Origin: Thomasclavelia ramosa DSM 1402
GTDB taxonomy: Bacteria; Bacillota_I; Bacilli_A; Erysipelotrichales; Coprobacillaceae
NCBI RefSeq assembly: GCF_014131695.1
Contig: NZ_CP036346.1
Location: 2,418,001 to 2,482,000, forward strand
Length of the DNA: 64,000 nucleotides
Reading direction: 5' to 3'
The notes beneath the pieces are model-generated. The model made no database searches. It was not told the origin of the DNA and worked only from the letters and a program-made list of their open reading frames with translations. A program made the translations under genes and the position numbers. Below are positions 1-64,000 of the stretch, piece after piece (the stretch's first letter is position 1; each line of letters starts with the position of its first letter).

Positions 1-444
1 TTAATTATCATTTTCTTTTTCTATTTCTTTTATCTTAGCATTATATTTTTTAGCTTCATTTCGATTATAAAAATAAAAACCCGTCCAAATACTTGTAAAG
101 ATAATAATTGCCATTAATATAAAAGTGATAACATAGCCGATATTGCTAATTGGCATCCATCCCAATTTATATGCTATTAATAAATATCCACCCAGCCCAA
201 TCGTAAAATGAAAAGCTATTTGTTTTCTTAAACTTAAACTTTCAATTTTATAAACATATGAAGTCGAACCACAACAAACTCCAACTACCATTGCTCCTAC
301 TGCATGCATGACAAAATTTTCCATCAAAGGTTCTAAAAACGTGCTGCCAATCACTGTATAACCAATTAGATTTATTACTACCAAAAACGTACATCCCCAA
401 GCAATCCCACCAAAAAAATAACTCACTAAATCTTTAAAGCGCAT
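1..444 (-). CDS. DUF3021 family membrane protein
   Basis: A 147-aa protein with about four hydrophobic segments (near residues 8-30, 43-62, 76-95 and 100-125) and a charged, lysine-rich C-terminal tail. Its size, topology and position directly after a LytTR-type DNA-binding protein match the DUF3021 family, which is commonly paired with LytTR regulators in Firmicutes. It starts 3 bases after the LytTR stop codon, so the two are co-transcribed and probably translationally coupled. By analogy with other LytTR/membrane-protein pairs (inference), it may hold the regulator in check at the membrane. No catalytic motif is visible. The family call is good; the function is not established. Confidence 0.8.
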   Translation of the reverse strand: MRFKDLVSYFFGGIAWGCTFLVVINLIGYTVIGSTFLEPLMENFVMHAVGAMVVGVCCGSTSYVYKIESLSLRKQIAFHFTIGLGGYLLIAYKLGWMPISNIGYVITFILMAIIIFTSIWTGFYFYNRNEAKKYNAKIKEIEKENDN

Positions 445-447
445 TCT

Positions 448-891
448 CTACACCCCCAATCTTTCTTTAAACAGTTTTCGATAACTACGGGTTATGATTT
501 CTTCAAGACCATTCTTCATAACTATTTCCATCGTTCCATTAAAAGATGCTTCAACATGATTAATACGCTTAATATTGATGATTGCAAATTTTGATATACG
601 TACAAAATCTTTTCCTAATTGTTCTTGTACTTCATAGAGCGGTTTATTTAAAACATAGCGTTCTTTTTTCAAATCATATAATGCTAATTCTCGCCCTTCA
701 GTACGAATCAGCTCAATTTTTACTGGATCGATTATATAGATCTTACCATTGTTTTGAGCCGTAAAAATCATTTCTTCACACTCTTTTTCCAAAATTGTAA
801 TCGCAGCTTGAAGCGATGGTGTCAGCTTAGCTACATTTATCACTGCCCAAGGCTCTTGACAATTAGGATCAATCTTTAATTCAACTTTCAC
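448..891 (-). CDS. LytTR-domain DNA-binding regulator
   Basis: A small cytoplasmic regulator of about 147 aa. The C-terminal ~95 residues have the LytTR pattern (YEVQEQLGKDFVRISKF, then INHVEASFNGTMEI and a terminal RSYRKLFKERLGV). There is no receiver domain, so it belongs to the stand-alone LytTR group that pairs with DUF3021 membrane proteins rather than to two-component response regulators. I chose the GTG at 889-891 because it sits 8 bases after an AAAGGTG Shine-Dalgarno sequence; an in-frame GTG three codons upstream has no spacing from that site. The promoter has an extended -10 (TGATATAAT, minus strand, 920-928) with a 14-bp palindrome upstream, suggesting autoregulation. Confidence 0.85.
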   Translation of the reverse strand: MKVELKIDPNCQEPWAVINVAKLTPSLQAAITILEKECEEMIFTAQNNGKIYIIDPVKIELIRTEGRELALYDLKKERYVLNKPLYEVQEQLGKDFVRISKFAIINIKRINHVEASFNGTMEIVMKNGLEEIITRSYRKLFKERLGV

Positions 892-919
892 GCTTTTCAC
901 ACCTTTCTTTAATACATCT

Positions 920-983
920 ATTATATCATAATCATTTATTAGCTTCGTGCATTTTACCTTTCTATTTGGTAACTTGAAAGTTA
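920..983 (-). promoter_or_regulatory. LytTR promoter with upstream palindrome
   Basis: On the minus strand there is an extended -10 element TGATATAAT (plus-strand 920-928) with no good -35. About 40 bp further upstream lies the perfect 14-bp inverted repeat TAACTTTCAAGTTA (970-983). A weak -35 plus a palindromic upstream site is typical of an activated or autoregulated promoter. The link to the LytTR protein is inference. Confidence 0.4.
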
Positions 984-1024
984 ATAACTACATGATAAAC
1001 ATTAATTCTCTGCATATCTATACC

Positions 1025-1053
1025 ATAAAAAAACAGCACCATAAAGTGCTGTT
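1025..1053 (-). terminator. Intrinsic terminator of the two-peptide operon
   Basis: Perfect 8-bp stem AACAGCAC/GTGCTGTT with loop CATAAA, followed on the minus strand by a U-rich run (A's at 1026-1033). It begins 3 bases after the stop of the 35-aa ORF, which supports that ORF being the last gene of a real transcript. Confidence 0.8.
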
Positions 1054-1055
1054 CT

Positions 1056-1163
1056 CTATTCTTGAGCATTGGAGTTATCAAGATATTGGTCATCATATTC
1101 CATAATATGATTTTCATAATCAATTTCATCTTGATCTTTAATTTCTTTATCTCTGCGTTTCAC
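1056..1163 (-). CDS. Small acidic protein (35 aa)
   Basis: An ORF of 35 codons starting with GTG (1161-1163). A very strong Shine-Dalgarno GAGGTGAG sits 7 bases upstream and an intrinsic terminator follows 3 bases after the stop. The product begins MKRRDKEIKDQDEIDYENH and is highly charged, acidic overall and without cysteine or hydrophobic segments, so it should be soluble. It lies 31 bases downstream of a 40-aa membrane peptide on the same transcript, whose promoter is bracketed by operators for the divergent LexA-like repressor. I do not recognise the family. The context (repressor, membrane peptide, acidic peptide) would fit an effector/partner pair, but this is inference. Confidence 0.6.
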   Translation of the reverse strand: MKRRDKEIKDQDEIDYENHIMEYDDQYLDNSNAQE

Positions 1164-1194
1164 TTAGCAGCTCACCTCATTACTAGTATGCGCA

Positions 1195-1317
1195 TTAAAG
1201 CATAATTAAATCCAACAAATAAGAACTTAAGGTTGCAATCGTAGAACCCATAATTATTATCCCCGTAATAACCGTTAAAATTCCTTTACCACTAAAATTC
1301 ATTTCTTTGTTTTCCAT
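1195..1317 (-). CDS. Small single-span membrane peptide (40 aa)
   Basis: An ORF of 40 codons starting with ATG (1315-1317) behind a perfect GGAGGGAAAG ribosome binding site. The product opens with a short polar N-terminus (MENKEMNFSGKG). The remaining ~28 residues are a continuous hydrophobic stretch rich in Ile, Leu, Val, Thr and Gly, ending SSYLLDLIML, so one membrane span is expected. It is the first gene of a two-peptide operon transcribed from a near-consensus promoter (TTGACA-17-TATATT) that is framed by two matching operators. Size and topology resemble SOS-induced membrane peptides such as TisB, but no sequence family is recognised. Confidence 0.65.
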   Translation of the reverse strand: MENKEMNFSGKGILTVITGIIIMGSTIATLSSYLLDLIML

Positions 1318-1374
1318 AATCTTTCCCTCCATCATTAGTATCTATTTATTCATCTTTTTATATCAATATTTTTT

Positions 1375-1395
1375 AAGTGTCTTTATAAGACACTT
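1375..1395. promoter_or_regulatory. Operator O1 for the XRE-S24 repressor
   Basis: Inverted repeat AAGTGTC-N7-GACACTT, perfect over both 7-base arms. It lies immediately downstream of the -10 of the leftward promoter, covering its transcription start, where a bound repressor would block it. A second near-identical site lies 56 bp away (1431-1451). Assignment to the adjacent repressor is inference from position and duplication. Confidence 0.7.
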
Positions 1396-1397
1396 TT

Positions 1398-1426
1398 AAT
1401 ATACATCCATTCCATTATTTTGTCAA
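1398..1426 (-). promoter_or_regulatory. Promoter of the two-peptide operon
   Basis: Minus strand: -35 TTGACA (plus-strand 1421-1426), 17-bp spacer, -10 TATATT (1398-1403). It is close to consensus, so it should be strong when not repressed. Operators lie immediately on both sides. Confidence 0.75.
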
Positions 1427-1430
1427 CAAA

Positions 1431-1451
1431 AAGTATCTTTTTTCGACACTT
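1431..1451. promoter_or_regulatory. Operator O2 for the XRE-S24 repressor
   Basis: AAGTATC-N7-GACACTT, the same 7-7-7 geometry as O1 with one mismatch in the left arm. It lies just upstream of the leftward -35 and 15 bp upstream of the rightward -35, so one protein could regulate both promoters. Confidence 0.65.
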
Positions 1452-1465
1452 TTGTTAATTAATGA

Positions 1466-1494
1466 TTGCACAACTAGTTATTTAATAGTAAAAT
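1466..1494 (+). promoter_or_regulatory. Promoter of the XRE-S24 repressor gene
   Basis: -35 TTGCAC (1466-1471), 17-bp spacer, -10 TAAAAT (1489-1494). An AAGGAG ribosome binding site follows at about 1502, then the ATG at 1518. Confidence 0.6.
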
Positions 1495-1517
1495 TAAGAC
1501 ACAAGGAGTGAATACAA

Positions 1518-2138
1518 ATGACCGGTGAACGAATAAAAAAATTACGTAAAGAAAAAGGCTTAACTCAAGAGCAATTAGGTAACTTACTTGGGGTTAAAAA
1601 ATCAGCCATCGCAAAATATGAAAACAATCGAGTTGAGAATTTAAAAAAGGACACGATTCAAAAACTATCTGAAATTTTTGATGTTCCTGCTTCATACTTT
1701 TTAGGAATTGACGAGAGCAATCAACCTATTATTACTGATTCAATTACTATTCCTTTATACAGTGATATTAGTTGTGGAACTGGTCTTTTTGTTGATGACA
1801 ATGTTGATGAATATATATCCTTACCTGAAACATTACTTTCACCCAGTAAAGAATATTTTTGTCAATATGCCGATGGTGACAGCATGATCAATGAAAATAT
1901 CAATCAAGGTGATTTAATTGTATTTGAAAAAAGTAATCAAATTAGAAATGGTGAGGTTGGCTGCTTTACAATCGATGATAATGTTGCTACATGTAAAAAA
2001 TTCTACCGTGATGATAATAATCACTGCATTATATTACAACCAGCTAATCCTGAATATACACCCATTGTAATAAATCAAGAAAGTCAAGCCGGCTTTAGAG
2101 TAATAGGTAAACTAACTTTAGTTATTAATAAAAGGTAG
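1518..2138 (+). CDS. XRE-family LexA-like repressor with S24 peptidase domain
   Basis: A 206-aa protein. An N-terminal helix-turn-helix (residues ~4-60, GLTQEQLGNLLGVKKSAIAKYE) is followed by a C-terminal S24/LexA-type domain. The self-cleavage machinery looks intact: a Cys86-Gly87 cleavage site, Ser122 in GDSM, and Lys160/161 as the general base. The spacing is almost that of LexA (Ala84-Gly85, Ser119, Lys156). It is therefore expected to repress its targets until stress, classically RecA filaments on ssDNA, triggers autoproteolysis. Two matching operators lie in the 200-bp divergent region shared with a two-peptide operon. It is too divergent in its HTH to be the housekeeping LexA, and no phage genes surround it. 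Confidence 0.9.
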   Translation: MTGERIKKLRKEKGLTQEQLGNLLGVKKSAIAKYENNRVENLKKDTIQKLSEIFDVPASYFLGIDESNQPIITDSITIPLYSDISCGTGLFVDDNVDEYISLPETLLSPSKEYFCQYADGDSMINENINQGDLIVFEKSNQIRNGEVGCFTIDDNVATCKKFYRDDNNHCIILQPANPEYTPIVINQESQAGFRVIGKLTLVINKR

Positions 2139-2150
2139 TTTACCTTTTTT
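2131..2150 (+). terminator. Terminator of the XRE-S24 gene
   Basis: Stem AAAGGTA/TACCTTT, loop GTT, then a T run to 2150. It overlaps the stop codon. Confidence 0.7.
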
Positions 2151-2155
2151 CGTGT

Positions 2156-2180
2156 AAAAAAAAGCCTAGCAATACTAGGC
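2156..2180 (-). terminator. Terminator of the HAD phosphatase gene
   Basis: Stem GCCTAG/CTAGGC with loop CAATA. The minus-strand U run corresponds to A's at 2156-2163. The stem overlaps the stop codon at 2175-2177. Confidence 0.75.
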
Positions 2181-2969
2181 AAGATCCAATACTTCTTTAA
2201 TTTTAATTAAGACTCCCTGTTCATCATTGGATCTAGTTGTACCATAAGCAATCTCCTTAATTGGCAGAACTGCATTATCCATGGCATAACCATATTTCAC
2301 TTGCTGTAATAACTCATAATCATTCATTTGATCCCCAAAAGCCATACATTCATCAGGTTCTATTTCATAGATTGCTTGTAAAAAACGCATTCCAACACCT
2401 TTGTTAATATCACGATTATGAATATCCATCCACATATTTCCTGCTGTTACAACCTTAACTGCGACTGGTAAATGCGGCTCCAATGCTTGCAAATATTTTT
2501 CTATCTGTTCTTCTGGATCATTAATAGAAATCTTCATGATTTCATCATCGATATGATCGAATGAATCAACAAATTGATAATTACAATAATGTAATCTCAC
2601 CAATGATTCAAAATGCTTATCACGGCTTAAGACATAAGCCCCTTTCCGACCACACATGATCATAAATAAATTATCATATGGGGCTAATGCTGTTTTGATC
2701 AATTCAACATTATCGTGTGTAATTGTATTACAATACAATTCTGTCGCTCCCTCTGCGATGTAACAACCATTTTCAGCAATAAAATACATTTGTTCACTTA
2801 ATGGTAAAAATTTTTGATATAATCGATAATACTGATTACCACTAGCAATTACAAATTTGATTCCCTTTTCCTTTAGTTTATAAAATATATCAATAAATTC
2901 CGGATCAAAACGTTTATCTGAATCCAAAAATGTTCCATCCATATCTGTTGCAATTAATTTTATCATCAT
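2175..2969 (-). CDS. Cof-type HAD-IIB phosphatase
   Basis: A 264-aa cytoplasmic phosphatase. It has the HAD motif I DMDGT (Asp nucleophile, residues ~9-13), motif II ASGN near residue 43, a conserved Lys in the NKGVG segment, and a C-terminal GDQMND metal-binding motif IV (residues ~217-222). The CapC2/IIB cap lies between motifs II and III. Length and motif order match the Cof/YbjI/SupH group, which removes phosphate from sugar phosphates and flavin nucleotides with broad specificity. It is monocistronic, with its own terminator overlapping the stop. The exact substrate cannot be told from sequence. Confidence 0.9.
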   Translation of the reverse strand: MMIKLIATDMDGTFLDSDKRFDPEFIDIFYKLKEKGIKFVIASGNQYYRLYQKFLPLSEQMYFIAENGCYIAEGATELYCNTITHDNVELIKTALAPYDNLFMIMCGRKGAYVLSRDKHFESLVRLHYCNYQFVDSFDHIDDEIMKISINDPEEQIEKYLQALEPHLPVAVKVVTAGNMWMDIHNRDINKGVGMRFLQAIYEIEPDECMAFGDQMNDYELLQQVKYGYAMDNAVLPIKEIAYGTTRSNDEQGVLIKIKEVLDLA

Positions 2970-3016
2970 AGCCTCCTTATCAGGATGTAGTATAGCATAA
3001 TCTCTATTTAGATAAA

Positions 3017-3090
3017 AGAAAAAGGTGCCAAAATATAGTGATCATTTCTAGTTGCTCACTCAACTTTTAAAGTTCACTACAAATAGCACC
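3017..3090 (-). terminator. Long imperfect terminator of the prx-rhodanese operon
   Basis: Minus-strand transcript: outer arms GGTGC/GCACC, an internal bulge, inner arms TAGTGA/TCACTA, a loop that contains a small palindrome, and then a U-rich tract (A's at 3016-3023). At about 70 nt it is unusually long for a terminator. Confidence 0.55.
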
Positions 3091-3093
3091 CTC

Positions 3094-3498
3094 TTATTTA
3101 ACTACTTCACCATCCCAATCAATGATTCCACCAAAATCAATAACATTTTCATAACCAAGTTTAATCAATTTGTTTGCAGCCTGACGACTTCTACTTCCAC
3201 TGCGACAATATACTAATATTTCTTGTGATTTATCTGGTAACTCTGCAATTTCTTTATTAGAAATTAATTCATTGGGAATACAGATAGCATTTTTTATATG
3301 CCCGGTCTTATATTCATCTACTGTTCTTACATCAATAATGATAATATTACTTTCTTCATCCATAATCTTTTGAGCTTCACTCGCCGAAATCCTTTGATAA
3401 GCAGTTTCTTGGCGATGATTACGATACACTAATAAAACAATAATAATGATAACTAAAATACCAATAATTAATTGCATCTGTCTTTTATTCACTCTCAA
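3094..3498 (-). CDS. Membrane-anchored rhodanese-domain protein
   Basis: A 134-aa protein. An N-terminal membrane anchor (residues ~9-25, very Ile/Val/Leu-rich) is followed by one rhodanese domain. The active-site loop CRSGSRS carries the catalytic Cys, and the fold hallmarks IIIIDVRTVDEYKTGHIKNA and GYENVIDFGGI are present. Rhodaneses carry sulfur as a persulfide on that Cys. The anchor would place the domain outside the membrane or on its inner face. It overlaps the upstream peroxiredoxin by 14 bases, so the two are translated as a unit, consistent with a thiol or sulfane-sulfur redox role (inference). Confidence 0.88.
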   Translation of the reverse strand: MRVNKRQMQLIIGILVIIIIVLLVYRNHRQETAYQRISASEAQKIMDEESNIIIIDVRTVDEYKTGHIKNAICIPNELISNKEIAELPDKSQEILVYCRSGSRSRQAANKLIKLGYENVIDFGGIIDWDGEVVK

Positions 3499-3946
3499 TC
3501 TCTCTTAACATTCGCTCAGCATCATCTGCTGCTTTAACCTTTGTAAATGCCTTTTCTATAATACCTTCTTCATTAATTAAATATGTAGTTCGCACTACAC
3601 CCATAACCATTCGACCATACATATTTTTTTCTTTCCAAACATCATAAGCTTGTAAAACATCTAATTCTGGATTAGCTAATAAAATAAATGGAAGCTGATA
3701 TTTTTCTTCAAATTTTTTATGTGATACAACCGTATCTTTACTAATCCCAATAATTATTGTGTCTTTTTCTTTGAATCGAGGATAGTTTTGAGCATATCCA
3801 CAAGCTTGTTTAGTGCAGCCTGGCGTATTATCTTTACTATAAAAATATAAAATTATTTTCTTTCCAACAAAATTACTCAATGAAACACTGTCACCATTTT
3901 GATCTAATAAGGTAAAATCTGGAGCAATACTTCCCACTTCTAACAT
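3485..3946 (-). CDS. bcp: Thioredoxin-dependent peroxiredoxin (BCP/PrxQ type)
   Basis: A 153-aa atypical peroxiredoxin. The peroxidatic Cys is in DNTPGCTKQACGY, with the second Cys five residues on, the arrangement of the BCP/PrxQ subgroup that forms an intramolecular disulfide. It reduces hydrogen peroxide and organic peroxides using thioredoxin. The start ATG (3944-3946) has AAAGGAGAG upstream. A promoter TTGCAT-17-TATGCT (minus strand, 4010 to 3982) precedes it. It heads a two-gene operon with the rhodanese, suited to peroxide defence in an anaerobe. Confidence 0.92.
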   Translation of the reverse strand: MLEVGSIAPDFTLLDQNGDSVSLSNFVGKKIILYFYSKDNTPGCTKQACGYAQNYPRFKEKDTIIIGISKDTVVSHKKFEEKYQLPFILLANPELDVLQAYDVWKEKNMYGRMVMGVVRTTYLINEEGIIEKAFTKVKAADDAERMLREIESE

Positions 3947-3981
3947 CTTTTATTTCTCTCCTTTATTTTTCTCTAATAAAT

Positions 3982-4010
3982 AGCATACCTATTTTTGATA
4001 CCAAATGCAA
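3982..4010 (-). promoter_or_regulatory. Promoter of the peroxiredoxin operon
   Basis: Minus strand -35 TTGCAT (plus-strand 4005-4010), 17-bp spacer, -10 TATGCT (3982-3987). It lies about 36 bp before the start codon. The rest of 3947-4130 holds nothing else I can support. Confidence 0.5.
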
Positions 4011-4130
4011 ATATTATGACTTATAAATATTATACGATTATATCAACATTTTATACTATTTATCATCAGTTATCTGAGCATTCTTTCACCACTGATTTTT
4101 AAACTTCTTAAACCACTCATTTTTCTTTAA

Positions 4131-4157
4131 TAAAAAGAAAAAGTGGAATCCTCCACC
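4131..4157 (-). terminator. Terminator of the GRE-aldolase operon
   Basis: Stem GTGGA/TCCAC with loop ATCC, followed on the minus strand by a U-rich stretch (A's at 4131-4142). It lies directly after the aldolase stop. Confidence 0.6.
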
Positions 4158-4164
4158 ATTTCTT

Positions 4165-4845
4165 TTATAAATCACAAATTCCTTTATTTTCTCCATAAAC
4201 ACTATACCAGTCTTGATTAAAATCATCTACAGCTTTTTCAATATTTGGATTATTAAAAATCGCTTTTAGAACACTGACTGGTGCTGTAATTGCTTGGGCT
4301 CCACTATTAAAAGAATCTCTTACTTGCTGGACACCTTTGAAACTGGCTGCTAAAATCTTACAATCATAATCATCCATCACGATTCGATTTGACAACTCAT
4401 TGATTAATTCAAACGGATCACTACCAAGGTTCCCAATTCGATTAACATATGGAGCAATATAATCAGCTCCGGCTGCCAATGCCATATATGCCTGCATCAG
4501 GTCGTAAACAGCAGTTGCTGTAACATTGATGCCTTCTGCTTTTAAAATCTTGATAGCTTTGATTCCTTCATATGATACAGGAATCTTCACATAAACTCGA
4601 TTATCAATTTCCTTTAAAATTCGATGTGCTTCATTAACCATCTCATCACAATTTTTAGAAATCACTTGAACATGTAAGCTTCTATCTTTTCCAATAATAT
4701 CTCTTACTTTTCTCATGTGATCAAAGAAGTTTTCTGGTGCAGTTGCTTTTACAATAGAAGGGTTGCTTGTCACTCCTACGATTGGCATATGATCTATAGC
4801 ATCTTTAATTTCCTCTAAATTCACAGTATCAATAATAAATTCCAT
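4165..4845 (-). CDS. Fructose-6-phosphate aldolase/transaldolase-like protein
   Basis: A 226-aa class I aldolase of the FSA/TalC family, much shorter than true transaldolase. Visible features are VTSNPSIV at the N-terminus, the Schiff-base Lys in VYVKIPVSYEGIKAIK, and NVTATAVYDLMQAYMAL. I set the start at the ATG of MEFIID (4843-4845), which follows AAAGGGG; the longer reading would overlap the preceding gene. It lies 13 bases after a YbiW/PflD-type glycyl radical enzyme. In E. coli the same pairing feeds 1-deoxyfructose-6-phosphate to FsaA/FsaB, which split it into glyceraldehyde-3-phosphate and hydroxyacetone. That role is inferred here. Confidence 0.88.
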   Translation of the reverse strand: MEFIIDTVNLEEIKDAIDHMPIVGVTSNPSIVKATAPENFFDHMRKVRDIIGKDRSLHVQVISKNCDEMVNEAHRILKEIDNRVYVKIPVSYEGIKAIKILKAEGINVTATAVYDLMQAYMALAAGADYIAPYVNRIGNLGSDPFELINELSNRIVMDDYDCKILAASFKGVQQVRDSFNSGAQAITAPVSVLKAIFNNPNIEKAVDDFNQDWYSVYGENKGICDL

Positions 4846-4858
4846 TTTTATTCCCCTT

Positions 4859-7270
4859 TTATAATGTTTGTTCTGTTCTTTCAATTATATCATCTTGAGT
4901 TGCTCTTGATAAGACATTAAAGAATGCCGAATACCCTGCAACCCTAACAATCAAATCACGATGCTTTTCTGGATTCTTTTGAGCATCAATCAATGTTTCT
5001 CTAGAAACTACGTTATATTGCACATGATAGCCATGTAATCGATTAAAGAAAGTTTTAATTATCATTTCTAATTTCTCTTTATTTTCTTCTGTCGCTAACA
5101 TTTGTGGTGTTACTTTTTGATTTAATAAAACACCACCGGTAATTTCATGTGTTGGTAATTTTGAAACTGTTTTGAATACCGCTGTAGGTCCATTTTTATC
5201 CATTGCATGAGCTGGAGAACAACCTTCAGCAAGTGGAGTATGGGCTTTACGACCATCTGGGGTTGCCATTGTCCCATATCCTTGTCCAACATTAGCAGAA
5301 ATTGAGGAAGTACCTGCATAGCGAATCCCTCCAACAGGTCCTCTTTGATATCGAGTACTTGGATATTTTTTGATTTCATTAATATATGAATCATATGCCT
5401 CTACAACCAATTGATCAACATAATCATCATCATTCCCATATTTAGGAGCTTCATTAATTAACATACTTTGAATTTTTTGATTTTCTTCACTCATAAAATC
5501 ATCTTGTAAAGCATCCCATAATTGTTGCGGTGTAATCTTTTTTTCCTCAAAAACTAGTTTTTTTATTGCTGCCAAACTATCTGCCATATTAGCAATTCCA
5601 ATTTGTAATCCAGAAATGAAATCATAGACTGCTCCACCTTCTTTAATTGTCTTCCCTCTACCAATACAATCTTGAGTCAAGGTTGAACATAAAATATCTG
5701 GAACATCACGCTCTGAGGCAAGATCGACTGCATTTTCTACAATTACAGATAATCGGGTAATTTCTCTAATTGACTTATCCCAGGCATCTTGCAACTCTTC
5801 AAAAGACTTCATATCTCTAAAATAGCCGTAACCCTTTACAAATCGTTTACCAGAAGTTACATCTACTCCATCATTCATCACTGCTAATAAAATTCTTGGG
5901 AAATTTTGATATGACATTCCTGTACAACGATATCCCCATTTCCCAGGAACAGCTGTTTCAACACAACCAATTGCTGAATAATTATAAGCATCTTCCTCTT
6001 TTACTCCCAGATCAATAAACGAAGGAATAATAATTTCATCATTATTAAATGCCGGCATTCCTGTTCCTAACTTCATAACTTCGATACATTCATCTAAAAA
6101 TTCTTTATTTAAACCATTATAATATCTAACAGTCAAATTAGGCTGTGGCAATCTTGTTTGAGCAACAGATTTCAAAACTAAAAACGAAAGTTTGTTCACT
6201 GCATCTTTTTTATCAGGAGTTTGTCCACCAATAGTTACATTTTGGTACATTGGACTACCAGCACTGCTAAATGTGTGAGCCTGGCTTCTGACCTTATTAA
6301 TAGTTAATGTTTTGATCCATAAATTTGTTAGCAACTCAACAGCTTCCTCATCCGTGATTACGCCTTTTTCTAGATCCGCTTTCAAATATGGATACATATA
6401 TTGATCGAAACGTCCATATGATAATGAATGTCCATTAGATTCAATTTGCAAAATCAATTGAATAAACCAAACTGATTGAATCGCTTCTTTAAAAGATGAA
6501 GCTGGTTCATAAGGCACTTTAGAACAAATATTACTAATTTCTAATAACTCATCCTTTCTATGACTTTGAGCATTTTCAGCCATTTCTTGAGCAAGAAGAC
6601 TAAACCTATCAGCATAAGTTTTAACTGCTTCAATTACAATCAATACAGCTTTATAAAAAACATATTTATCAATATTTTCCGGAACACATAGATCCAACTC
6701 TGCTTTTAATTGTCGCACTCTTTTTTCATAACCGACTAATCCTATTTTTAGTAACTGTTCATAATCAACCGCAAGATGAGCATCTCCAGAATTTAATTTT
6801 CCTTCCATTCCAAAGAAACCAGTTTCCATAAAAACATTTACTTCTTCAGGTAGTAAAGCTTCCCCCTTAGCTCTTAAATTATTATTCTCCCAAAATGGTG
6901 CAATTGAACGTAAAGCTGCTTTTGTTTCTTCAGTAATATAAAAAACATCACCATCTCTTTTTTCAAATTTGTCCAATTCATCAATAACAAATTCTAACGT
7001 ATATTCGGGAAAAATTGGAGCATCTTTATTTGAAGCAGCCTGATTCCCAACTATTAAAGTTTCATCTTCAATATAAATTGACATTTTCTCTAAAATATTT
7101 TTTAACATTAGTGCCCGTTTCATAACCGGTGGCTGATTTTGATATAATCTATAAGATTCTGTAGCTAATAATGCTCTCTCTGCACAAATATACGGTTTTT
7201 TATCTAAAACCTTTTCTCTAAAATCATTCATTCTAGGTGTTAAATCACCAAAATGTTCAATGTTTTTCAT
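4859..7270 (-). CDS. Glycyl radical enzyme, YbiW/PflD-like
   Basis: An 803-aa glycyl radical enzyme, close to the usual length (~800). The radical Gly is in RVAGYSAFF (about residue 779), and the thiyl Cys with its partner Glu is in GCVETA (Cys436, Glu438). A CVE signature excludes pyruvate formate-lyase (paired Cys) and matches the dehydratase/lyase branch (glycerol and propanediol dehydratase, CutC, YbiW, PflD). The adjacent FSA-type aldolase and cluster-containing activase are the YbiW/PflD neighbourhood. Those enzymes are reported to open the ring of anhydroglucitol- or anhydromannitol-6-phosphate. Substrate here is inferred from context; a glycerol- or propanediol-dehydratase role is the main alternative. 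It is oxygen-sensitive and activated by the divergently encoded radical SAM protein. Confidence 0.88.
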   Translation of the reverse strand: MKNIEHFGDLTPRMNDFREKVLDKKPYICAERALLATESYRLYQNQPPVMKRALMLKNILEKMSIYIEDETLIVGNQAASNKDAPIFPEYTLEFVIDELDKFEKRDGDVFYITEETKAALRSIAPFWENNNLRAKGEALLPEEVNVFMETGFFGMEGKLNSGDAHLAVDYEQLLKIGLVGYEKRVRQLKAELDLCVPENIDKYVFYKAVLIVIEAVKTYADRFSLLAQEMAENAQSHRKDELLEISNICSKVPYEPASSFKEAIQSVWFIQLILQIESNGHSLSYGRFDQYMYPYLKADLEKGVITDEEAVELLTNLWIKTLTINKVRSQAHTFSSAGSPMYQNVTIGGQTPDKKDAVNKLSFLVLKSVAQTRLPQPNLTVRYYNGLNKEFLDECIEVMKLGTGMPAFNNDEIIIPSFIDLGVKEEDAYNYSAIGCVETAVPGKWGYRCTGMSYQNFPRILLAVMNDGVDVTSGKRFVKGYGYFRDMKSFEELQDAWDKSIREITRLSVIVENAVDLASERDVPDILCSTLTQDCIGRGKTIKEGGAVYDFISGLQIGIANMADSLAAIKKLVFEEKKITPQQLWDALQDDFMSEENQKIQSMLINEAPKYGNDDDYVDQLVVEAYDSYINEIKKYPSTRYQRGPVGGIRYAGTSSISANVGQGYGTMATPDGRKAHTPLAEGCSPAHAMDKNGPTAVFKTVSKLPTHEITGGVLLNQKVTPQMLATEENKEKLEMIIKTFFNRLHGYHVQYNVVSRETLIDAQKNPEKHRDLIVRVAGYSAFFNVLSRATQDDIIERTEQTL

Positions 7271-7306
7271 ATTTTTCCTCCAAAGTTACTAAAATAAATT
7301 ATTAAG

Positions 7307-7314
7307 TTTCGTTC
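7307..7314 (+). promoter_or_regulatory. TTTCGTTC motif in the GRE promoter
   Basis: TTTCGTTC lies 37 bp upstream of the glycyl radical enzyme start. The same TTTCGTT core forms both arms of the long inverted repeat upstream of the DeoR-type regulator (9231-9269), so it is a candidate operator shared by regulator and target. This is weak evidence taken alone. Confidence 0.35.
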
Positions 7315-7396
7315 ATAACATAAATTCACTTCATTTACACCTATATATTAACATATACGAACAATAAGTCAATATTTTTATTTCAAAAGCAGTATA

Positions 7397-7411
7397 TATC
7401 GGTTTCAAATG
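7397..7411 (-). promoter_or_regulatory. Possible cre (CcpA) site
   Basis: Minus-strand TTTGAAACCGATATA fits the cre consensus WTGNAANCGNWNNCW except at the last C. It lies between the divergent GRE and activase genes, a sensible place for catabolite repression of an alternative sugar pathway. Confidence 0.3.
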
Positions 7412-7422
7412 AAATATAAACA

Positions 7423-7451
7423 TTTACAATTTGCAATCAACATGATATTAT
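7423..7451 (+). promoter_or_regulatory. Promoter of the GRE-activase gene
   Basis: -35 TTTACA (7423-7428), 17-bp spacer, -10 TATTAT (7446-7451), then AAGGAG at about 7468 and the ATG at 7482. Confidence 0.5.
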
Positions 7452-7481
7452 AAATAATGAAAAGATAAGGAGATATTCATA

Positions 7482-8381
7482 ATGGAAAATAAGGGGATAA
7501 TTTTTAATATTCAAAAATTTAGTATTCATGATGGTCCAGGAATTAGAACAACTATATTTTTTAAAGGCTGTCCATTAAGATGTAAGTGGTGTTCTAATCC
7601 TGAATCACAACTAAAAGCAGTTCAAATTTTGTGGGATCATAACAAATGTACGCATTGCATGACCTGTATCAATAATTGTCCTACAGGTGCGATTAAATTA
7701 ATTGCAGATAAAATTATTATTGATCAAAATAAATGTAATGGATGTTTGAGATGTGTTAATAAATGTCCTCAAATTGCCCTAAAAAATGAAGGTGAGTATA
7801 AAACAATTGATGAAATTGTGACAACCTGTCTTCAAGATAAAGATTTTTATGAAGAATCTAATGGAGGTATTACTATTTCCGGTGGAGAAGGAATGTCACA
7901 ACCAGCATTTTTATTTCACTTAGTTAATGAACTAAAAAAACATCAGCTTCATTTAGCAATTGAAACAACCGGATATATTGAACATGAGCTTTTTACTAAA
8001 CTTGCTCCATTATTTGATCTGTTATTATTTGATGTTAAACATTATGATCGTGAGCAGCATTTTTTAGGTACAGGTGTTTATAATGATTTAATAATTAAAA
8101 ATTTAAAGTGGGCATTACAAAACAAAATAGAAGTATTACCAAGAATTCCTGTTATTCCAGATTTTAATGATTCATTAAATGATGCCAAAGGACTAGCAAG
8201 ACTCTTAAAAAATATCGGTGTTTTAAAAGTTCAATTATTACCATTTCATCAATTTGGTGAAAAAAAATATGAAATGCTCAATCTAGAATATAGTTTAAAA
8301 AATAAAAAAGCCCTCCACAAAGAAGACTTAAAAGAATATCAAAATATTTTTATCAATGAAGACATCAAGTGTTTTTTCTAA
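7482..8381 (+). CDS. Glycyl radical enzyme activating protein (radical SAM)
   Basis: A 299-aa PflA/YbiY-family enzyme. The radical SAM cluster motif CxxxCxxC is in GCPLRCKWC (residues ~30-38). An inserted two-cluster ferredoxin domain follows (CTHCMTCINNCP and CNGCLRCVNKCP), typical of activases for non-PFL glycyl radical enzymes. SISGGEGMSQP matches the GGE motif for SAM binding. It uses SAM and one electron to make the 5'-deoxyadenosyl radical that abstracts hydrogen from the target glycine. It is divergent from the glycyl radical enzyme gene, sharing a 211-bp regulatory region, and is almost certainly its partner. Confidence 0.93.
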   Translation: MENKGIIFNIQKFSIHDGPGIRTTIFFKGCPLRCKWCSNPESQLKAVQILWDHNKCTHCMTCINNCPTGAIKLIADKIIIDQNKCNGCLRCVNKCPQIALKNEGEYKTIDEIVTTCLQDKDFYEESNGGITISGGEGMSQPAFLFHLVNELKKHQLHLAIETTGYIEHELFTKLAPLFDLLLFDVKHYDREQHFLGTGVYNDLIIKNLKWALQNKIEVLPRIPVIPDFNDSLNDAKGLARLLKNIGVLKVQLLPFHQFGEKKYEMLNLEYSLKNKKALHKEDLKEYQNIFINEDIKCFF

Positions 8382-8406
8382 AAAGCTTACTATAAAATAA
8401 GCTTTT
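8381..8406. terminator. Bidirectional terminator between activase and DeoR regulator
   Basis: Perfect 9-bp stem AAAAGCTTA/TAAGCTTTT with an 8-nt loop, and A and T runs on both sides. It serves the two convergent genes. Confidence 0.8.
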
Positions 8407-9159
8407 TTAATTTTCTACTTTCTTAACTTCAATTCCATGATCTAATAAATAATTTTCGCATTCTATTGGAATATGAGTATCAGTTACAATACATGCGATT
8501 TCCGCAGTAGGAATCAAAGTTACAACCCCTTTTTGCAAAAACTTAAATGAATCTGTCACAATTATAACTTTATCAGCTTGTTTTGCCATATCTCTAACTG
8601 TTTCGCTACGCATATAATCATTCCCAGTAAAGCCTGAGGTTTCAGTAAAGCCATCAGTTCCAATAAAAAGTTTATCAACAAAAAAAGATTCAACACATTT
8701 TTTTGTGATCGGTCCTACCATTACTTGTGATTCATTTTGATATTCACCACCAAGTAAAATAATTCTAATTTTAGCAACTTTACGAATATAATCGGCGATA
8801 AAAGCAGAATTAGTAATAATCGTAACATCTTTTTTGGTCTGCGCAATTTCTAAAGCAACCAATGCGCAACAAGAACCTGACTCAATCATTACGGTTTCAC
8901 CATCTTCTATTGATTCTACCGCTAATTTAGCAATTCTTTGCTTAATATCATAATGATAAGCTAAACGATTATTTATATCATCACTAGAATTTAAAGTTGC
9001 AAATCCATGCTCACGAACAATCAATCCACTATTTTCCAATTGAATTAAATCTTTTCTAATTGTTACTTGTGAAACACTGAGTAACTGAGAAAGTTTAGTT
9101 ACTTCCATTTTCTTATTCTCTGTTATTAATTCTAGTATTTTTGTATGTCTTGCCAACAT
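8407..9159 (-). CDS. DeoR-family transcriptional regulator
   Basis: About 250 aa. An N-terminal winged helix (RHTKILELI, VTKLSQLLSVSQVTIRKDLIQLE) is followed by a DeoR C-terminal sensor domain of phosphosugar-isomerase fold (ESGSCCALVALEIA, ITNSAFIADYI, ILLGGEY, FIGTDGF). These regulators normally bind a phosphorylated sugar and repress nearby catabolic genes. Several in-frame ATGs exist; I used the one giving MLARHTKILEL, the usual family start, but a start at 9168 or 9177 is possible. Its position beside the glycyl radical operon, with the shared TTTCGTT motif, makes it the likely local repressor (inference). Confidence 0.88.
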   Translation of the reverse strand: MLARHTKILELITENKKMEVTKLSQLLSVSQVTIRKDLIQLENSGLIVREHGFATLNSSDDINNRLAYHYDIKQRIAKLAVESIEDGETVMIESGSCCALVALEIAQTKKDVTIITNSAFIADYIRKVAKIRIILLGGEYQNESQVMVGPITKKCVESFFVDKLFIGTDGFTETSGFTGNDYMRSETVRDMAKQADKVIIVTDSFKFLQKGVVTLIPTAEIACIVTDTHIPIECENYLLDHGIEVKKVEN

Positions 9160-9230
9160 CTTAACCATCCTCATCACCGCTCTTTTCTTTTATTACCTTA
9201 TCATATTAATATTTCAAATACAATAAAAAC

Positions 9231-9269
9231 AACTTTCGTTTCAATCATATTATTCTCAAAACGAAAGTT
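9231..9269. repeat. Inverted repeat upstream of the DeoR regulator
   Basis: Perfect 11-bp arms AACTTTCGTTT (9231-9241) and AAACGAAAGTT (9259-9269) separated by 17 bp, lying between the DeoR gene and the next gene. There is no U tract on either strand, so it is more likely an operator pair than a terminator. Confidence 0.5.
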
Positions 9270-9276
9270 ATTATTT

Positions 9277-9939
9277 CTAATAATAGAACGAAATTTTTTT
9301 ACCACGATATTCCCGACATGGTAAAAATTGATGTTTAACACCTAAAAGTTTATGTGCCTTTAACAATCTAGCATCTGATAGACAATGACCAATATACTCC
9401 TTAGTTAATGGATAACGATTATGACTAGGCAAAATTGTTTCAATTTGATTTTGATATGTATTTAATTTTTCTAAGCTATGAATATACAAATCTAAATTTC
9501 GATGCTCACCAAACATATAAATCGGTCCTAATTGTACAGTATCACCAACAATTAATAATTTCTTCTGAATATCTAAAAATGCAATACTTCCATAAGTATG
9601 TCCAGGTATCTCAATTACCTCAAAACAGTAATCACCAATTTCAATCAAATCCTTTTCTTTTAAACAATTAATTTTTATTGTTGTTTTAATTAAACCCTTA
9701 TCTCCCTGATGTACATAACATTCTTGAAAACTATCAAGTCCCCCACAATGATCTCCATCACCATGAGTTAACAGTACTTTAAGCGGAAAACTAGTAAGTT
9801 TCTGAACTTCATTAATTATCTTCGTCTCAGGAAAACCAGTATCAATCAATATCGCTTCATTTCTACCGATAATTAGAAATTCTCGTACCTGACCATCATC
9901 TAAAATATATAAATCTTTAGCATATTCAGTTACTTCCAC
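9277..9939 (-). CDS. MBL-fold metallo-hydrolase
   Basis: A 220-aa metallo-beta-lactamase-fold protein. The metal ligands are visible: THGDGDHCGG (HxHxDH-like with Gly/Asp substitutions), HTYGS, GD near residue 133, and a late SHNR. The start is GTG (9937-9939) with AAGGTG upstream. The first ligand motif reads H-G-D-G-D-H, a variant of the standard HxHxDH. Family members include glyoxalase II-like thioesterases and other hydrolases. Nothing in the sequence fixes the substrate. It stands alone between two terminators or operator-like repeats. Confidence 0.82.
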   Translation of the reverse strand: MEVTEYAKDLYILDDGQVREFLIIGRNEAILIDTGFPETKIINEVQKLTSFPLKVLLTHGDGDHCGGLDSFQECYVHQGDKGLIKTTIKINCLKEKDLIEIGDYCFEVIEIPGHTYGSIAFLDIQKKLLIVGDTVQLGPIYMFGEHRNLDLYIHSLEKLNTYQNQIETILPSHNRYPLTKEYIGHCLSDARLLKAHKLLGVKHQFLPCREYRGKKISFYY

Positions 9940-9966
9940 AATTAATCACCTTCTTTTACTCATTAT

Positions 9967-10000
9967 AAAAGGTTATTGACACAACAAGCAATAACCTTTT
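9967..10000 (-). terminator. Terminator of the oxidoreductase operon
   Basis: Perfect 12-bp stem AAAAGGTTATTG/CAATAACCTTTT with a 10-nt loop. It follows the stop of the alpha-beta subunit and ends in U4 on the minus strand. Confidence 0.7.
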
Positions 10001-10010
10001 ATATTATTTA

Positions 10011-12227
10011 TTAAATTTGATCATCTGCCCTCTTTTTCAAAATTTCAAAACGTCGATCAACTTCATCTTGAGCAGCCTGAACAATTTTTGTATACTTTGG
10101 ATCACTTAAATGTTTAGTTCGCTGCATCATTGCAAACCAATCAATTAATGGAATCTTTTTCTTTGCTTTCTGTGGATCATATGTAAGATTATACTTACCC
10201 TGCTCAATTTCAAACAAAGGAAAATAACAACTATTTACCCCTGCTTCAATTACACTTTTTTCTAAATTTGGCTGATCACCCCAATTTAACGGACAAGCAG
10301 ATAAAGTTCTCAAATATGCTAACCCAAACTCTTTAGCATAAGCCTTAGCTTTAATCGCTTTTCTAACAAAATCTATTGGATTAGATTCAGCTACAGTAGC
10401 AATATATGGAATATTTGTTGCAGCCATGATTGCTGGCATATCTTTATTAAAAAATGATTTTCCAAACTGATCTTGACCAAGATGAGAAGTCGAACTTTTA
10501 GCCCCTAATGGTGTTGAATATGATAATTGATAACCTGTATTCATATAACCACCATTATCATATTCAAAAATAATCATGTGATGGTTTCTTAAAGCTGCAC
10601 CTAGTGCACTTCCCATTCCAATATCCATTCCTCCATCACCACTAACCATGATAAAAGTAATTTCTCCTTCGGGATATTCATGTCGTTTTACTTTTTGGTT
10701 AAACGCTTCTACGATTCCTGAAAGTGTCGCTGCCCCATTTTGAAATAAATTATGAACATACGGTACTTTAAAAGAAGTTTTTGGATAGGAAGTTGTTACA
10801 ACCATTCCGCAGCCTGTTTGAAATAATAAAACAACATTTCCACTGATTGCACTTAATAATAAATTGACATTGACGGGAATCCCACATCCTGGACAAGCAC
10901 CATGACCCCCAGATAAACGTTGGGGCATCTTTGCAATTTGATTAAGCGTAAACGGCTTAACTTCCATTATTTGTTTTTCTTCATTATAAACACACTTGAA
11001 GTCATCAGGAGTTTCTTTGATTGGTTTAAAAAATTGAGTTATTGGTTGTTCAATTTTACCGGGATAAATATGTAAATAATCAAATAATTTTACATCTTTT
11101 TGAAATCCCATTAATAATAATGCTTTTGCATCATCTTTATAAAAATCACGGCCACCTAAGCCATAAATTCTCGTAATTACACGGGTAGTGATTCCTGCCT
11201 CCTGCATTGCCGCCTTTATTTCTAAAGACATATTTCCACCATTGGCACCATAACTATCCTGACGATCACAAACAATCACTGTTTTAGGCACTTTAAAATG
11301 CTTAATTAATTCCTTACTTGGAAATGGACGCAGTACATTGATTGTAACTACTCCAACTTTTTTATCATCTTTGCGTAATTCATCAACAGCTCGTTTTGCA
11401 CTGCTAAATCCAGAACCTAGAACAAACATTAAGACATCACAATCTTCATTTTGATAACTTTCTACATACTGATAAGCCCGATTAGAAATTGTTTCATATT
11501 CCTTAAAAATAGCCGGAATAACCTCTCGAGCTTCCTCCATTGCAAGATGAAGCTGGTATTTATTATTCATTAAATCCGGTTCATTCATATAAGAGCCAAC
11601 TGTGACTGGATGTTCAAAATCAAGAATTTGATATTCAGGCAGATATTTACCTACAAAATTTTGGACAACTTGATCATCTTCAAAGACTTGACATTTATTT
11701 TTTTGATGGCTAGTAAAAAAACCGTCAAACGCAATAACTACTGGTAATTTAACTTTTTCAGCAATTTTTAGAGCACAAATGTTCATATCATAAACTGCCT
11801 GGGGACTATGAGCAAATAAAATAATCCATCCAGTATTTAACATATACATGATATCGCTGTGATCACCCTTGATTGAAAGTGGACCAGAAACTGTTCGACA
11901 AGCTACATTCATTACCATCGGAAATCGTGTTCCAGATTGAACTGGAAACTGTTCTAATGCATATAACAAACCATTGGCACTAGTCGCATTGAAAACTCTT
12001 GCCCCAGCAACGCTTGCACCATAACAAATTCCAGCCGCACTATGCTCACCTTCAGCAGCAATTAAAGCAATCTCATGCTTACCCTCAGCTTTCATTAAAT
12101 CTAAATTCTCAGCAATCTGCGTTGATGGTGTAATGGGATAGTATCCCATTACATGATAATTAATCTGTTTAGCGGCATAAGCTGCCAATTCATTCCCACT
12201 TTCAAATACCATCTTTTGTTTTTCCAT
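10011..12227 (-). CDS. 2-oxoacid:ferredoxin oxidoreductase, fused alpha-beta subunit
   Basis: About 738 aa made of two usual subunits. Residues ~1-390 are the alpha subunit (YPITPSTQIAE, EGEHSAAGI, the FNATSANGLLYALEQFP region and transketolase-like domains II and III). Residues ~430-738 are the beta subunit with GHGACPGCG and the thiamine diphosphate/Mg motif GDGGMDIGMG through DNGGYMNTG. It oxidatively decarboxylates a 2-oxoacid to acyl-CoA and reduces ferredoxin. The start ATG at 12225-12227 follows GGAGG. The adjacent gamma-delta gene overlaps by 26 bases. Substrate (pyruvate, 2-oxoisovalerate or 2-oxoglutarate) cannot be told apart by eye. Confidence 0.9.
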   Translation of the reverse strand: MEKQKMVFESGNELAAYAAKQINYHVMGYYPITPSTQIAENLDLMKAEGKHEIALIAAEGEHSAAGICYGASVAGARVFNATSANGLLYALEQFPVQSGTRFPMVMNVACRTVSGPLSIKGDHSDIMYMLNTGWIILFAHSPQAVYDMNICALKIAEKVKLPVVIAFDGFFTSHQKNKCQVFEDDQVVQNFVGKYLPEYQILDFEHPVTVGSYMNEPDLMNNKYQLHLAMEEAREVIPAIFKEYETISNRAYQYVESYQNEDCDVLMFVLGSGFSSAKRAVDELRKDDKKVGVVTINVLRPFPSKELIKHFKVPKTVIVCDRQDSYGANGGNMSLEIKAAMQEAGITTRVITRIYGLGGRDFYKDDAKALLLMGFQKDVKLFDYLHIYPGKIEQPITQFFKPIKETPDDFKCVYNEEKQIMEVKPFTLNQIAKMPQRLSGGHGACPGCGIPVNVNLLLSAISGNVVLLFQTGCGMVVTTSYPKTSFKVPYVHNLFQNGAATLSGIVEAFNQKVKRHEYPEGEITFIMVSGDGGMDIGMGSALGAALRNHHMIIFEYDNGGYMNTGYQLSYSTPLGAKSSTSHLGQDQFGKSFFNKDMPAIMAATNIPYIATVAESNPIDFVRKAIKAKAYAKEFGLAYLRTLSACPLNWGDQPNLEKSVIEAGVNSCYFPLFEIEQGKYNLTYDPQKAKKKIPLIDWFAMMQRTKHLSDPKYTKIVQAAQDEVDRRFEILKKRADDQI

Positions 12228-13317
12228 CACTTTTTACCTCCGTTATTTTTTCTACCTCCAAAAACGAATCACTCGTTATCCACGAATTTGCTCCCACATC
12301 TTCATAATCCATATGCTCAACAATTAAATCTTTGTTACGAATAAACCATTTTAAATTTGAATGTTCGCGTTCGACTCCACTAACCAGTGCTTGAGTTGGA
12401 CAAATTTCAACACACCGTAAACATCCTTTACAATGATGATAATCCAAACCTTTATTTACCATCATCTTACGTCCTTTATAAATACCCGGTTCAAACTGAA
12501 AAACCATATCCGGACAAGTAATATAACATTGTGCACATTGAATACATTTTTCTTGGAGAAACAATGGTATATAGCCTTCCCGTGATGCACTTAAATCATT
12601 CGAAATAGTACTTCCAAAACAAGGATTCACACCACCAAGTGGTGCATTTTGATAACCCCAGTCATTTTCTATTTCACGATAAGGAATGAACGGATACTTA
12701 CCATCATCATTAAACGTTTTACTAACAACACCATTATAACCTTCAATTATCCCTTCTTTATTTTTTTGTAATAGCTGAGGATATTTTTTACCCAAAGTAG
12801 CTTCAATCAATTCTAAAACTGTCTCTAAAGGAATAAAGCCACTCGCTTTAGCTAGTGCCCCCAGCATGATCATATTGACTTTACATTTTATTTTCATTGC
12901 TAAATAAATTGCATCAATACAATATATCGTTCCAGCACATAATTTTAATTTATCTCTAATTACATCTGGTTGCTCACCGCTGTTAATGACAATACAACTA
13001 TTTTCATCGACTCCTGCTGTTACTTGTAACTTTCCTATCATCGCTTCATGAAAAAGCCCAAGCAAATGGGGTCGCGTAACGGGAGTATTAACAGTAATTT
13101 CTTTATCTTCATCACAATAACGAATAAACGCCTTGACTGGAGAACCTCGTTTCTCTGAACCGTAGCTAGAAAAGCTTGAAGCATTAAATCCTAGATAAGC
13201 CGCACCTAATTCACCTAATAATTTTCCACATAAATTAGCCCCTAACCCACCAACACTTTCTAAACGAATTTCATAATACCCTTCTTCATTTACTTTACTT
13301 AATTCTATCTTGTTCAC
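12202..13317 (-). CDS. 2-oxoacid:ferredoxin oxidoreductase, fused gamma-delta subunit
   Basis: A 371-aa protein. The N-terminal ~200 residues are the gamma (CoA-binding, catalytic C) domain (VGGLGANLCGKLLGE, SEKRGSPVKAFIR). The C-terminal part is a delta-type ferredoxin with two [4Fe-4S] motifs, CIQCAQCYITCP and CKGCLRCVEICP. The start is GTG behind TAGGAGG. Together with the following alpha-beta fusion this gives the gamma-delta-alpha-beta order of PorCDAB, condensed into two genes. The two clusters carry electrons from thiamine diphosphate to external ferredoxin. Confidence 0.9.
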   Translation of the reverse strand: MNKIELSKVNEEGYYEIRLESVGGLGANLCGKLLGELGAAYLGFNASSFSSYGSEKRGSPVKAFIRYCDEDKEITVNTPVTRPHLLGLFHEAMIGKLQVTAGVDENSCIVINSGEQPDVIRDKLKLCAGTIYCIDAIYLAMKIKCKVNMIMLGALAKASGFIPLETVLELIEATLGKKYPQLLQKNKEGIIEGYNGVVSKTFNDDGKYPFIPYREIENDWGYQNAPLGGVNPCFGSTISNDLSASREGYIPLFLQEKCIQCAQCYITCPDMVFQFEPGIYKGRKMMVNKGLDYHHCKGCLRCVEICPTQALVSGVEREHSNLKWFIRNKDLIVEHMDYEDVGANSWITSDSFLEVEKITEVKSDGKTKDGI

Positions 13318-13364
13318 TTCTTATACCTCCTAATTGAATAATTCCCGCTTTTATCGTCATCATT

Positions 13365-13395
13365 CCAAAAAAATAAAAAGTCTATTACTAGACTT
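13365..13395 (-). terminator. Terminator after the 26-aa peptide ORF
   Basis: 7-bp stem AAGTCTA/TAGACTT with loop TTAC. On the minus strand it is followed by a U-rich run (A's at 13366-13379). No other gene lies close upstream, so it most likely ends the 13407-13487 transcript. Confidence 0.65.
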
Positions 13396-13406
13396 AATCT
13401 TTTGAT

Positions 13407-13487
13407 TTAGCTATTTGAAACAAACACATGAGCCCCCACGATGACTCCTAATTCAAAAATTAAAAATGAATTAATCAATCCATACAT
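13407..13487 (-). CDS. Very small hydrophobic peptide (26 aa)
   Basis: An ORF of 26 codons starting with ATG (13485-13487). GGAG lies 9 bases upstream and an intrinsic terminator 12 bases beyond the stop. The product starts MYGLINSFLIFELGVIVGA and is hydrophobic for nearly its whole length, so it should insert in the membrane. It resembles type I toxins or holin-like peptides in size only; no family match is claimed. The rest of 13488-13579 is AT-rich with no convincing promoter. The pairing of ribosome binding site and terminator is the main support. Confidence 0.45.
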   Translation of the reverse strand: MYGLINSFLIFELGVIVGAHVFVSNS

Positions 13488-13579
13488 TTATATTATCTCC
13501 AATACTATAGTTTATCGAAAAGATAATATTTTTAAACTAATTTAATTATTATTTCTAAATAAAAAAACCAACTCTAAAA

Positions 13580-13615
13580 TGCACTATATTGGTTATATTA
13601 AAACAATATAGTGCA
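13580..13615 (-). terminator. Hairpin after the HAD-IIB gene
   Basis: Perfect 12-bp stem TGCACTATATTG/CAATATAGTGCA with a 12-nt loop. It lies 16 bases after the stop of the following HAD gene and is followed on the minus strand by UUUU. Confidence 0.6.
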
Positions 13616-13631
13616 CTTCAATCACCAGACT

Positions 13632-14450
13632 CTATAAAATATATTTATTAATAAAATTTGCAATTCCATCATGATTATTATCATCAGTTATAAAATCAGC
13701 AACACTCTTAGTTTTTTCACTTCCATTAGCCATGACTACTCCAACTCCAGCATTTAAAGTCATATCATAATCATTATCAGCATCTCCAAAAGTACATAAA
13801 TCTGTCATTTCAATTTTATGCATTGCCATAACTTCTTGTAATCCATGCGTTTTAGAAACCCGAGGATCCATATATTCATATAAAATACTTGCTGTTTTTA
13901 AAGAAGCTGATTTATAGTTTGGATTAGAAAAAGTTTTACTTTTTTCAATAACTTTATCCATATAATCAGGTGCACAAACAATGATTAATTTGGCCCGTGG
14001 CTCATTTAAAAAGACATCAAAATCTACAACTTTATATGGCACACGATCATCACGTGCTAAATCACGAATATAATCATCATCTTTAGGTGCATATAATGTC
14101 CCTTCATACGGAATAGCAAAATTAAGATCCATTCCTTCATGATGTTTAATAATATCTTTTATTAATTCACCATCCAGCGGATAACTTGATTTATCAATAT
14201 TTAATTGATAATCATATATTTCAGCACCTCCAGTCCCAACGATTGCATCAACCAAGCCACTAATTCCCCATACAGTTAAAAGTGTTTTAACGCTATGAAC
14301 ATCACGCCCTGTTGATAAACCAAATAAAATTCCTTTTTCTCTAATTTTCTTAATTGCTTCAACTGTCGCAGGTGAAACAATACCATCTTGATTTAACAAT
14401 GTTCCATCAACATCACACATTACTGCTTTTATATTTGTTAGTTTATTCAT
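13632..14450 (-). CDS. Cof-type HAD-IIB phosphatase
   Basis: About 272 aa. Motif I is VMCDVDGTLLN, motif II is STGRD, and motif IV is GDADNDYDM. The cap domain is of the IIB type. A start at 14448-14450 (MNKLTNIKAV) is chosen because GGAGG lies 8 bases upstream; the longer reading adds 24 residues without homology value. This is a broad sugar-phosphate or flavin phosphatase, similar in class to the one at 2175-2969 but not a close copy. It lies near a ROK regulator and a second HAD gene, so it may belong to sugar metabolism (inference). Confidence 0.9.
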   Translation of the reverse strand: MNKLTNIKAVMCDVDGTLLNQDGIVSPATVEAIKKIREKGILFGLSTGRDVHSVKTLLTVWGISGLVDAIVGTGGAEIYDYQLNIDKSSYPLDGELIKDIIKHHEGMDLNFAIPYEGTLYAPKDDDYIRDLARDDRVPYKVVDFDVFLNEPRAKLIIVCAPDYMDKVIEKSKTFSNPNYKSASLKTASILYEYMDPRVSKTHGLQEVMAMHKIEMTDLCTFGDADNDYDMTLNAGVGVVMANGSEKTKSVADFITDDNNHDGIANFINKYIL

Positions 14451-14530
14451 CACAATACCTCCACTTAGTAAAATTATATAACCTTTGATTTTTATAACAA
14501 TATTCGTATTTTTTTTTAACAAAAACTTCT

Positions 14531-14572
14531 CAAAAATAAATAAGTTCCTATCAAATCAATGATAGAAACTTT
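14531..14572 (-). terminator. Terminator of the ROK-HAD operon
   Basis: Stem AAGTTCCTATCA/TGATAGAAACTT (12 bp, one mismatch), with an A-rich flank that gives a U-rich run on the minus strand. Confidence 0.65.
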
Positions 14573-14578
14573 TCACTA

Positions 14579-15220
14579 TTACTTTAAATATTCAATTACA
14601 TCTTTTAATGATGAGATGATCTTAGTTGCTTTACTTGCAAAATCAGCTTCTGGATACTTCATATCAGGAATACATAAGACATCGATCTTACCATCATAGG
14701 CTGCTAAGATTCCTGATTCACTATCTTCTAACACTAATGCTTCACTTGGTGCTACATTAAGTTTTTTACATGCTGTTAAAAAAATTTCAGGATTAGGTTT
14801 TCCATGAATCACTTCATCACCACAGATCGTATCATCAAAATATTGTTCAATTTGTGCATTCTTTAAAATAACATCGACACGTACCCGTGCACTGCTAGTT
14901 GCCACAATTGTTTTATAATTATTTGCCTTTAAATATTTTAATAATTCTAATAATCCCGCTTTAAGAGGAACCTCTTTTGCTAAACGTTCATCAAGCCTAA
15001 TATGTACATCATCCCATACTTCAGTCATTGGAAAGGCAGTTCCAAAATGATCATAAAATACTTGACATATTCCCTGCTTATTTTTCCCCAAACATAAGCG
15101 ATATACAGCTTCATCAAAAGAATATCCTAATTGTTCTAATTTACGACAATACTCTTCATAAGTAACTCGCTCACTATCGATCATCAAACCATCCATATCA
15201 AATATAACTGCTTTTTTCAT
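14579..15220 (-). CDS. HAD-IA phosphatase, beta-phosphoglucomutase-like
   Basis: A 213-aa protein. Motif I DMDGLMIDSE starts near the N-terminus, TSSAR is motif II, and a KPNPEIF Lys and EDSESGI motif IV follow. The helical cap is of the IA type, as in beta-phosphoglucomutases and phosphoglycolate phosphatases. The start ATG (15218-15220) has GGAG upstream; the longer in-frame ORF would overlap the ROK gene. It follows the ROK regulator by 10 bases in one operon and likely acts on a sugar phosphate. Whether it is a mutase or a phosphatase cannot be settled by eye. Confidence 0.87.
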   Translation of the reverse strand: MKKAVIFDMDGLMIDSERVTYEEYCRKLEQLGYSFDEAVYRLCLGKNKQGICQVFYDHFGTAFPMTEVWDDVHIRLDERLAKEVPLKAGLLELLKYLKANNYKTIVATSSARVRVDVILKNAQIEQYFDDTICGDEVIHGKPNPEIFLTACKKLNVAPSEALVLEDSESGILAAYDGKIDVLCIPDMKYPEADFASKATKIISSLKDVIEYLK

Positions 15221-15230
15221 TATCTTCTCC

Positions 15231-16346
15231 TTATATTTCTGCAACAAACTTTTTAATATCTGTCAAAGCCGCTCCAATTGCTGCTGTTTCTTTTAAACAT
15301 TGACCTATTTTAATATCTGGAACAGTAAACTTTAATGGATCCAAATCACTAACTAATTTTGTTAATAGATCAAGATCTTCATTTTCAAACAATGAAGCTA
15401 TTTTACCACCAATAATTACTGGTGCATCTAAAACCATGGTTAAATTATGAATTGCTAATGCTAGATAATGAAAATAATCATTCCATGATTGCATTGCAGT
15501 TTGGTCTTTTTGCCGTAATTGTTTATAAAATTCTTCTAATGTCATATTTGTATGATTTTTTAATAAAGCATCTTCATTACAATAAGCTTCAAAACACCCT
15601 TTTTTACCACAATAACACTGACGTCCGTTCTCTACTAATGTCATATGCTCAAATGTCGAACTGTAATTATTTCCCTGGAAAACCTTTCCAGCCATAAATA
15701 CAGCACTACCTAGATTATGATTTAAAGATAGATAAATAGCATCGTTATTATCTTCACTGAAATTTAATTCAGCAAGTCCAGCAGCATGAGAATCATGAAT
15801 CATTTTAACTGGTAAATCACTAGATTTTTCAAACTTTTCTAACGTTAATCCCTGATTATTTAAAATTGGACCATAAATAACCTTTTTTCCATCCTGAGAT
15901 ACGATCCCCTGAATAGCTATAGTGATCCCTAAAAAATTTTCTTTTTTAATTTGTAAACAATCGATAAATTCATTTAATGCCTGTCCATATTGTTTAAAAT
16001 AACTTTCACTATTATCATAAACTAAAGCAACTGTTTGTTTACGAATCAGTTGAGCATACAAATCTAAAGCAACAAAAGTTATTCCTTCTTTTAAAATACT
16101 GACACCAATTGCAATTCTAGATTGTTCCTTAATAGAGATTGCTAACGGCTTACGTCCCCCCGTAGACTCATTAATATCTTCTTTTTTTATCAAATCAGCC
16201 TGTTCTAATTCCAAGAGATTACTAGAAACAGTGGGCAAAGATAATTTTAATCTTTCCGCAATTTCCTGTTTTGTAATTTGCTTAGCTTGATATATCAGCT
16301 GATATACAATCTTACGATTATACTTTTTAATACTATAATCAACCAT
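15231..16346 (-). CDS. ROK-family transcriptional regulator
   Basis: About 371 aa. An N-terminal winged helix (ITKQEIAERLKLSLPTVSSNLLELE) is followed by a ROK domain. The ROK zinc motif reads CYCGKKGCFEAYC, intact. The usual N-terminal ATP/phosphate motif DxGxT is replaced by GVSILKEG, so kinase activity is unlikely and a sugar-sensing NagC/XylR-type role is favoured. I chose the ATG at 16344-16346 (MVDYSIKKYN) after AAGGTGG. It heads a two-gene operon with a HAD phosphatase and probably represses sugar genes, including its own (inference). Confidence 0.87.
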   Translation of the reverse strand: MVDYSIKKYNRKIVYQLIYQAKQITKQEIAERLKLSLPTVSSNLLELEQADLIKKEDINESTGGRKPLAISIKEQSRIAIGVSILKEGITFVALDLYAQLIRKQTVALVYDNSESYFKQYGQALNEFIDCLQIKKENFLGITIAIQGIVSQDGKKVIYGPILNNQGLTLEKFEKSSDLPVKMIHDSHAAGLAELNFSEDNNDAIYLSLNHNLGSAVFMAGKVFQGNNYSSTFEHMTLVENGRQCYCGKKGCFEAYCNEDALLKNHTNMTLEEFYKQLRQKDQTAMQSWNDYFHYLALAIHNLTMVLDAPVIIGGKIASLFENEDLDLLTKLVSDLDPLKFTVPDIKIGQCLKETAAIGAALTDIKKFVAEI

Positions 16347-16436
16347 AAATACCACCTTATCTAAAAAACCTTTATAAAAGTATAACAGTTATCTAAATAT
16401 ATCGCAATGAATATCCAAATATCCTTATTACTTACT

Positions 16437-16464
16437 TTGAAAATAAAATAAACCATGCTATAAT
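16437..16464 (+). promoter_or_regulatory. Promoter of the 199-aa unknown gene
   Basis: -35 TTGAAA (16437-16442), 16-bp spacer, perfect -10 TATAAT (16459-16464). The transcript would start near 16471, only about 25 nt before a terminator hairpin. Confidence 0.65.
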
Positions 16465-16494
16465 ATGAATAAAGAAGACAGTATAAAACCCACT

Positions 16495-16526
16495 AAGTGA
16501 TAATCAATGAATGATTATCACTTTTT
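16495..16526 (+). terminator. Leader terminator (possible attenuator)
   Basis: Perfect 12-bp stem AAGTGATAATCA/TGATTATCACTT, loop ATGAA, then U5 (16522-16526). It sits between the promoter and the ribosome binding site of the next gene (16545), so transcription should mostly stop in the leader unless something overrides it. The upstream gene is divergent, so the hairpin cannot be its terminator. Confidence 0.7.
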
Positions 16527-16544
16527 AAAAATCGAGGTCAATTA

Positions 16545-17144
16545 ATGAAAGAGACATATAGTAAGAATTATTTTGAAAAATATGCTGCATTAACCCTAAC
16601 AAAAGTATTAGATGTATCAGCTGATAATATTATTCAAGCTGATCGTCCTGACCTTCGCATTCCAAAACGTAATTTTGGAATTGAAGTAACTCAAGCATTA
16701 ACTCCAGCTGAAGCAGTTGCTGACATAAAAAAACCTTTATATAGTACTTTAAAATTAAATCCTTTCGACCATGATGAAAAAAATTTAGAATTCGTAATCA
16801 ATAAAATAGATAATGCTCTTGAGCGAAAAGAACAAAAGAGCAAAAACTATGAGATTTATTTAGATAATGGTTTATATATTTTTTCACACTGTCACAATCT
16901 CCCTGAACATATGCTCTATGACTTTCTTAATCAATTAAATCTAGCTAACAGTTTTTATCAGCATATCTTTGTTAATTGTGTCGATCATCTCTATTACTAT
17001 CGATGCCAAGAACAAATAATAATTAAAGTTGATTATAGCTTTCAAGAATTATCAGCCATGAATCAACTTGCTATTGATTTTGAAAAGCATTGTCATAAAG
17101 AACGCAGAAAAATTGAACTTCCTAAATCAAATAATGATGCTTAA
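16545..17144 (+). CDS. Unknown protein, possibly nuclease-fold
   Basis: A 199-aa soluble protein, unrecognised. Near residues 32-55 it reads DRPDLRIPKRNFGIEVTQAL. A PD element followed about 12 residues later by E-V-T resembles a degenerate PD-(D/E)xK nuclease core in which the final Lys is Thr. The C-terminal half is rich in His, Tyr and Cys, with a lysine-rich tail. A ribosome binding site GAGG lies 6 bases upstream. It is monocistronic, with its own promoter, an attenuator-like leader hairpin and a strong terminator. The nuclease idea is weak inference and no partner genes are adjacent. Confidence 0.7.
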   Translation: MKETYSKNYFEKYAALTLTKVLDVSADNIIQADRPDLRIPKRNFGIEVTQALTPAEAVADIKKPLYSTLKLNPFDHDEKNLEFVINKIDNALERKEQKSKNYEIYLDNGLYIFSHCHNLPEHMLYDFLNQLNLANSFYQHIFVNCVDHLYYYRCQEQIIIKVDYSFQELSAMNQLAIDFEKHCHKERRKIELPKSNNDA

Positions 17145-17182
17145 AAGAATTGATCCAGATAATCATATAGATCAATTCTTTT
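17143..17182 (+). terminator. Terminator of the 199-aa gene
   Basis: 13-bp stem AAAAGAATTGATC/GATCAATTCTTTT, then continuing T's. It overlaps the stop codon. Confidence 0.8.
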
Positions 17183-17359
17183 TTATTTAATGCATATGAT
17201 TTGATAACTTAATAAGCTCGATCTATAATCCAGTTGTAGTAAGAAAATTAAAATATTTTGTAGATTTACAACAATAAAATTACATACTAATAATGAGGTA
17301 AATCATTTAAAACAAAATATTAACTATCATATATCAATTTTATAGAAAGAGGTATAAAT

Positions 17360-17596
17360 ATGTTAGAAAAAGGAACAGTAGTATATTTTTTGATGAATGG
17401 CTATGTGATGTCTGGAAAGGTTTTTGATATTAGTGGTAATAATGATAATTATGAATTTAGTATTGAAGGTTATGCTGGATGTGCTGGGCCTCACATAATT
17501 TCTTCAAGTCAAATACATTTGACTGTTTTTCTAAGTCAAGAAGAAGCTGAAAAATACAAAGATAATCCCCAAATGTATTTACCAGCATATTGTTAA
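17360..17596 (+). CDS. Small hypothetical protein (78 aa)
   Basis: A 78-aa soluble protein with a good AGAGG ribosome binding site. It appears to be a compact beta-rich domain (GTVVYFLMNGYVMSGKVF, then YEFSIEGYAGCAGPH) with a short helical tail (SQEEAEKYKDN). A single CAGPH motif is the only notable residue cluster. I do not recognise a family. It stands alone: the 215 bases before it and the AT-rich 17597-17825 stretch after it hold no other support for genes. Confidence 0.6.
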   Translation: MLEKGTVVYFLMNGYVMSGKVFDISGNNDNYEFSIEGYAGCAGPHIISSSQIHLTVFLSQEEAEKYKDNPQMYLPAYC

Positions 17597-17825
17597 TCCA
17601 TACAAAATTTTATAAAAAATCAGCACACGGTGAACTGCCAAAAAATCAAATAATTGGAAAATCGTTTTTTATGGTAAAGTATAGTTTTAAATTTAAGAAT
17701 ATCGCTTAAAAAGTAGTTCTAAATTATAATTATCATATTATTTAATATCTAAAATTTTTACTTTTTTCAAATTCATATTTTCTTATATTAAATATTTACT
17801 ATGAAATCTAAATTCATGTATATTT

Positions 17826-17860
17826 AAAAGCAGGTATATCGAATAAGATACACCCGCTTT
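17826..17860 (-). terminator. Terminator of the MATE gene
   Basis: Imperfect stem AAAAGCAGGTAT/ATACACCCGCTTTT with one bulge and one mismatch, just after the MATE stop (17864). AAAA at its plus-strand left edge gives U's on the minus strand. Confidence 0.65.
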
Positions 17861-17863
17861 TAA

Positions 17864-19219
17864 TCAACTATTAAGACGGTACTTCCAGCCATTTTTTAAA
17901 AATCTTCGCGATAATAAGAGACATCTGGCTATATTATCAAATACCATCATAATCCAAACTGCTTCAATACTTTGATGGAAAACATTGATCATTAGCCAAG
18001 AACCGGTTACCCTAATTCCCCACATCGTAAATAATGAAAAAACAAATGGTGCCTTAGTATCACCCATCCCATTGAATGTTCCCTCAAGAATTACTAAGAT
18101 TCCATAAAGCGGTTCTGAAATAGATACTATTCTCAATACTCGAGCCCCCAAAGTGATAACCTCATGGTCAGGAGTAAAAATCCCCATTAACTGTTCAGCA
18201 AATATAAATAATGCAATCCCACAAATTATCATTAAAAACATTGTAATACCACTAATCAAATAAGTTACCTCTTTAACTTTATGCTCATCTTTTTGTCCAA
18301 CTGCATTTCCAACTAAAGTTGCTGCTGCCGTTTGAAAACCATACCCGGGAATATAAAAAGCTTGTTCTGCTTGAATTGCAATTGTATGAGCAGCAAATCG
18401 TACTACTCCTAACTTCGCAATCAAGGAAGCAAAAGTTACGTGCCCTAAACAAATAACACTACGTTCCAATACTACTGGAATCCCAATATTCAAACATTCC
18501 TTAAACTCTTTTTTATAAAAATGAAAACCACTGTTTTTTAAATCAAATAGTGTATTTTTATAGTAACGTAAGAACATCATAATTCCTCCAGCAACAAATG
18601 ATATAGCCGTCGCAATCGCTGCTCCATTTACCCCCAGTCCAGCACCGGGAATTATAATTCCAAATAATTCTCGTGTCGGATAAATTAACAAGAAATTTAA
18701 AATTATATTAATAATATTCATATATAAATTTATTAGCATTGGTGTTTTCATATCACTGACACCACGTAAAGCCGATGCCAAAATCAAAGCTGCTGTCCTA
18801 AATAATAATGGAATTGAAATAATCATAAAGTATGATGCCGCTTCACCTCTAATTGCTTTATCACCATTTAGCCAAGTTGGTAAATATGGTGCAATTAAAA
18901 CACACATTATAGTTAAAGCTATCCCAACAATTAATGTCAAAAATAGAGCTTGCTGCCCTACCCGCTTTACTTTTTCATCATTATTTGCTCCTACTGCTTG
19001 AGCACAAACTGATAAAATCCCAATTCCAAAAGCAACAGCAATACTAGACACTAACCATCCAACCGTTGAGGTCAATCCAACTGCAGCCGATGCCCCAGCT
19101 CCTAATGCCCCTACCATCGCTGTATCAACATATGTAACGACAACATTCATGGCCTCTTGAACTACCGCCGGCCAGGCTAAAAAACAAATCGATTTAATTT
19201 GTTGACGATATTTTCCCAC
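17864..19219 (-). CDS. MATE-family efflux protein
   Basis: A 451-aa polytopic membrane protein with about 12 predicted spans in two homologous halves. Recognisable MATE features are WPAVVQEAMNVVVTYVDTAMVG at the N-terminus, the GAGLGVNGAAIATAIS loop, and GIPVVLERSVICLGH opening the second half. The family exports cationic drugs or metabolites in exchange for Na+ or H+. The start is GTG behind AGGAG. It is monocistronic. Substrate unknown. Confidence 0.92.
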   Translation of the reverse strand: MGKYRQQIKSICFLAWPAVVQEAMNVVVTYVDTAMVGALGAGASAAVGLTSTVGWLVSSIAVAFGIGILSVCAQAVGANNDEKVKRVGQQALFLTLIVGIALTIMCVLIAPYLPTWLNGDKAIRGEAASYFMIISIPLLFRTAALILASALRGVSDMKTPMLINLYMNIINIILNFLLIYPTRELFGIIIPGAGLGVNGAAIATAISFVAGGIMMFLRYYKNTLFDLKNSGFHFYKKEFKECLNIGIPVVLERSVICLGHVTFASLIAKLGVVRFAAHTIAIQAEQAFYIPGYGFQTAAATLVGNAVGQKDEHKVKEVTYLISGITMFLMIICGIALFIFAEQLMGIFTPDHEVITLGARVLRIVSISEPLYGILVILEGTFNGMGDTKAPFVFSLFTMWGIRVTGSWLMINVFHQSIEAVWIMMVFDNIARCLLLSRRFLKNGWKYRLNS

Positions 19220-19392
19220 TATCTCACTCCTACCTAATCTAATAAAAAAAGACCATTAAATGGCTTTAATTGTATATACTATTATACACTTTTTTAATAT
19301 AGATAGATAGCCCCAAACAAAAGCTTAGTGCTAAAATTAAATTTATTTAATAAATCCTCCAATTCATAATTAAATCGGAGGATCAAAATCTA

Positions 19393-20580
19393 TTATTTTA
19401 TTAGTTTATATATTTCTTTGACTGCAAGATCATGCTCCTTAGCTAATCGTTTTATACTTTCGTATTCCGGATATACATAAGTCTCATCATTATTAGTTAC
19501 TTCTTTAGCAGCAATTTTTCCATATGGTGTATCCAGCTCAATTGCTTTTCGAGCTAAAATTTTTCTTTCTTCACGACGATAACGAATTCCAATTGTTGTT
19601 GTTTCTCTAAATATAATATTCTGTAATAATTCTAATTTATCTTCTTTACATGCTGTACTCAATCGATAGGCTGGGCGATTCTTTTTCATATAAATCGGTG
19701 TAAAGAAGACATCTAAAGCTCCATTTTCAAAAAGCTTTTCAGCAGTATAAGCAAGTATTTCACTCGAACAATCATCTATATTTGTTTCCATTACAATAAT
19801 TTCATCATTAGTTTTATCGATTGTTCCTAAAGATACTTTCAAAACATTAGGAATATTTAATTCTTTAGTTCCACAACCCCAACCAATCTTTTGAACATTC
19901 ATAGGAGGCATCGGTTGAAACGATGAACTCAGCTCAGCAATAATAGCCGCCCCTGTCGGTGTCACTAATTCTGTATCAATATCAATCTGACGGGCTACTA
20001 CATTACTAGCAGCAAAAATTTCCGATGTCGCTGGTACCGGAACTGAAATTGTTCCATGAGCACATTCAATAAAACCATGCCCATCATTAACGATACTGCT
20101 ATATATTTTATCAGGTGCAATCTTAGTTATTAAGATTGCTGTTCCGATGATATCAACAATAGAATCAATTGCCCCTACTTCATGAAAATGAACATTAGCC
20201 AATTCTTCATTATGAACTTTACTCTCTGCTAACGCAACTCTTAAAAAGATTCTTTTTGCTAATGCTTTAGCTCTTTCATTAATCCCACTATCATCAATAA
20301 TTTTATTAACATCGAATAAATTACGATGAACATGGTGATGATGTTCATGGTGGTGATGTTCGTGATCATGATGATGTGGATGTTCCTCTAAATGAACATC
20401 TACATAAGTACCAGTAATACCATTTTTCTTTGTTTTAGTAACATGTAAATGATAGCCATCTATATTCAATTTAGCTAATTCCTTTTGTAAATAATCAGGT
20501 TCATCAATAAGTTCCATTAATGCACCTAAAGTCATATTACCACTTATTCCGCTACTACAATCAAAATATAATACTTTCAT
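19393..20580 (-). CDS. larC: Nickel insertion protein LarC (single, unsplit form)
   Basis: About 395 aa. LarC is the CTP-dependent nickel insertase that completes the nickel-pincer nucleotide (NPN) cofactor. The N-terminus has MKVLYFDCSSGISGNM. A His-rich metal-binding stretch lies at residues ~72-90 (alternating HHHDHEHHHH). The LarC1-type VHFHEVGAIDSIVDI motif and the C-terminal LarC2 region (ETNIDDCSSEI, RRPAYRLS-like segment) are in one frame. In Lactiplantibacillus plantarum the two halves are joined by ribosomal frameshifting; no shift is needed here. The start (20578-20580) overlaps the larB stop as ATGA behind GGAGG. It is the last gene of the lar operon. Confidence 0.93.
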   Translation of the reverse strand: MKVLYFDCSSGISGNMTLGALMELIDEPDYLQKELAKLNIDGYHLHVTKTKKNGITGTYVDVHLEEHPHHHDHEHHHHEHHHHVHRNLFDVNKIIDDSGINERAKALAKRIFLRVALAESKVHNEELANVHFHEVGAIDSIVDIIGTAILITKIAPDKIYSSIVNDGHGFIECAHGTISVPVPATSEIFAASNVVARQIDIDTELVTPTGAAIIAELSSSFQPMPPMNVQKIGWGCGTKELNIPNVLKVSLGTIDKTNDEIIVMETNIDDCSSEILAYTAEKLFENGALDVFFTPIYMKKNRPAYRLSTACKEDKLELLQNIIFRETTTIGIRYRREERKILARKAIELDTPYGKIAAKEVTNNDETYVYPEYESIKRLAKEHDLAVKEIYKLIK

Positions 20581-21317
20581 CGTTTTCCTCCTAAACAATT
20601 AATCGTATGAGCCATATACCCAGCTCCAAAACCGTTATCAATATTAACTACACTAACACCACTAGCACAACTGTTTAACATCGATAATAATGCCGAAAGA
20701 CCATTAAAATTAGCACCATAACCAATTGATGTTGGCACTGCAATGACTGGTTTATCAACTAACCCTCCAACAACCGATGCTAAAGCCCCTTCCATGCCAG
20801 CTACAACTATAATAACATTTGCTCGTTTGATCACATCCATCTTATTAAATAGTCGATGAATCCCAGCAACACCAACATCACTAATCAAATTAACTTCATT
20901 TCCTAAAAACTCAGCTGTTAACACAGCCTCTCTAGCAATTGGAATATCTGATGTTCCTGCACAAACAACAACAATCATTCCTTTATTTTGTATAGTTTCC
21001 GATTGTTTTAAAATAAAAGTTTTGGCTTCTTTATCATAATTAAAATTTGGATATAATTTCTTTAAATAAGCCGCCTTTGTTGCATCAACTCTAGTCGCTA
21101 AAATATCAATTTGATCATGTTCTAACATATTTTTTATAATACCAGCAATCTGTTCTTTCGTTTTACCAGATCCATAAATGATTTCCGGTGTTCCCGTACG
21201 ACGTTTACGATTATAATCAATCGTCGCATAATCAATTGGATTATCAATCAAAATAGCTGCTTCATCAACAGAAATCTCATGGTTCTCTACCATTTCTAAT
21301 ATTTCTTTTACTTTCAT
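20577..21317 (-). CDS. larB: NaAD carboxylase/hydrolase LarB
   Basis: A 246-aa protein of the PurE-like (AIR carboxylase fold) LarB family. The conserved CAGTSDIPIAREAV, VAGMEGALASVVGGLVDKPVIAVPTSIGYGA and GLSALLSMLNSCASG segments are present. LarB carboxylates nicotinic acid adenine dinucleotide and releases AMP, giving the P2CMN precursor of the NPN cofactor. It is flanked by larO (3-base gap) and larC (4-base overlap), so translation is coupled along the operon. Confidence 0.93.
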   Translation of the reverse strand: MKVKEILEMVENHEISVDEAAILIDNPIDYATIDYNRKRRTGTPEIIYGSGKTKEQIAGIIKNMLEHDQIDILATRVDATKAAYLKKLYPNFNYDKEAKTFILKQSETIQNKGMIVVVCAGTSDIPIAREAVLTAEFLGNEVNLISDVGVAGIHRLFNKMDVIKRANVIIVVAGMEGALASVVGGLVDKPVIAVPTSIGYGANFNGLSALLSMLNSCASGVSVVNIDNGFGAGYMAHTINCLGGKR

Positions 21318-21320
21318 CGT

Positions 21321-22037
21321 CTACCTCTGATATCGTTGTGGCAACTCTAACCCATTTGCCTCCAATAACTCTTGATTAGCTAAAATTTCACAGGGATTAC
21401 CACTAGATACTATCTTTCCATTATTTAATAAAATTATTTCATCACACAAATCCAATACCATATCTAAATCATGGGTTGCAAAAATAATTTGCTGGGGCAA
21501 TTCTTTTAACATATTAATAACGATCCTTCGACTCTTCGGATCAAGAAATGCTGATGGTTCATCTAATAATAATATCTCTGGTTTCATTACCACCACACTA
21601 GCTAAGCCTACCATTCGCTTTTGTCCTCCAGAAAGATGATTAGCCATTCGATCCAGCAGATCTTCAATCTTAAATAATTTCGCAAATTCCGCAATTCTTT
21701 TATCAATTTCAATTTTATCCAGTTTTTGATTTATCAACCCAAAAGCTAAATTATCACGAACTGTAGGTAAAAAAATCATATGATCTGGATTTTGAAAAAC
21801 AAGACCTGCTACCTCTCTTATTTGTATCAATGTTTCTTTTGATAACATAACTCCATTAATTTTAATCTCACCTTGCGTTTCCACCAGCCCCAATAAGCTT
21901 GATAATAAAGTTGATTTCCCCGAGCCGTTTTCTCCAACAATAGCAATACACTTCTGCTGTTCAATCTTTATCGACACATTATCAAGAGCTCTAATTGAAT
22001 TATTATAAAGAACATTTAAATTATTTATCTCAATCAC
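21321..22037 (-). CDS. larO: ECF-type nickel transporter ATPase LarO
   Basis: A 238-aa ABC ATPase of the CbiO/NikO/LarO type. Walker A is GENGSGKST, the Q-loop is FQNPDHM, the signature is LSGGQKRM, Walker B is ILLLDEPSA, and the His switch is ATHD. It energises nickel uptake with the Q and MN subunits encoded next to it. Its stop and start bases are shared with its neighbours. The lar genes on both sides indicate nickel rather than cobalt. Confidence 0.9.
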   Translation of the reverse strand: MIEINNLNVLYNNSIRALDNVSIKIEQQKCIAIVGENGSGKSTLLSSLLGLVETQGEIKINGVMLSKETLIQIREVAGLVFQNPDHMIFLPTVRDNLAFGLINQKLDKIEIDKRIAEFAKLFKIEDLLDRMANHLSGGQKRMVGLASVVVMKPEILLLDEPSAFLDPKSRRIVINMLKELPQQIIFATHDLDMVLDLCDEIILLNNGKIVSSGNPCEILANQELLEANGLELPQRYQR

Positions 22038-22804
22038 TAAAATACCACCTTTACCATCATTAAAACTCCTACTGCCATCATTAATAAAAAATAATTTTCA
22101 ATCTCAAAATCAACATAATTTAAATACGCTTGTTTAACATCAAAGCCACGACATTTCATTGCATTGTAAACTTCATTACTTCGTTCAAAACTCCGAACTA
22201 ATAAACTTCCCACAAAACTACCCATATCTTTAAAAGCTATTCCTTTAGACTGGGGATTTTTTAATTGATAAGCTTGAATCATTGTTAGCGCTTCTTCAAC
22301 CAAAACAAAAATATAACGATAGATCATTACTAATTGTAAAACAAAAATTGAAGGTATTTTAAGATGCACTAATTCACAAGTAATACTATCAAACTTAGTT
22401 GTTGCCATTAGTAAAAAAACTGCCATCAAACATAAGATATTTTTTATAATGATCGTAATAAATAAAAGTACACCAGTTGATATATTAACACCATAAAAAT
22501 TAATTATTGTGGTTGAAAATAGTAAATTTGAAAATCCAATACACAAAGAAATAGGTAATCCAATTAAACTTCGTTTAAATAAATCCATAAATGATACTTT
22601 ACTAAGTGAAATCATTATTCCAATTATTATTGAATATAAGGGTAATTCAAAAAAATCTAAGCAGCTGGTCGAAATAACAAAAATTATATACATTAGTGCT
22701 AAAATAATCTTTAAAAGTGGATTTAAACGATGAATCAGTGAATCACCATTAGCTAACTTTTCAATATAGCCAAATTTTAAAAGTGAGCCTTTAAGTTTAT
22801 TCAT
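22037..22804 (-). CDS. larQ: ECF-type nickel transporter T component LarQ
   Basis: A 255-aa CbiQ/NikQ-like membrane protein with about five spans. The coupling motif for the ATPase is in the cytoplasmic loop (SFERSNEVYNAMKCRGF, an A-R-G-like signature). It couples ATP hydrolysis by LarO to metal release by LarMN. It overlaps its upstream neighbour by 8 bases and its downstream neighbour by 1. Confidence 0.9.
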   Translation of the reverse strand: MNKLKGSLLKFGYIEKLANGDSLIHRLNPLLKIILALMYIIFVISTSCLDFFELPLYSIIIGIMISLSKVSFMDLFKRSLIGLPISLCIGFSNLLFSTTIINFYGVNISTGVLLFITIIIKNILCLMAVFLLMATTKFDSITCELVHLKIPSIFVLQLVMIYRYIFVLVEEALTMIQAYQLKNPQSKGIAFKDMGSFVGSLLVRSFERSNEVYNAMKCRGFDVKQAYLNYVDFEIENYFLLMMAVGVLMMVKVVF

Positions 22805-23801
22805 ATTTTTTCTTTTTTACTACGATATATCCAATTCCACCAATTAAAATTAAAGTTGCTGCACCACCAATAATCCCTGATACTGAAACACCTAATTTAC
22901 TGTCGCTGCCACTAAAATTATAATCTGGTAAAAATGAAGTTGAACTTTGAACCTTTGCTAAAGTATCTTTTGTACTGCCGCTTGCTTCAATTTCGTCGGT
23001 TCCTGTGACTCCTTCAATAGACCACTCTAAACCATCAGGATTGCTTGATGCATATAATGAAAGAACTCCACCAACTAAGATTGTTAAAACAGCAAAAACC
23101 GCAACCTGTCTTCTTATATTCAATGTTCCAAAATGCTTGTCATTAAGTGCATGATCAACTATTTCACGTTTATCTTTTAATACATATAAGACAACTGTTG
23201 AAGTGATTAAGCCTTCAACTAGACCAATTGCTAAATGAATCGGCAACATTAATACAACAAATGAAGTAAATGGTAATTCCGTAATATTACTTGCAAGAGT
23301 TTGTAAGACCACTGCAAAAGCACCCATTTCTAATCCCACTACTACTCCTAAAATACTTGCCAGTAATACTCTTGAAGAAGTTATATTTTTCTTTAATAGT
23401 GGCTTAACAATTAATGGATAAGCTACAAAACATGGTAATATCCCCATGTTAAAAATATTACATCCTAACGCCAATAAACCACCATCACCAAAAAATAAGC
23501 ATTGTATAATTAAAACAGAACATAATGATAAAAAGGCAGGATATTGTCCTAAAATAAGGCACAATAAAATTCCTCCACCGATATGACCACTACTTCCTGT
23601 TCCCGGAATCGTAAAATTGATCATTTGAGCAGCGAAAATAAATGCTCCCATTACTCCCATTAAAGGAATCTTTCGATCATCATGTTCTTGATTAATTTTT
23701 TTAATTGAAAAACCGATCATGATAAAACTAATTATCATGAAAATAACCCCAATATTAACAGAAATCAAACCATCTGCCATATGCATTAATACTGAATTCA
23801 T
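22797..23801 (-). CDS. larMN: Nickel-binding fused MN component LarMN
   Basis: About 334 aa. The N-terminal ~215 residues form a CbiM/NikM-type substrate-binding membrane domain (MHMADGLIS, PGTGSSGHIGGGIL). The C-terminal part, with a periplasmic-type loop (ASSNPDGLEWSIEG) and a final membrane span, is the N component, fused. In NikM the metal is held by the free N-terminal Met-His plus a further His. I chose the ATG at 23799-23801 because AGGGAAA precedes it, but a start at the MHMADG Met (23784-23786) would match the known metal site better. Confidence 0.9.
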   Translation of the reverse strand: MNSVLMHMADGLISVNIGVIFMIISFIMIGFSIKKINQEHDDRKIPLMGVMGAFIFAAQMINFTIPGTGSSGHIGGGILLCLILGQYPAFLSLCSVLIIQCLFFGDGGLLALGCNIFNMGILPCFVAYPLIVKPLLKKNITSSRVLLASILGVVVGLEMGAFAVVLQTLASNITELPFTSFVVLMLPIHLAIGLVEGLITSTVVLYVLKDKREIVDHALNDKHFGTLNIRRQVAVFAVLTILVGGVLSLYASSNPDGLEWSIEGVTGTDEIEASGSTKDTLAKVQSSTSFLPDYNFSGSDSKLGVSVSGIIGGAATLILIGGIGYIVVKKKKYE

Positions 23802-23858
23802 AATTTCCCTTTCCACAAACACTACTGTGCTTCTTCTAGTACTTCTTGTACTTGGGAT

Positions 23859-24254
23859 CTATTTTAAAATATTAACTAAATCTCTAATATATTCTTGAAT
23901 TGATTTTGGCTCAACACCTAAGACATGTCCAGTGCATTTACTAACTGGAATAAAATATTTTTGAGCTTCACTACAGCTGATTGCTGCCGCCATTGCTGGT
24001 GAAACTTCACCATACATCGAGTTAGCAAAAACAAAACCAATTGGTCCAATAATTATCTGAGCGTTTTTAGCATTATAAATAATTGCATTTTCTCCCGTTG
24101 CGACAGCATCAGCTCCACCTTTTTTCATATTATTGGTTGCAGTACTATTTGTTCCTACCGCAATAATAAAAGTACCACTAACTTCTTTTTTTAAGGCCTC
24201 AATTACACTTCGGCCAATGCCTCCACCTTGACCATCAATAACTACAACTTCCAT
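23859..24254 (-). CDS. DUF3842 family protein in the lar operon
   Basis: About 131 aa, soluble. It begins MEVVVIDGQGGGIGRSVIEAL, a nucleotide-binding (Rossmann-like) loop, and contains GTNSTATNNMKKGGADAVATGENA and IGPIGFVFANSMYGEVSPAMA. The sequence matches the DUF3842 family by eye. It lies between larE and larMN, so a role in NPN cofactor synthesis, nickel handling or nucleotide salvage is plausible but unproven. I took the start at 24252-24254, just after the larE stop, with AGGTAGTGA upstream. Confidence 0.8.
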   Translation of the reverse strand: MEVVVIDGQGGGIGRSVIEALKKEVSGTFIIAVGTNSTATNNMKKGGADAVATGENAIIYNAKNAQIIIGPIGFVFANSMYGEVSPAMAAAISCSEAQKYFIPVSKCTGHVLGVEPKSIQEYIRDLVNILK

Positions 24255-24258
24255 TTCA

Positions 24259-25032
24259 CTACCTATCATAACTTCCACTAGTTATGCCTTCCAAATCTAA
24301 TGTTACATAATCAAATCCAAGTTCTTTTATTGCTAAGATTAATTCTTCATCATTAACTAGATTAAAATTGTTTCGTTCAACTTCAATCCGTGCTAATTTA
24401 TCATGAACTCGAACACGAGCGTAATAAATCCCCTTTTGATGAAGTAAAGCCTCAGCTTGATCGACCACTTCTAATTTTTCTTTAGTGAGATGAGTATCGT
24501 AAGGAAAACGTGAAGCTAAACAAGCATTTGCCGGTTTATCATATGTCTCAATCTGTAATTCTTTTGAATACTGTCTTATTTCAGCTTTTGTTAAACCAAC
24601 TAGTGCTAACGGTGATACAATTCCCAATTCTTCGCAAGCTTTCATTCCAGGGCGATAAACTTTTTCATCATCAGCATTTTTACCATCAAGGGTTATCTTA
24701 AAATCATGGCTTTGAGCTGCTTCAATTACTTTTGCCATTACTTGTTTTTTACAGTGATAACATCGATCTTTACGATTATTTGTAAATTGCTCGATTGTAA
24801 ATACATCTAACGGCACTTCTATAAATTGACCTTTACCAGCCATCATTCTAGCACTATCGATGTCCTCCTTGGACATCATTTTCCCTACACATAATACTGC
24901 TAGAACATTTTCTTTACTTAAGGTTTGTAATGCTACCTGATATAAAAAATTTGAATCGCAGCCACCACTATAGGCAATTGCAACTTTTTGATAAGATTTT
25001 AATAATTCTTTTAATTTATCTAACTTACTCAT
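24259..25032 (-). CDS. larE: Pyridinium-dithioacid sulfur transferase LarE
   Basis: About 257 aa of the ATP-pyrophosphatase (N-type) superfamily. The P-loop is AYSGGCDS. Conserved motifs are RCYHCKKQ, the CLASRFPYD segment and LTKAEIRQYSKEL. LarE adds sulfur to the P2CMN precursor, either sacrificing a Cys or using a [4Fe-4S]-bound sulfide depending on the subtype. The several Cys residues (in RCYHC and CLASR) would need checking to decide. It is the first gene of the lar operon; the start ATG (25030-25032) follows AAAGGTGAAG. Confidence 0.92.
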   Translation of the reverse strand: MSKLDKLKELLKSYQKVAIAYSGGCDSNFLYQVALQTLSKENVLAVLCVGKMMSKEDIDSARMMAGKGQFIEVPLDVFTIEQFTNNRKDRCYHCKKQVMAKVIEAAQSHDFKITLDGKNADDEKVYRPGMKACEELGIVSPLALVGLTKAEIRQYSKELQIETYDKPANACLASRFPYDTHLTKEKLEVVDQAEALLHQKGIYYARVRVHDKLARIEVERNNFNLVNDEELILAIKELGFDYVTLDLEGITSGSYDR

Positions 25033-25118
25033 CTCTTCACCTTTATACATAATAATATCACAATCCCCATCTATTTACTAATTAGACCATGCTATGATCG
25101 CAACTACACTATACACCC

Positions 25119-25132
25119 TAAAGTACACTTTA
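25119..25132. promoter_or_regulatory. Palindrome upstream of the lar operon
   Basis: TAAAGT-AC-ACTTTA, a perfect 6+6 inverted repeat about 90 bp upstream of larE and just upstream of a possible minus-strand -35 TTGCGA. It is a candidate operator or activator site. Which protein binds it is unknown; no lar regulator gene is adjacent. Confidence 0.35.
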
Positions 25133-25154
25133 AGACAAGTATTTTTTATTTAGA

Positions 25155-25232
25155 AAATAAAAAAAGTGATTTCAATATGAAGCAAACCCTCATTGCTAAT
25201 TCAACATAGAAAATTCACTTCATCACTATCAC
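25155..25232 (-). terminator. Long hairpin after the GT51 gene
   Basis: Outer arms AAAGTGAT/ATCACTTT with a large, partly paired inner loop and a long U run on the minus strand (A's at 25156-25164). It ends the transglycosylase transcript. Confidence 0.6.
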
Positions 25233-25233
25233 T

Positions 25234-25848
25234 TTAATTTTCAGCTAACTTAGAAGGATTATAAACACTAGGGGCCTTCAATGTCTTTACCAATACTTTT
25301 GCCTGTTCCTCATTAAGTTCTATAGGCTCAATATTGTAATAATAATTACTAGCTTCTTTAATTCCATAATTTCCTTCACCTAAATATGTAATATTCAAAT
25401 ACATTTCAAGAATTTCATCTTTCGTATAATCATCTTCTAATTTTTGAGCAATAAAAACTTCAGCTATTTTCCGGTCTAAGCTCTTTTCAAAAGATAAACA
25501 AAGATTTTTAGCTAACTGCTGAGTAATCGTACTACCGCCTTCTTTAAACGACATCGTCACTACATTCGTTACCATTGCTCGAGCTAATCCAATGTAATCA
25601 ACTGGGCCATGTTGATAAAAACGCTTATCCTCACTTTCTATTACTAGTTCTTGATATATACTTGATATTTGCTCCAATTTAACATAGTTATCTTTACTTC
25701 TTAATTCTTCAACTCGCACTGTTAAACTCTTTTCTTCCATTGTATCTTGGTACATCACATAGCCACGATAGCCATAATATCCTAAAAAGGTTAAGGCAGC
25801 TAAGAAAAGAATAATAATTAGACGTGATATTACTTTTTTCATATACAT
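25234..25848 (-). CDS. Monofunctional peptidoglycan glycosyltransferase (GT51)
   Basis: A 204-aa protein with an N-terminal membrane anchor (residues ~8-26) and one GT51 domain. The motifs are SEDKRFYQHGPVD with the catalytic Glu, EGGSTITQQLAKN, and KIAEVFIAQKLE with the second Glu. It polymerises lipid II into glycan strands on the outer face of the membrane. It lacks the transpeptidase domain of class A PBPs, so it is an MtgA/SgtB-like enzyme. It is slightly short but retains all motifs. Monocistronic. Confidence 0.9.
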   Translation of the reverse strand: MYMKKVISRLIIILFLAALTFLGYYGYRGYVMYQDTMEEKSLTVRVEELRSKDNYVKLEQISSIYQELVIESEDKRFYQHGPVDYIGLARAMVTNVVTMSFKEGGSTITQQLAKNLCLSFEKSLDRKIAEVFIAQKLEDDYTKDEILEMYLNITYLGEGNYGIKEASNYYYNIEPIELNEEQAKVLVKTLKAPSVYNPSKLAEN

Positions 25849-25923
25849 CCCTCTATTCCTTATTTTACACCTCTATCATAGCCTAAGCTGGTTGGTTATT
25901 CCATTGATTTACATTACAAAATC

Positions 25924-26189
25924 TTACATTATTGTAATATTTATCATTAATTCCTTGAAATCATTATCGATCAGCATAGTATTTAAATTTAAAATTTTCT
26001 TATTTTGATGACCACGAGGAATTAAAACACAATTGCATCCTAATACTTTTGACATTTCATAATCATGAATTGTATCACCGACAAATAAAACATCTTCTTA
26101 GTTTAAATGATTATTTTTATAATCTTGTTTAGCTAAAGCTACTTTACTACGAACAAAATTATCCACAATTCCAATCCCAAATTGGATAT
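25924..26189 (-). pseudogene. HAD phosphatase remnant
   Basis: Reading the minus strand in the frame ending at the stop 25924-25926 gives VLFVGDTIHDYEMSKVLGC followed by NCVLIPRGHQNKK, which is the C-terminal motif IV region of a HAD-IA phosphatase (GDTxxD). An in-frame TAA breaks it after ...NNHLN, and the N-terminal half with the catalytic Asp is absent because the GNAT gene abuts the fragment. No start or promoter is evident. The gene is dead. Confidence 0.75.
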
Positions 26190-26639
26190 TTATATCCCTA
26201 CTTGATCACTATCCTTTAAAACTTTTATTAATTTGTATGATGATTTAATAAAATCATTCTTTTGATAAAATTGATGTGCTTCTATACGTTTAAAATTACT
26301 AGTAAGTTCAATTACTTCACATTGATGCTCCAAAGCTAATTTTGTACTGAAATCAACTAATAATCTACCTATACCATTTCCACGATAACTGTTATCTATA
26401 ACTAATTCTTCGATTGTTGCAACTTTATTCTCATGATGTAATTGATAATCGATATTAACACTGACAAATCCAACAATCATATCATCAGATACAGCTACTA
26501 AATAGTGACTCTTTTCATCATTAAGTTTATTTTCATATACTAGAGCAAACTGTTCATGATTTAAATTACATTCCTCTAATTCACAAATCAGTTTATAAAT
26601 AGCTTCCAGATCCTCTTTTTGACAATATCTTATTTTCAT
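26190..26639 (-). CDS. GNAT-family N-acetyltransferase
   Basis: A 149-aa GNAT protein. The acetyl-CoA pyrophosphate loop is in SYRGNGIGRLLVDF (RGxGxG), preceded by ATIEELVIDN and followed by VIELTSNFKRIEAHQFYQKNDF, the usual motif B. Substrate unknown. The ribosome binding site is weak. Its stop abuts a HAD phosphatase remnant, suggesting that a deletion joined these two sequences. Confidence 0.88.
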   Translation of the reverse strand: MKIRYCQKEDLEAIYKLICELEECNLNHEQFALVYENKLNDEKSHYLVAVSDDMIVGFVSVNIDYQLHHENKVATIEELVIDNSYRGNGIGRLLVDFSTKLALEHQCEVIELTSNFKRIEAHQFYQKNDFIKSSYKLIKVLKDSDQVGI

Positions 26640-26956
26640 ATTTTTTGCTCTACTTTCATTTAAAAATATTTTTATTCACTTTATCTTATCATTTTCAATA
26701 AATTAATTAGTTAAAGTAAAATCATCTAGTTTTTGACTTCTATATTAAATAAAATATCTACTTCATCTATATAAAGATTGGGTATCAAAACAATATTAAG
26801 TACTAGAACATCTATATTAGATTCATTTTCTAGATATTTAAACTGTTTTATTATCATCCTATTTTAGTGATTATTATATATTAAGTATATTTAATGAAGG
26901 CTTCTACAATAAAAGACTATTGGCATATATCAATTCCAACGGTCCTTTAAAATTAT
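26640..26956. other. Gene-free AT-rich stretch
   Basis: Very AT-rich. A 43-codon ORF (26726-26857, minus) has no usable ribosome binding site. Short coding-like fragments in broken frames near the acylphosphatase end suggest decay. No supported feature. Confidence 0.4.
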
Positions 26957-27226
26957 TTAGTTTTTCATTCCAAATGAAGTTTCATGTTTTAGAACTGCTA
27001 TTTCTTCCATCTTAATTGAATCTATTCTAATAAAACGATCATGCTGTAATTCATTGATCAAATAATCAATCAACTTCTCCTCACCTTGAATACAAGCTTC
27101 TACAGAACCATCTGATAAATTACAAACCCAGCCAGTTAATCCAAGATTTTTTGCTTTTTGATAGGTAGTAAACCTAAATCCTACACCTTGGACACGACCA
27201 TAAAATAAATAATGCCTTCTTATCAT
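26957..27226 (-). CDS. acyP: Acylphosphatase
   Basis: An 89-aa enzyme with the family signature YGRVQGVGFRF, including the phosphate-binding Arg, and GWVCNLSDGSVE carrying the catalytic Asn. It hydrolyses acyl phosphates such as acetyl phosphate and 1,3-bisphosphoglycerate. Full length for the family. Monocistronic, with flanking gene-free DNA. Confidence 0.95.
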   Translation of the reverse strand: MIRRHYLFYGRVQGVGFRFTTYQKAKNLGLTGWVCNLSDGSVEACIQGEEKLIDYLINELQHDRFIRIDSIKMEEIAVLKHETSFGMKN

Positions 27227-27555
27227 TCTACCTTCACCTCTTTAACAAAAACTTCTATTATAAATATCGTACCACAATAACTTCAACCTGCAACTTCAAC
27301 TTTCTTCTTTAATATATCAAAATTATCGATTTCAAACACTATCCCGGCTATCATATCTAACTGTTTACTTATCAGCTCTGACTCTCTCTGTTTCGCTAGT
27401 TCTCATATCTCCTCGCATTTTTAAATTGATCCTACATCGTTATCATTTATGTTTTTTCTCTTCGTCTCTGATTATACCATTATAATCATTTTTTATAAAC
27501 AAACAGCATAGTCGCTCCAATTTTTTACGTCCTTTAAATTCACTAAAAACAGTAA
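27227..27555. other. Gene-free stretch
   Basis: No ORF with a ribosome binding site and no clear promoter pair other than the one expected for acyP. Pyrimidine-rich minus-strand stretches around 27290-27440 look like decayed sequence; I see nothing more. Confidence 0.4.
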
Positions 27556-27582
27556 TAAAAAAAGGAAATCAGTTTATTTCCT
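27556..27582 (-). terminator. Terminator of the PRD regulator gene
   Basis: 7-bp stem AGGAAAT/ATTTCCT with loop CAGTTT. It is followed on the minus strand by U8 (A's at 27556-27563) and lies about 85 bp beyond the regulator stop. Confidence 0.7.
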
Positions 27583-27666
27583 CAATTATATATAATTTCA
27601 ATTCGATTAAAAGTAAACTACTTTATACCATAACTATATTTATGTGTATCGTATAAACATTTACAA

Positions 27667-29526
27667 TTATAACTTATTATGTTCATCGCCTTCTTCTAAA
27701 AACATATTATTTAAAAATGTATCCATACATTCTTTTTGAAAGAAGAATTCTTGTAAGCTTTGTAAAAGCTGTTCACTATCGATTCCTAATTTCAATACAA
27801 AAATAATTTTAACTAATTTATTTTTCCATACAATCGGTTTCGATAAAAGATAAGCGTTTATTGAACTCTTTTGATTATAGATAGGCATATAATGAATAAC
27901 AGTTTGTAAACTTGTTTCAAAACCAATTAATGGATTTGTATGATAAAATGTTTCAAATGAGACACTTTCATGTTCAAATATATATGAAATAACATCATCT
28001 TTTGTTTCACAATCAATAAAATAAGTATCTTCTTTTTTTAAAAAATCAGATAATTTATACTCATTAATTTGTCGAAAATACTTATTTAAAACTTCAAAAT
28101 CATGAGTAGTTATTATAGGATGAATATGTATAACAGGAATATCAAGGCTTTCATCAAGTGGTACAGTTGTAATAATATAATCATAACTTTCTAAATGATA
28201 TTTACTAAGTTCCCCAGCAGAGATTGTTTTTTCAATAACCAATGAATCTTTATATCTTTTTAAAATAGAGAAACTTAATAATTCACTCATTGCCACATTG
28301 TACTCATTAATTAATAAAACCCGTTTCTTCGCAATATTTCTTTTCCTTCTCTCTAAAGCATATTGAAAATGAATAGCGATATAGCCTATTTCATCTTCAA
28401 CGTTTATATAATCTGCATTATTATAAATAGCAAGCCATGCTTCCATACTCAAGATATATGCTAGAGTATAATTTTCTTTAATAACATAAATCAGCGGATT
28501 TCGTGAATAAGTATTAAATTTCAAACGATTTTCCATTGGATTGATATGAATCCCCAATGCTTTTCTTAAGTACATATCATTGTGAAAATCAATATTAAAG
28601 ACTTTTTTAACCTGATTGAACATTTTTTCTACAATTATATCAATTTCTTCTTTTAATTGATCATTGATACAGCTTTCGATTGCACTAGTTGAATTGCTTT
28701 TTTTTCCTAAAATATGAATAGCTAAATAGCATTGTTCCTCTACTGATAATTCAATATGAAAATATTTATTAATAACTTTTGAAACATCCTTTGCTACTAA
28801 AAACTCATATTCCATTTTCATTTTTTCAATCTCATTATCATGAAATGAGATATAACATTTTCTTTGAATACGATTCAATTGAACTTGAATATGTATAATA
28901 AAATTTTGAAATACCCTTTGGGGCATCGTAATACCATCATTAAAAATAACTTTTCTTAATTCATCTATAAATTCATGATCTTCACCAATTTTCGTTGATA
29001 ACATCCCTATCTTATGATAAATATATTCCGCCATACATAATCGATAACGAAATTCTTCACCTTCTATTTTTAATCCTTTACCGGTTTTTTGCACTATTTT
29101 TAAGTCAAAATCATTTAGCCGTTCTCTTATGTATTTTAAACTTCGACTAACAGAAGTTCTATCAATAAATAAAATATCAGATATATCATCGATTTTAATA
29201 AACTCTTGACTTTCGAGCATTAAACCTAAAATATAATAAGCCCTTTCTAAAGGATTTGTAGGAATAAAATAACTCCATTGCTTAGATACTTTATCAATCC
29301 AACAATTAAACAAATCATCATCAAAAATACTAATTTGATAACCATGAGAAGGAATTGATTGAATAAGTGCAAAGTTATTCATCAATTGATTAAGTATTTT
29401 AATTTCATTTCTAATAGTTTTAGAACTCACATTCAATAATTGAGATAGTTTTTGTCCAGTTAAATATCTATTAGAATCCATAAATACTTGCAAAAGATTT
29501 AATTGTCTCTTAGTAACAACACTCAT
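27667..29526 (-). CDS. BglG/MtlR-type PRD transcriptional regulator
   Basis: A 619-aa multidomain regulator. An N-terminal HTH (KRQLNLLQVFMDSNRYLTG, LLNVSSKTIRNEI) is followed by a second Mga-like HTH (residues ~95-160). Two PRD domains with His pairs follow (residues ~180-290 and ~300-395, the second ending YIAIHFQYALERR). An EIIB-like domain comes next (residues ~400-485) in which the phosphorylated Cys position reads NEYN, and a short EIIA-like tail ends the protein. PTS proteins control such activators by phosphorylating the PRDs. The adjacent EIIC-GH4-SIS operon is the expected target (inference). Confidence 0.88.
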   Translation of the reverse strand: MSVVTKRQLNLLQVFMDSNRYLTGQKLSQLLNVSSKTIRNEIKILNQLMNNFALIQSIPSHGYQISIFDDDLFNCWIDKVSKQWSYFIPTNPLERAYYILGLMLESQEFIKIDDISDILFIDRTSVSRSLKYIRERLNDFDLKIVQKTGKGLKIEGEEFRYRLCMAEYIYHKIGMLSTKIGEDHEFIDELRKVIFNDGITMPQRVFQNFIIHIQVQLNRIQRKCYISFHDNEIEKMKMEYEFLVAKDVSKVINKYFHIELSVEEQCYLAIHILGKKSNSTSAIESCINDQLKEEIDIIVEKMFNQVKKVFNIDFHNDMYLRKALGIHINPMENRLKFNTYSRNPLIYVIKENYTLAYILSMEAWLAIYNNADYINVEDEIGYIAIHFQYALERRKRNIAKKRVLLINEYNVAMSELLSFSILKRYKDSLVIEKTISAGELSKYHLESYDYIITTVPLDESLDIPVIHIHPIITTHDFEVLNKYFRQINEYKLSDFLKKEDTYFIDCETKDDVISYIFEHESVSFETFYHTNPLIGFETSLQTVIHYMPIYNQKSSINAYLLSKPIVWKNKLVKIIFVLKLGIDSEQLLQSLQEFFFQKECMDTFLNNMFLEEGDEHNKL

Positions 29527-29595
29527 ATTTAATTCCTCCTTCTATTATTTCAATTATATAATAAGTTTTATTTATTTGTAAAATAACAGATAGAC

Positions 29596-29621
29596 AAAAT
29601 AAATCAGCCTTAATGGCTGAT
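29596..29621 (-). terminator. Terminator of the EIIC-GH4-SIS operon
   Basis: 7-bp GC-rich stem ATCAGCC/GGCTGAT, loop TTAAT, then a U-rich minus-strand tail. It lies 6 bases after the SIS gene stop. Confidence 0.75.
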
Positions 29622-29626
29622 CTATT

Positions 29627-30670
29627 TTATTCAATCCGTGTCCCTACTGTAGTAGCAAAATCACTGTATACAGGATCAGATGAATTAATCCCATTACATT
29701 CTGGTAAATAAGTACACATAATTTGAAAAGGTATCACAGCATTTAACCATGAAGATGTATATGAATGCTGATTAATGTGAATAATATTTTCATTACTTGT
29801 TTTTAAAGTTGAAATAATAAGATAATTGCTTGTTTTAGTTTTTATAAAATCAATAAAATTATTCATCAAAATCTTTCCACATCCATCAGTATCAATAAGA
29901 ACAATATAAGAATCTTTAATAATCGTTCTATGCGGACCATGCATAAACTCTTCCATATCAAAATTCATCACAGGAATTTGCATTGTTTCTAAAATCTTTA
30001 GCGTTCCTTCTCTAGCAGTTGGATAATTCACTCCAAAACCAACGATACTCATTGCTTTTGCTAAAGCCCAATGCTTATTTTTTTGGCACCAGCAAAGGGA
30101 AGCTTTTATATTTTGAGGTAATTCTTGGATACTTTGATAATATTCTTGAGTGATAGATTGATACCGTGGATTTTGAGTTATTTTCAACAATAGCAAATGC
30201 AAAGTTAGTACTGTTGCACTATATCCTTTAATTTTAGGACCAACATTTTCTTCTCCACACAACATATCAATATGAATATTGGCTTTTTTTGCGATTGGGC
30301 TATCACCATTAGCCGTTATTGAAACGGTTGGTATATGATGCTGTTTAGCTATTTGTAGACATTCTAATGTACCCGTACTTTTCCCTGTTTGAGATATAAC
30401 TATAAGTATATTTTGGGGGTTATATAAATGTTTTGAGTAATATCTTAACTGAAAAGGATTTTCCACTATAATCGAGCAATCCGCTTCTTTTTCAATCAAA
30501 CATTTCACTAACATTGCAGCGTTTAATGAGGTACCTGATGCAGTAATTATAATTTCTTTAGGACTTATAAATGTCTTAGAAAGAGTAGAAAATGTATCTC
30601 TTTGTAAAGAAAGAATATTTTCCAAAATAACTTTTTGCTCATCAATATAGCCCCACATCTTATTTTCCAT
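29627..30670 (-). CDS. SIS-domain sugar isomerase/deglycase
   Basis: A 347-aa protein with two SIS domains (IITASGTSLNAAMLVK and IVISQTGKSTGTLE; MSIVGFGVNYPTAREGTLKI and DMEEFMHGPHRTI), the layout of GlmS isomerase domains, AgaS and FrlB. EFMHGP is the AgaS/FrlB-like catalytic region. It probably isomerises or deglycates an amino sugar phosphate or Amadori product. It overlaps the GH4 gene by 11 bases, so the two act on the same substrate line. Exact substrate unknown. Confidence 0.82.
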   Translation of the reverse strand: MENKMWGYIDEQKVILENILSLQRDTFSTLSKTFISPKEIIITASGTSLNAAMLVKCLIEKEADCSIIVENPFQLRYYSKHLYNPQNILIVISQTGKSTGTLECLQIAKQHHIPTVSITANGDSPIAKKANIHIDMLCGEENVGPKIKGYSATVLTLHLLLLKITQNPRYQSITQEYYQSIQELPQNIKASLCWCQKNKHWALAKAMSIVGFGVNYPTAREGTLKILETMQIPVMNFDMEEFMHGPHRTIIKDSYIVLIDTDGCGKILMNNFIDFIKTKTSNYLIISTLKTSNENIIHINQHSYTSSWLNAVIPFQIMCTYLPECNGINSSDPVYSDFATTVGTRIE

Positions 30671-31937
30671 GATGATAAAATTGTGGAAGATATTCCTTAT
30701 GGGCTTCCAGCATCTCCTCTAAAAGTGGTTTTGCTACATCATAATCTCTTACTAATGGATGAGCAACAAGAGCCTCTAATGCTAGTTTTTTATTTCCCGT
30801 GATCGCCGCTTCAACTGCTAATGATTCATATGTTTTTACTGCACTAATAAGTCCGATAACAGCTTTAGGATAGTGAGCAATTGTTAATGGTTTCATGCCA
30901 TTTTTACTTACATAACAAGCTGTTTCAATAACAGCATCATCATCTAAGAAACGAACTGTTCCATTATTAGCAACATTGATAACCATCCATTTTCCACTAT
31001 CATTATAAATCGCATCCATAACACCAATCGCAACTTTGGAATATCCACCACCGCCACGTTTAGCTAAAGTTTTTGGTTTTTGATTATTTAATTCGTCTGC
31101 ATACTCCCTAAATATTTGTTTTTCTAATTCAAGAATAGCTTCACCTCTAGTCTTGTCTTGTTCTTTTAATTGTTGTACTCTTTCTTTCGTATGAAAATAA
31201 TATTGTGTATACTGACTCGGAATTAAGTGTAATGTTTCCATCCATTCTTGTGAAACAGTTGTACATTTTTTTATAACTTTACTAAATTCTTCATCAGTAA
31301 TCGGTCTTCCATCAATAGTCATATTATAAGAAAAATTCATATGATTTAATCCTAAATAATCATAATAGATTTTTTCTTCTGGAATATTTAAAGCTTCAGC
31401 AGCCCACCATCTTGGTCGCATTCCTCCAGCACATAATCCCGCCACTTTAACATTACAAACTTTATTTAGTGCTTCAGTTACTAATTCTGTTGGATTTGAA
31501 TAATTGATAATCCAAGCATCTGGACAATATTTTTCAACATCTTTAGCTATTTCAATCATAACTGGAATTACTCTAAATGCATTAAACATTCCTCCTACTC
31601 CAGTTGTTTCTTGTCCAATCAAGCCATATTTTAGTGGTATTTTTTCATCCTTTATTCGCGCCTTATTTCCCCCAACTCTAATTTGTGTTGAAACAAAATC
31701 AGCATCAGTGAATGCTTCTTCTCTTGATGTTGTACTCCATACTTTCACATCATAATTCAAATAACCAACATATCTTTTTACAAACCCTTCCATAATTGAA
31801 AGTCTTTCTTCATTTATATCTAATAAAACAATTTCTTTTACTGGTAATGTTTCACGGTGTTCCGATAATCCTTCAATTAATTCAGGGGTATACGAACTCC
31901 CTGCTCCAACAATTGCAATTTTTAACTTTTTATTCAT
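30660..31937 (-). CDS. GH4 family NAD-dependent 6-phospho-glycosidase
   Basis: About 425 aa. The N-terminal Rossmann motif is IAIVGAGSSYTPEL, with QIRVGG and ETTGVGGMFNAFR following, and NYSNPTELVTEAL is conserved in GH4 enzymes. GH4 uses NAD+ and Mn2+ with a redox-elimination mechanism. The metal-binding Cys segment reads GLCAGGMRP rather than the usual Cys-Asn-Val-Pro of 6-phospho-beta-glucosidases, so the specificity may differ. The start at the second ATG (31935-31937) gives a 7-base spacing from GGAG. It sits between the EIIC gene and a SIS-domain gene. Confidence 0.88.
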   Translation of the reverse strand: MNKKLKIAIVGAGSSYTPELIEGLSEHRETLPVKEIVLLDINEERLSIMEGFVKRYVGYLNYDVKVWSTTSREEAFTDADFVSTQIRVGGNKARIKDEKIPLKYGLIGQETTGVGGMFNAFRVIPVMIEIAKDVEKYCPDAWIINYSNPTELVTEALNKVCNVKVAGLCAGGMRPRWWAAEALNIPEEKIYYDYLGLNHMNFSYNMTIDGRPITDEEFSKVIKKCTTVSQEWMETLHLIPSQYTQYYFHTKERVQQLKEQDKTRGEAILELEKQIFREYADELNNQKPKTLAKRGGGGYSKVAIGVMDAIYNDSGKWMVINVANNGTVRFLDDDAVIETACYVSKNGMKPLTIAHYPKAVIGLISAVKTYESLAVEAAITGNKKLALEALVAHPLVRDYDVAKPLLEEMLEAHKEYLPQFYHHGK

Positions 31938-31939
31938 AC

Positions 31940-33181
31940 TCATGCTCCTATCCTTTTTTCTACTGCTAAACGTTGTCTTTCCATTGCTTTAAAGAATGGA
32001 TAATATATACATCCTGCTATTAATAGTGAAATACCTCCCCAAATAACAGCAGGAATATTCCCACCAGTAACTAAATAATGTGAAAATAATGGTGGTATTG
32101 TCCATGGAATATTAGCTACTGGTCTTCCTATAATATTGAAGAGCATTAATAGATATGTTCCTGCTGATAAAATTAATGTTGACAAAGTATAGGGTATCAT
32201 CATGTATGGATTCATAACTAATGGTACCCCAAAAACAACTGGTTCATTAATTTCAAATATACTTGCTGGTAAACATAATTTTCCTAATGTACTGAATCCT
32301 TTTTCTTTTGAACGGATCATCATCAAGACAAGCGGTAAAGTAGCACCACCGCCACCTAAGAAAACAAACATAGTAAATCCACTGGCAGTAATATAAGGTG
32401 GCTGAGTTCCAGCTGCAAAAGCAGCAGCATTTGCTCCAAACATAGTTAGAAAAAATGGATCAGCTACAGCCAAAACAGCTCCACCGTGAATACCAACACT
32501 CCATAACATTGAGCGAATAAACATGAAAACCAAGAATCCCGGTAGAGTATTTAATGCAAAAACAAATGGTGAGAAACAATCCATTAAAATTTGATTAACA
32601 TTAATACCTAAAATTACACGAATTATCCATATAATTGTCAAAATGACAAATGCTGGAACCAATGACATAAATGATTTTGATACTAGAGGTGGTACTGTAT
32701 CAGGAAAATGTATCACAAGATCTCTCTTTTGAAAAAAATGCATAATCATTCCTGACATTAATGCTACTAAAATAGCTGTAAATAATCCTTTTGTCCCAAA
32801 TAATTCAAGATTAATCGCATACTCATCTGTTAGTGTCGCCAATAAAAACGCGGCAACAGAAACAAATGCTGTAATTAATGGATCAATTTTAATATCCGTA
32901 TAGCCTAAAGCAAAATAATAAGCTACACTAGCAGCTCCAACCAGCCCAACAATCCCAATCGTTATTGTATTAACTGTTGTAATCATAGCAGCGTATGGTT
33001 CAAAAAATGATTGAATCGGATCAATTGGAATATTGGGAATTAGCAAAAAGATACTTCCGATAATTGTTAATGGAACTGTAACCATCATACCGTTCTTGAC
33101 TGCATTCAAATGATGCTGATTAGCCATCTTATTTAATGGTGGTACTAGTTTATCCTCAACAAACATTAATATTTTATTCAT
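31940..33181 (-). CDS. PTS EIIC permease, lactose/cellobiose family
   Basis: About 413 aa, eight to ten membrane spans. Typical Lac/Cel EIIC sequence is visible: FVEDKLVPPLNKMANQHHLNAV at the N-terminus, and later ASGFTMFVFLGGGGATLPLVL and EINEPVVFGVPLVMNP. It transports and phosphorylates a disaccharide or beta-glucoside, but needs EIIA and EIIB proteins, which are not in the operon. The start (33179-33181) follows AGAGGAG; the longer reading lacks homology. It is the first gene of the EIIC-GH4-SIS operon. Confidence 0.88.
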   Translation of the reverse strand: MNKILMFVEDKLVPPLNKMANQHHLNAVKNGMMVTVPLTIIGSIFLLIPNIPIDPIQSFFEPYAAMITTVNTITIGIVGLVGAASVAYYFALGYTDIKIDPLITAFVSVAAFLLATLTDEYAINLELFGTKGLFTAILVALMSGMIMHFFQKRDLVIHFPDTVPPLVSKSFMSLVPAFVILTIIWIIRVILGINVNQILMDCFSPFVFALNTLPGFLVFMFIRSMLWSVGIHGGAVLAVADPFFLTMFGANAAAFAAGTQPPYITASGFTMFVFLGGGGATLPLVLMMIRSKEKGFSTLGKLCLPASIFEINEPVVFGVPLVMNPYMMIPYTLSTLILSAGTYLLMLFNIIGRPVANIPWTIPPLFSHYLVTGGNIPAVIWGGISLLIAGCIYYPFFKAMERQRLAVEKRIGA

Positions 33182-33371
33182 TATTTTTCTCCTCTCATTT
33201 CCACGAGCGCTCTTCTTTGTACAATCTAATAATAAAGAGAAAGTATGTTTATTTGAATAGTTAAAATTTCCCTTGGCTAGTGGAAATAATTGCATAATTA
33301 AAATTATTTTATCTTTCTTCTATATATCTTCTTACTTACTAATTTATTTTTCCTCAATTCATACTAATATG

Positions 33372-33407
33372 AAAATAAAAAAGAGTTTCAATTATATATT
33401 GAAACTC
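33372..33407 (-). terminator. Terminator of the OYE-family gene
   Basis: Perfect 10-bp stem GAGTTTCAAT/ATTGAAACTC with loop TATAT and a long minus-strand U run (A's at 33373-33382). Confidence 0.8.
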
Positions 33408-33463
33408 CCATCTTAAAAAGTACTAATTAAATAACCTAAATCTTTTTATCATTTGCCCTATTA

Positions 33464-35464
33464 TTAAAGATTTCGTGCTACTTCATAAGCGTCCCAAATA
33501 GCACCACGAATATTTCTCACTTCTTTACTATCACCTAAATTATATACATATGTGTATTTATTTTTTAATTTATCAAATAAATCATGTTTAGATTTATAAC
33601 CGACTGCAACGATAGTTTGTTCAGTAGCAATAGTTTCTTCATTATTATCTTGAAGAACTTTAATTTCTTGATTACCGATTTTACTAACTTTTGCATTTCC
33701 CACAATTCGAACATTATTAAATGCTAATAGATCACGAAGCATCCATTCATTCATTGGCGGTAAAGCAATACCTGATTTTAAAATATCTGGTAAGGCTTCG
33801 ATAATTGTTACCTTCTTACCATTTTGTGCCAAATGTAACGCTAATTCACATCCAACAAGACCACCACCAATAACTACTACGTTATCTTTTGCAGCTACTT
33901 TATTAGTCAATACTTCATTAGCTAGTACCGCATTTTCAACACCATCAATTGGAGGTATCACTGGAATAGAACCTTCACAGATAAATAAACTATCTGGTTT
34001 TAATGCATCAATCGCCGCCTCATCAGCTAAAGTATTTAGTTTAACATCTACACCTAATCTTTCTAATTCATTTGTATAATAAGAAGCTAGCGCTAAATCA
34101 TCTTCTTTAAACTTAGGCATACCACCAACTAATAATTCACCACCAAGGCGATCTGTTGCTTCAAATAAAGTAACTTTATGACCACGAAGAGCAGATACAC
34201 GAGCTGCTTCTAATCCTGCTGGTCCGCCACCAACAATAACAACATTTTTCTTTACAAATGCTGGTGCGACACCCACAGTATCTTCTCGTCCACATTCAGG
34301 GTTAACCGCACAACTACCTAACCCAGATTGTAATAAACGTCCAAAGCAGCCATCATGACATCCTAAACATGGGCGAATTAATGCCTCTAATCCATCTTTT
34401 AATTTATTTACATAATCAGGATCACTTAATAAAGGACGTCCCAATCCAACTCCATCAATAGTTCCTTTGTTTAGAGCATCAACAGCCATTTTTGGATCAT
34501 CCATCCTTCCGGCAATCAATAATGGTACTTTTGCAGCATCACGAATTTTTTCAACTAATGGTAAATACATACCTTTTTCAAAATACATTGGTGGATGAGC
34601 CCAATACCAAGAATCATAAGTACCAGCATCTGCATCAAAAGCATCATAACCAGCTTCTTGCAATATTTTTACAGCTTCAATAGCCTCATCAATATCTCTT
34701 CCTAACTCTTTAAAATCTTCACCTGGTAAGCCACCTTGCCGTAATTGTTTAATATAGCTCTTAATTGAAAAACGCAAAATAACTGGGAAATCTTTACCAC
34801 ATTTATTTTTAATTGTTTCAACAATTTCTGTAGCAAAACGTAAGCGTCCTTTTAAATCTCCACCGTATTTATCGGTTCTTTGGTTAAACAAAGTCATTGT
34901 AAAACAGTCCAATAAGTATCCTTCATGGACAGCATGGATTTCGACCCCATCAAAACCTGAATTTTTAGCAATAACTGCTGCATCACCGAACTTCTCAATA
35001 ATATGTTCAATTTCTTCGGTCGTTAGTTCACGGCAAGGTGCATTAGGAATCCAACGATTTGTTGTTGGACTTGGAGCAACAAAATCTTTCATATCAACGA
35101 AATTAGGCAGCGCCGATCTACCTAAACCAGCAGTTAATTGTAAAAATATCTTTGTTCCAAAAGCATGAGTACGATCAGTCATTTCCTTAGCCTTATGTTC
35201 GTATTTTAAAGGTAACATATTTGGGCAAGGAAAACTGCAGCGAGCATGAGGTTCCACGTCATTTTCAACCCAGTTAGCTCCTGTTATAATCAAACCTACG
35301 CCACCTTTTGCTCTTTCAACATAATAATCAATACTTTGTTGGGTATAACAATAATCTTCATCAACATCTACGATTGTTGCCATCGGTGCCATAAAAAACT
35401 TATTTTTCACCTCAACATCCCCAATTTTTAGCGGTTCAAATAATGGTTCATAAATACTTTTCAT
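33464..35464 (-). CDS. NADH:flavin oxidoreductase (Old Yellow/enoate reductase type)
   Basis: A 666-aa three-domain enzyme. Residues ~1-355 are an FMN TIM barrel (FEPLKIGDVEVKNKFFMAPM, the GVEIHAVHEGYLLDCF His pair). A [4Fe-4S] motif CLGCHDGC...CAVNP follows near 367-390. An FAD domain (VVIVGGGPAGLEAARVSA) and NAD domain (NVVVIGGGLVGCELALHLA) end the protein. It resembles 2,4-dienoyl-CoA reductase, enoate reductase and the bile-acid BaiCD/BaiH group. It reduces a carbon-carbon double bond with NADH; the substrate is not determined. A divergent TetR regulator shares its 104-bp promoter region. Confidence 0.9.
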   Translation of the reverse strand: MKSIYEPLFEPLKIGDVEVKNKFFMAPMATIVDVDEDYCYTQQSIDYYVERAKGGVGLIITGANWVENDVEPHARCSFPCPNMLPLKYEHKAKEMTDRTHAFGTKIFLQLTAGLGRSALPNFVDMKDFVAPSPTTNRWIPNAPCRELTTEEIEHIIEKFGDAAVIAKNSGFDGVEIHAVHEGYLLDCFTMTLFNQRTDKYGGDLKGRLRFATEIVETIKNKCGKDFPVILRFSIKSYIKQLRQGGLPGEDFKELGRDIDEAIEAVKILQEAGYDAFDADAGTYDSWYWAHPPMYFEKGMYLPLVEKIRDAAKVPLLIAGRMDDPKMAVDALNKGTIDGVGLGRPLLSDPDYVNKLKDGLEALIRPCLGCHDGCFGRLLQSGLGSCAVNPECGREDTVGVAPAFVKKNVVIVGGGPAGLEAARVSALRGHKVTLFEATDRLGGELLVGGMPKFKEDDLALASYYTNELERLGVDVKLNTLADEAAIDALKPDSLFICEGSIPVIPPIDGVENAVLANEVLTNKVAAKDNVVVIGGGLVGCELALHLAQNGKKVTIIEALPDILKSGIALPPMNEWMLRDLLAFNNVRIVGNAKVSKIGNQEIKVLQDNNEETIATEQTIVAVGYKSKHDLFDKLKNKYTYVYNLGDSKEVRNIRGAIWDAYEVARNL

Positions 35465-35483
35465 AGTAGTCTCCTTTCAAAAC

Positions 35484-35495
35484 TGAACTTGTTCA
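35484..35495. promoter_or_regulatory. Short palindrome in the OYE/TetR intergenic region
   Basis: TGAACTTGTTCA, a perfect 5+5 inverted repeat around TT, close to the OYE gene start. A candidate operator half of the divergent control region. Confidence 0.4.
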
Positions 35496-35513
35496 TATTT
35501 ATATTTTAACACT

Positions 35514-35533
35514 CATTGTTTGCGCTTACAATG
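35514..35533. promoter_or_regulatory. TetR-type operator candidate
   Basis: CATTGT-N8-ACAATG, a perfect 6+6 inverted repeat over 20 bp, centred between the two divergent genes. Size and placement suit a TetR dimer. Inference. Confidence 0.5.
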
Positions 35534-35568
35534 TTTTTAAGATAAAATGTATAATGAAAGGATTAATT

Positions 35569-36138
35569 ATGAATAACATTAAAACAAGTAAGGCAGAAAA
35601 CACTAAAACTAATATTATTAAGGCTTTAGAACAGTTATCTAAGGATCAAAATCTTGACAATATAAAAATAAGGGATATATGTACATTAGCAAATATCTCA
35701 GTAGGAACCTTTTATTTATATTTTAAAAGTAAAGAGGAAGCTATTTTATATATTTATCAACAATGTGATGAGCAGTTTAGAAATTTAAAACTAACTAATG
35801 ATCCACTTGATAATATCTATCAGATCTTAGATACCTATTATCATATGGTTGACATTGATAACATAAATTTTGATCGTACTATTTATAAATGCCACCTAAA
35901 TCATTATGATGAGTACTTTTTTTCAGAAGAACGGCCAATCTTTATTTTACTAAACCAACAGATTATTGATTATACAAAAAAAGCTGATTGTAAAGATATA
36001 ACTTGGGATATTCTAGAATTTTCTCGTGGGCGTATTTATAATGCCTGTATTTCTTTTAAGGAGTTAGATAATACCTGGTATAAACAACAAATAAATAAAA
36101 CAATCTCTTATTTAAAGCATTTGAATAATGCAACATGA
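35569..36138 (+). CDS. TetR/AcrR-family regulator
   Basis: About 189 aa. The N-terminal HTH reads TKTNIIKALEQLSKD through IRDICTLANISVGTFYLYFKSKEEAI, a standard TetR helix-turn-helix. The C-terminal ligand-binding region is unlike common drug regulators. The start ATG (35569-35571) follows AAAGGA; an ATG 15 bases earlier overlaps that site. It is divergent from the OYE-type reductase and is probably its repressor, with two palindromes between them. Confidence 0.88.
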   Translation: MNNIKTSKAENTKTNIIKALEQLSKDQNLDNIKIRDICTLANISVGTFYLYFKSKEEAILYIYQQCDEQFRNLKLTNDPLDNIYQILDTYYHMVDIDNINFDRTIYKCHLNHYDEYFFSEERPIFILLNQQIIDYTKKADCKDITWDILEFSRGRIYNACISFKELDNTWYKQQINKTISYLKHLNNAT

Positions 36139-36250
36139 ATGATAATTGTTCGGGCTATAAGTAACTTATTGGTTATTTTTTATTTACTATAATTACATTA
36201 GAATTTTATTATATATATTATAAAATTAATATTCATTAATAAATAATAAA

Positions 36251-36285
36251 AATAGATGGCAGTTAAAAACCGACCATCTATTTTT
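36251..36285. terminator. Bidirectional terminator at the end of the polysaccharide operon
   Basis: 9-bp stem AATAGATGG/CCATCTATT, a 14-nt loop and T's or A's on either side. It lies between the convergent TetR gene and wzx. The rest of 36139-36354 is AT-rich filler. Confidence 0.7.
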
Positions 36286-36354
36286 ATTCAATAGAGTTTT
36301 ATTGTTTTAGATTTAATTTGTTATAAATAACTTCAAAGAGCATCTAAATAATAT

Positions 36355-37761
36355 TTAGTTCCTTAATATATTTTTAAGTCCTACCTTATAATACAATAGA
36401 ACAAAGAATAAAAATATGAACACTCCAACAAGTATTTTAATAATTAAAGTTATTAAATTGCTTGACATAAATGGAACATTAACTACTCCAATATACATAA
36501 TAACTCCACTAATCAGTAATGGTAGACTTTGTTTAAAATATCTCCAAACTTTTATTTCATTTCTTACCATGTATGTTTGATAAGCACATACACTAAATTC
36601 AGCACATAAGGTACCAATTGAAGCTCCTAAAGCTTGAAAATATGGTATCAATAATAAATTTATTACTATATTTACAATTGCACCAAGAAATACAGACACA
36701 ATATAGATTTTATCTTTTTTGTTAGGAATCAAGTACTGTGTTCTAATCACATTTGCCCACGATATGAATATTGATGACAATACTAATATAGTGATTATAT
36801 CAGCACATTTATTAAACCCTTGACCATAAAACAATGGAACAAATTCTTTGCTAACACTACTTAACCCAAATGCCATAGAAGATGATAACAAAACAGAAAT
36901 TATTAATGATTTTTGAATATATTTCATTGCCTCTTTTTTCTTCCCATTAGCAATTAGATTTGACATCCTTGGAAGCATAACAGTTCCTAAAGATGTAATT
37001 GCCATTGCAGGAATTGATGTCAATTTGTTAGAACTTTCATAATATCCCACTTCGGTCATTGTACTTAACGCACCAAGCATCACTTTATCCATAATTGTAT
37101 AAAGACTAATCGCAATAACAGGAATAAATAATGTTAAATTAGGAATTAGATGGTTCTTAATTTCGCTAAAAGTTACTCTTTTAATTTTTACATATTTTGG
37201 AACAAATGGCCATAGCATTAACTGGCTAATTAACATGCCTAAAACCATAAGTAATCCATAAACATAAATATCATTAGCAGTTTTAACAAATATAAAAATA
37301 CAAATTAAGTTCAGAATTTTAATAACAGTATTTCTAGTAACTGTCATTTTAAACATTTCCATACCAAAGAAAAACCAATTAATATCAAATGCAACGGACA
37401 CTAGATAAATTGTTTGAATTGATGCCATTATTTTATTTTCAGACAAAAAAATAACATATATAATATAAATTACTAAAAGTAATATTGCCATTAGTAACTG
37501 CATTACATAAATACTACAAAAAGTTCTAGATAAATTTTCTTTATTATCCTTTACTCCAGCTATCGTTCTATTGCCATAATTGTTTAATCCTAATAAAATA
37601 AACAAACCAAAGTACGATGCTATCGAGTACGCATATGAGTAAATACCAATTTTTTCTGCTCCCATTATTCTAGAAATATATGGCGTAGTAATAAATGGTA
37701 ATATCAAAATCAACACATTGTAAAACGCATTATATAAAAAATTTTTCTTAATACTATTAAT
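36355..37761 (-). CDS. wzx: Polysaccharide flippase Wzx
   Basis: A MATE/MVF-fold flippase (PST family), about 12 membrane spans, with the family hallmark ILPFITTPYISRIMGAEKIGIYSYAYSI near the N-terminus. It moves lipid-linked repeat units across the membrane. The homologous N-terminus (NSIKKNFLYNAFYNV) extends upstream of the first conventional start, a GTG at 37714-37716. In that frame the codon before NSIKKN is ATT (37759-37761), preceded by an in-frame stop, with GGGTGA five bases upstream. So either ATT is used as start or the ATG has mutated. It is the last gene of the operon. Confidence 0.85.
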   Translation of the reverse strand: MNSIKKNFLYNAFYNVLILILPFITTPYISRIMGAEKIGIYSYAYSIASYFGLFILLGLNNYGNRTIAGVKDNKENLSRTFCSIYVMQLLMAILLLVIYIIYVIFLSENKIMASIQTIYLVSVAFDINWFFFGMEMFKMTVTRNTVIKILNLICIFIFVKTANDIYVYGLLMVLGMLISQLMLWPFVPKYVKIKRVTFSEIKNHLIPNLTLFIPVIAISLYTIMDKVMLGALSTMTEVGYYESSNKLTSIPAMAITSLGTVMLPRMSNLIANGKKKEAMKYIQKSLIISVLLSSSMAFGLSSVSKEFVPLFYGQGFNKCADIITILVLSSIFISWANVIRTQYLIPNKKDKIYIVSVFLGAIVNIVINLLLIPYFQALGASIGTLCAEFSVCAYQTYMVRNEIKVWRYFKQSLPLLISGVIMYIGVVNVPFMSSNLITLIIKILVGVFIFLFFVLLYYKVGLKNILRN

Positions 37762-37808
37762 TCAAATCACCCATTTCTTATTTATGTAAAACTATCTTAT
37801 TAATTACA

Positions 37809-39047
<1,239 letters not shown>

Positions 39048-39273
39048 TTTCACCCTCCATTATTTATGGTAAATTTACTATCTTTTCGATTACATAAAAC
39101 CAACTATCTACAATTACTTTATGAAAAATTCTTCCTACGCGATTTATTTCGATAAAACAACACTTTATTTTGCTTAAAACCATCATCATTTATGTATACA
39201 CAACTTTCTAAAATATTTTAATAAGCTATAGAAAATAAACAATCTATTAAATTATAATTAGGATAAAAATATG

Positions 39274-40341
39274 TTATATTCTTACTTCTTTATAAGCTTC
39301 CAATAATTTATTACTAAAGATTTCTTTTGTAAATCTATTTTTAAATTCTAAATAAAAATAGTCTTTATCTTTTTTTAATAGATCTGAATCATTGTAGTAC
39401 TTTAAAATAATTTCAATGCAAGCCCTTAAATCACCAATATTATATAAATTTTTATGTATAACAGAAGGTACTCCACCAGAATTTGTACCAATCACTACAC
39501 ATTTTTGTGACATAGCTTCAATCAACGTTCTACCAAAAGATTCTTTTTCAGATGTTAAAATAAAAATATCGTTTTCACTATAAAATCTTTTCATATCTTT
39601 TATTTTTAAATTATCATAAAAAGTGACATTACTATTTTTTATTCTATCTTTGAATTTTCTTATTTCTTTTTCTTGACTTTTCTCCCACACAATTGCTAAA
39701 TTAAAATGTATATTATATTCCTCTAAACAATTAATAATTTCAATAACATCTTCCCACCTTTTATAAGGGACAAATCTTGCAGAAAACCCTATACATAAAT
39801 CTTTATTTTTCGAATTCAAAGAAACGACTTCTTTCCAATCGTCTTCTATAATATTTTCTATTACTTTGAATTTTAAATTTGGAAATCTATTTTCCCAACA
39901 TTTCTTATTTTCTTCGGTTGTACAAATTACTTTATCAATTGATTTTTCAATAAATTTTAATAATATACTTACTGTAGTGCCATATGCTTCTAAAAAACCT
40001 CTATCTGTATAAATTACTTTATTATTAATTAATCTTAATTTTTTTAACAAACCAACAAAAATTATACTACCAATATATTGACAATTTATTATATCTGGTT
40101 TTTCACTTCTTATATATTTATATATACTATAAGTATTTAATATTAAATTTATAGCCCTATAATTATATCTCTTATAAAAATTATATTTTACATTTTTTAA
40201 TTCTATACCGTTTTCTATATATGGACTAACCAACGACACATGATAACCAAAATTAGCGGTCACTTCTAAACATGTTTTTACCGATTTTTGTCCACCTCCA
40301 AGAGTAGAAATGTCATACCCTACAACATACATAACTTTCAT
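39274..40341 (-). CDS. Glycosyltransferase (GT4-like)
   Basis: A 355-aa GT-B fold glycosyltransferase. The N-terminus MKVMYVVGYDISTLGGGQKSVKT is the family's donor-domain start. The C-terminal half carries GFSARFVPYKRWEDVIEI and the EX7E-type motif ESFGRTLIEAMSQKCVVIGTNSGGVPSVI of GT4 enzymes. It adds a sugar to the lipid-linked repeat unit on the cytoplasmic face. Linkage is unknown. A 220-base gap to the dehydrogenase gene (39054-39273) contains no gene. Confidence 0.88.
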   Translation of the reverse strand: MKVMYVVGYDISTLGGGQKSVKTCLEVTANFGYHVSLVSPYIENGIELKNVKYNFYKRYNYRAINLILNTYSIYKYIRSEKPDIINCQYIGSIIFVGLLKKLRLINNKVIYTDRGFLEAYGTTVSILLKFIEKSIDKVICTTEENKKCWENRFPNLKFKVIENIIEDDWKEVVSLNSKNKDLCIGFSARFVPYKRWEDVIEIINCLEEYNIHFNLAIVWEKSQEKEIRKFKDRIKNSNVTFYDNLKIKDMKRFYSENDIFILTSEKESFGRTLIEAMSQKCVVIGTNSGGVPSVIHKNLYNIGDLRACIEIILKYYNDSDLLKKDKDYFYLEFKNRFTKEIFSNKLLEAYKEVRI

Positions 40342-40346
40342 ATTAA

Positions 40347-41582
40347 TTACCTACTTTCTAAAAAAAATAATATTACAAAGATATTCAGAAATCTAGAACT
40401 GACAATATCTGGTATAAACATAGCTCCCAATAAAATTACAAATAAAACCCAAGTACTATTTTTCTTAATATTAATTTTTTTAAACAATTCTAAAAAAAGA
40501 ACACTAAAGGAATTATTCCAATAAATCCTAATTGTACAAGGTATTGAACAATTAGATTATGAGGAACTGTACCTGTATATTTTACAACTGTATCTAACCC
40601 CAATCCTACTCCGAATAAGAGATTATTGAAAATTACAGGTATGGATTCTATTATTAATTCTAATCTATTTGACGAATCAAATAATGATTGTCCTCCTCTA
40701 CCAGCCAAGATAATAGTTAATATTTTAGGAAAAACAATTATCGCAGCTATTGCTATAACAATTGTAAAACCTATATTTATCTTGAAGTTGATTAAAAGAA
40801 AAACAATAGAAACAGCAACAAACGCATATAAACCAGTTCTAGCATTAACTATTAGTGTCCCTATTCCCAAATAAACAATACATGTGAAAAAATATAATAA
40901 TTTTATTTGCCTTTTATAAACCCATATAAGCAGTATCATCATTCCACTTACAATGTAAAGTGAAGAAAAGCTATAATCTGAAAAAAGTGCTGCATAAGAT
41001 ATTCTACCCGTTCCCATATATGATATATTTCCAATAGCTATATGCAGATAATTATTACTAATGTATTGAGCAAAAATTTGTAGTGTATAAGAAATCACAC
41101 TTATCAAGTACAATTTTTCACTTGTTTTAAATAATACATGTTTTTCTTTATCATTTGACATATTATTTCCTATAATAAATGAAAGCATGAATAATATTAT
41201 CATCATTGCCTGTTTAATAAGACCTATAATCGTTACACTTTTAAATATGCTAAACATGCATATTAATAAGAATAACAGTATTGCAAAAAATATTTCTTTT
41301 TTACCCTTTTTAAAGAATAAAAAAATAATAGTAAAGAAAATACGATAAACCATGATAAGGGAAATATACTTGTTGGTGTTCCTAAAATTGACAAAAATGA
41401 TCCCGGTATAGATAGTATCATACAAAATAAAATAATATTTTTTTTATTTTGTATATTTTTATTTATCAAATAAAAATATACAAAATATAGTAATTGAATA
41501 ACTAAAATCAAAAAATTATTCTTAAACGATAATAAAAAAGATTATATATAAAATAAAATATGATATTAAATCTAATAACCAT
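40347..41582 (-). pseudogene. wzy: Polysaccharide polymerase Wzy, broken by three frameshifts
   Basis: Three out-of-frame pieces together make one O-antigen-polymerase-like protein of about 412 aa with 10-12 membrane spans. The likely start is ATG 41580-41582 behind GAGGG, overlapping the previous gene's stop by 11 bases. The breaks lie at a 6-T run (A's at 41510-41515), a 7-T run (41329-41335) and a further 7-T run near 40490. Each is repaired by adding one T, restoring WFIVFSLLLFFLFFKKGKK and IIPLVFFFLELFKK. The end would be 40347. As written, the longest intact piece is 40490-41425. Either the gene is phase-variable or decayed, or the assembly lost bases in homopolymers. Confidence 0.75.
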
Positions 41583-42618
41583 TATATATCCCTCTAATAA
41601 TTTCCTTATATTCATTCACATTATCATAATTTAGACTTCTCTTTATACTATTAGTAGATTTCATATTTAAACATATTTGATTACTTAATAACCCTTTTAA
41701 ATTATTTACGTAATCATCCATATTATTGCAAATAAATCCTTCATTCTCAGAAATTATATCTCCTAAAGCTCCTTTGCCAGAACACAATACAACTGTACCA
41801 ACACTTAATGCTTCTACTGCAACTAAGCCAAATCCTTCCCATTTTGAGGGTATACAAATTGTTTTTGAATTTCCAATATATTCCATAACATTATCTTTAA
41901 ATCCTAGCAATTCAATATTTCTATTTTTGTTTATTTGTATCATTTCTTTTAAATCTTTGTAAAGACAGCCGTCACCAATAAATGCAAATTGTTGATTTGG
42001 ATTAGAAACACTGAATTTATTAAATACATCGTATACCAAAAAAGGATTCTTTACATCTTCTAATCTACCAACAAAAATTGAAGCATATTTTCGATTATTT
42101 AAATTAATATTGTATTTTGATTTTTCTTTAATATTTATTGGATTTTGAATAACAATATAATTACTATCTAATTTATTCTTAAAAATATAATCTATGTAAA
42201 TATGTTCTGACACTAGAATAATTTTTGAAAATTTATGTGCTACATATGCATATAAAATTGATTTTAAATTCAATTTTGATAACCAAGGTGCATTATGATG
42301 TAAATGAGATATAATCTTGGCTTGTTTATAAAATAATGAACAAATAACAGAAGCTCTAAAATCATGAGCATGTATAACATCCGGATTAATTTCATTAATA
42401 ATCTTTTTTAATTTAAAATATGTTAACTTTTCCATCGGTAAATACTTGATATTTTTTTTATTTAATACATCTTTTATTTTACCATTTGGACTTGTGTAAA
42501 AGAATATTATATTATCACTTGCTTGATTAAACATTTTTATTATAGTACAAGCAACATTTTCAGCGCCAGAATATTTAGAACTTTGCAATACATGAAGTAC
42601 TTTTCGCTTTTTTTCCAT
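41572..42618 (-). CDS. Glycosyltransferase (GT4-like)
   Basis: A 348-aa GT-B glycosyltransferase. It begins KRKVLHVLQSSKYSGAENVACTII, with HAHDFRASVICSLF in the acceptor domain, ASIFVGRLEDVKNPFLVYDVF opening the donor domain, and WEGFGLVAVEALSVGTVVLCSG carrying the EX7E nucleotide-sugar motif. It transfers a sugar during repeat-unit assembly. It is followed by wzy with overlapping codons. Linkage unknown. Confidence 0.9.
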   Translation of the reverse strand: MEKKRKVLHVLQSSKYSGAENVACTIIKMFNQASDNIIFFYTSPNGKIKDVLNKKNIKYLPMEKLTYFKLKKIINEINPDVIHAHDFRASVICSLFYKQAKIISHLHHNAPWLSKLNLKSILYAYVAHKFSKIILVSEHIYIDYIFKNKLDSNYIVIQNPINIKEKSKYNINLNNRKYASIFVGRLEDVKNPFLVYDVFNKFSVSNPNQQFAFIGDGCLYKDLKEMIQINKNRNIELLGFKDNVMEYIGNSKTICIPSKWEGFGLVAVEALSVGTVVLCSGKGALGDIISENEGFICNNMDDYVNNLKGLLSNQICLNMKSTNSIKRSLNYDNVNEYKEIIRGIYNGY

Positions 42619-42627
42619 AAATATCCC

Positions 42628-43755
42628 CTATTCATTACCTAATAATTCTGTTTTGTATATTTCATTAATCTGATCCCTTACTTTCAAAAAATCATATTTT
42701 TTTATTACTTCTAAATTTTTAACTTGCATTTTTTTTGCTAATTGTTTGTCACTAATTATAGCTTCCAATTTCTGGGTACAGTCTTCAATGCTTTTAATTA
42801 AATATCCATTTACATTATTTATTATTAAATCTCTATTTCCCCTAATATCACTTATAATACAAGGTAATCCACTTGCCATTGCTTCCATTAAAGATCTAGG
42901 TAACCCCTCTTGTAACGACGTAAACAAAAAGCAATCTGAGATTGCTAATAATTCTTTTATATCCGTCCTATAACCTAAAAAATGTACTTGTTCTCGAATA
43001 CCTAAATTTTTGGCTAAATCTTGTAAATTATTTTTCTCGGGTCCATTGCCACAAATCAAATAATGAATTTTAGGATTTTTACATAATGCAATTCCTCTAA
43101 GTGCCATTTCATAATTTTTTCGTTTAATTAAATCTCCCATTGCAATGCAAACAAAGTCATCATTTTCTAAAGATAACCAATTTCTATAATCTTCTTTGTT
43201 AATATTAATATTTTGGTAATCAGTTGTATTTATACCCACTCCATTTACTTTATATACATGCCCACTTTTTCTTAATTTCATAGTTTTAGCAACATGATAA
43301 TCTTCCTCATTCATAGTTATAATCACATCAGAATAATGTGCTAAATATTTTTCCATGGGTTTATATATACAATTATTTACCAATGGTGCACCCTTATAAA
43401 AATGAAAACCATGTGCAGTATAAAATATCTTGATATGTTTTGTTTTCTTCCCGCAAAGTCTTCCTAATGCTCCGCCTATTGGGGTATTACAATGAATTAC
43501 AGAAATATTTTCTTTTTTTATTAAATTATTTAGTTGTTCATATGCTTTAACATTTCTAATATTAAATGGAAATCTAACCAAATCTATATGATGAAAATGT
43601 ATATTTGGATATTTGTCCATAGTTTCTTTGGGCAGATTATTAAAATTGGCTGCAAAATGGAATTCATATCCTAAAGCAATGGCAGCATCTAATGAAGCTG
43701 TATGAAAATTAGTAATATTCTTACATATATTAGAAATAAATAATAGCTTTTTCAA
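42628..43755 (-). CDS. Glycosyltransferase (GT4, EpsD-like)
   Basis: A 375-aa enzyme. It opens KKLLFISNICKNITNFHTASLDAAIALGYEFHFAANF, has HCNTPIGGALGRL and YTAHGFHFYKGAP in the acceptor domain, and LQEGLPRSLMEAMASGLPCIIS (EX7E) in the donor domain. It resembles EpsD/CapM-type transferases that follow the initiating phosphoglycosyl transferase, which is encoded 0-1 bases upstream. It therefore probably adds the second sugar (inference). Confidence 0.9.
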   Translation of the reverse strand: MKKLLFISNICKNITNFHTASLDAAIALGYEFHFAANFNNLPKETMDKYPNIHFHHIDLVRFPFNIRNVKAYEQLNNLIKKENISVIHCNTPIGGALGRLCGKKTKHIKIFYTAHGFHFYKGAPLVNNCIYKPMEKYLAHYSDVIITMNEEDYHVAKTMKLRKSGHVYKVNGVGINTTDYQNININKEDYRNWLSLENDDFVCIAMGDLIKRKNYEMALRGIALCKNPKIHYLICGNGPEKNNLQDLAKNLGIREQVHFLGYRTDIKELLAISDCFLFTSLQEGLPRSLMEAMASGLPCIISDIRGNRDLIINNVNGYLIKSIEDCTQKLEAIISDKQLAKKMQVKNLEVIKKYDFLKVRDQINEIYKTELLGNE

Positions 43756-44361
43756 TTACAATTTCCCCCTTTTCTTAGTATTTGTATAAATATTTTCCTT
43801 TTTCAAAACTGTAATAATAGTTTTAAAAAAAATCTTAGTATCTAGTAAAAAGCCCATATTATTAGCATACCAAACATCATACTTTCTTTTATCCCTTAAA
43901 GATAAACTATTTCTATAGTACGCTTGCGTATATCCTGTTATTCCTGGTTTAACTTTCATTTTATCTAATTCCTCTGGTAAGTAATCGTTTAAAGAATTCC
44001 ATTCACTTGCTCTTGGACCAATTATACTCATTTCACCAATTAACACATTAAATAATTGTGGTAATTCATCTAAACTTGTTTTTCTTAAAACTTTACCTAT
44101 TTTAGTGACTCTAGGATCATCCTCAGAATTATAAGTACTTCCATCCGCATTACGTATATCTTCGCAGTTTTCCTTCATCGTTCTAAACTTATACATTTTT
44201 ATTTTTTTACAATCTTTGCCAATTCTTTCAGCACTATAAAAAATGTTATCCTTATCATCTAATTTTATCAGTAAGGCTATGATAAACAAAAAAGGCATCA
44301 ACATTACTATACTAATTAATGAAATAATAAAATCCATTATTCTTTTTAAAAATTTATACAT
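43756..44361 (-). CDS. Monotopic phosphoglycosyl transferase (initiating enzyme)
   Basis: A 201-aa small PGT of the PglC/WcaJ catalytic type. It has an N-terminal membrane helix (MDFIISLISIVMLMPFLFI) and the catalytic segment KMYKFRTMKENCED, followed by DDPRVTKIGKVLRKTSLDELPQL and SIIGPRA. The catalytic Asp-Glu pair of PglC is here Glu-Asp-like around RTMKENCED. It transfers a sugar phosphate to undecaprenyl phosphate, starting the repeat unit. With the aminotransferase and acetyltransferase upstream the first sugar may be an amino-deoxy sugar of the bacillosamine type (inference). Confidence 0.9.
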   Translation of the reverse strand: MYKFLKRIMDFIISLISIVMLMPFLFIIALLIKLDDKDNIFYSAERIGKDCKKIKMYKFRTMKENCEDIRNADGSTYNSEDDPRVTKIGKVLRKTSLDELPQLFNVLIGEMSIIGPRASEWNSLNDYLPEELDKMKVKPGITGYTQAYYRNSLSLRDKRKYDVWYANNMGFLLDTKIFFKTIITVLKKENIYTNTKKRGKL

Positions 44362-44370
44362 ACATAACTC

Positions 44371-45057
44371 CTATTTTTTTATCAATTTTATTTCATCACT
44401 ATTTTTGTCCAATATTAGTGATTTTGCTGGTACAACAACTTGTTTAAAACCCACATTCCTTTGTACATATGATCCAGCTCCAATTAACGAATAATCATTA
44501 ATTTCTAACCTGTTTTTTATTACCGCGCCCATACCAATAAAACAATTGTTGTTTATAACTACTTCGCCTCCAATAGTGCTATTTGCTGCAATAAAATTAT
44601 TATTATAGATAGTGATATCGTGAGTAAGTACACTACCTGCATAAATAACATTATTATCTCCCAACGTTACATTAGTTCCAATATATGCGCCTGGAAAAAC
44701 AATATTGCCCACACCAATTTTGTTTGACGAAACAATTGCTTTATCACTAATAAAATTAATCAATTGATAACCTAATTCCAAACATTTCTCACTCATAGCC
44801 TGACGTGTTCTATTCATATTGCTATATCCAATTGTATTCAATATCTTAATTTTTTCATACTTAAAGCAGGAAGTTAATTCTTCAAAAGGTACTAACTTTG
44901 TATCATTTTTAAAGCAAATATTATTATATTTATTAACATCTTTTTTACTTACGGTGTGGCATAAAATTGTATATTTATGCTCACTTTCAATCATATCATG
45001 TATCATAAATGAGTACTTTGTAGCGCCCAATATTATAATTTTTTCTTTTATCTCCAT
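44371..45057 (-). CDS. NeuD/PglD-like sugar O/N-acetyltransferase
   Basis: A 228-aa protein. An N-terminal Rossmann-like domain (KIIILGATKYSFMIHDMI) is followed by a left-handed beta-helix of hexapeptide repeats (IGVGNIVFPGAYIGTNVTLGDN and so on). That is the layout of PglD and NeuD, acyl-CoA-dependent acyltransferases acting on 4-amino sugars or sialic acid. It overlaps the ATP-grasp gene by 10 bases and precedes the phosphoglycosyl transferase, so it probably acylates the sugar before lipid transfer (inference). Confidence 0.85.
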   Translation of the reverse strand: MEIKEKIIILGATKYSFMIHDMIESEHKYTILCHTVSKKDVNKYNNICFKNDTKLVPFEELTSCFKYEKIKILNTIGYSNMNRTRQAMSEKCLELGYQLINFISDKAIVSSNKIGVGNIVFPGAYIGTNVTLGDNNVIYAGSVLTHDITIYNNNFIAANSTIGGEVVINNNCFIGMGAVIKNRLEINDYSLIGAGSYVQRNVGFKQVVVPAKSLILDKNSDEIKLIKK

Positions 45058-46274
45058 ATAGGACCCTGTTCACCCCTATCAGTTAAAACAACAATTTTTA
45101 ACTTTTTCTTTAAAAATTGTACTCTTTTCATAAGTTCTTCATGATTACTTGCTGATACAATTGAAAAAAACCTAGCAGTTTTATCTGTAAAAGGTTTCGT
45201 TTTCATTCCCAATTTTATATTCGACAAATTGTTATGATAAATATAATCAAGTTTGCAAATTTCTTCAATTCCATTTATTGCAATAACTTTTCCAACAGGT
45301 AAAAAAAATGACACATAGCAACTACTTCTATCTAAAGATAAATGTTCAGGAATACTCGATATTTTTCCGGTAGCTAAATCTATTAAAAATTTTTCTGTAT
45401 TTAAGCCTGTTTGTAATGAGATTAAGTCTGAAGAAATGAATACACCTCCACCTCTTGCTGCTGCTTCTATTAAAATAATATCGTTACCATTAATAATAAA
45501 TTCACTATGTGTTATACCTTGTTTTAAGTTAAAACCACTAATAATTTTTTTATTTAGCTCAAGTATTTTGTTTATTAATTCATTATTGGCTTGTGATGGA
45601 AATTCTCGCATAGTTGCAGAAAAGACATCAGGAATATTAAAATAATGAGTATCTCCAATTATCAAATTTTCAAACTCATGATTTACACATATTCCTTCTA
45701 CTACAAATTCTTGTCCAATAACAAATTCTTCCAAAAGTATTTTTTTCTGTTTCGAATATCTAAGCGATTCTTGAAATTTTTGAATAAGTTCTTCAACATT
45801 TGATACTTTATATACACCTTTACTCCCTTGATTATCAATAGGCTTTATTATTATTGCTCCATTGATTGAATTAAAAAAACTAATGGCATCTTCTAGATTT
45901 ACACACAATTTGTATTTTAAAGTTTTAATCCCTAGTTCTTTACATCTTTCTCTCATCAAAAATTTGTCAGTAAATAAACATGCTACAGAATAGTCATTTC
46001 CAGGTAATTCCATTTTTTCAGCTACATAAGCAATTGTACGTACTGGCAAGTCAGTCTGATCTGTAATAACACCACAAATATTATATTTTTCTGCTAATTT
46101 AACTATGTTTATTTCATCTCGAATATCATAATATTCTGAATATTTAGATATTTTATGTCCTGGTTCTTCCCTATTTGGAGAAATAACCAAGGTATTATAT
46201 CCTAATTGATTTGCTCTTTCAATCAAAGGTATTTGAAGTGTGTTAGCACCCAATATCATTAACGTATCCTTCAT
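45048..46274 (-). CDS. ATP-grasp ligase of the polysaccharide cluster
   Basis: A 408-aa ATP-grasp enzyme of the carbamoyl-phosphate-synthase/PurK fold. An N-terminal pre-ATP-grasp domain (LMILGANTLQIPLIERANQLGY) precedes NGAIIIKPIDNQGSKGVYKV (ATP-binding Lys) and HSEFIINGNDIILIEAAARGGG (Mg-binding Glu and the catalytic Arg). Such ligases join an amino acid or other acid to an amine. Placed between a DegT aminotransferase and a PglD-like acetyltransferase, it may attach an amino acid to a 4-amino sugar. Inference from context only. Confidence 0.85.
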   Translation of the reverse strand: MKDTLMILGANTLQIPLIERANQLGYNTLVISPNREEPGHKISKYSEYYDIRDEINIVKLAEKYNICGVITDQTDLPVRTIAYVAEKMELPGNDYSVACLFTDKFLMRERCKELGIKTLKYKLCVNLEDAISFFNSINGAIIIKPIDNQGSKGVYKVSNVEELIQKFQESLRYSKQKKILLEEFVIGQEFVVEGICVNHEFENLIIGDTHYFNIPDVFSATMREFPSQANNELINKILELNKKIISGFNLKQGITHSEFIINGNDIILIEAAARGGGVFISSDLISLQTGLNTEKFLIDLATGKISSIPEHLSLDRSSCYVSFFLPVGKVIAINGIEEICKLDYIYHNNLSNIKLGMKTKPFTDKTARFFSIVSASNHEELMKRVQFLKKKLKIVVLTDRGEQGPIWR

Positions 46275-46289
46275 ATTTTCTCCTCATTT

Positions 46290-47498
46290 CTAAAGTAATT
46301 CACATAATTTTTTTAAAATATAATTAATATCATCATCACTTAACTTTGTATGTAATGGTAAAGTCACTTCATTTATAAATTGATTATATGCATTTGGATA
46401 ATCCTTGATATCAAATCCTAACTTTTTATACGCTGTTAGTAATGGTAATGGTTTATAATGTACATTACATGCAATTCCTTTTTTTGCCATCTCTGTAATG
46501 ATTTCATTTCTTTGTTCACCAGATATTCCATTAATTCTCACTAGATATAAATGACCTGATGAGTTATGATTCTCATCATAATGATTTAATATTTGAACAT
46601 CTAAATCTTTTAATCCTTCATTGTATTTATAAATAATTTCTTTTCTTCGTGATAATAATTTCTGATATTTATCTAACTGTGCTAATCCAATACCAGCCAT
46701 AATATCTGTCATATTACATTTATAAGCTGGTGAAATAACATCATATTCCCACGCCCCTAACTTAGTCTTGGCTAATGCATCTTTGGATTGACCGTGAAGT
46801 GATAATAACTGATATTGTTCATAAATATTTTCATTATCGATATTTTCTATATCTTTCCAGACTACCGCTCCCCCCTCAGCAGTAGTTAAATTCTTTACCG
46901 CATGAAAACTAAAAGAAGTGAAGTCAGCTACTTCACCACACATCTTATTATCTTTAGATGCTCCAAATGCATGTGCTGCATCAGCCATCACAATAATTCT
47001 ACCAAATGCTTTTTGAATTTCATTTGAAGCCTTAAATAAATCTTTTTTAGCTTCAACTATTTCAAATATTTTTTTATAATCGCACATAATACCAGCTAGA
47101 TCAATTGGAATAATAACCTTGGTTCTTTCAGTGATCTTGGCATTCAATTGATTATAGTCCATTTCAAATGAGTCCTTAGCCACATCAACTAATATTGGTG
47201 TTGCTCCAACATGACATATTACTGAACAAGTTGCAGTATAAGTGTACGCAGAAGTAATTACTTCATCTCCAGGACCAACACCAAGTAATCTAAGCGTTAA
47301 TTCCATACAAGCAGTAGCACTATTTAGACATACTGCCCTTGAAGTATTACAATAATCAGCAATTCTTCTTTCAAACTCCTTGGTTTTTGGGCCTGTTGTA
47401 ATCCACCCTGATTTTAAAGTATTTATTACACCATTGATTTCCTCCTCACCAATATCAGGTGGTGAAAAAGGTATATTCTTTTTTTCTATAATATCCAT
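46290..47498 (-). CDS. DegT/DnrJ/EryC1-family sugar aminotransferase
   Basis: About 402 aa, PLP-dependent. The PLP Lys is in SFHAVKNLTTAEGG, and ADAAHAFGAS provides the cofactor-ring Asp. FSPPDIGEEEINGVINTLKSGWITTGPKTKEFE is the family N-terminus. It converts a 4-keto (or 3-keto) nucleotide sugar to the amino sugar. No dehydratase gene supplying the keto sugar is in the window. The start ATG (47496-47498) follows GGAGGGGAG. It is the first biosynthetic gene after the tandem terminators. Confidence 0.92.
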   Translation of the reverse strand: MDIIEKKNIPFSPPDIGEEEINGVINTLKSGWITTGPKTKEFERRIADYCNTSRAVCLNSATACMELTLRLLGVGPGDEVITSAYTYTATCSVICHVGATPILVDVAKDSFEMDYNQLNAKITERTKVIIPIDLAGIMCDYKKIFEIVEAKKDLFKASNEIQKAFGRIIVMADAAHAFGASKDNKMCGEVADFTSFSFHAVKNLTTAEGGAVVWKDIENIDNENIYEQYQLLSLHGQSKDALAKTKLGAWEYDVISPAYKCNMTDIMAGIGLAQLDKYQKLLSRRKEIIYKYNEGLKDLDVQILNHYDENHNSSGHLYLVRINGISGEQRNEIITEMAKKGIACNVHYKPLPLLTAYKKLGFDIKDYPNAYNQFINEVTLPLHTKLSDDDINYILKKLCELL

Positions 47499-47516
47499 AA
47501 TCTCTCTCCCCTCCAT

Positions 47517-47540
47517 AATAAAAAACTGCTTTATGCAGTT
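47517..47540 (-). terminator. Second intrinsic terminator of the capsule gate
   Basis: 6-bp stem AACTGC/GCAGTT, loop TTTAT, then a U-rich minus-strand run (A's around 47517-47525). It stands only 19 bases upstream of the aminotransferase start codon, directly after another terminator. Confidence 0.75.
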
Positions 47541-47548
47541 AAATTGTA

Positions 47549-47597
47549 CAAAAAAAGAATATAGTTCCCCCTACCCCAAGTAGAAGAAACTATATTC
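47549..47597 (-). terminator. First intrinsic terminator of the capsule gate
   Basis: Long stem with 10-bp outer arms GAATATAGTT/AACTATATTC and a further inner pair (CTAC/GTAG), followed by U7 on the minus strand (A's at 47550-47556). Together with the next hairpin it should stop transcription after the two LoaP-like genes. Confidence 0.85.
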
Positions 47598-47633
47598 AAA
47601 TTATTAAAATGTGCGGTAAACCAGCTACATTTA

Positions 47634-48134
47634 TTAAATTTTACTTTTTATTTCAAGCCCAGCTAAGATATGTCGATTTAAAAACTCGATATCTAAAACC
47701 GCTATTCTGTTGTGCTTATCAATCTTAACAATATGATCTTGATAATGAATTAATGGTCCATATATAACTTTAGCTTTATTATCTTCTATAAATGCTTGGG
47801 ACATTTCTAAGATACCTTCGCTATTGAGTAGTTTATTAAACATCTCGATTTCTTCATCTCTTAAAGCTGTAACTCCATCATCTTTAAGCTGCTTAATCAA
47901 ACCATCTCTCTGTTCCCCTAATTCATATAACAGATTATCAAAATCACTTTGCTTCATCTCACTTCTAACAAAAATATATCCTGGAAATAACATTTTTAAT
48001 GTATTTCCTTTAATATCTCGACGATAGTATTCAATCTTTGGAATAAAAGCATCAAGACCTTTTCTTCTTAGAACTGAACACAACTTATTTTCTTTTGCAA
48101 CTAATGCAAATAATACATACCAGTTATCTTTCAT
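47634..48134 (-). CDS. loaP: LoaP/NusG-like antiterminator, second copy
   Basis: A 166-aa NusG paralogue. The N-terminal NGN domain reads NWYVLFALVAKENKLCSVLRRKG through FPGYIFVRSEM, and the C-terminal KOW-like segment VKIDKHNRIAVLDIEF ends the protein. NusG proteins of the LoaP, RfaH and UpxY types bind RNA polymerase and let it pass terminators in long biosynthetic operons. It follows the first copy by 8 bases and precedes two intrinsic terminators. It could be the active antiterminator or a modulator of the first copy (inference). Confidence 0.88.
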   Translation of the reverse strand: MKDNWYVLFALVAKENKLCSVLRRKGLDAFIPKIEYYRRDIKGNTLKMLFPGYIFVRSEMKQSDFDNLLYELGEQRDGLIKQLKDDGVTALRDEEIEMFNKLLNSEGILEMSQAFIEDNKAKVIYGPLIHYQDHIVKIDKHNRIAVLDIEFLNRHILAGLEIKSKI

Positions 48135-48142
48135 AACAACTC

Positions 48143-48649
48143 CTATGTTTTACTTGTAACTTCCAAAGGAACTTTCATTGTTTTACCAAAAACATCACCA
48201 ATAAAAGCAACTCTTTTATGACGATCAATTTTCTTAATCATTTCCTCTTTACCAACTAATGGTCCTTTTTGAACTATTAACTTAGAATCAGTAATAGTTC
48301 CCATTGAACGGGTTATTAAATGATCATCATTAAATAACGATTCTAAAAGTTCTTTTTCATTATTGGCTAATGATAAAACTTTTTGTTCATCACTTTGCAT
48401 AATTCTCATCGTAGAATCCATATCTTTTTCTAAACTTTCAATAATCTGATAAAACTCCTGTGAATTAAATTCACTTTCAATAAAGATATAATTAGGAAAC
48501 ATCGGCACTTCTGCAAATACCTTCTTTCCATCTTTTTTCATTAACTTTTCAATTTTTGGTACAAAAGCAGTCATCTCAGGATGATTATTAAAATAAAGTA
48601 AAAGATCATTGATCTTATTATCATTTGCAAAAATAATATACCAATTCAT
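48143..48649 (-). CDS. loaP: LoaP/NusG-like antiterminator, first copy
   Basis: About 168 aa. The NGN domain is MNWYIIFANDNKINDLLLYF, with FPNYIFIESEF matching the NusG core, and a KOW-like C-terminus (IKKIDRHKRVAFIGDVFG). The start at 48647-48649 is set by AAGGAGG; the much longer reading would run through the recombination site and lacks homology. It is the first gene of the polysaccharide operon, 54 bases from the inverted-repeat site. It is only distantly similar to the second copy next to it. Confidence 0.88.
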   Translation of the reverse strand: MNWYIIFANDNKINDLLLYFNNHPEMTAFVPKIEKLMKKDGKKVFAEVPMFPNYIFIESEFNSQEFYQIIESLEKDMDSTMRIMQSDEQKVLSLANNEKELLESLFNDDHLITRSMGTITDSKLIVQKGPLVGKEEMIKKIDRHKRVAFIGDVFGKTMKVPLEVTSKT

Positions 48650-48693
48650 CATAATCCTCCTTACAATATAAACTAACTTTTGGTCACAAAACT

Positions 48694-48718
48694 GTCTTAT
48701 ATTAAAGTACTCTACGAA
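48694..48718. repeat. Recombination site A (left, inverted)
   Basis: Read on the minus strand it has arm TTCGTAGAG, core TACTTTA, and a degenerate arm ATATAAGAC. It matches the site at 50095-50119 at 21 of 25 positions, with an identical 7-bp core, in opposite orientation. The perfectly shared 15-bp stretch is 48703-48717. It lies between the presumed promoter and the first LoaP gene. Confidence 0.7.
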
Positions 48719-48744
48719 CAAAAAAATTCTATAGTTACGTAAGC

Positions 48745-48750
48745 ATTTTA
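48745..48750 (-). promoter_or_regulatory. Candidate invertible promoter of the polysaccharide operon
   Basis: Extended -10 element TGATAAAAT on the minus strand (hexamer at plus-strand 48745-48750), lying inside the segment bounded by the inverted repeats and reading toward the LoaP genes. No convincing -35. Prediction only. Confidence 0.4.
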
Positions 48751-48911
48751 TCATTATCGAACAAAAAATGATAGGATAAATTGTCAAAAAACACCGATAA
48801 AACTAAATTATAAATTTATTTACCAAATAATTAATGTTTTAAATAGATTTAAGTACTATTTCTAGTCATTTTTTTGGTCAAAAGAATCTAAAAGAAAGAA
48901 GAGTATAATAT

Positions 48912-50045
48912 ATGCCAAGAAGAGGAGAAAATATTTTTAGAAGAAAAGATGGCAGATGGGAAGCCCGGTATGTTAAAGCAATAAGTACTAATAATAAAAA
49001 ACTATATGGAAGTGTTTATGCTAGTACCTATACTGAAGTTAAACAAAAAAGAGAAAATATATGTAATTCTTTAAACAAAGAAAAAATTAAAAAGTCGAAT
49101 ATTAATAATCAAGTATTAGAATATTATATAGTTGAATGGTTAAATGTGTATCGAATTAAATTTAAAGCCCCTACTTATGTCAAGTATTATAATGTAATCT
49201 ATAATTATTTATTACCATATTTTAAAGATATAAAGGCGAATGAATTAAATACCAAACAAGTTGAATTATTTACCGCTTCTTTATTAAAAGAAGGAAAAAA
49301 TGGTAAACCACTATCACCTAAAACAGTAAAAGATATTCTTTCTTTGTTTAAATCCATTATAGGATATATAGAATCCGAACATAATATTAGTATAAATACT
49401 AAAATAATATATCCTAAAAAACAAAAAGAAAAAGAACGCATATTATCCAAAGAAGAATTTATAAACTTGAATCAAACTTTATTACAAGAAATAGATTCAT
49501 GCAAATTTGGTGTACTTATAGCCATGGCTACTGGATTACGAATCGGTGAGTTATGCGCTTTAAAATGGAAAGATATTTCACTAAAAGAAAACTATATCTA
49601 TGTTAACAAAACAATGCAGCGAATAAAAAATATTTACAGTGATAATCCAAAAACAATAATCATTGAAGATTCACCTAAAAGTTCTACATCAAATCGAAAA
49701 ATTCCAATTCCAGCTAATCTTATTACTCTATTTAAACAATTTAGGCAAAATGATGATTGCTATTTATTAACTGGCAGAAGTGACAAATTTGTAGAGCCCC
49801 GATCATTAGAAAGAAAATTTCGAAAATATATTAAAAATGCAGGAATTGAAAAAGCTAACTTTCATATGCTAAGACATACTTTTGCAACTATGTGTATCGA
49901 GGGTGGTTTTGAAATCAAATGTCTTAGTGAAATTCTTGGTCATAGCGGTTCTCAAATTACCTTAGACCGCTATGTTCATTCATCATTTGATCTTAAAAAA
50001 AGTTGGATTGACAAGTTTTCAAATCAAAACATTTCTTGTCACTAA
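48912..50045 (+). CDS. Tyrosine recombinase (invertase/integrase)
   Basis: A 377-aa phage-integrase-family recombinase. The N-terminal AP2-like arm-binding domain (RRKDGRWEARYVKA), a SAM-like core-binding domain and the catalytic domain follow in order. The catalytic residues are all visible: Arg in ATGLRIGELCAL, Lys in the beta-hairpin, HMLRHTF (His-x-x-Arg), LGHSG (His) and TLDRYVH (Tyr). It lies between inverted 25-bp sites and diverges from the LoaP-led operon. A -10 TATAAT at 48904-48909 is only 2 bases from the ATG. No excisionase or other mobile genes are present, so an invertase role is favoured over a mobile element. Confidence 0.9.
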   Translation: MPRRGENIFRRKDGRWEARYVKAISTNNKKLYGSVYASTYTEVKQKRENICNSLNKEKIKKSNINNQVLEYYIVEWLNVYRIKFKAPTYVKYYNVIYNYLLPYFKDIKANELNTKQVELFTASLLKEGKNGKPLSPKTVKDILSLFKSIIGYIESEHNISINTKIIYPKKQKEKERILSKEEFINLNQTLLQEIDSCKFGVLIAMATGLRIGELCALKWKDISLKENYIYVNKTMQRIKNIYSDNPKTIIIEDSPKSSTSNRKIPIPANLITLFKQFRQNDDCYLLTGRSDKFVEPRSLERKFRKYIKNAGIEKANFHMLRHTFATMCIEGGFEIKCLSEILGHSGSQITLDRYVHSSFDLKKSWIDKFSNQNISCH

Positions 50046-50059
50046 ATATGGTCATAGTC

Positions 50060-50088
50060 AAAAAGTACTTATAAATAAGTACTTTTTT
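50060..50088 (+). terminator. Terminator of the recombinase gene
   Basis: Stem AAAAAGTACTTAT/ATAAGTACTTTTT with T run to 50088. It is nearly symmetrical, so it would also stop leftward transcription if the segment were inverted. Confidence 0.75.
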
Positions 50089-50094
50089 AGCTTT

Positions 50095-50119
50095 GTCGTA
50101 GAGTACTTTACTCTACGAC
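50095..50119. repeat. Recombination site B (right, perfect palindrome)
   Basis: Arms GTCGTAGAG and CTCTACGAC, perfect 9-bp inverse of each other, around the 7-bp core TACTTTA. This is the standard core geometry of a tyrosine-recombinase site. It matches site A (48694-48718) in opposite orientation, so recombination would invert about 1.4 kb including the recombinase gene. Confidence 0.7.
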
Positions 50120-50242
50120 TTTCTTTTATTATTTACAAAAAAAATATTTTTATTCAAAAAATGTAGAATTTGATAAACTATATTATCTATTTAAGTATCT
50201 AATTCTAATACTCCTGATACTGTATCCCATAATTATTTCAAT

Positions 50243-50286
50243 AAAAAAACATGAACTCAAGGTAAATCCTAAGTTCATGTTTTTTG
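50243..50286 (-). terminator. Terminator of the trpXYZ operon
   Basis: 12-bp stem AAAACATGAACT/AGTTCATGTTTT and U-rich tail on both strands, directly after the trpZ stop. The 120 bases to its right are AT-rich with no gene. Confidence 0.8.
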
Positions 50287-50287
50287 T

Positions 50288-51073
50288 TTATTTTAATAAA
50301 ACTCGATCCGTATATTCTTGAGAAGAAGTAGAATACAAATGAATCAAGCCCTCTACGGTCATTTCTTCTCTTTCTTTGCCTTCAATCATTGCAATGATTT
50401 GTCCATCTTTCATAATCATTGTTTTATTACCGTATTTTAGAGCATCTTCCATATTATGAGTAATCATCAGTGTAGTAATCTGATGCTCTTCAACAATTTT
50501 TTGTGATAATTCTAAAACCTTTAATGCCGTTTTTGGATCTAAAGCAGCTGTATGCTCGTCCAATAACAATAAATCTGGAGTTACTAAAGTTGCCATTAAT
50601 AACGTCAATGCTTGTCGCTGTCCTCCAGACAACAATCCAACTTTAGAATCTAATCGTTCTTCCAAACCTAACTCTAATTCCATCAGTGCCTTTTTAAACT
50701 CTTCACGATGACGATGAGACATTAGACTTAAACTAAAATGTTTACCTCTTTGATTTGACAAATGAAGATTTTCTTCAATTGTCATATTTGGGGCTGTACC
50801 CTTTAAAGGATCTTGAAACAATCTTCCAATCCCTTTTGAGCGCTTGTACTCAGGCTCAAAAGTAATATCACGACCATTTAAAATAATATTTCCTCGTTTT
50901 GTATCAACTGCTCCAGAAATAGCTTGAAATAAAGTTGATTTACCAGCACCATTACTTCCAATGATTGTAACAAAATCCCCTTTATCAAGTGCAAGATTAA
51001 TATTATTAAGGGCGACTTTTTCATTAACTGTACCTTCATTAAAAACAACTGATACATCCTTTAATTCTAACAT
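50288..51073 (-). CDS. trpZ: Tryptophan ABC transporter ATPase TrpZ
   Basis: A 261-aa ABC ATPase. Walker A GSNGAGKST, Q-loop LFQDPLKG, signature LLSGGQRQAL, Walker B LLLLDEHTA and the His switch MITHN are all present. It belongs to the LivF/YtrE-like group that serves permeases with ABC_sub_bind lipoproteins. It overlaps the permease gene by one base. The UGG T-box upstream of the operon points to tryptophan as substrate. Confidence 0.88.
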   Translation of the reverse strand: MLELKDVSVVFNEGTVNEKVALNNINLALDKGDFVTIIGSNGAGKSTLFQAISGAVDTKRGNIILNGRDITFEPEYKRSKGIGRLFQDPLKGTAPNMTIEENLHLSNQRGKHFSLSLMSHRHREEFKKALMELELGLEERLDSKVGLLSGGQRQALTLLMATLVTPDLLLLDEHTAALDPKTALKVLELSQKIVEEHQITTLMITHNMEDALKYGNKTMIMKDGQIIAMIEGKEREEMTVEGLIHLYSTSSQEYTDRVLLK

Positions 51074-51945
51074 TAATTGCGCCCCCTTTTCTTACTTCTA
51101 AATGCTCCATTAGTTGAAGCAATTGCCACAATAACAAGAACTGCTGATAACAGCTTTAAATATCCTGAAGGAAGTCCCAGCTGTAGAGCAACTGTTAGGA
51201 CTGCACGATAGAAAATTGCTCCAAATACAACTGCAACTAACTGAAAAATAATTTTTTCTTTCTTTATAAATGTTGTTCCGACAATAATACTAGCTAAGCC
51301 AATTACCATCATTCCTGTTCCACTGCTAATATCTGCAAAGCTTTGATGTTGGGCAAATACAGCACCACTCATAGCGACTAAGCCATTTGCTAATGCTAAA
51401 CCTAAAATCTTCATTTTATCAGTATCAATAGAGCTTGCTCGAACCATATCTTCATTATCACCACAGGCTCTAAGTGATAATCCTAGCTGAGTTCTTAAGA
51501 AAAAATCTAAAATCACACAAATAACAATTACAATCAAATATATTAAAATAATTTTCCCATAAGGATCAAATGCAGTAAAACTGCTAAAAATAGTATTATT
51601 ACCAAACAGTGATAAATTAGGAGTATCATTCATAATTGCTAAATTAATTGAATATAATCCAGTCATTGTTAAAATCCCAGATAAAAGCGGCATAATTTTG
51701 AATTTTGTAATTAATAGACCAGTAACTACCCCAGCTGCTGCACCAATCACAAATGAACCTATTAATCCTACATATGGCATTGAATTAATCGTAAACATCC
51801 CGCTAACAGCACATCCCAAAGCGAAACTTCCATCAACCGTTAAATCTGGCAAATTTAACACTTTATAACTGATATATAAACCAAGTGAGAGAATGGCAAA
51901 AATTCCTCCTAACTCCAGTGCTCCTAAAATAACCGTCTGATTCAT
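51073..51945 (-). CDS. trpY: Tryptophan ABC transporter permease TrpY
   Basis: A 290-aa branched-chain-type (LivH-like) permease with about eight hydrophobic segments. KVLNLPDLTVDGSFALGCAVSG and FFLRTQLGLSLRACGDNEDMVRASSIDTDKMKILGLALANGLVA, the EAA-like loop contacting the ATPase, are typical of this family. It forms the membrane channel of the TrpXYZ importer. The start follows GGAG and it lies 4 bases after trpX. Confidence 0.88.
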   Translation of the reverse strand: MNQTVILGALELGGIFAILSLGLYISYKVLNLPDLTVDGSFALGCAVSGMFTINSMPYVGLIGSFVIGAAAGVVTGLLITKFKIMPLLSGILTMTGLYSINLAIMNDTPNLSLFGNNTIFSSFTAFDPYGKIILIYLIVIVICVILDFFLRTQLGLSLRACGDNEDMVRASSIDTDKMKILGLALANGLVAMSGAVFAQHQSFADISSGTGMMVIGLASIIVGTTFIKKEKIIFQLVAVVFGAIFYRAVLTVALQLGLPSGYLKLLSAVLVIVAIASTNGAFRSKKRGRN

Positions 51946-51949
51946 AAAA

Positions 51950-52942
51950 CTACTCCTTTATTTCTACATATGCTTTATCATTTTTAATTTCATTAGGCAA
52001 AGTAATACCTAATTGTTTTAATACTTTTGTATTTACATAAACACTTAAATTTTCTTTAAATACTTTAACTGGAATATTTTCCACTTTTTCACCTTTTAAG
52101 ATTTTATCAACCATATTTGCAGTTTCTTTTCCAAGATCTTCGTAATTAATTCCAACACTTAAAAAACCACCATCTTGAACCATTGAATCAGCGCCTACAT
52201 ATAAAGGTACTTTTGCTTTAGCACAAGCAGGTCCTACCATATCCATTGCATTTGCTACAGTATTATCATTTGGAGCAAAGACTGCATCACATTTACTAGT
52301 TAATACATCAATTGCACTTTGCACTTCATTTACTCCAGTAACAGTTGTTTCAATCATTTCAATTCCTTTATCATCACAAAAAGCTTTTGCTTTAGCAATA
52401 TTAGTAACTGAATTTACTTCACCTTTATTATAAATGACTCCTATTTTTTTCAAATCCGGATTAACTTGTAAAGCTCTTTCTAAAATCATTTCAACTTGAA
52501 TCTCATCACTCGTTCCCGTAATATTTTTATCTGGTTTTTCAAGAGATGTAGTTAAACCAGCTTTAATTGGATCAGTTACCGCTGCAAAAACAACTGGTGT
52601 ATCAGTTGACATTTCAGCTGCTGTTTGAGCTACAGGAGTTGCGATTGCAACTACACAATCTTTTTTACTAGATTTAAAATCTTGAATAATCGACGGAGCT
52701 GTGTTCATATCTCCTTGAGCATTTTTAAAAGTATACTTAATATTTTCACCTTCTTTATATCCCAAAGCCTCCATCTGTTCATCAAAAGCATCTTTAATTG
52801 TATTTAATGATGTATGTTCAACATATTGAATAATCGCTACCTCTTTTACATCACCATTACTACTGCTATTTCCACATCCTGTTAAAGCTGTCATTGTTAA
52901 AGCTGATACTGCCATTAATTTAAATAGTTTATTAATTCTCAT
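51950..52942 (-). CDS. trpX: Tryptophan ABC transporter substrate-binding lipoprotein TrpX
   Basis: A 330-aa ABC_sub_bind family lipoprotein. A signal peptide with lipobox LTGCGNSS near residue 22 anchors it outside. The binding domain reads KEVAIIQYVEHTSLNTIKDAFDEQMEALGY with VVFAAVTDPIKAGLTTSLEKP and FAPNDNTVANAMDMV, the two-lobe fold of this family. It captures substrate for TrpY/TrpZ. The leader carries a tryptophan-type T-box, so expression should rise when tRNA-Trp is uncharged. Confidence 0.9.
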   Translation of the reverse strand: MRINKLFKLMAVSALTMTALTGCGNSSSNGDVKEVAIIQYVEHTSLNTIKDAFDEQMEALGYKEGENIKYTFKNAQGDMNTAPSIIQDFKSSKKDCVVAIATPVAQTAAEMSTDTPVVFAAVTDPIKAGLTTSLEKPDKNITGTSDEIQVEMILERALQVNPDLKKIGVIYNKGEVNSVTNIAKAKAFCDDKGIEMIETTVTGVNEVQSAIDVLTSKCDAVFAPNDNTVANAMDMVGPACAKAKVPLYVGADSMVQDGGFLSVGINYEDLGKETANMVDKILKGEKVENIPVKVFKENLSVYVNTKVLKQLGITLPNEIKNDKAYVEIKE

Positions 52943-53047
52943 TTTTATGTTCCCCTTTTTCTTTATAGTTTTTATCTTTTAAATTATAAAGAGCTACACC
53001 ATCGCTTATCTAATCTCATTTTTCTTCCCCTTTCGAAATCACATTTA

Positions 53048-53294
53048 AACAAAAAAACACCTGTCCTAAAAGGACAGATGTTAAAATCTGCTATACCACC
53101 TTATGGTCTTTGTCAAATGCTATCACATTTTTGCTTTGTAACGTAAGCTAACGTCAAAAGATACTCAAATTACTTCTTTCCCCTTTGCCTTCATGGGTCC
53201 ATTTACCAAAGTCGCATCTCTATCTAGCTTCCACCACCCTAGACTCTCTACAAGCGCGTTCGATGTTTTATCTCCCAATCACAAGTTTATCTAT
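53048..53294 (-). ncRNA. T-box riboswitch (tryptophan, UGG specifier)
   Basis: Minus-strand leader of trpXYZ. Stem I carries AGAGA and the GGTGGTGGAAG motif (around 53225-53255). The specifier codon is UGG, followed by ACCC (specifier at plus-strand 53199-53201). The T-box antiterminator sequence GGTGGTATAGCA lies at 53089-53100. Just beyond it is a strong terminator with arms AACATCTGTCCT/AGGACAGGTGTT and U7. Uncharged tRNA-Trp should stabilise the antiterminator. Leader length and element order are standard for T-boxes. Confidence 0.9.
53051..53082 (-). terminator. T-box terminator hairpin
   Basis: Stem of about 11 bp (AACATCTGTCCT pairing with AGGACAGGTGTT, one G-U or mismatch), loop UUUU, then U7 on the minus strand. 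It competes with the T-box antiterminator. Confidence 0.85.
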
Positions 53295-53300
53295 GAATAA

Positions 53301-53329
53301 AATCTATCACACATATTTCTCTTTGTCAA
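53301..53329 (-). promoter_or_regulatory. Promoter of the trpXYZ T-box transcript
   Basis: -35 TTGACA (plus-strand 53324-53329), 17-bp spacer, -10 TAGATT (53301-53306). The transcript would start near 53294. Confidence 0.7.
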
Positions 53330-53340
53330 TACGATTGAAT

Positions 53341-53945
53341 GCAAAAGCAGACTAATTATTAGTTTTAATCTGATATAGTTTCTCTAATTCATTAATCATT
53401 TGAATTGATGTAAACCTTTTTTATTTCCTAAAAGAAGACTGGCTTTAAAAAGATAATAAAAGAATTAAACTTAAATTTCTTTCCTAAAAACATCTCAAGA
53501 GAATATTTTAAATAGACTTTTAAAAGTATTTTTAATAAATCAAGAATAAGATAAAAATTTAATGAAATAGTTGATTAAAATATAATTTATTAAAGTCTAT
53601 GTATCAAATATGATAAAAAATCGACTTAAACAGTTTAAAGATCAGCTTAATTATTTCAATCACATTTACTATCTAAGACTTTTGTCAGTATAGATTTACA
53701 CCTATACTATTATAATGCCTTCGATATCTGTCATCACTATTCAGTAAATATTCTACCAAATAGCAATTAACCTATAATTACAAAAAGCTCTAACGGGCAG
53801 TGCTATTACAATTAGAAAAAATATATTATTAGAACAAAAAAGTCTTCAGAATATGGATCAGATCATGAATATTATTCCCTTATTCCGTTAGAAATAACGA
53901 AACTAGAAAACTTCAAGCTTTAATAACTTATTTGGATTGCATATA
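53341..53945. other. Gene-free stretch of about 600 bp
   Basis: Short fragments with coding-like composition appear on both strands (for example a minus-strand tail reading ELEKLYQIKTNN near 53350-53410), but there are stops in every frame and no ribosome binding sites. This is probably decayed gene sequence. No supportable feature. Confidence 0.45.
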
Positions 53946-53947
53946 AA

Positions 53948-53992
53948 AATACAGTGTTTTAGCAACTTACAATCAGTTAATAAGCACTATAT
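53948..53992 (-). terminator. Terminator of the Cys-rich small gene
   Basis: Arms AATATAGTG/CACTGTATT with a large loop and a U-rich minus-strand tail, directly after the stop codon at 53994. Confidence 0.55.
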
Positions 53993-53993
53993 T

Positions 53994-54197
53994 TTATTTG
54001 CGACTATTAAAAGTTTGACTAATCTCCAAAAATTCACGTTTTCCTATTATATAATCATAATAAACTTCCTGCGGTGAAGTACCTGCAAAAATCTTACAAA
54101 CTCCACAATTTTCACAGTCCCCATTTTTACATGCAAAAAGCTTGTTAAGATAGTTTTCTCGTTCACTTTTAGTAGTTTCTTTAATCAATTTAGCCAT
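53994..54197 (-). CDS. Small Cys-rich protein (67 aa)
   Basis: A 67-aa soluble protein with AAGGAG upstream. Four cysteines are grouped as CKNGDCENCGVCK (C-x4-C-x2-C-x2-C) around residues 23-34, suggesting a zinc or iron-sulfur site. The rest is charged and helical (KETTKSERENYLNKLF, then PQEVYYDYIIGKREFLEI). I do not recognise the family. It is monocistronic with its own terminator. It could be a small metal-binding regulator or a ferredoxin-like protein; neither is supported further. Confidence 0.65.
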   Translation of the reverse strand: MAKLIKETTKSERENYLNKLFACKNGDCENCGVCKIFAGTSPQEVYYDYIIGKREFLEISQTFNSRK

Positions 54198-54256
54198 TTT
54201 CCTATCTCCTTAATTCAATTATAGCAAAAGCACACAATTAATTCGCGTGCTTTGCT

Positions 54257-56287
54257 CTATAAAACGGCTATTAAATAACGTAAATAGATTTTTTTGAACA
54301 AATTTGCTTGTTTAAAATATGCATTTGTTTTATCTTGATAAAACTGCTCTACTATTTCAAGTTCTTCAATAGATATTTGATGTTGTGAAAAACGAGCTTT
54401 ATCAATTATTGTCTTTATCACATCACAATTAATTTTCAATTTAGTTAAATAGTAATAATAATAACAGACTTTTTGATTACTATTAGCAGCTCCTTTAAAC
54501 ATTCGTTTTTTACGAATTCTTGCTTGAAATAAAACTATAAAGATAAAGATCATCCCTCCTGCTAAATAATAAATATAAACAGGAATTTGAAAACTATCAT
54601 TTTGAGAAATTTGTTGAATATTCGGTTTTTCTGGCTCCACTGGCTGTGGTGTTTTATCACCTTGGTTAGGTGCAGGAGTAATTGTATCAGTTGGTGTATT
54701 CGGATTTTCACTACTTGTTGGAGTCGCTTCAATTGGTATCCAGCCCAAATATTCATCATAAATTTCAACCCAAGCATGAGCATTACTATCCCTAACTATC
54801 AATTTACCAGCATTGTTCTTACTTCCCGGCACTTGATAGCCAACAACAAAACGTGCGGGATATCCCCTACTTCTTAACATTAATGCTAATGTTGAAGCAT
54901 AGTGAACACAATACCCTTTCTTATTAGTATTTAAAAAATAATCAACAACATCCACATTATCAGGTGTATTTCCCGGTCTCAAGGTATAAGAAGTATTAGC
55001 CGCTAAAGCATTTGTACACTGTGTAATATAATTGAAAATATTACCATTATCAATAACATTATGCTGCTTTAAAAAATTCTCAATAATCGATTTTGTTTCC
55101 TCAGGAACTGATGTTAATTTTTCATCATCTTCATTCCCTTGTCCAAAATATTCATCGTAGTAGTCCTGTGTTCCATTACGCTCGGCTATTTCCTTTAATA
55201 ATTCTCCTTTGGCTTTATAATCGATCGTTGATAATAGAGCATTAAAATCATCATTAGGTATAATCATCTCATATGTTTGAGGGTTTTTACCCTCATAGTG
55301 GTCACCATAATATGTCATATCGTCATTAATGATAAAGTATGGTGTATAATTACGTTGACTATAACCACTGATTTGATTAACTTCAATAACTTGACGAGAA
55401 GTCTTTGTAATATTTGCAATCTTCTCTAGGTTATTTTTAAACCATTCTGTTTCAACGCGACTATGAGAAGTCCCCCATTTACCATCTTCATACAAGTCAT
55501 AAGCAATTCCTCGAATCTTGAAATTATTTAAAGTCACTTCACCAGCAATTGTAAAATCTAATGAGTTACGATAATGACGATCCCCTTGGCTATTGACATT
55601 GTATTCCTCTTTTATATTTCCAGGAGTTGAAATTGGTGTTCTGGCATTATCAAACAAACTATACTTTGAAGGACGATATGTACTTATTGGAAATGATATA
55701 TATGTTATTGCCATGGCAACTACACTAATGATAATCATTGGTATTTTTAATATAGCCCCTTTTTGCAAAGCACCAATCAATAAAATCAAAACATATAAAA
55801 CATAACATGCTAGAAAATACCATGGTGGTGTAATCGTAAATAATAATTCAATAAAAACACCTGGTAATAAAGCCAAAATAGCTAATGTATATTTTTGTTT
55901 ATCAATTGCAATTACAGCTGATAAAAATAATGGGATAAAAATCAGCAAAAAAGCTAAGATACAAATTTGGGGATCATCATAAAAAATATACGTACTTTCA
56001 AAATTAAAATCATATACAGAAACTTCACGATACTTATAAATAATAATTGAAGTTATGTATGTTAAACAATCCATCGTACTAGGAATCAATAATAAGATTC
56101 CATCAGCAATAATACTCCCGATAACAAACTTCTTTTTACCTTGAATATAATTAAATCCCAAATATATTAACAAACCTACTATAATACAAGAAATAAAAAT
56201 AAAATGATTGTTCGAACTAAAATTAAAAGAATAAACTAACGAGCCTACTGAACCAATAATTCCTAATAAATAAATTAATAACTTCAT
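54257..56287 (-). CDS. Transglutaminase-domain membrane protein (TgpA-like)
   Basis: A 676-aa protein. About six membrane spans occupy residues 1-205, followed by a large extracytoplasmic region. The transglutaminase/protease core carries the Cys in KGYCVHYASTLALMLRSRGYPARFVVGYQV, His in DSNAHAWVEIYDEY and Asp further on. A Pro/Thr-rich linker, one more membrane span (near residues 583-602) and a C-terminal cytoplasmic DUF4129-like tail complete it. It is the third gene of the MoxR-DUF58-transglutaminase trio, which is widespread but poorly understood. A cell-envelope role is likely (inference). Confidence 0.9.
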   Translation of the reverse strand: MKLLIYLLGIIGSVGSLVYSFNFSSNNHFIFISCIIVGLLIYLGFNYIQGKKKFVIGSIIADGILLLIPSTMDCLTYITSIIIYKYREVSVYDFNFESTYIFYDDPQICILAFLLIFIPLFLSAVIAIDKQKYTLAILALLPGVFIELLFTITPPWYFLACYVLYVLILLIGALQKGAILKIPMIIISVVAMAITYISFPISTYRPSKYSLFDNARTPISTPGNIKEEYNVNSQGDRHYRNSLDFTIAGEVTLNNFKIRGIAYDLYEDGKWGTSHSRVETEWFKNNLEKIANITKTSRQVIEVNQISGYSQRNYTPYFIINDDMTYYGDHYEGKNPQTYEMIIPNDDFNALLSTIDYKAKGELLKEIAERNGTQDYYDEYFGQGNEDDEKLTSVPEETKSIIENFLKQHNVIDNGNIFNYITQCTNALAANTSYTLRPGNTPDNVDVVDYFLNTNKKGYCVHYASTLALMLRSRGYPARFVVGYQVPGSKNNAGKLIVRDSNAHAWVEIYDEYLGWIPIEATPTSSENPNTPTDTITPAPNQGDKTPQPVEPEKPNIQQISQNDSFQIPVYIYYLAGGMIFIFIVLFQARIRKKRMFKGAANSNQKVCYYYYYLTKLKINCDVIKTIIDKARFSQHQISIEELEIVEQFYQDKTNAYFKQANLFKKIYLRYLIAVL

Positions 56288-57192
56288 CAGCGGCCACCTT
56301 CCACTTTCATGATTCCATTATAGCTAATAACAAACTCATAATTATGTTTAGAAATATCTGACTGATACTCTTTATTCCATAACAAATATTTAAACATTTC
56401 GTCATATTCTTGAATACTTTTAATTTCCTTATTTGATAATAGAAAGCCAATTTGTCGTTTTAATAAAAAACCACAAAAGGTATCAAGATAACCAAAAACT
56501 AAATCATTATGATCATCATTGTCATCAAAACTAACATACAGATTAATTACTTCACCTACTAACATCGCATTATCTTTAACTAAAATATCTTGATAACGGG
56601 CACTAAGTTTCCAGTGAATATTTTTCAACTGATCCCCCTCTTGATATTTGTGAATATCATATATTTCTGTAGGATCATCTCCTTTACGATTCACAGCATA
56701 AACTTCGTCACCAACTCGTGGTAGTTGATGTGCGTACTCTTTGAAATCTAATTCTACCCTCTTTGGATAAATAGTAATTGGTATCTCATAATGGCATCTC
56801 TTTTTTATGCAAAATAGATTTAGACAATCGTATTGGTAGTATGTATTAATAATAAAATTTCTTCCCCCACAATGTTTAAATACTAAAGTTAATCCGTCTT
56901 GATTTCCCTTGATCAAATACTTTTGATCCTCAACAACAAACTTTATTGCTCCAAGCCCTAAATTATCCTTAATTATTTTAATCTTTACAAAGTCATCTTG
57001 AATAACTTTTTGATTCAAAATAGCAAAATCCAGCTTAGTAAATTTAAAACTCATAACTAAATAAAAAAGTGATAAAACTGGTAAAATCAGAATCAATAAA
57101 AGAAAATAATATGAAAAATATCCAACAAAAGCAATATAGAAAAATACCCCAAATCCAATTAATAACAAATAAGCAAGACGATAGCGAAACAT
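56287..57192 (-). CDS. DUF58 domain protein
   Basis: A 301-aa protein with two N-terminal membrane helices (residues ~7-50). Downstream sits the DUF58 signature RKGDDPTEIYDIHKYQEGDQLKNIHWKLSARYQDILVKD, near residues 165-205, and a vWA-like remainder. It lies between the MoxR ATPase and the transglutaminase, with 1-3 bases separating the genes. The family is thought to serve as a membrane partner of the MoxR ATPase. Confidence 0.9.
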   Translation of the reverse strand: MFRYRLAYLLLIGFGVFFYIAFVGYFSYYFLLLILILPVLSLFYLVMSFKFTKLDFAILNQKVIQDDFVKIKIIKDNLGLGAIKFVVEDQKYLIKGNQDGLTLVFKHCGGRNFIINTYYQYDCLNLFCIKKRCHYEIPITIYPKRVELDFKEYAHQLPRVGDEVYAVNRKGDDPTEIYDIHKYQEGDQLKNIHWKLSARYQDILVKDNAMLVGEVINLYVSFDDNDDHNDLVFGYLDTFCGFLLKRQIGFLLSNKEIKSIQEYDEMFKYLLWNKEYQSDISKHNYEFVISYNGIMKVEGGR

Positions 57193-57194
57193 AA

Positions 57195-58127
57195 CTACTT
57201 ATATGCAATTGGTGCAATCTTCATCATGATATCTTCCATAATTATTTGAAAATTTTCACGATTCTTTTTAACACTTGGCATTAAGAAAATCCGATGATTT
57301 AGGGTTTCATATAAGTTTTCGTTAATATCTTCAACAATAACATAGTCCCGACCATTTAAATATGCACTAGCTTGAGCCGCTTTCATCAATGCAATCGAAG
57401 CACGAGGAGAAGCCCCTAATTCAATTTTTTCATGAATTCTTGTCTGTTGAACGATTTGAACAATATATTTCACTAAACTTTCATCTAAATGAATTTTAGT
57501 AACTGCTTCTTGCATCATGAGCAATTCCTGAGGCGATAAAACCGGGTTGATTGAATTAATTGGATTTCCACTTTTTTTTCGATTTATAATTTCAATCTCA
57601 CTCATTTCATCAGGATAACCTAATGATAAACGCATCATAAAACGATCCAACTGAGAATCTGGTAACATTTGTGTTCCAGCACTTCCAAACGGATTTTGTG
57701 TTGCAATAACAATAAACGGCTTAGCAGTTGGATAAGTTAACCCATCAACACTAATCATTCCTTCTTCCATAACCTGCAATAGTGCTGATTGTGTTTTACT
57801 TGACGTCCGATTAATTTCATCAGCCAAAAAGATATTTGTAAATAGCGGTCCTTTTTTAAAAGTCATTTCTTTTGTTTCAAAATCATAAACAGAATACCCT
57901 AATAAATCACTTGGTAAAACATCAGAGGTTAATTGAACCCGCTGATAATCTAACTGTATTGCCTTTGTTAAAGCAACCGCTAAATTAGTTTTCCCGACCC
58001 CAGGAATATCTTCAAGTAGAATATGTCCATTAGCTAATAGAGCAATAACTACTTTTTTTAAAACATCATCTTTTCCTAATACAGCCTTTTTTACTTCATT
58101 AATCAATAGTTCTAATTTTTCATTCAT
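57195..58127 (-). CDS. MoxR-family AAA+ ATPase
   Basis: A 310-aa AAA_3 ATPase. The Walker A is EDIPGVGKTN, Walker B is FLADEINRTSSKTQSALLQVMEE, sensor 1 is VIATQNPFGSAGTQMLPDSQLDRFMMRL, and the arginine-finger region follows. MoxR proteins act as chaperones or activators of vWA/DUF58 partners. It heads the three-gene operon; the start follows GGAGAGG. Confidence 0.93.
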   Translation of the reverse strand: MNEKLELLINEVKKAVLGKDDVLKKVVIALLANGHILLEDIPGVGKTNLAVALTKAIQLDYQRVQLTSDVLPSDLLGYSVYDFETKEMTFKKGPLFTNIFLADEINRTSSKTQSALLQVMEEGMISVDGLTYPTAKPFIVIATQNPFGSAGTQMLPDSQLDRFMMRLSLGYPDEMSEIEIINRKKSGNPINSINPVLSPQELLMMQEAVTKIHLDESLVKYIVQIVQQTRIHEKIELGASPRASIALMKAAQASAYLNGRDYVIVEDINENLYETLNHRIFLMPSVKKNRENFQIIMEDIMMKIAPIAYK

Positions 58128-58269
58128 AGTCCCTCTCCTTATATTTCTACTACAATATCTAAACTAAACCCTAAGTTAATGCCATTACTATAAGACTATT
58201 TTATCATATTATTAGATTATTTAATTATTAATTTGTCTTAACAAAAAAATATCTCACCTTCACCACATC

Positions 58270-58295
58270 AAAAAAGCAACAGATGCAACTGTTGC
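58270..58295 (-). terminator. Terminator of the NSS transporter gene
   Basis: 7-bp GC-rich stem GCAACAG/CTGTTGC with loop ATGCAA and A's on the plus strand giving U5 on the minus. Confidence 0.75.
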
Positions 58296-58307
58296 CCATT
58301 ATTATCT

Positions 58308-59678
58308 TTATGCGAATAGTTTCTCCCATAATCCAAATAGAAAAATAAAAATAACAATTAGGGGGAGAATCCAACTAATGTAAAATTTGGCTTTTTCAGG
58401 AAAATGCAAGCCCTCACCGGCATTAGCCTCGGTCATAAACTTCTTCCAACCCCAACCTAGACGCCGAGTACAGAAAAACAAAAATACAAGTGATCCTAAT
58501 GGCATAATTACATTAGAAACTAAAAAGTCTAATAAATCTAAAACTGCACTCCCCGGTCCAAATGGCTGAAATCCAGATAAAACACTATATCCAACTGCAC
58601 AAGGAATACTACCAAGAACAATAATAATAAAATTTAAAATGACACTTTTCTTCCTTGACCAATTTAATAGATCCATTGAAAATGAAACAATATTTTCAAA
58701 TACGGCAATAATCGTAGAGAGAGCCGCAAAATTCATAAAAACAAAAAACAAGGTACCCCAAATTTGACCATTTTCCATAACATTAAAAATATTTGGCAGT
58801 GTCACAAAAACTAATCCCGGTCCACTTCCTGCATCCACCCCAAAAGACATACAAGCTGGAAAAATAATCAATCCTGCCATTGTTGCAACAAAAGTATCTA
58901 GCGCTAAAACACGTAACCCTTCGCCAGTTAAAGAATGTTCTCTACCAATATAACTACCAAAAATAGCCATTCCCCCCATTCCAATACTCAAAGTAAAAAA
59001 TGCTTGTCCCATTGCACCATAAACAGCATTAAAGATTCCATTTTCCATCAATAAATTAAAATCTGGAACTAAGTAAAATTCAACTCCTTTTATTGCACCG
59101 TCTAAACTCAAAGACTTCACAACTAATAAGAGCATCACTCCTAGCAATAATCCCATCATTACTTTCGTTACTTTTTCAACACCTCGTTGAAGACCAACAG
59201 CACAAATTCCACAGCCGATCACAACAATCAAGATCATCCAAAAAATACTAGCTTGTGGATCTGCTTGAAGACTGACAAAAACATTATTGACTTCACTTGG
59301 ATTTAGTCCAATAAAATCACCATTCAACATTTTAACAAAATAGGCTAGCATCCAGCCGGCAATAGTCGTATAAAACATTACTAACAAATAATTTCCCACC
59401 ATTGCGACATACGAAAATATGTGCCATTTTTGTCCTTTCTTTTCTAAAACATGAAAACTTTTAGCAATACTCTTTTGAGAAGCGCGTCCAACTGAGTATT
59501 CCATTACAATGATTGGTAAACCTAATATGATCAGGAAAAATAAATAGACTAATACAAATGCCCCTCCACCGTATTTTCCAACCATATACGGAAAACGCCA
59601 AATATTTCCTAATCCAATCGCACATCCAGCAGATAATAAAATAAAACCTAGACGTGATGATAATCTTTCTCTGTTCAT
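58308..59678 (-). CDS. Sodium:neurotransmitter symporter (NSS) family transporter
   Basis: About 456 aa, 11-12 spans of the LeuT fold. SRLGFILLSAGCAIGLGNIWRFPYMVGKYGGGAFVLVYLFFL at the N-terminus is the family hallmark, including the unwound TM1 (NIWRFPY). The TM6 region (GQAFFTLSIGMGGMAIFGSY) is conserved as well. Bacterial members carry amino acids with Na+. The start ATG at 59676-59678 follows GGAGA. Monocistronic. Substrate unknown; amino acids such as Trp, Leu or Ala are typical. Confidence 0.92.
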   Translation of the reverse strand: MNRERLSSRLGFILLSAGCAIGLGNIWRFPYMVGKYGGGAFVLVYLFFLIILGLPIIVMEYSVGRASQKSIAKSFHVLEKKGQKWHIFSYVAMVGNYLLVMFYTTIAGWMLAYFVKMLNGDFIGLNPSEVNNVFVSLQADPQASIFWMILIVVIGCGICAVGLQRGVEKVTKVMMGLLLGVMLLLVVKSLSLDGAIKGVEFYLVPDFNLLMENGIFNAVYGAMGQAFFTLSIGMGGMAIFGSYIGREHSLTGEGLRVLALDTFVATMAGLIIFPACMSFGVDAGSGPGLVFVTLPNIFNVMENGQIWGTLFFVFMNFAALSTIIAVFENIVSFSMDLLNWSRKKSVILNFIIIVLGSIPCAVGYSVLSGFQPFGPGSAVLDLLDFLVSNVIMPLGSLVFLFFCTRRLGWGWKKFMTEANAGEGLHFPEKAKFYISWILPLIVIFIFLFGLWEKLFA

Positions 59679-59793
59679 CAAATTGTCTCCTTTTTAAAAC
59701 AATGCCTTAATTGTAAAGGAAATCATAAAATCCGTCAATCAATAAGAAAAAGTTATGATAACGATTTAATTTATCATAACTTAAATATAATAA

Positions 59794-60645
59794 TTATTTT
59801 TTCTTTACCGGAATCCAAATTTCTGAATAATAATTTTCATCATGATTGCCTCGTGGATAGTCCTCACACGGTGTATACATTTCAATATTATAATGCTCAG
59901 CAACTTCGTATGTATCATTATTTGGTAACCATTCAGAAAAAATCTTTGTATTCACTTCTTGCAATGATTTAGGTACAGCACCATGACAAGCAAATACTGC
60001 CCATGTTAATTATGGAATTTCACAAACTTCATACCCATCTGGAATTTCACTGTCCAAAACATACTCATCAGCAATCAAATATTTAAATCCTTCATCTTTT
60101 TCATCTTCAATGCAAACCCCGTATACACCACACACTTTTTTATCAGCGGACTGCATATGCTCTCCCCAAAATTTAGGAATCTCATTAAATGCACAATCAA
60201 AATCAAACCTTCTTGCCTTACCTAAGACTGTAAATGCTTCTTTTTCAATAATTTTGTAATCCATGGTTGAACCACCTTTCAAAGTAAACTGTATTTTTAA
60301 CGGAGCAAAAGATTTAATCATCAATTGCTCTTTTCTTGCGACAGTCGGAGTAACTCCGTGAAATCGAGTGAATGCTTTAGTAAAACTATCTGGTGAATCA
60401 TAACCATATTCTAATGCAATTTCAATAATCTTCTTATTCGTAGTAATGACCTCACTACCAGCTAGTGATAATCTTCGATAACGAATATACTCTGCAACAC
60501 TAAAACCACATAGAATTCTAAATGCTTTTTGAAAATAAAAACTTGAAACATATGCTTCATTTGCAACATCTACAATCTTAATATCTTCTTTAAGATGTTC
60601 TTCAATGTATTTTAAAGCATTACTAATTCCATCAGTCCAATTCAT
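59794..60645 (-). pseudogene. AraC family regulator with GyrI-like domain, interrupted by a stop
   Basis: An N-terminal AraC HTH pair (residues ~4-100, VANEAYVSSFYFQKAFRILCGFSVAEYIRYRRLSLAG and SPDSFTKAFTRFHGVTP) is followed by a GyrI-like effector domain. Translation stops at TAA 60010-60012 after CEIP. The same frame continues without another stop to 59794 as LTWAVFACHGAVPKSL and, later, SEWLPNNDTYEVAEHY and SEIWIPVKKK, which is the normal end of this family. So a single base change, probably AAA to TAA, cut off about 70 residues. It may be inactive or a truncated but DNA-binding form. Confidence 0.8.
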
Positions 60646-60869
60646 TGTGTTCCTCCTTTGTCAAATCAATCATAACAAATCTTCAATCCTAACATCCCGA
60701 CATTTCTTGCTCACTTTTGTCTAGTTGATTCATATACATATTATAGTGAATTATTTCATAATCAATGAAATATTTAGAAGATTATTTGGCAATAATTTAT
60801 CTAATGATTAAATTTAACTATTTTTTTATCATTTTCTAACAAAACATAGGGGTAAAATTGATAAATTTG

Positions 60870-60878
60870 TGATATAAT
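60870..60878 (+). promoter_or_regulatory. Extended -10 promoter of the corA leader
   Basis: TGATATAAT (TGN plus TATAAT, hexamer 60873-60878). There is no good -35 at 17 bp, consistent with an extended -10 promoter. The transcript would start near 60885, giving a leader of about 115 nt. Confidence 0.6.
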
Positions 60879-60902
60879 TAACCGTCGAAAGAAGGTGTTT
60901 TT

Positions 60903-60953
60903 ATGTCCCCTGTGCCCGAGCGATTGTGCGCTAAGAAAAAGAAAATAAAATAG
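60903..60953 (+). CDS. Leader peptide of the corA-like gene (16 aa)
   Basis: ATG start 5 bases after GAAGGTG. The product is MSPVPERLCAKKKKIK, Pro/Glu near the start and then strongly basic. That order is like the Mg2+-sensing leader peptide MgtL (Pro- and acid-rich N-terminus then basic C-terminus). The stop at 60951-60953 ends 5 bases before RNA segment 1 (60958-60965) of a three-way hairpin switch. It lies in the leader of a magnesium transporter. Translation is supported by the ribosome binding site; function is inferred. Confidence 0.6.
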   Translation: MSPVPERLCAKKKKIK

Positions 60954-60957
60954 AGAA

Positions 60958-60996
60958 ACAGGAGGCATAAACATGAACCTCCTGTAAGTGGAGGTT
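60958..60996 (+). promoter_or_regulatory. Mutually exclusive RNA hairpins controlling corA translation
   Basis: Segment 1 ACAGGAGG (60958-60965) pairs perfectly with segment 2 CCTCCTGT (60978-60985), loop 12 nt. Segment 2 in the form AACCTCC (60976-60982) also pairs perfectly with segment 3 GGAGGTT (60990-60996), the Shine-Dalgarno of corA. Only one of the two can form at a time. Pairing 1:2 frees the corA ribosome binding site; pairing 2:3 hides it. A second tiny ORF, MNLL (60973-60987), has segment 1 as its own ribosome binding site and ends 3 bases before segment 3. Confidence 0.65.
60973..60987 (+). CDS. Second leader mini-ORF (MNLL)
   Basis: ATG at 60973 with a perfect AGGAGG 7 bases upstream, codons AAC CTC CTG, stop TAA at 60985-60987. 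The stop abuts an in-frame GTG (60988) and precedes the corA ribosome binding site by 2 bases, so terminating ribosomes could reinitiate on corA. Translating it would also melt segment 2 of the hairpin switch. Too short for certainty. Confidence 0.4.
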   Translation: MNLL

Positions 60997-60999
60997 ATT

Positions 61000-61947
61000 A
61001 TGTTAGAATTTTACAAAACTTTTGGAACTGAAACAAAAAAGATCGATAAACCAGAACCAGGCAGCTGGATCAGCGCTATTGCTCCAACTGAAGAAGAAAA
61101 AAACTATTTGATTGAAGAAATGGGAATTCTACCGGAATTTGTTAAATCTTCATTAGATGCTGAAGAAAGCTCGCATATCGACTATGACGAAGATTATAAT
61201 CAGACTCTAGTAATCGTTGACTATCCTAGTGCTGAAGAAGTAGAAGATGGTTACGATAAAAATATGTTACAATATACGACATTGCCCTTAGGTATTGTGA
61301 TCATGAAAGGATACGTTGTTACCATTTCCTTATATGAAAACTTAAATATCGATGATATGGCACAAGGTCGGATCAAAGGTGTCAATACTGATTTAAAAAC
61401 AAGATTTTTATTACTATTATTATTACGAATTTCTCAACGATATTTAATTTATCTGCGCCAAATTGATCGGATCTCTTCTCGAACTGAACAAAGATTACAC
61501 AAATCAATGCAAAATAAAGAATTGATTCAAATGTTAGGACTAGAAAAATCATTAGTATATTTTTCTACCTCATTAAAAACGGACGAAATAACATTAAATA
61601 AAATTATGCGTGGGAAAGCTATTAAATTATATGATGAAGATCAAGACCTATTAGATGACGTTTTGATTGAAATCCATCAGGCAATTGAAATGTGTAATAT
61701 CTATTCAAATATTTTATCAGGAACAATGGATGCATTTGCTTCAGTTATTTCCAATAACCTGAATATTGTTATGAAAGTATTAACAGTTATTACGATCGTT
61801 ATGGCTATTCCAAATATTATTTTCAGTTTTTATGGAATGAATGTTGCAGGTTTACCATTTCCACAATGGTGGTTCCCAACGGGACTAGCAATAGTTGCCT
61901 GTATTATCGCCACAATTATTTTCATCAAAAAAGATATGTTTCATTAA
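61000..61947 (+). CDS. CorA-like magnesium/divalent cation transporter
   Basis: A 315-aa protein. A long cytoplasmic N-terminal domain with extended helices (residues ~1-250) is followed by two C-terminal membrane spans. The pore signature YGMN sits at the end of the first (MAIPNIIFSFYGMNVAGLPF), and the tail ends KKDMFH. CorA channels are Mg2+-gated pentamers. The start ATG (61000-61002) has GTGGAGG 5 bases upstream; a GTG at 60988 directly after a leader stop is an alternative. Its leader carries two short ORFs and an RNA switch around the ribosome binding site. Confidence 0.92.
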   Translation: MLEFYKTFGTETKKIDKPEPGSWISAIAPTEEEKNYLIEEMGILPEFVKSSLDAEESSHIDYDEDYNQTLVIVDYPSAEEVEDGYDKNMLQYTTLPLGIVIMKGYVVTISLYENLNIDDMAQGRIKGVNTDLKTRFLLLLLLRISQRYLIYLRQIDRISSRTEQRLHKSMQNKELIQMLGLEKSLVYFSTSLKTDEITLNKIMRGKAIKLYDEDQDLLDDVLIEIHQAIEMCNIYSNILSGTMDAFASVISNNLNIVMKVLTVITIVMAIPNIIFSFYGMNVAGLPFPQWWFPTGLAIVACIIATIIFIKKDMFH

Positions 61948-61954
61948 ATAAATT

Positions 61955-61986
61955 CTAGATTATATGTATTTATAATCTAGTTTTTT
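61955..61986 (+). terminator. Terminator of corA
   Basis: 10-bp stem CTAGATTATA/TATAATCTAG, 6-nt loop, then T6. Confidence 0.8.
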
Positions 61987-62035
61987 ATACTTGTTAAACA
62001 TAAATGTACTATAATATAACTATGGGGTGATATTA

Positions 62036-62911
62036 ATGGAAATTAGAACACTACAATATTTTCTTACCATCGCAAGGGAAGAAAGTATTTCTGGGGCAGC
62101 TGAATATCTACATGTAACGCAGCCAACATTATCAAGACAAATGAAAGAGTTAGAAGAAGAATTAGGAAAACAATTATTTATCCGGGGAAAACGTCGTATT
62201 ACTTTGACTGATGAAGGCATGATCTTAAGAAAACGGGCAGAAGAAATTCTTGGGCTTGTTGAAAGGGCAGAAGCTGAAGTCAAAGCTAATGAAGAACTAT
62301 TAACAGGTGATATTTATCTAGGATGTGGTGAGAGTGAAGGAATGCGTCCGATTGCCAAGACAATTGCAACGATGTTGGAAAAATACCCTCATGTAAAATT
62401 TCATTTGCATAGTGGAAAAGCTGAAGAGGTAATGGAAAAAATTGATGCTGGAGTTCTAGATTTTGGAATCGTTATTGAGCCTGTTGATTTAAATAAGTAC
62501 GATTATTTAAGGCTTCCTTATAGCAATGTTTGGGGGATTTTAATGAAGCGGGATAGTACTCTAGCATCACTTGACAAAATAACCCCTGATGATCTACGTG
62601 GAAAACCTCTTCTTTGTTCAAATCAAGGGATGGTAAAAAATGAATTAGCTGGATGGATTGGTGGAAATCAAAGGAAATTAAATATTGTGGGAACTTATAA
62701 TTTATTATTTAATGCATCTTTAATAGTTGAAGAAGGAAATTTATATGCTTTATGCTTAGATAAAATTTTTAATTCTAATAACAGTTCATTATGCTTTAGA
62801 CCACTTGAACCAAAATTAGAAGCGAATATGCTAATAATTTGGAAAAAATACCAACTCTTTACCAAAAGTGCTGAAACATTTTTAAATATGATAAAAGATA
62901 ATATTACATAA
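62036..62911 (+). CDS. LysR-family transcriptional regulator
   Basis: About 291 aa. The N-terminal HTH is MEIRTLQYFLTIAREESISGAAEYLHVTQPTLSRQMKELEEELGKQLF, the standard LysR sequence. The C-terminal substrate-binding domain begins near residue 90 (GDIYLGCGESEGMRPIAKTI). The start ATG (62036-62038) follows GGTGAT. It is followed by a convergent decayed gene and is not obviously linked to a target operon in the window. Ligand unknown. Confidence 0.92.
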   Translation: MEIRTLQYFLTIAREESISGAAEYLHVTQPTLSRQMKELEEELGKQLFIRGKRRITLTDEGMILRKRAEEILGLVERAEAEVKANEELLTGDIYLGCGESEGMRPIAKTIATMLEKYPHVKFHLHSGKAEEVMEKIDAGVLDFGIVIEPVDLNKYDYLRLPYSNVWGILMKRDSTLASLDKITPDDLRGKPLLCSNQGMVKNELAGWIGGNQRKLNIVGTYNLLFNASLIVEEGNLYALCLDKIFNSNNSSLCFRPLEPKLEANMLIIWKKYQLFTKSAETFLNMIKDNIT

Positions 62912-62915
62912 AGAT

Positions 62916-62948
62916 AAAAAGAGAACTAAAATTGTTATTTCTCTTTTT
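62916..62948. terminator. Bidirectional terminator after the LysR gene
   Basis: 10-bp stem AAAAAGAGAA/TTCTCTTTTT with a 13-nt loop, placed between convergent coding sequences. Confidence 0.75.
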
Positions 62949-63327
62949 ACAATAAATTATTTTTTCGTTTCGCAATAATGTCACTTATATCAAATGGTGT
63001 TTCATCTTTAGGTAATGATCATACATCTAAAAATGGAACATCTGCAACTGACCTTATTGGAAATTCAAACTTTGCTGTAACATTCTTCATTTTACATTCA
63101 ATCACTCCGATATATATTGGGAGTATCGTCTTTCTACTTTCCAAAAGGACAATTTCACGATGGTTGCAGGTGGATAATAAATTATATCCTTTTTTAATTT
63201 TGTAATCATCATTACCATCAATTAACTTGATAGTTCCTTTAGCAATTATTGAACGATAATCATGATAACGCCCCTTATACTTGTAGTCTGGAAAATCATG
63301 AAACAAACCAAATTCAATACACAACAA
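62947..63327 (-). pseudogene. Pyridoxamine 5'-phosphate oxidase-like remnant
   Basis: Minus-strand frame reads CIEFGLFHDFPDYKYKGRYHDYRS, then KGYNLLSTCNHREI and ECKMKNVTAKFEFPIRSVADV, typical of the C-terminal part of pyridoxamine-oxidase-like flavoproteins (NimA-type). The N-terminal FMN-binding half is missing upstream of 63327. An in-frame TGA follows FLDV; the frame then continues SLPKDETPFDISDIIAKRK to a stop at 62947-62949, restoring the normal C-terminus. Truncation plus a nonsense codon makes this a pseudogene. Confidence 0.8.
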
Positions 63328-63432
63328 ATAAGATATTATTCAAAAAAATCTAAATTATTTTCCTAAATAAAAATCGACTATTAAACTTTAAAATTAAAAG
63401 CCTATTCAGTCGATTCGTAAATCCTATTCAAT

Positions 63433-64000
63433 CTAAATAATTTGAAAAATATAAAATTTTAAATATGACGTTTCTTCCATTGTCCATAAAATTGGATGGT
63501 CTGGGTTTTGTTGAGTAACTGATACTTGTTTAAGGGTTACTCCAGCCTCATGCGCTGATTCACGAAGCATCTTTTCAAAATTATCAGTCTCCATAAAACG
63601 TGAACAACTACATGTAATTAAGTATCCACCTCTGCCTAATAATTTCATTGCTTTCATATTGATTTTCTTATAACCATTATAAGCATGATCTACCGTTCTT
63701 CTCGATTTCGTAAAAGCAGGTGGATCTAAAACAATAATATCAAACTGTCCCTTTTTACATTTATCTAGATAGTCAAAAACATCATCTTTTACAAAAGAAA
63801 TACATCCTTGTAAATTATTTAGTTTAGCATTAGCATATCCCTGATCAAGAGCAGTTTGTGATACATCTACTGCAACCACTTCTTTAGCTTTACCATAAGC
63901 CGCATTTAATGCAAAGCCCCCAGTATGACTAAAGCAATCCAAAACTTTTTTTCCATACGCTATATTTCTAAGTAAAACACGATTTGCTTTTTGATCTAAA
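63433..64000 (-). CDS. RlmI-like 23S rRNA cytosine methyltransferase (5' end outside window)
   Basis: Partial. The frame runs off the right edge of the window: it reads LDQKANRVLLRNIAYGKKVLDCFSHTGGFALNAAYG, the junction between the EEHEAD linker and the Rossmann methyltransferase domain of RlmI/RlmK-type enzymes. SAM-binding VLDCFSHTGGF, VAVDVSQTALD, the catalytic FDIIVLDPPAFTKSRRTVDHAYNGYKKIN and CSCSRFM (Cys) motifs are intact. It methylates 23S rRNA (C1962-type). The TTG at 63940-63942 is not a real start. Confidence 0.9.
   Translation of the reverse strand, partial: LDQKANRVLLRNIAYGKKVLDCFSHTGGFALNAAYGKAKEVVAVDVSQTALDQGYANAKLNNLQGCISFVKDDVFDYLDKCKKGQFDIIVLDPPAFTKSRRTVDHAYNGYKKINMKAMKLLGRGGYLITCSCSRFMETDNFEKMLRESAHEAGVTLKQVSVTQQNPDHPILWTMEETSYLKFYIFQII

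Follow-up and report, generated by a model that had tools for sequence, protein, structure and literature searches.

Upstream of the corA gene of Thomasclavelia ramosa DSM 1402 lies a compact leader of about 115 nt, and the question raised by this locus is how such a leader might adjust synthesis of the transporter. In the window, by which we mean the whole 64,000-nucleotide stretch of DNA analysed, corA occupies positions 61000–61947 and encodes a CorA-family Mg2+ transporter of 315 aa (Pfam PF01544, E 2.8e-47), which scores below the TIGR00383 equivalog cut-off. The leader elements, all on the forward strand like corA itself, were given coordinates by string search. The first is an extended −10 promoter element (TGATATAAT, 60870–60878, pattern TGnTA[t/c/a]AAT), from whose position a transcript start at about 60885 would be expected. 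It is followed by an extended Shine-Dalgarno (SD) sequence, GAAAGAAGGTG (60887–60897), which is found in all close orthologues and on direct reading differs by one base from the 16S-complementary GAAAGGAGGTG, and by a leader ORF of 16 codons, MSPVPERLCAKKKKIK (60903–60953, with the stop TAG at 60951–60953), which has homologues in 43 genomes. Four segments of the RNA are able to pair with one another: segment 0, ATGTCCCCTG (60903–60912), comprising the leader start codon and codons 2–4, has segment 1 as its partner; segment 1, ACAGGAGGCAT (60958–60968), is a decoy SD with two alternative partners, segments 0 and 2; segment 2, AACCTCCTGT (60976–60985), is an anti-SD whose alternative partners are segments 1 and 3; and segment 3, GGAGGTT (60990–60996), is the corA SD, the partner of segment 2. 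Helix 1:2 has 8 bp in the window (ACAGGAGG/CCTCCTGT, the segment 1 part being 60958–60965) and excludes helix 2:3, which has 7 bp (AACCTCC/GGAGGTT), and the fold of the window leader reaches a z of −2.4 against dinucleotide shuffles, 2 of 200 shuffles being equally good. The original prediction for this DNA had named the leader ORF, the mutually exclusive helices 1:2 and 2:3 and the identity of segment 3 with the corA SD, all of which were found at these positions; its three segments stand, and its count of three does not, as it overlooked segment 0. On the two sides of corA lie regulator genes, a divergent one of the AraC family with a GyrI/Cass2-like effector domain (60010–60645) and, downstream, one of the LysR family (62027–62911).

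The leader is a conserved feature, being present in 43 genomes, which represent 17 genera in two families of the order Erysipelotrichales, and always before corA. All 16 nearest CorA orthologues with available upstream sequence carry it, in one copy per genome; these include the window's own CorA, the others being 79–89% identical to it and belonging to four genera of the same family, with named matches in Thomasclavelia, Massilimicrobiota and related Erysipelotrichaceae. The leader is absent upstream of those CorAs of the family that are more distant (about 40% identity) and of the second CorA of the window's genome (L002), and reading the upstream regions of some 80 further CorA genes showed the leader in a second family of the order. 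With a covariance model, 41 genomes of the order gave matches with E values no higher than 2.5e-7, and the leaders L071 and L095 were added by reading, which gives the total of 43; within this total, L194 and L195 were picked up by the model and confirmed in the sequence. Outside the order the leader was not found, the best E being 1.9e-4 in searches across the class (395 genomes) and the phylum (295 genomes), the large sets having been searched with stricter filters, which can lose weak matches. Weak matches of the model outside the order had no corA in the three neighbourhoods that were read, and a match at E 1.3e-5 (G015:C87) was rejected as false, since it sits between genes for a membrane protein and a zinc-ribbon protein. 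The leader-bearing CorAs lie together in one region of the CorA tree, with 4 label changes against a shuffled mean of 17. Also, 40 of 41 leaders have an extended −10 element 23–31 nt upstream of their ATG, so that the transcript probably starts with the switch. Loss of the ORF or of the hairpins in close relatives would have counted against the original prediction, and what we observe is that the same elements precede corA throughout the 43 genomes. In one genome (G043), a CorA nested within the leader-bearing clade (L225/L116) has, instead of a leader ORF, a terminator-like hairpin that includes a T-run and directly precedes the corA SD.

The three helices 0:1, 1:2 and 2:3 are kept in register, and they make up mutually exclusive structures before corA, with 1:2 on one side and 0:1 plus 2:3 on the other. 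Helix 1:2, of 6–13 bp, is present in 41 of 41 leaders and is paired in 92% of cells, with 45 double-change cells spread over 7 of 8 pairs; its covariation score of 0.428 compares with 0.188 in shuffled alignments, and none of 500 shuffles scored as high. Helix 2:3 is paired in 85.7% of cells, against 50–65% in slid registers, a conservation that is confounded by the corA SD, whose GGAGG is invariant in the 41 leaders; because this invariant SD forms the core of the helix, its covariation is confined to the flanks, where the pairs outside the core are weak. Covariation in both pairings, as looked for after the original prediction, is thus strong for 1:2, and for 2:3 it amounts to conservation mainly of the SD core with little beyond. 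Selection acts on these helices at the RNA level, and most strongly on 1:2.

The overlooked segment 0, with the consensus ATGTCyCCTG, is complementary to the segment 1 consensus CAGGAGrCAT, and almost all leaders pair at 8–10 of these 10 positions. Over 41 leaders this helix is paired in 88.5% of cells, against 36–51% in slid registers, and its covariation score was reached by none of 500 shuffles. In fact, changes in segment 1 are matched by changes in segment 0 that alter the leader peptide at residue 2 or 3, giving MSSDP in L110/L122 (ATGTCTTCG/CGAAGACAT), MSLD in L095/L102 and MFPDP in L071, and these three kinds of leader fall in separate lineages of the CorA tree; the compensatory events are few (at least three lineages), and the cell counts are not counts of independent events. 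All three reading frames are used for segment 1 among species, and in three leaders this segment comes after the stop, from which it follows that it is conserved as RNA. The partner of the leader start codon is the CAT that follows segment 1, and in 37 of 41 leaders this stretch ends in T; as the adjacent 1:2 pair fails in half of the leaders, this conservation is not due to 1:2. The leader L080 (G142), which starts MKEDPYSHDFF..., departs from the common arrangement in that the partner in its OFF pairing is the ribosome binding site of the leader ORF and not the start codons.

A different set of constraints is seen in the peptide, where codons 4 and 5 are under selection for acidic and proline residues. 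Codon 5 encodes proline in 41 of 43 leaders, with all four proline codons in use, and codon 4 encodes glutamate or aspartate in 39 of 43, again with all four codons, so the Pro/acid-rich start noticed in the window is a conserved property of the family of leaders. Serine at codon 2 is encoded only by TCT or TCC, which is what the RNA pairing demands. The C-terminus of the peptide is unconstrained, and 38 of 41 leaders keep an open frame as far as segment 1, for which shuffling gives a mean probability of 0.36 per leader. The window's own peptide has valine at codon 4 and a single early acidic residue (E6), and on paper it is a weak destabiliser of ribosomes. Asp-Pro motifs are known to stall ribosomes of B. 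subtilis (PMC11381351). Amino-acid attenuation was ruled out, the leader having no run of repeated codons.

These observations are best accommodated by a ribosome-operated translational switch through which more CorA would be made at low Mg2+, a reading that draws on folding models and on analogy and to which we give a probability of roughly 0.6. The lowest-energy fold holds 0:1 together with 2:3 in most leaders, and the form with 1:2 is on average 5.5 kcal/mol less stable. The pairing of segments 0 and 1 therefore makes 0:1 plus 2:3 the predicted ground state, and it makes the first codons of the leader, in place of its end, the predicted decisive position of the ribosome. In the RNA free of ribosomes, the leader start codon and the corA SD would both be hidden, which corresponds to the OFF state. 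A ribosome on the first leader codons would mask segment 0, allowing 1:2 to form and the corA SD to be freed (ON); smooth translation past codon 8–9 would then release segment 0, and the onward ribosome would displace 1:2 and park on segments 1–3, returning corA to the OFF state. Slowing or drop-off at the acidic-proline codons 4–6, as expected at low Mg2+, would keep the RNA in the ON form, and a shortage of Mg2+ would result in more CorA. When ribosome masking is modelled, the mean openness of the corA SD is 0.06 in the free RNA, 0.33–0.36 with the ribosome at codons 1–7 and 0.06 at codon 9; given this peak, the conserved acidic-proline codons sit where a slowed ribosome is predicted to hold the ON form. 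For the window the equilibrium model gives an openness of only 0.19 with the ribosome at codon 5, owing to the extended 2:3 helix of this leader. Formation of 1:2 during transcription, before segment 3 exists, would help the ON form of the window, a point that calls for kinetic folding. That Mg2+ is the signal, and that corA would be higher when it is scarce, we infer from the analogies with mgtQ, MgtL and Asp-Pro motifs and from the membership of CorA in an importer family (PF01544), and the behaviour of the ribosome on the leader is likewise deduced from modelling and analogy.

The position of the leader stop bears on the best of the alternatives, which we regard as unlikely: ribosomes finishing the leader would open 2:3 and reinitiate or be handed over at corA, the leader mainly tying corA to translation capacity, with Mg2+ either not being the signal or acting in the opposite sense. 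The stop lies 3–22 nt upstream of the corA SD in 38 of 41 leaders, and in the loop class the SD is often unpaired in models with the ribosome at the stop. A ribosome modelled at the stop has a footprint that covers the corA SD in 21 leaders and comes close to it in 17, and by ending at or near the SD in these 38 it could activate by coupling instead of blocking. In the remaining three leaders (the window, L015 and L112), however, the stop is 31–39 nt before the SD, which is then closed in the model. Coupling also leaves the 0:1 helix and the acidic-proline start unexplained, and an importer made in low amounts when Mg2+ is scarce would make little physiological sense.

The same three leaders are those that suit the mechanism of the original prediction, in which a ribosome completing the leader covers segment 1, 2:3 forms and corA is shut, early drop-off frees 1:2, and a mini-ORF, MNLL (60973–60987), provides a further layer by reinitiation. 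It predicts the same sign of regulation as the translational switch favoured here, and we nevertheless hold it to be improbable, more so than coupling. The stop codon lies 4 nt before segment 1 in the window (5 bases in the original prediction), and a stop upstream of segment 1 is confined to the window, L015 and L112, whereas translation of the other 38 of the 41 leaders continues into or beyond this segment. The predicted fold of the ribosome-free RNA is moreover OFF and not ON, and segment 0 has no part in the scheme. As to MNLL, ATG triplets occur sporadically in the loops of relatives, where frame, length and spacing vary, so that we judge this non-conserved mini-ORF to be a chance feature and abandon the reinitiation layer. 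Least probable is an RNA that responds directly to ions or temperature with a passive leader ORF, as the strong RNA covariation and the possibility that E. coli corA and mgtA leaders also answer Mg2+ through RNA folding (PMC11552253) are set against peptide-level selection at codons 4–5, the lack of an Rfam riboswitch match and helices that are short and simple. Helix 2:3 of the window is followed by ATTATGTT and is weakly flagged as a terminator; a transcription attenuator was rejected, as there is no conserved U-tract and relatives lack the T-run.

The favoured translational switch has relatives in mechanism. In the ermC-type translational attenuators of Gram-positive bacteria, 1:2 plus 3:4 alternates with 2:3, the SD is sequestered and the ribosome is slowed within the leader peptide. 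Hairpin exchange, SD sequestration and slowing in the leader peptide are points that the leader described here would share; the ermC-type signal is, in contrast, an antibiotic-stalled ribosome, and the target a resistance gene. A closer likeness is found in Salmonella mgtQ, the leader of mgtB: there, mgtB expression falls when the uORF lacks its start and rises when segment 1 is disrupted, and the acidic codons are required (PMC8092293). Like the present leader, mgtQ has, ahead of a Mg2+ transporter, a short uORF that carries acidic codons near its start and includes segment 1 (PMC8092293), and it has a pair of OFF hairpins (1:2 plus 3:4) opposed to a single ON hairpin (2:3), with control at translation initiation, which was shown experimentally for mgtQ and is predicted here. 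The two differ in that mgtQ lies inside an operon of Gammaproteobacteria, before a P-type ATPase, whereas the leader of the Erysipelotrichales has its own promoter-like element, precedes corA, has the uORF start codon within segment 0 and is built from SD-like and anti-SD repeats. The enterobacterial MgtL (leader of mgtA) offers an N-terminal acidic-proline motif of the M-E-P-D-P kind: its EPDP causes a Mg2+-sensitive drop-off that is counteracted by EttA, and ribosome destabilisation senses low Mg2+ (PMC11282234), as by analogy it may do here. MgtL, however, uses Rho-dependent transcription termination and a larger RNA, in place of short hairpins on the corA SD. CorL, in the corA leader of E. 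coli and Salmonella, also combines a uORF with exclusive structures, and its translation is inversely related to corA (PMC11552253); it is, in contrast, Rho-dependent, has a three-way junction and few acidic or proline codons, and no sequence similarity to it was found.

An Rfam search of the window gave no relevant match up to E 1, the M-box riboswitch RF00380 did not match at corA in the window, and in relatives no leader family matched at the leader. Rfam covariance models, used rather than direct alignment to the enterobacterial leaders, gave no sign of common descent with mgtL, mgtQ or corL; we would accordingly describe the leader as one that probably works like mgtQ, without placing it in an mgtQ family by descent. 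The original prediction knew of no such leader in this group of bacteria, and a full-text search of the open-access literature, a scope that leaves most subscription journals outside, gave no prior report for the group, the comparable leaders described being enterobacterial cases only. To our knowledge, no leader of this kind has been known in Gram-positive bacteria. On balance, and with slightly less assurance than for the switch itself, we favour the view that the Erysipelotrichales independently evolved a Mg2+ sensor based on a ribosome-destabilising nascent peptide, in which one switch hides the start of the sensor ORF together with the SD of the transporter and gates both, RNA pairing overriding the peptide at residues 2–3 and peptide selection holding residues 4–5. 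If this is true, Mg2+ sensing by nascent-chain destabilisation of the ribosome is not just enterobacterial, having arisen again in Gram-positive gut bacteria, and the gene of a CorA Mg2+ channel comes under such sensing. The natural variants of the leader separate RNA constraints from peptide constraints, and the 43 sequences give clear predictions for reporter fusions.

Other candidate leaders of Mg2+ transporter genes were noted in the course of this comparison. The genome that contains the window has an M-box (RF00380, E 7e-23) at G000:C1:937461-937615 (L197), a few hundred nt upstream of a gene for an MgtA-like P-type ATPase; eight further genomes of the genus yielded none. Elsewhere in the order, in another genus, a second, different leader ORF precedes corA (L097, L246, L249, L242, L238, L239, L089 and L094), reading MD(A/S)GPYH... 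or MDGLP(G/E)HSTYLINEA and lying 55–66 nt upstream of the gene. Behind it comes a hairpin; two examples were folded, and in both the hairpin pairs with the SD region of corA. Acidic residue 2 and proline 5 of this second leader recall mgtQ.
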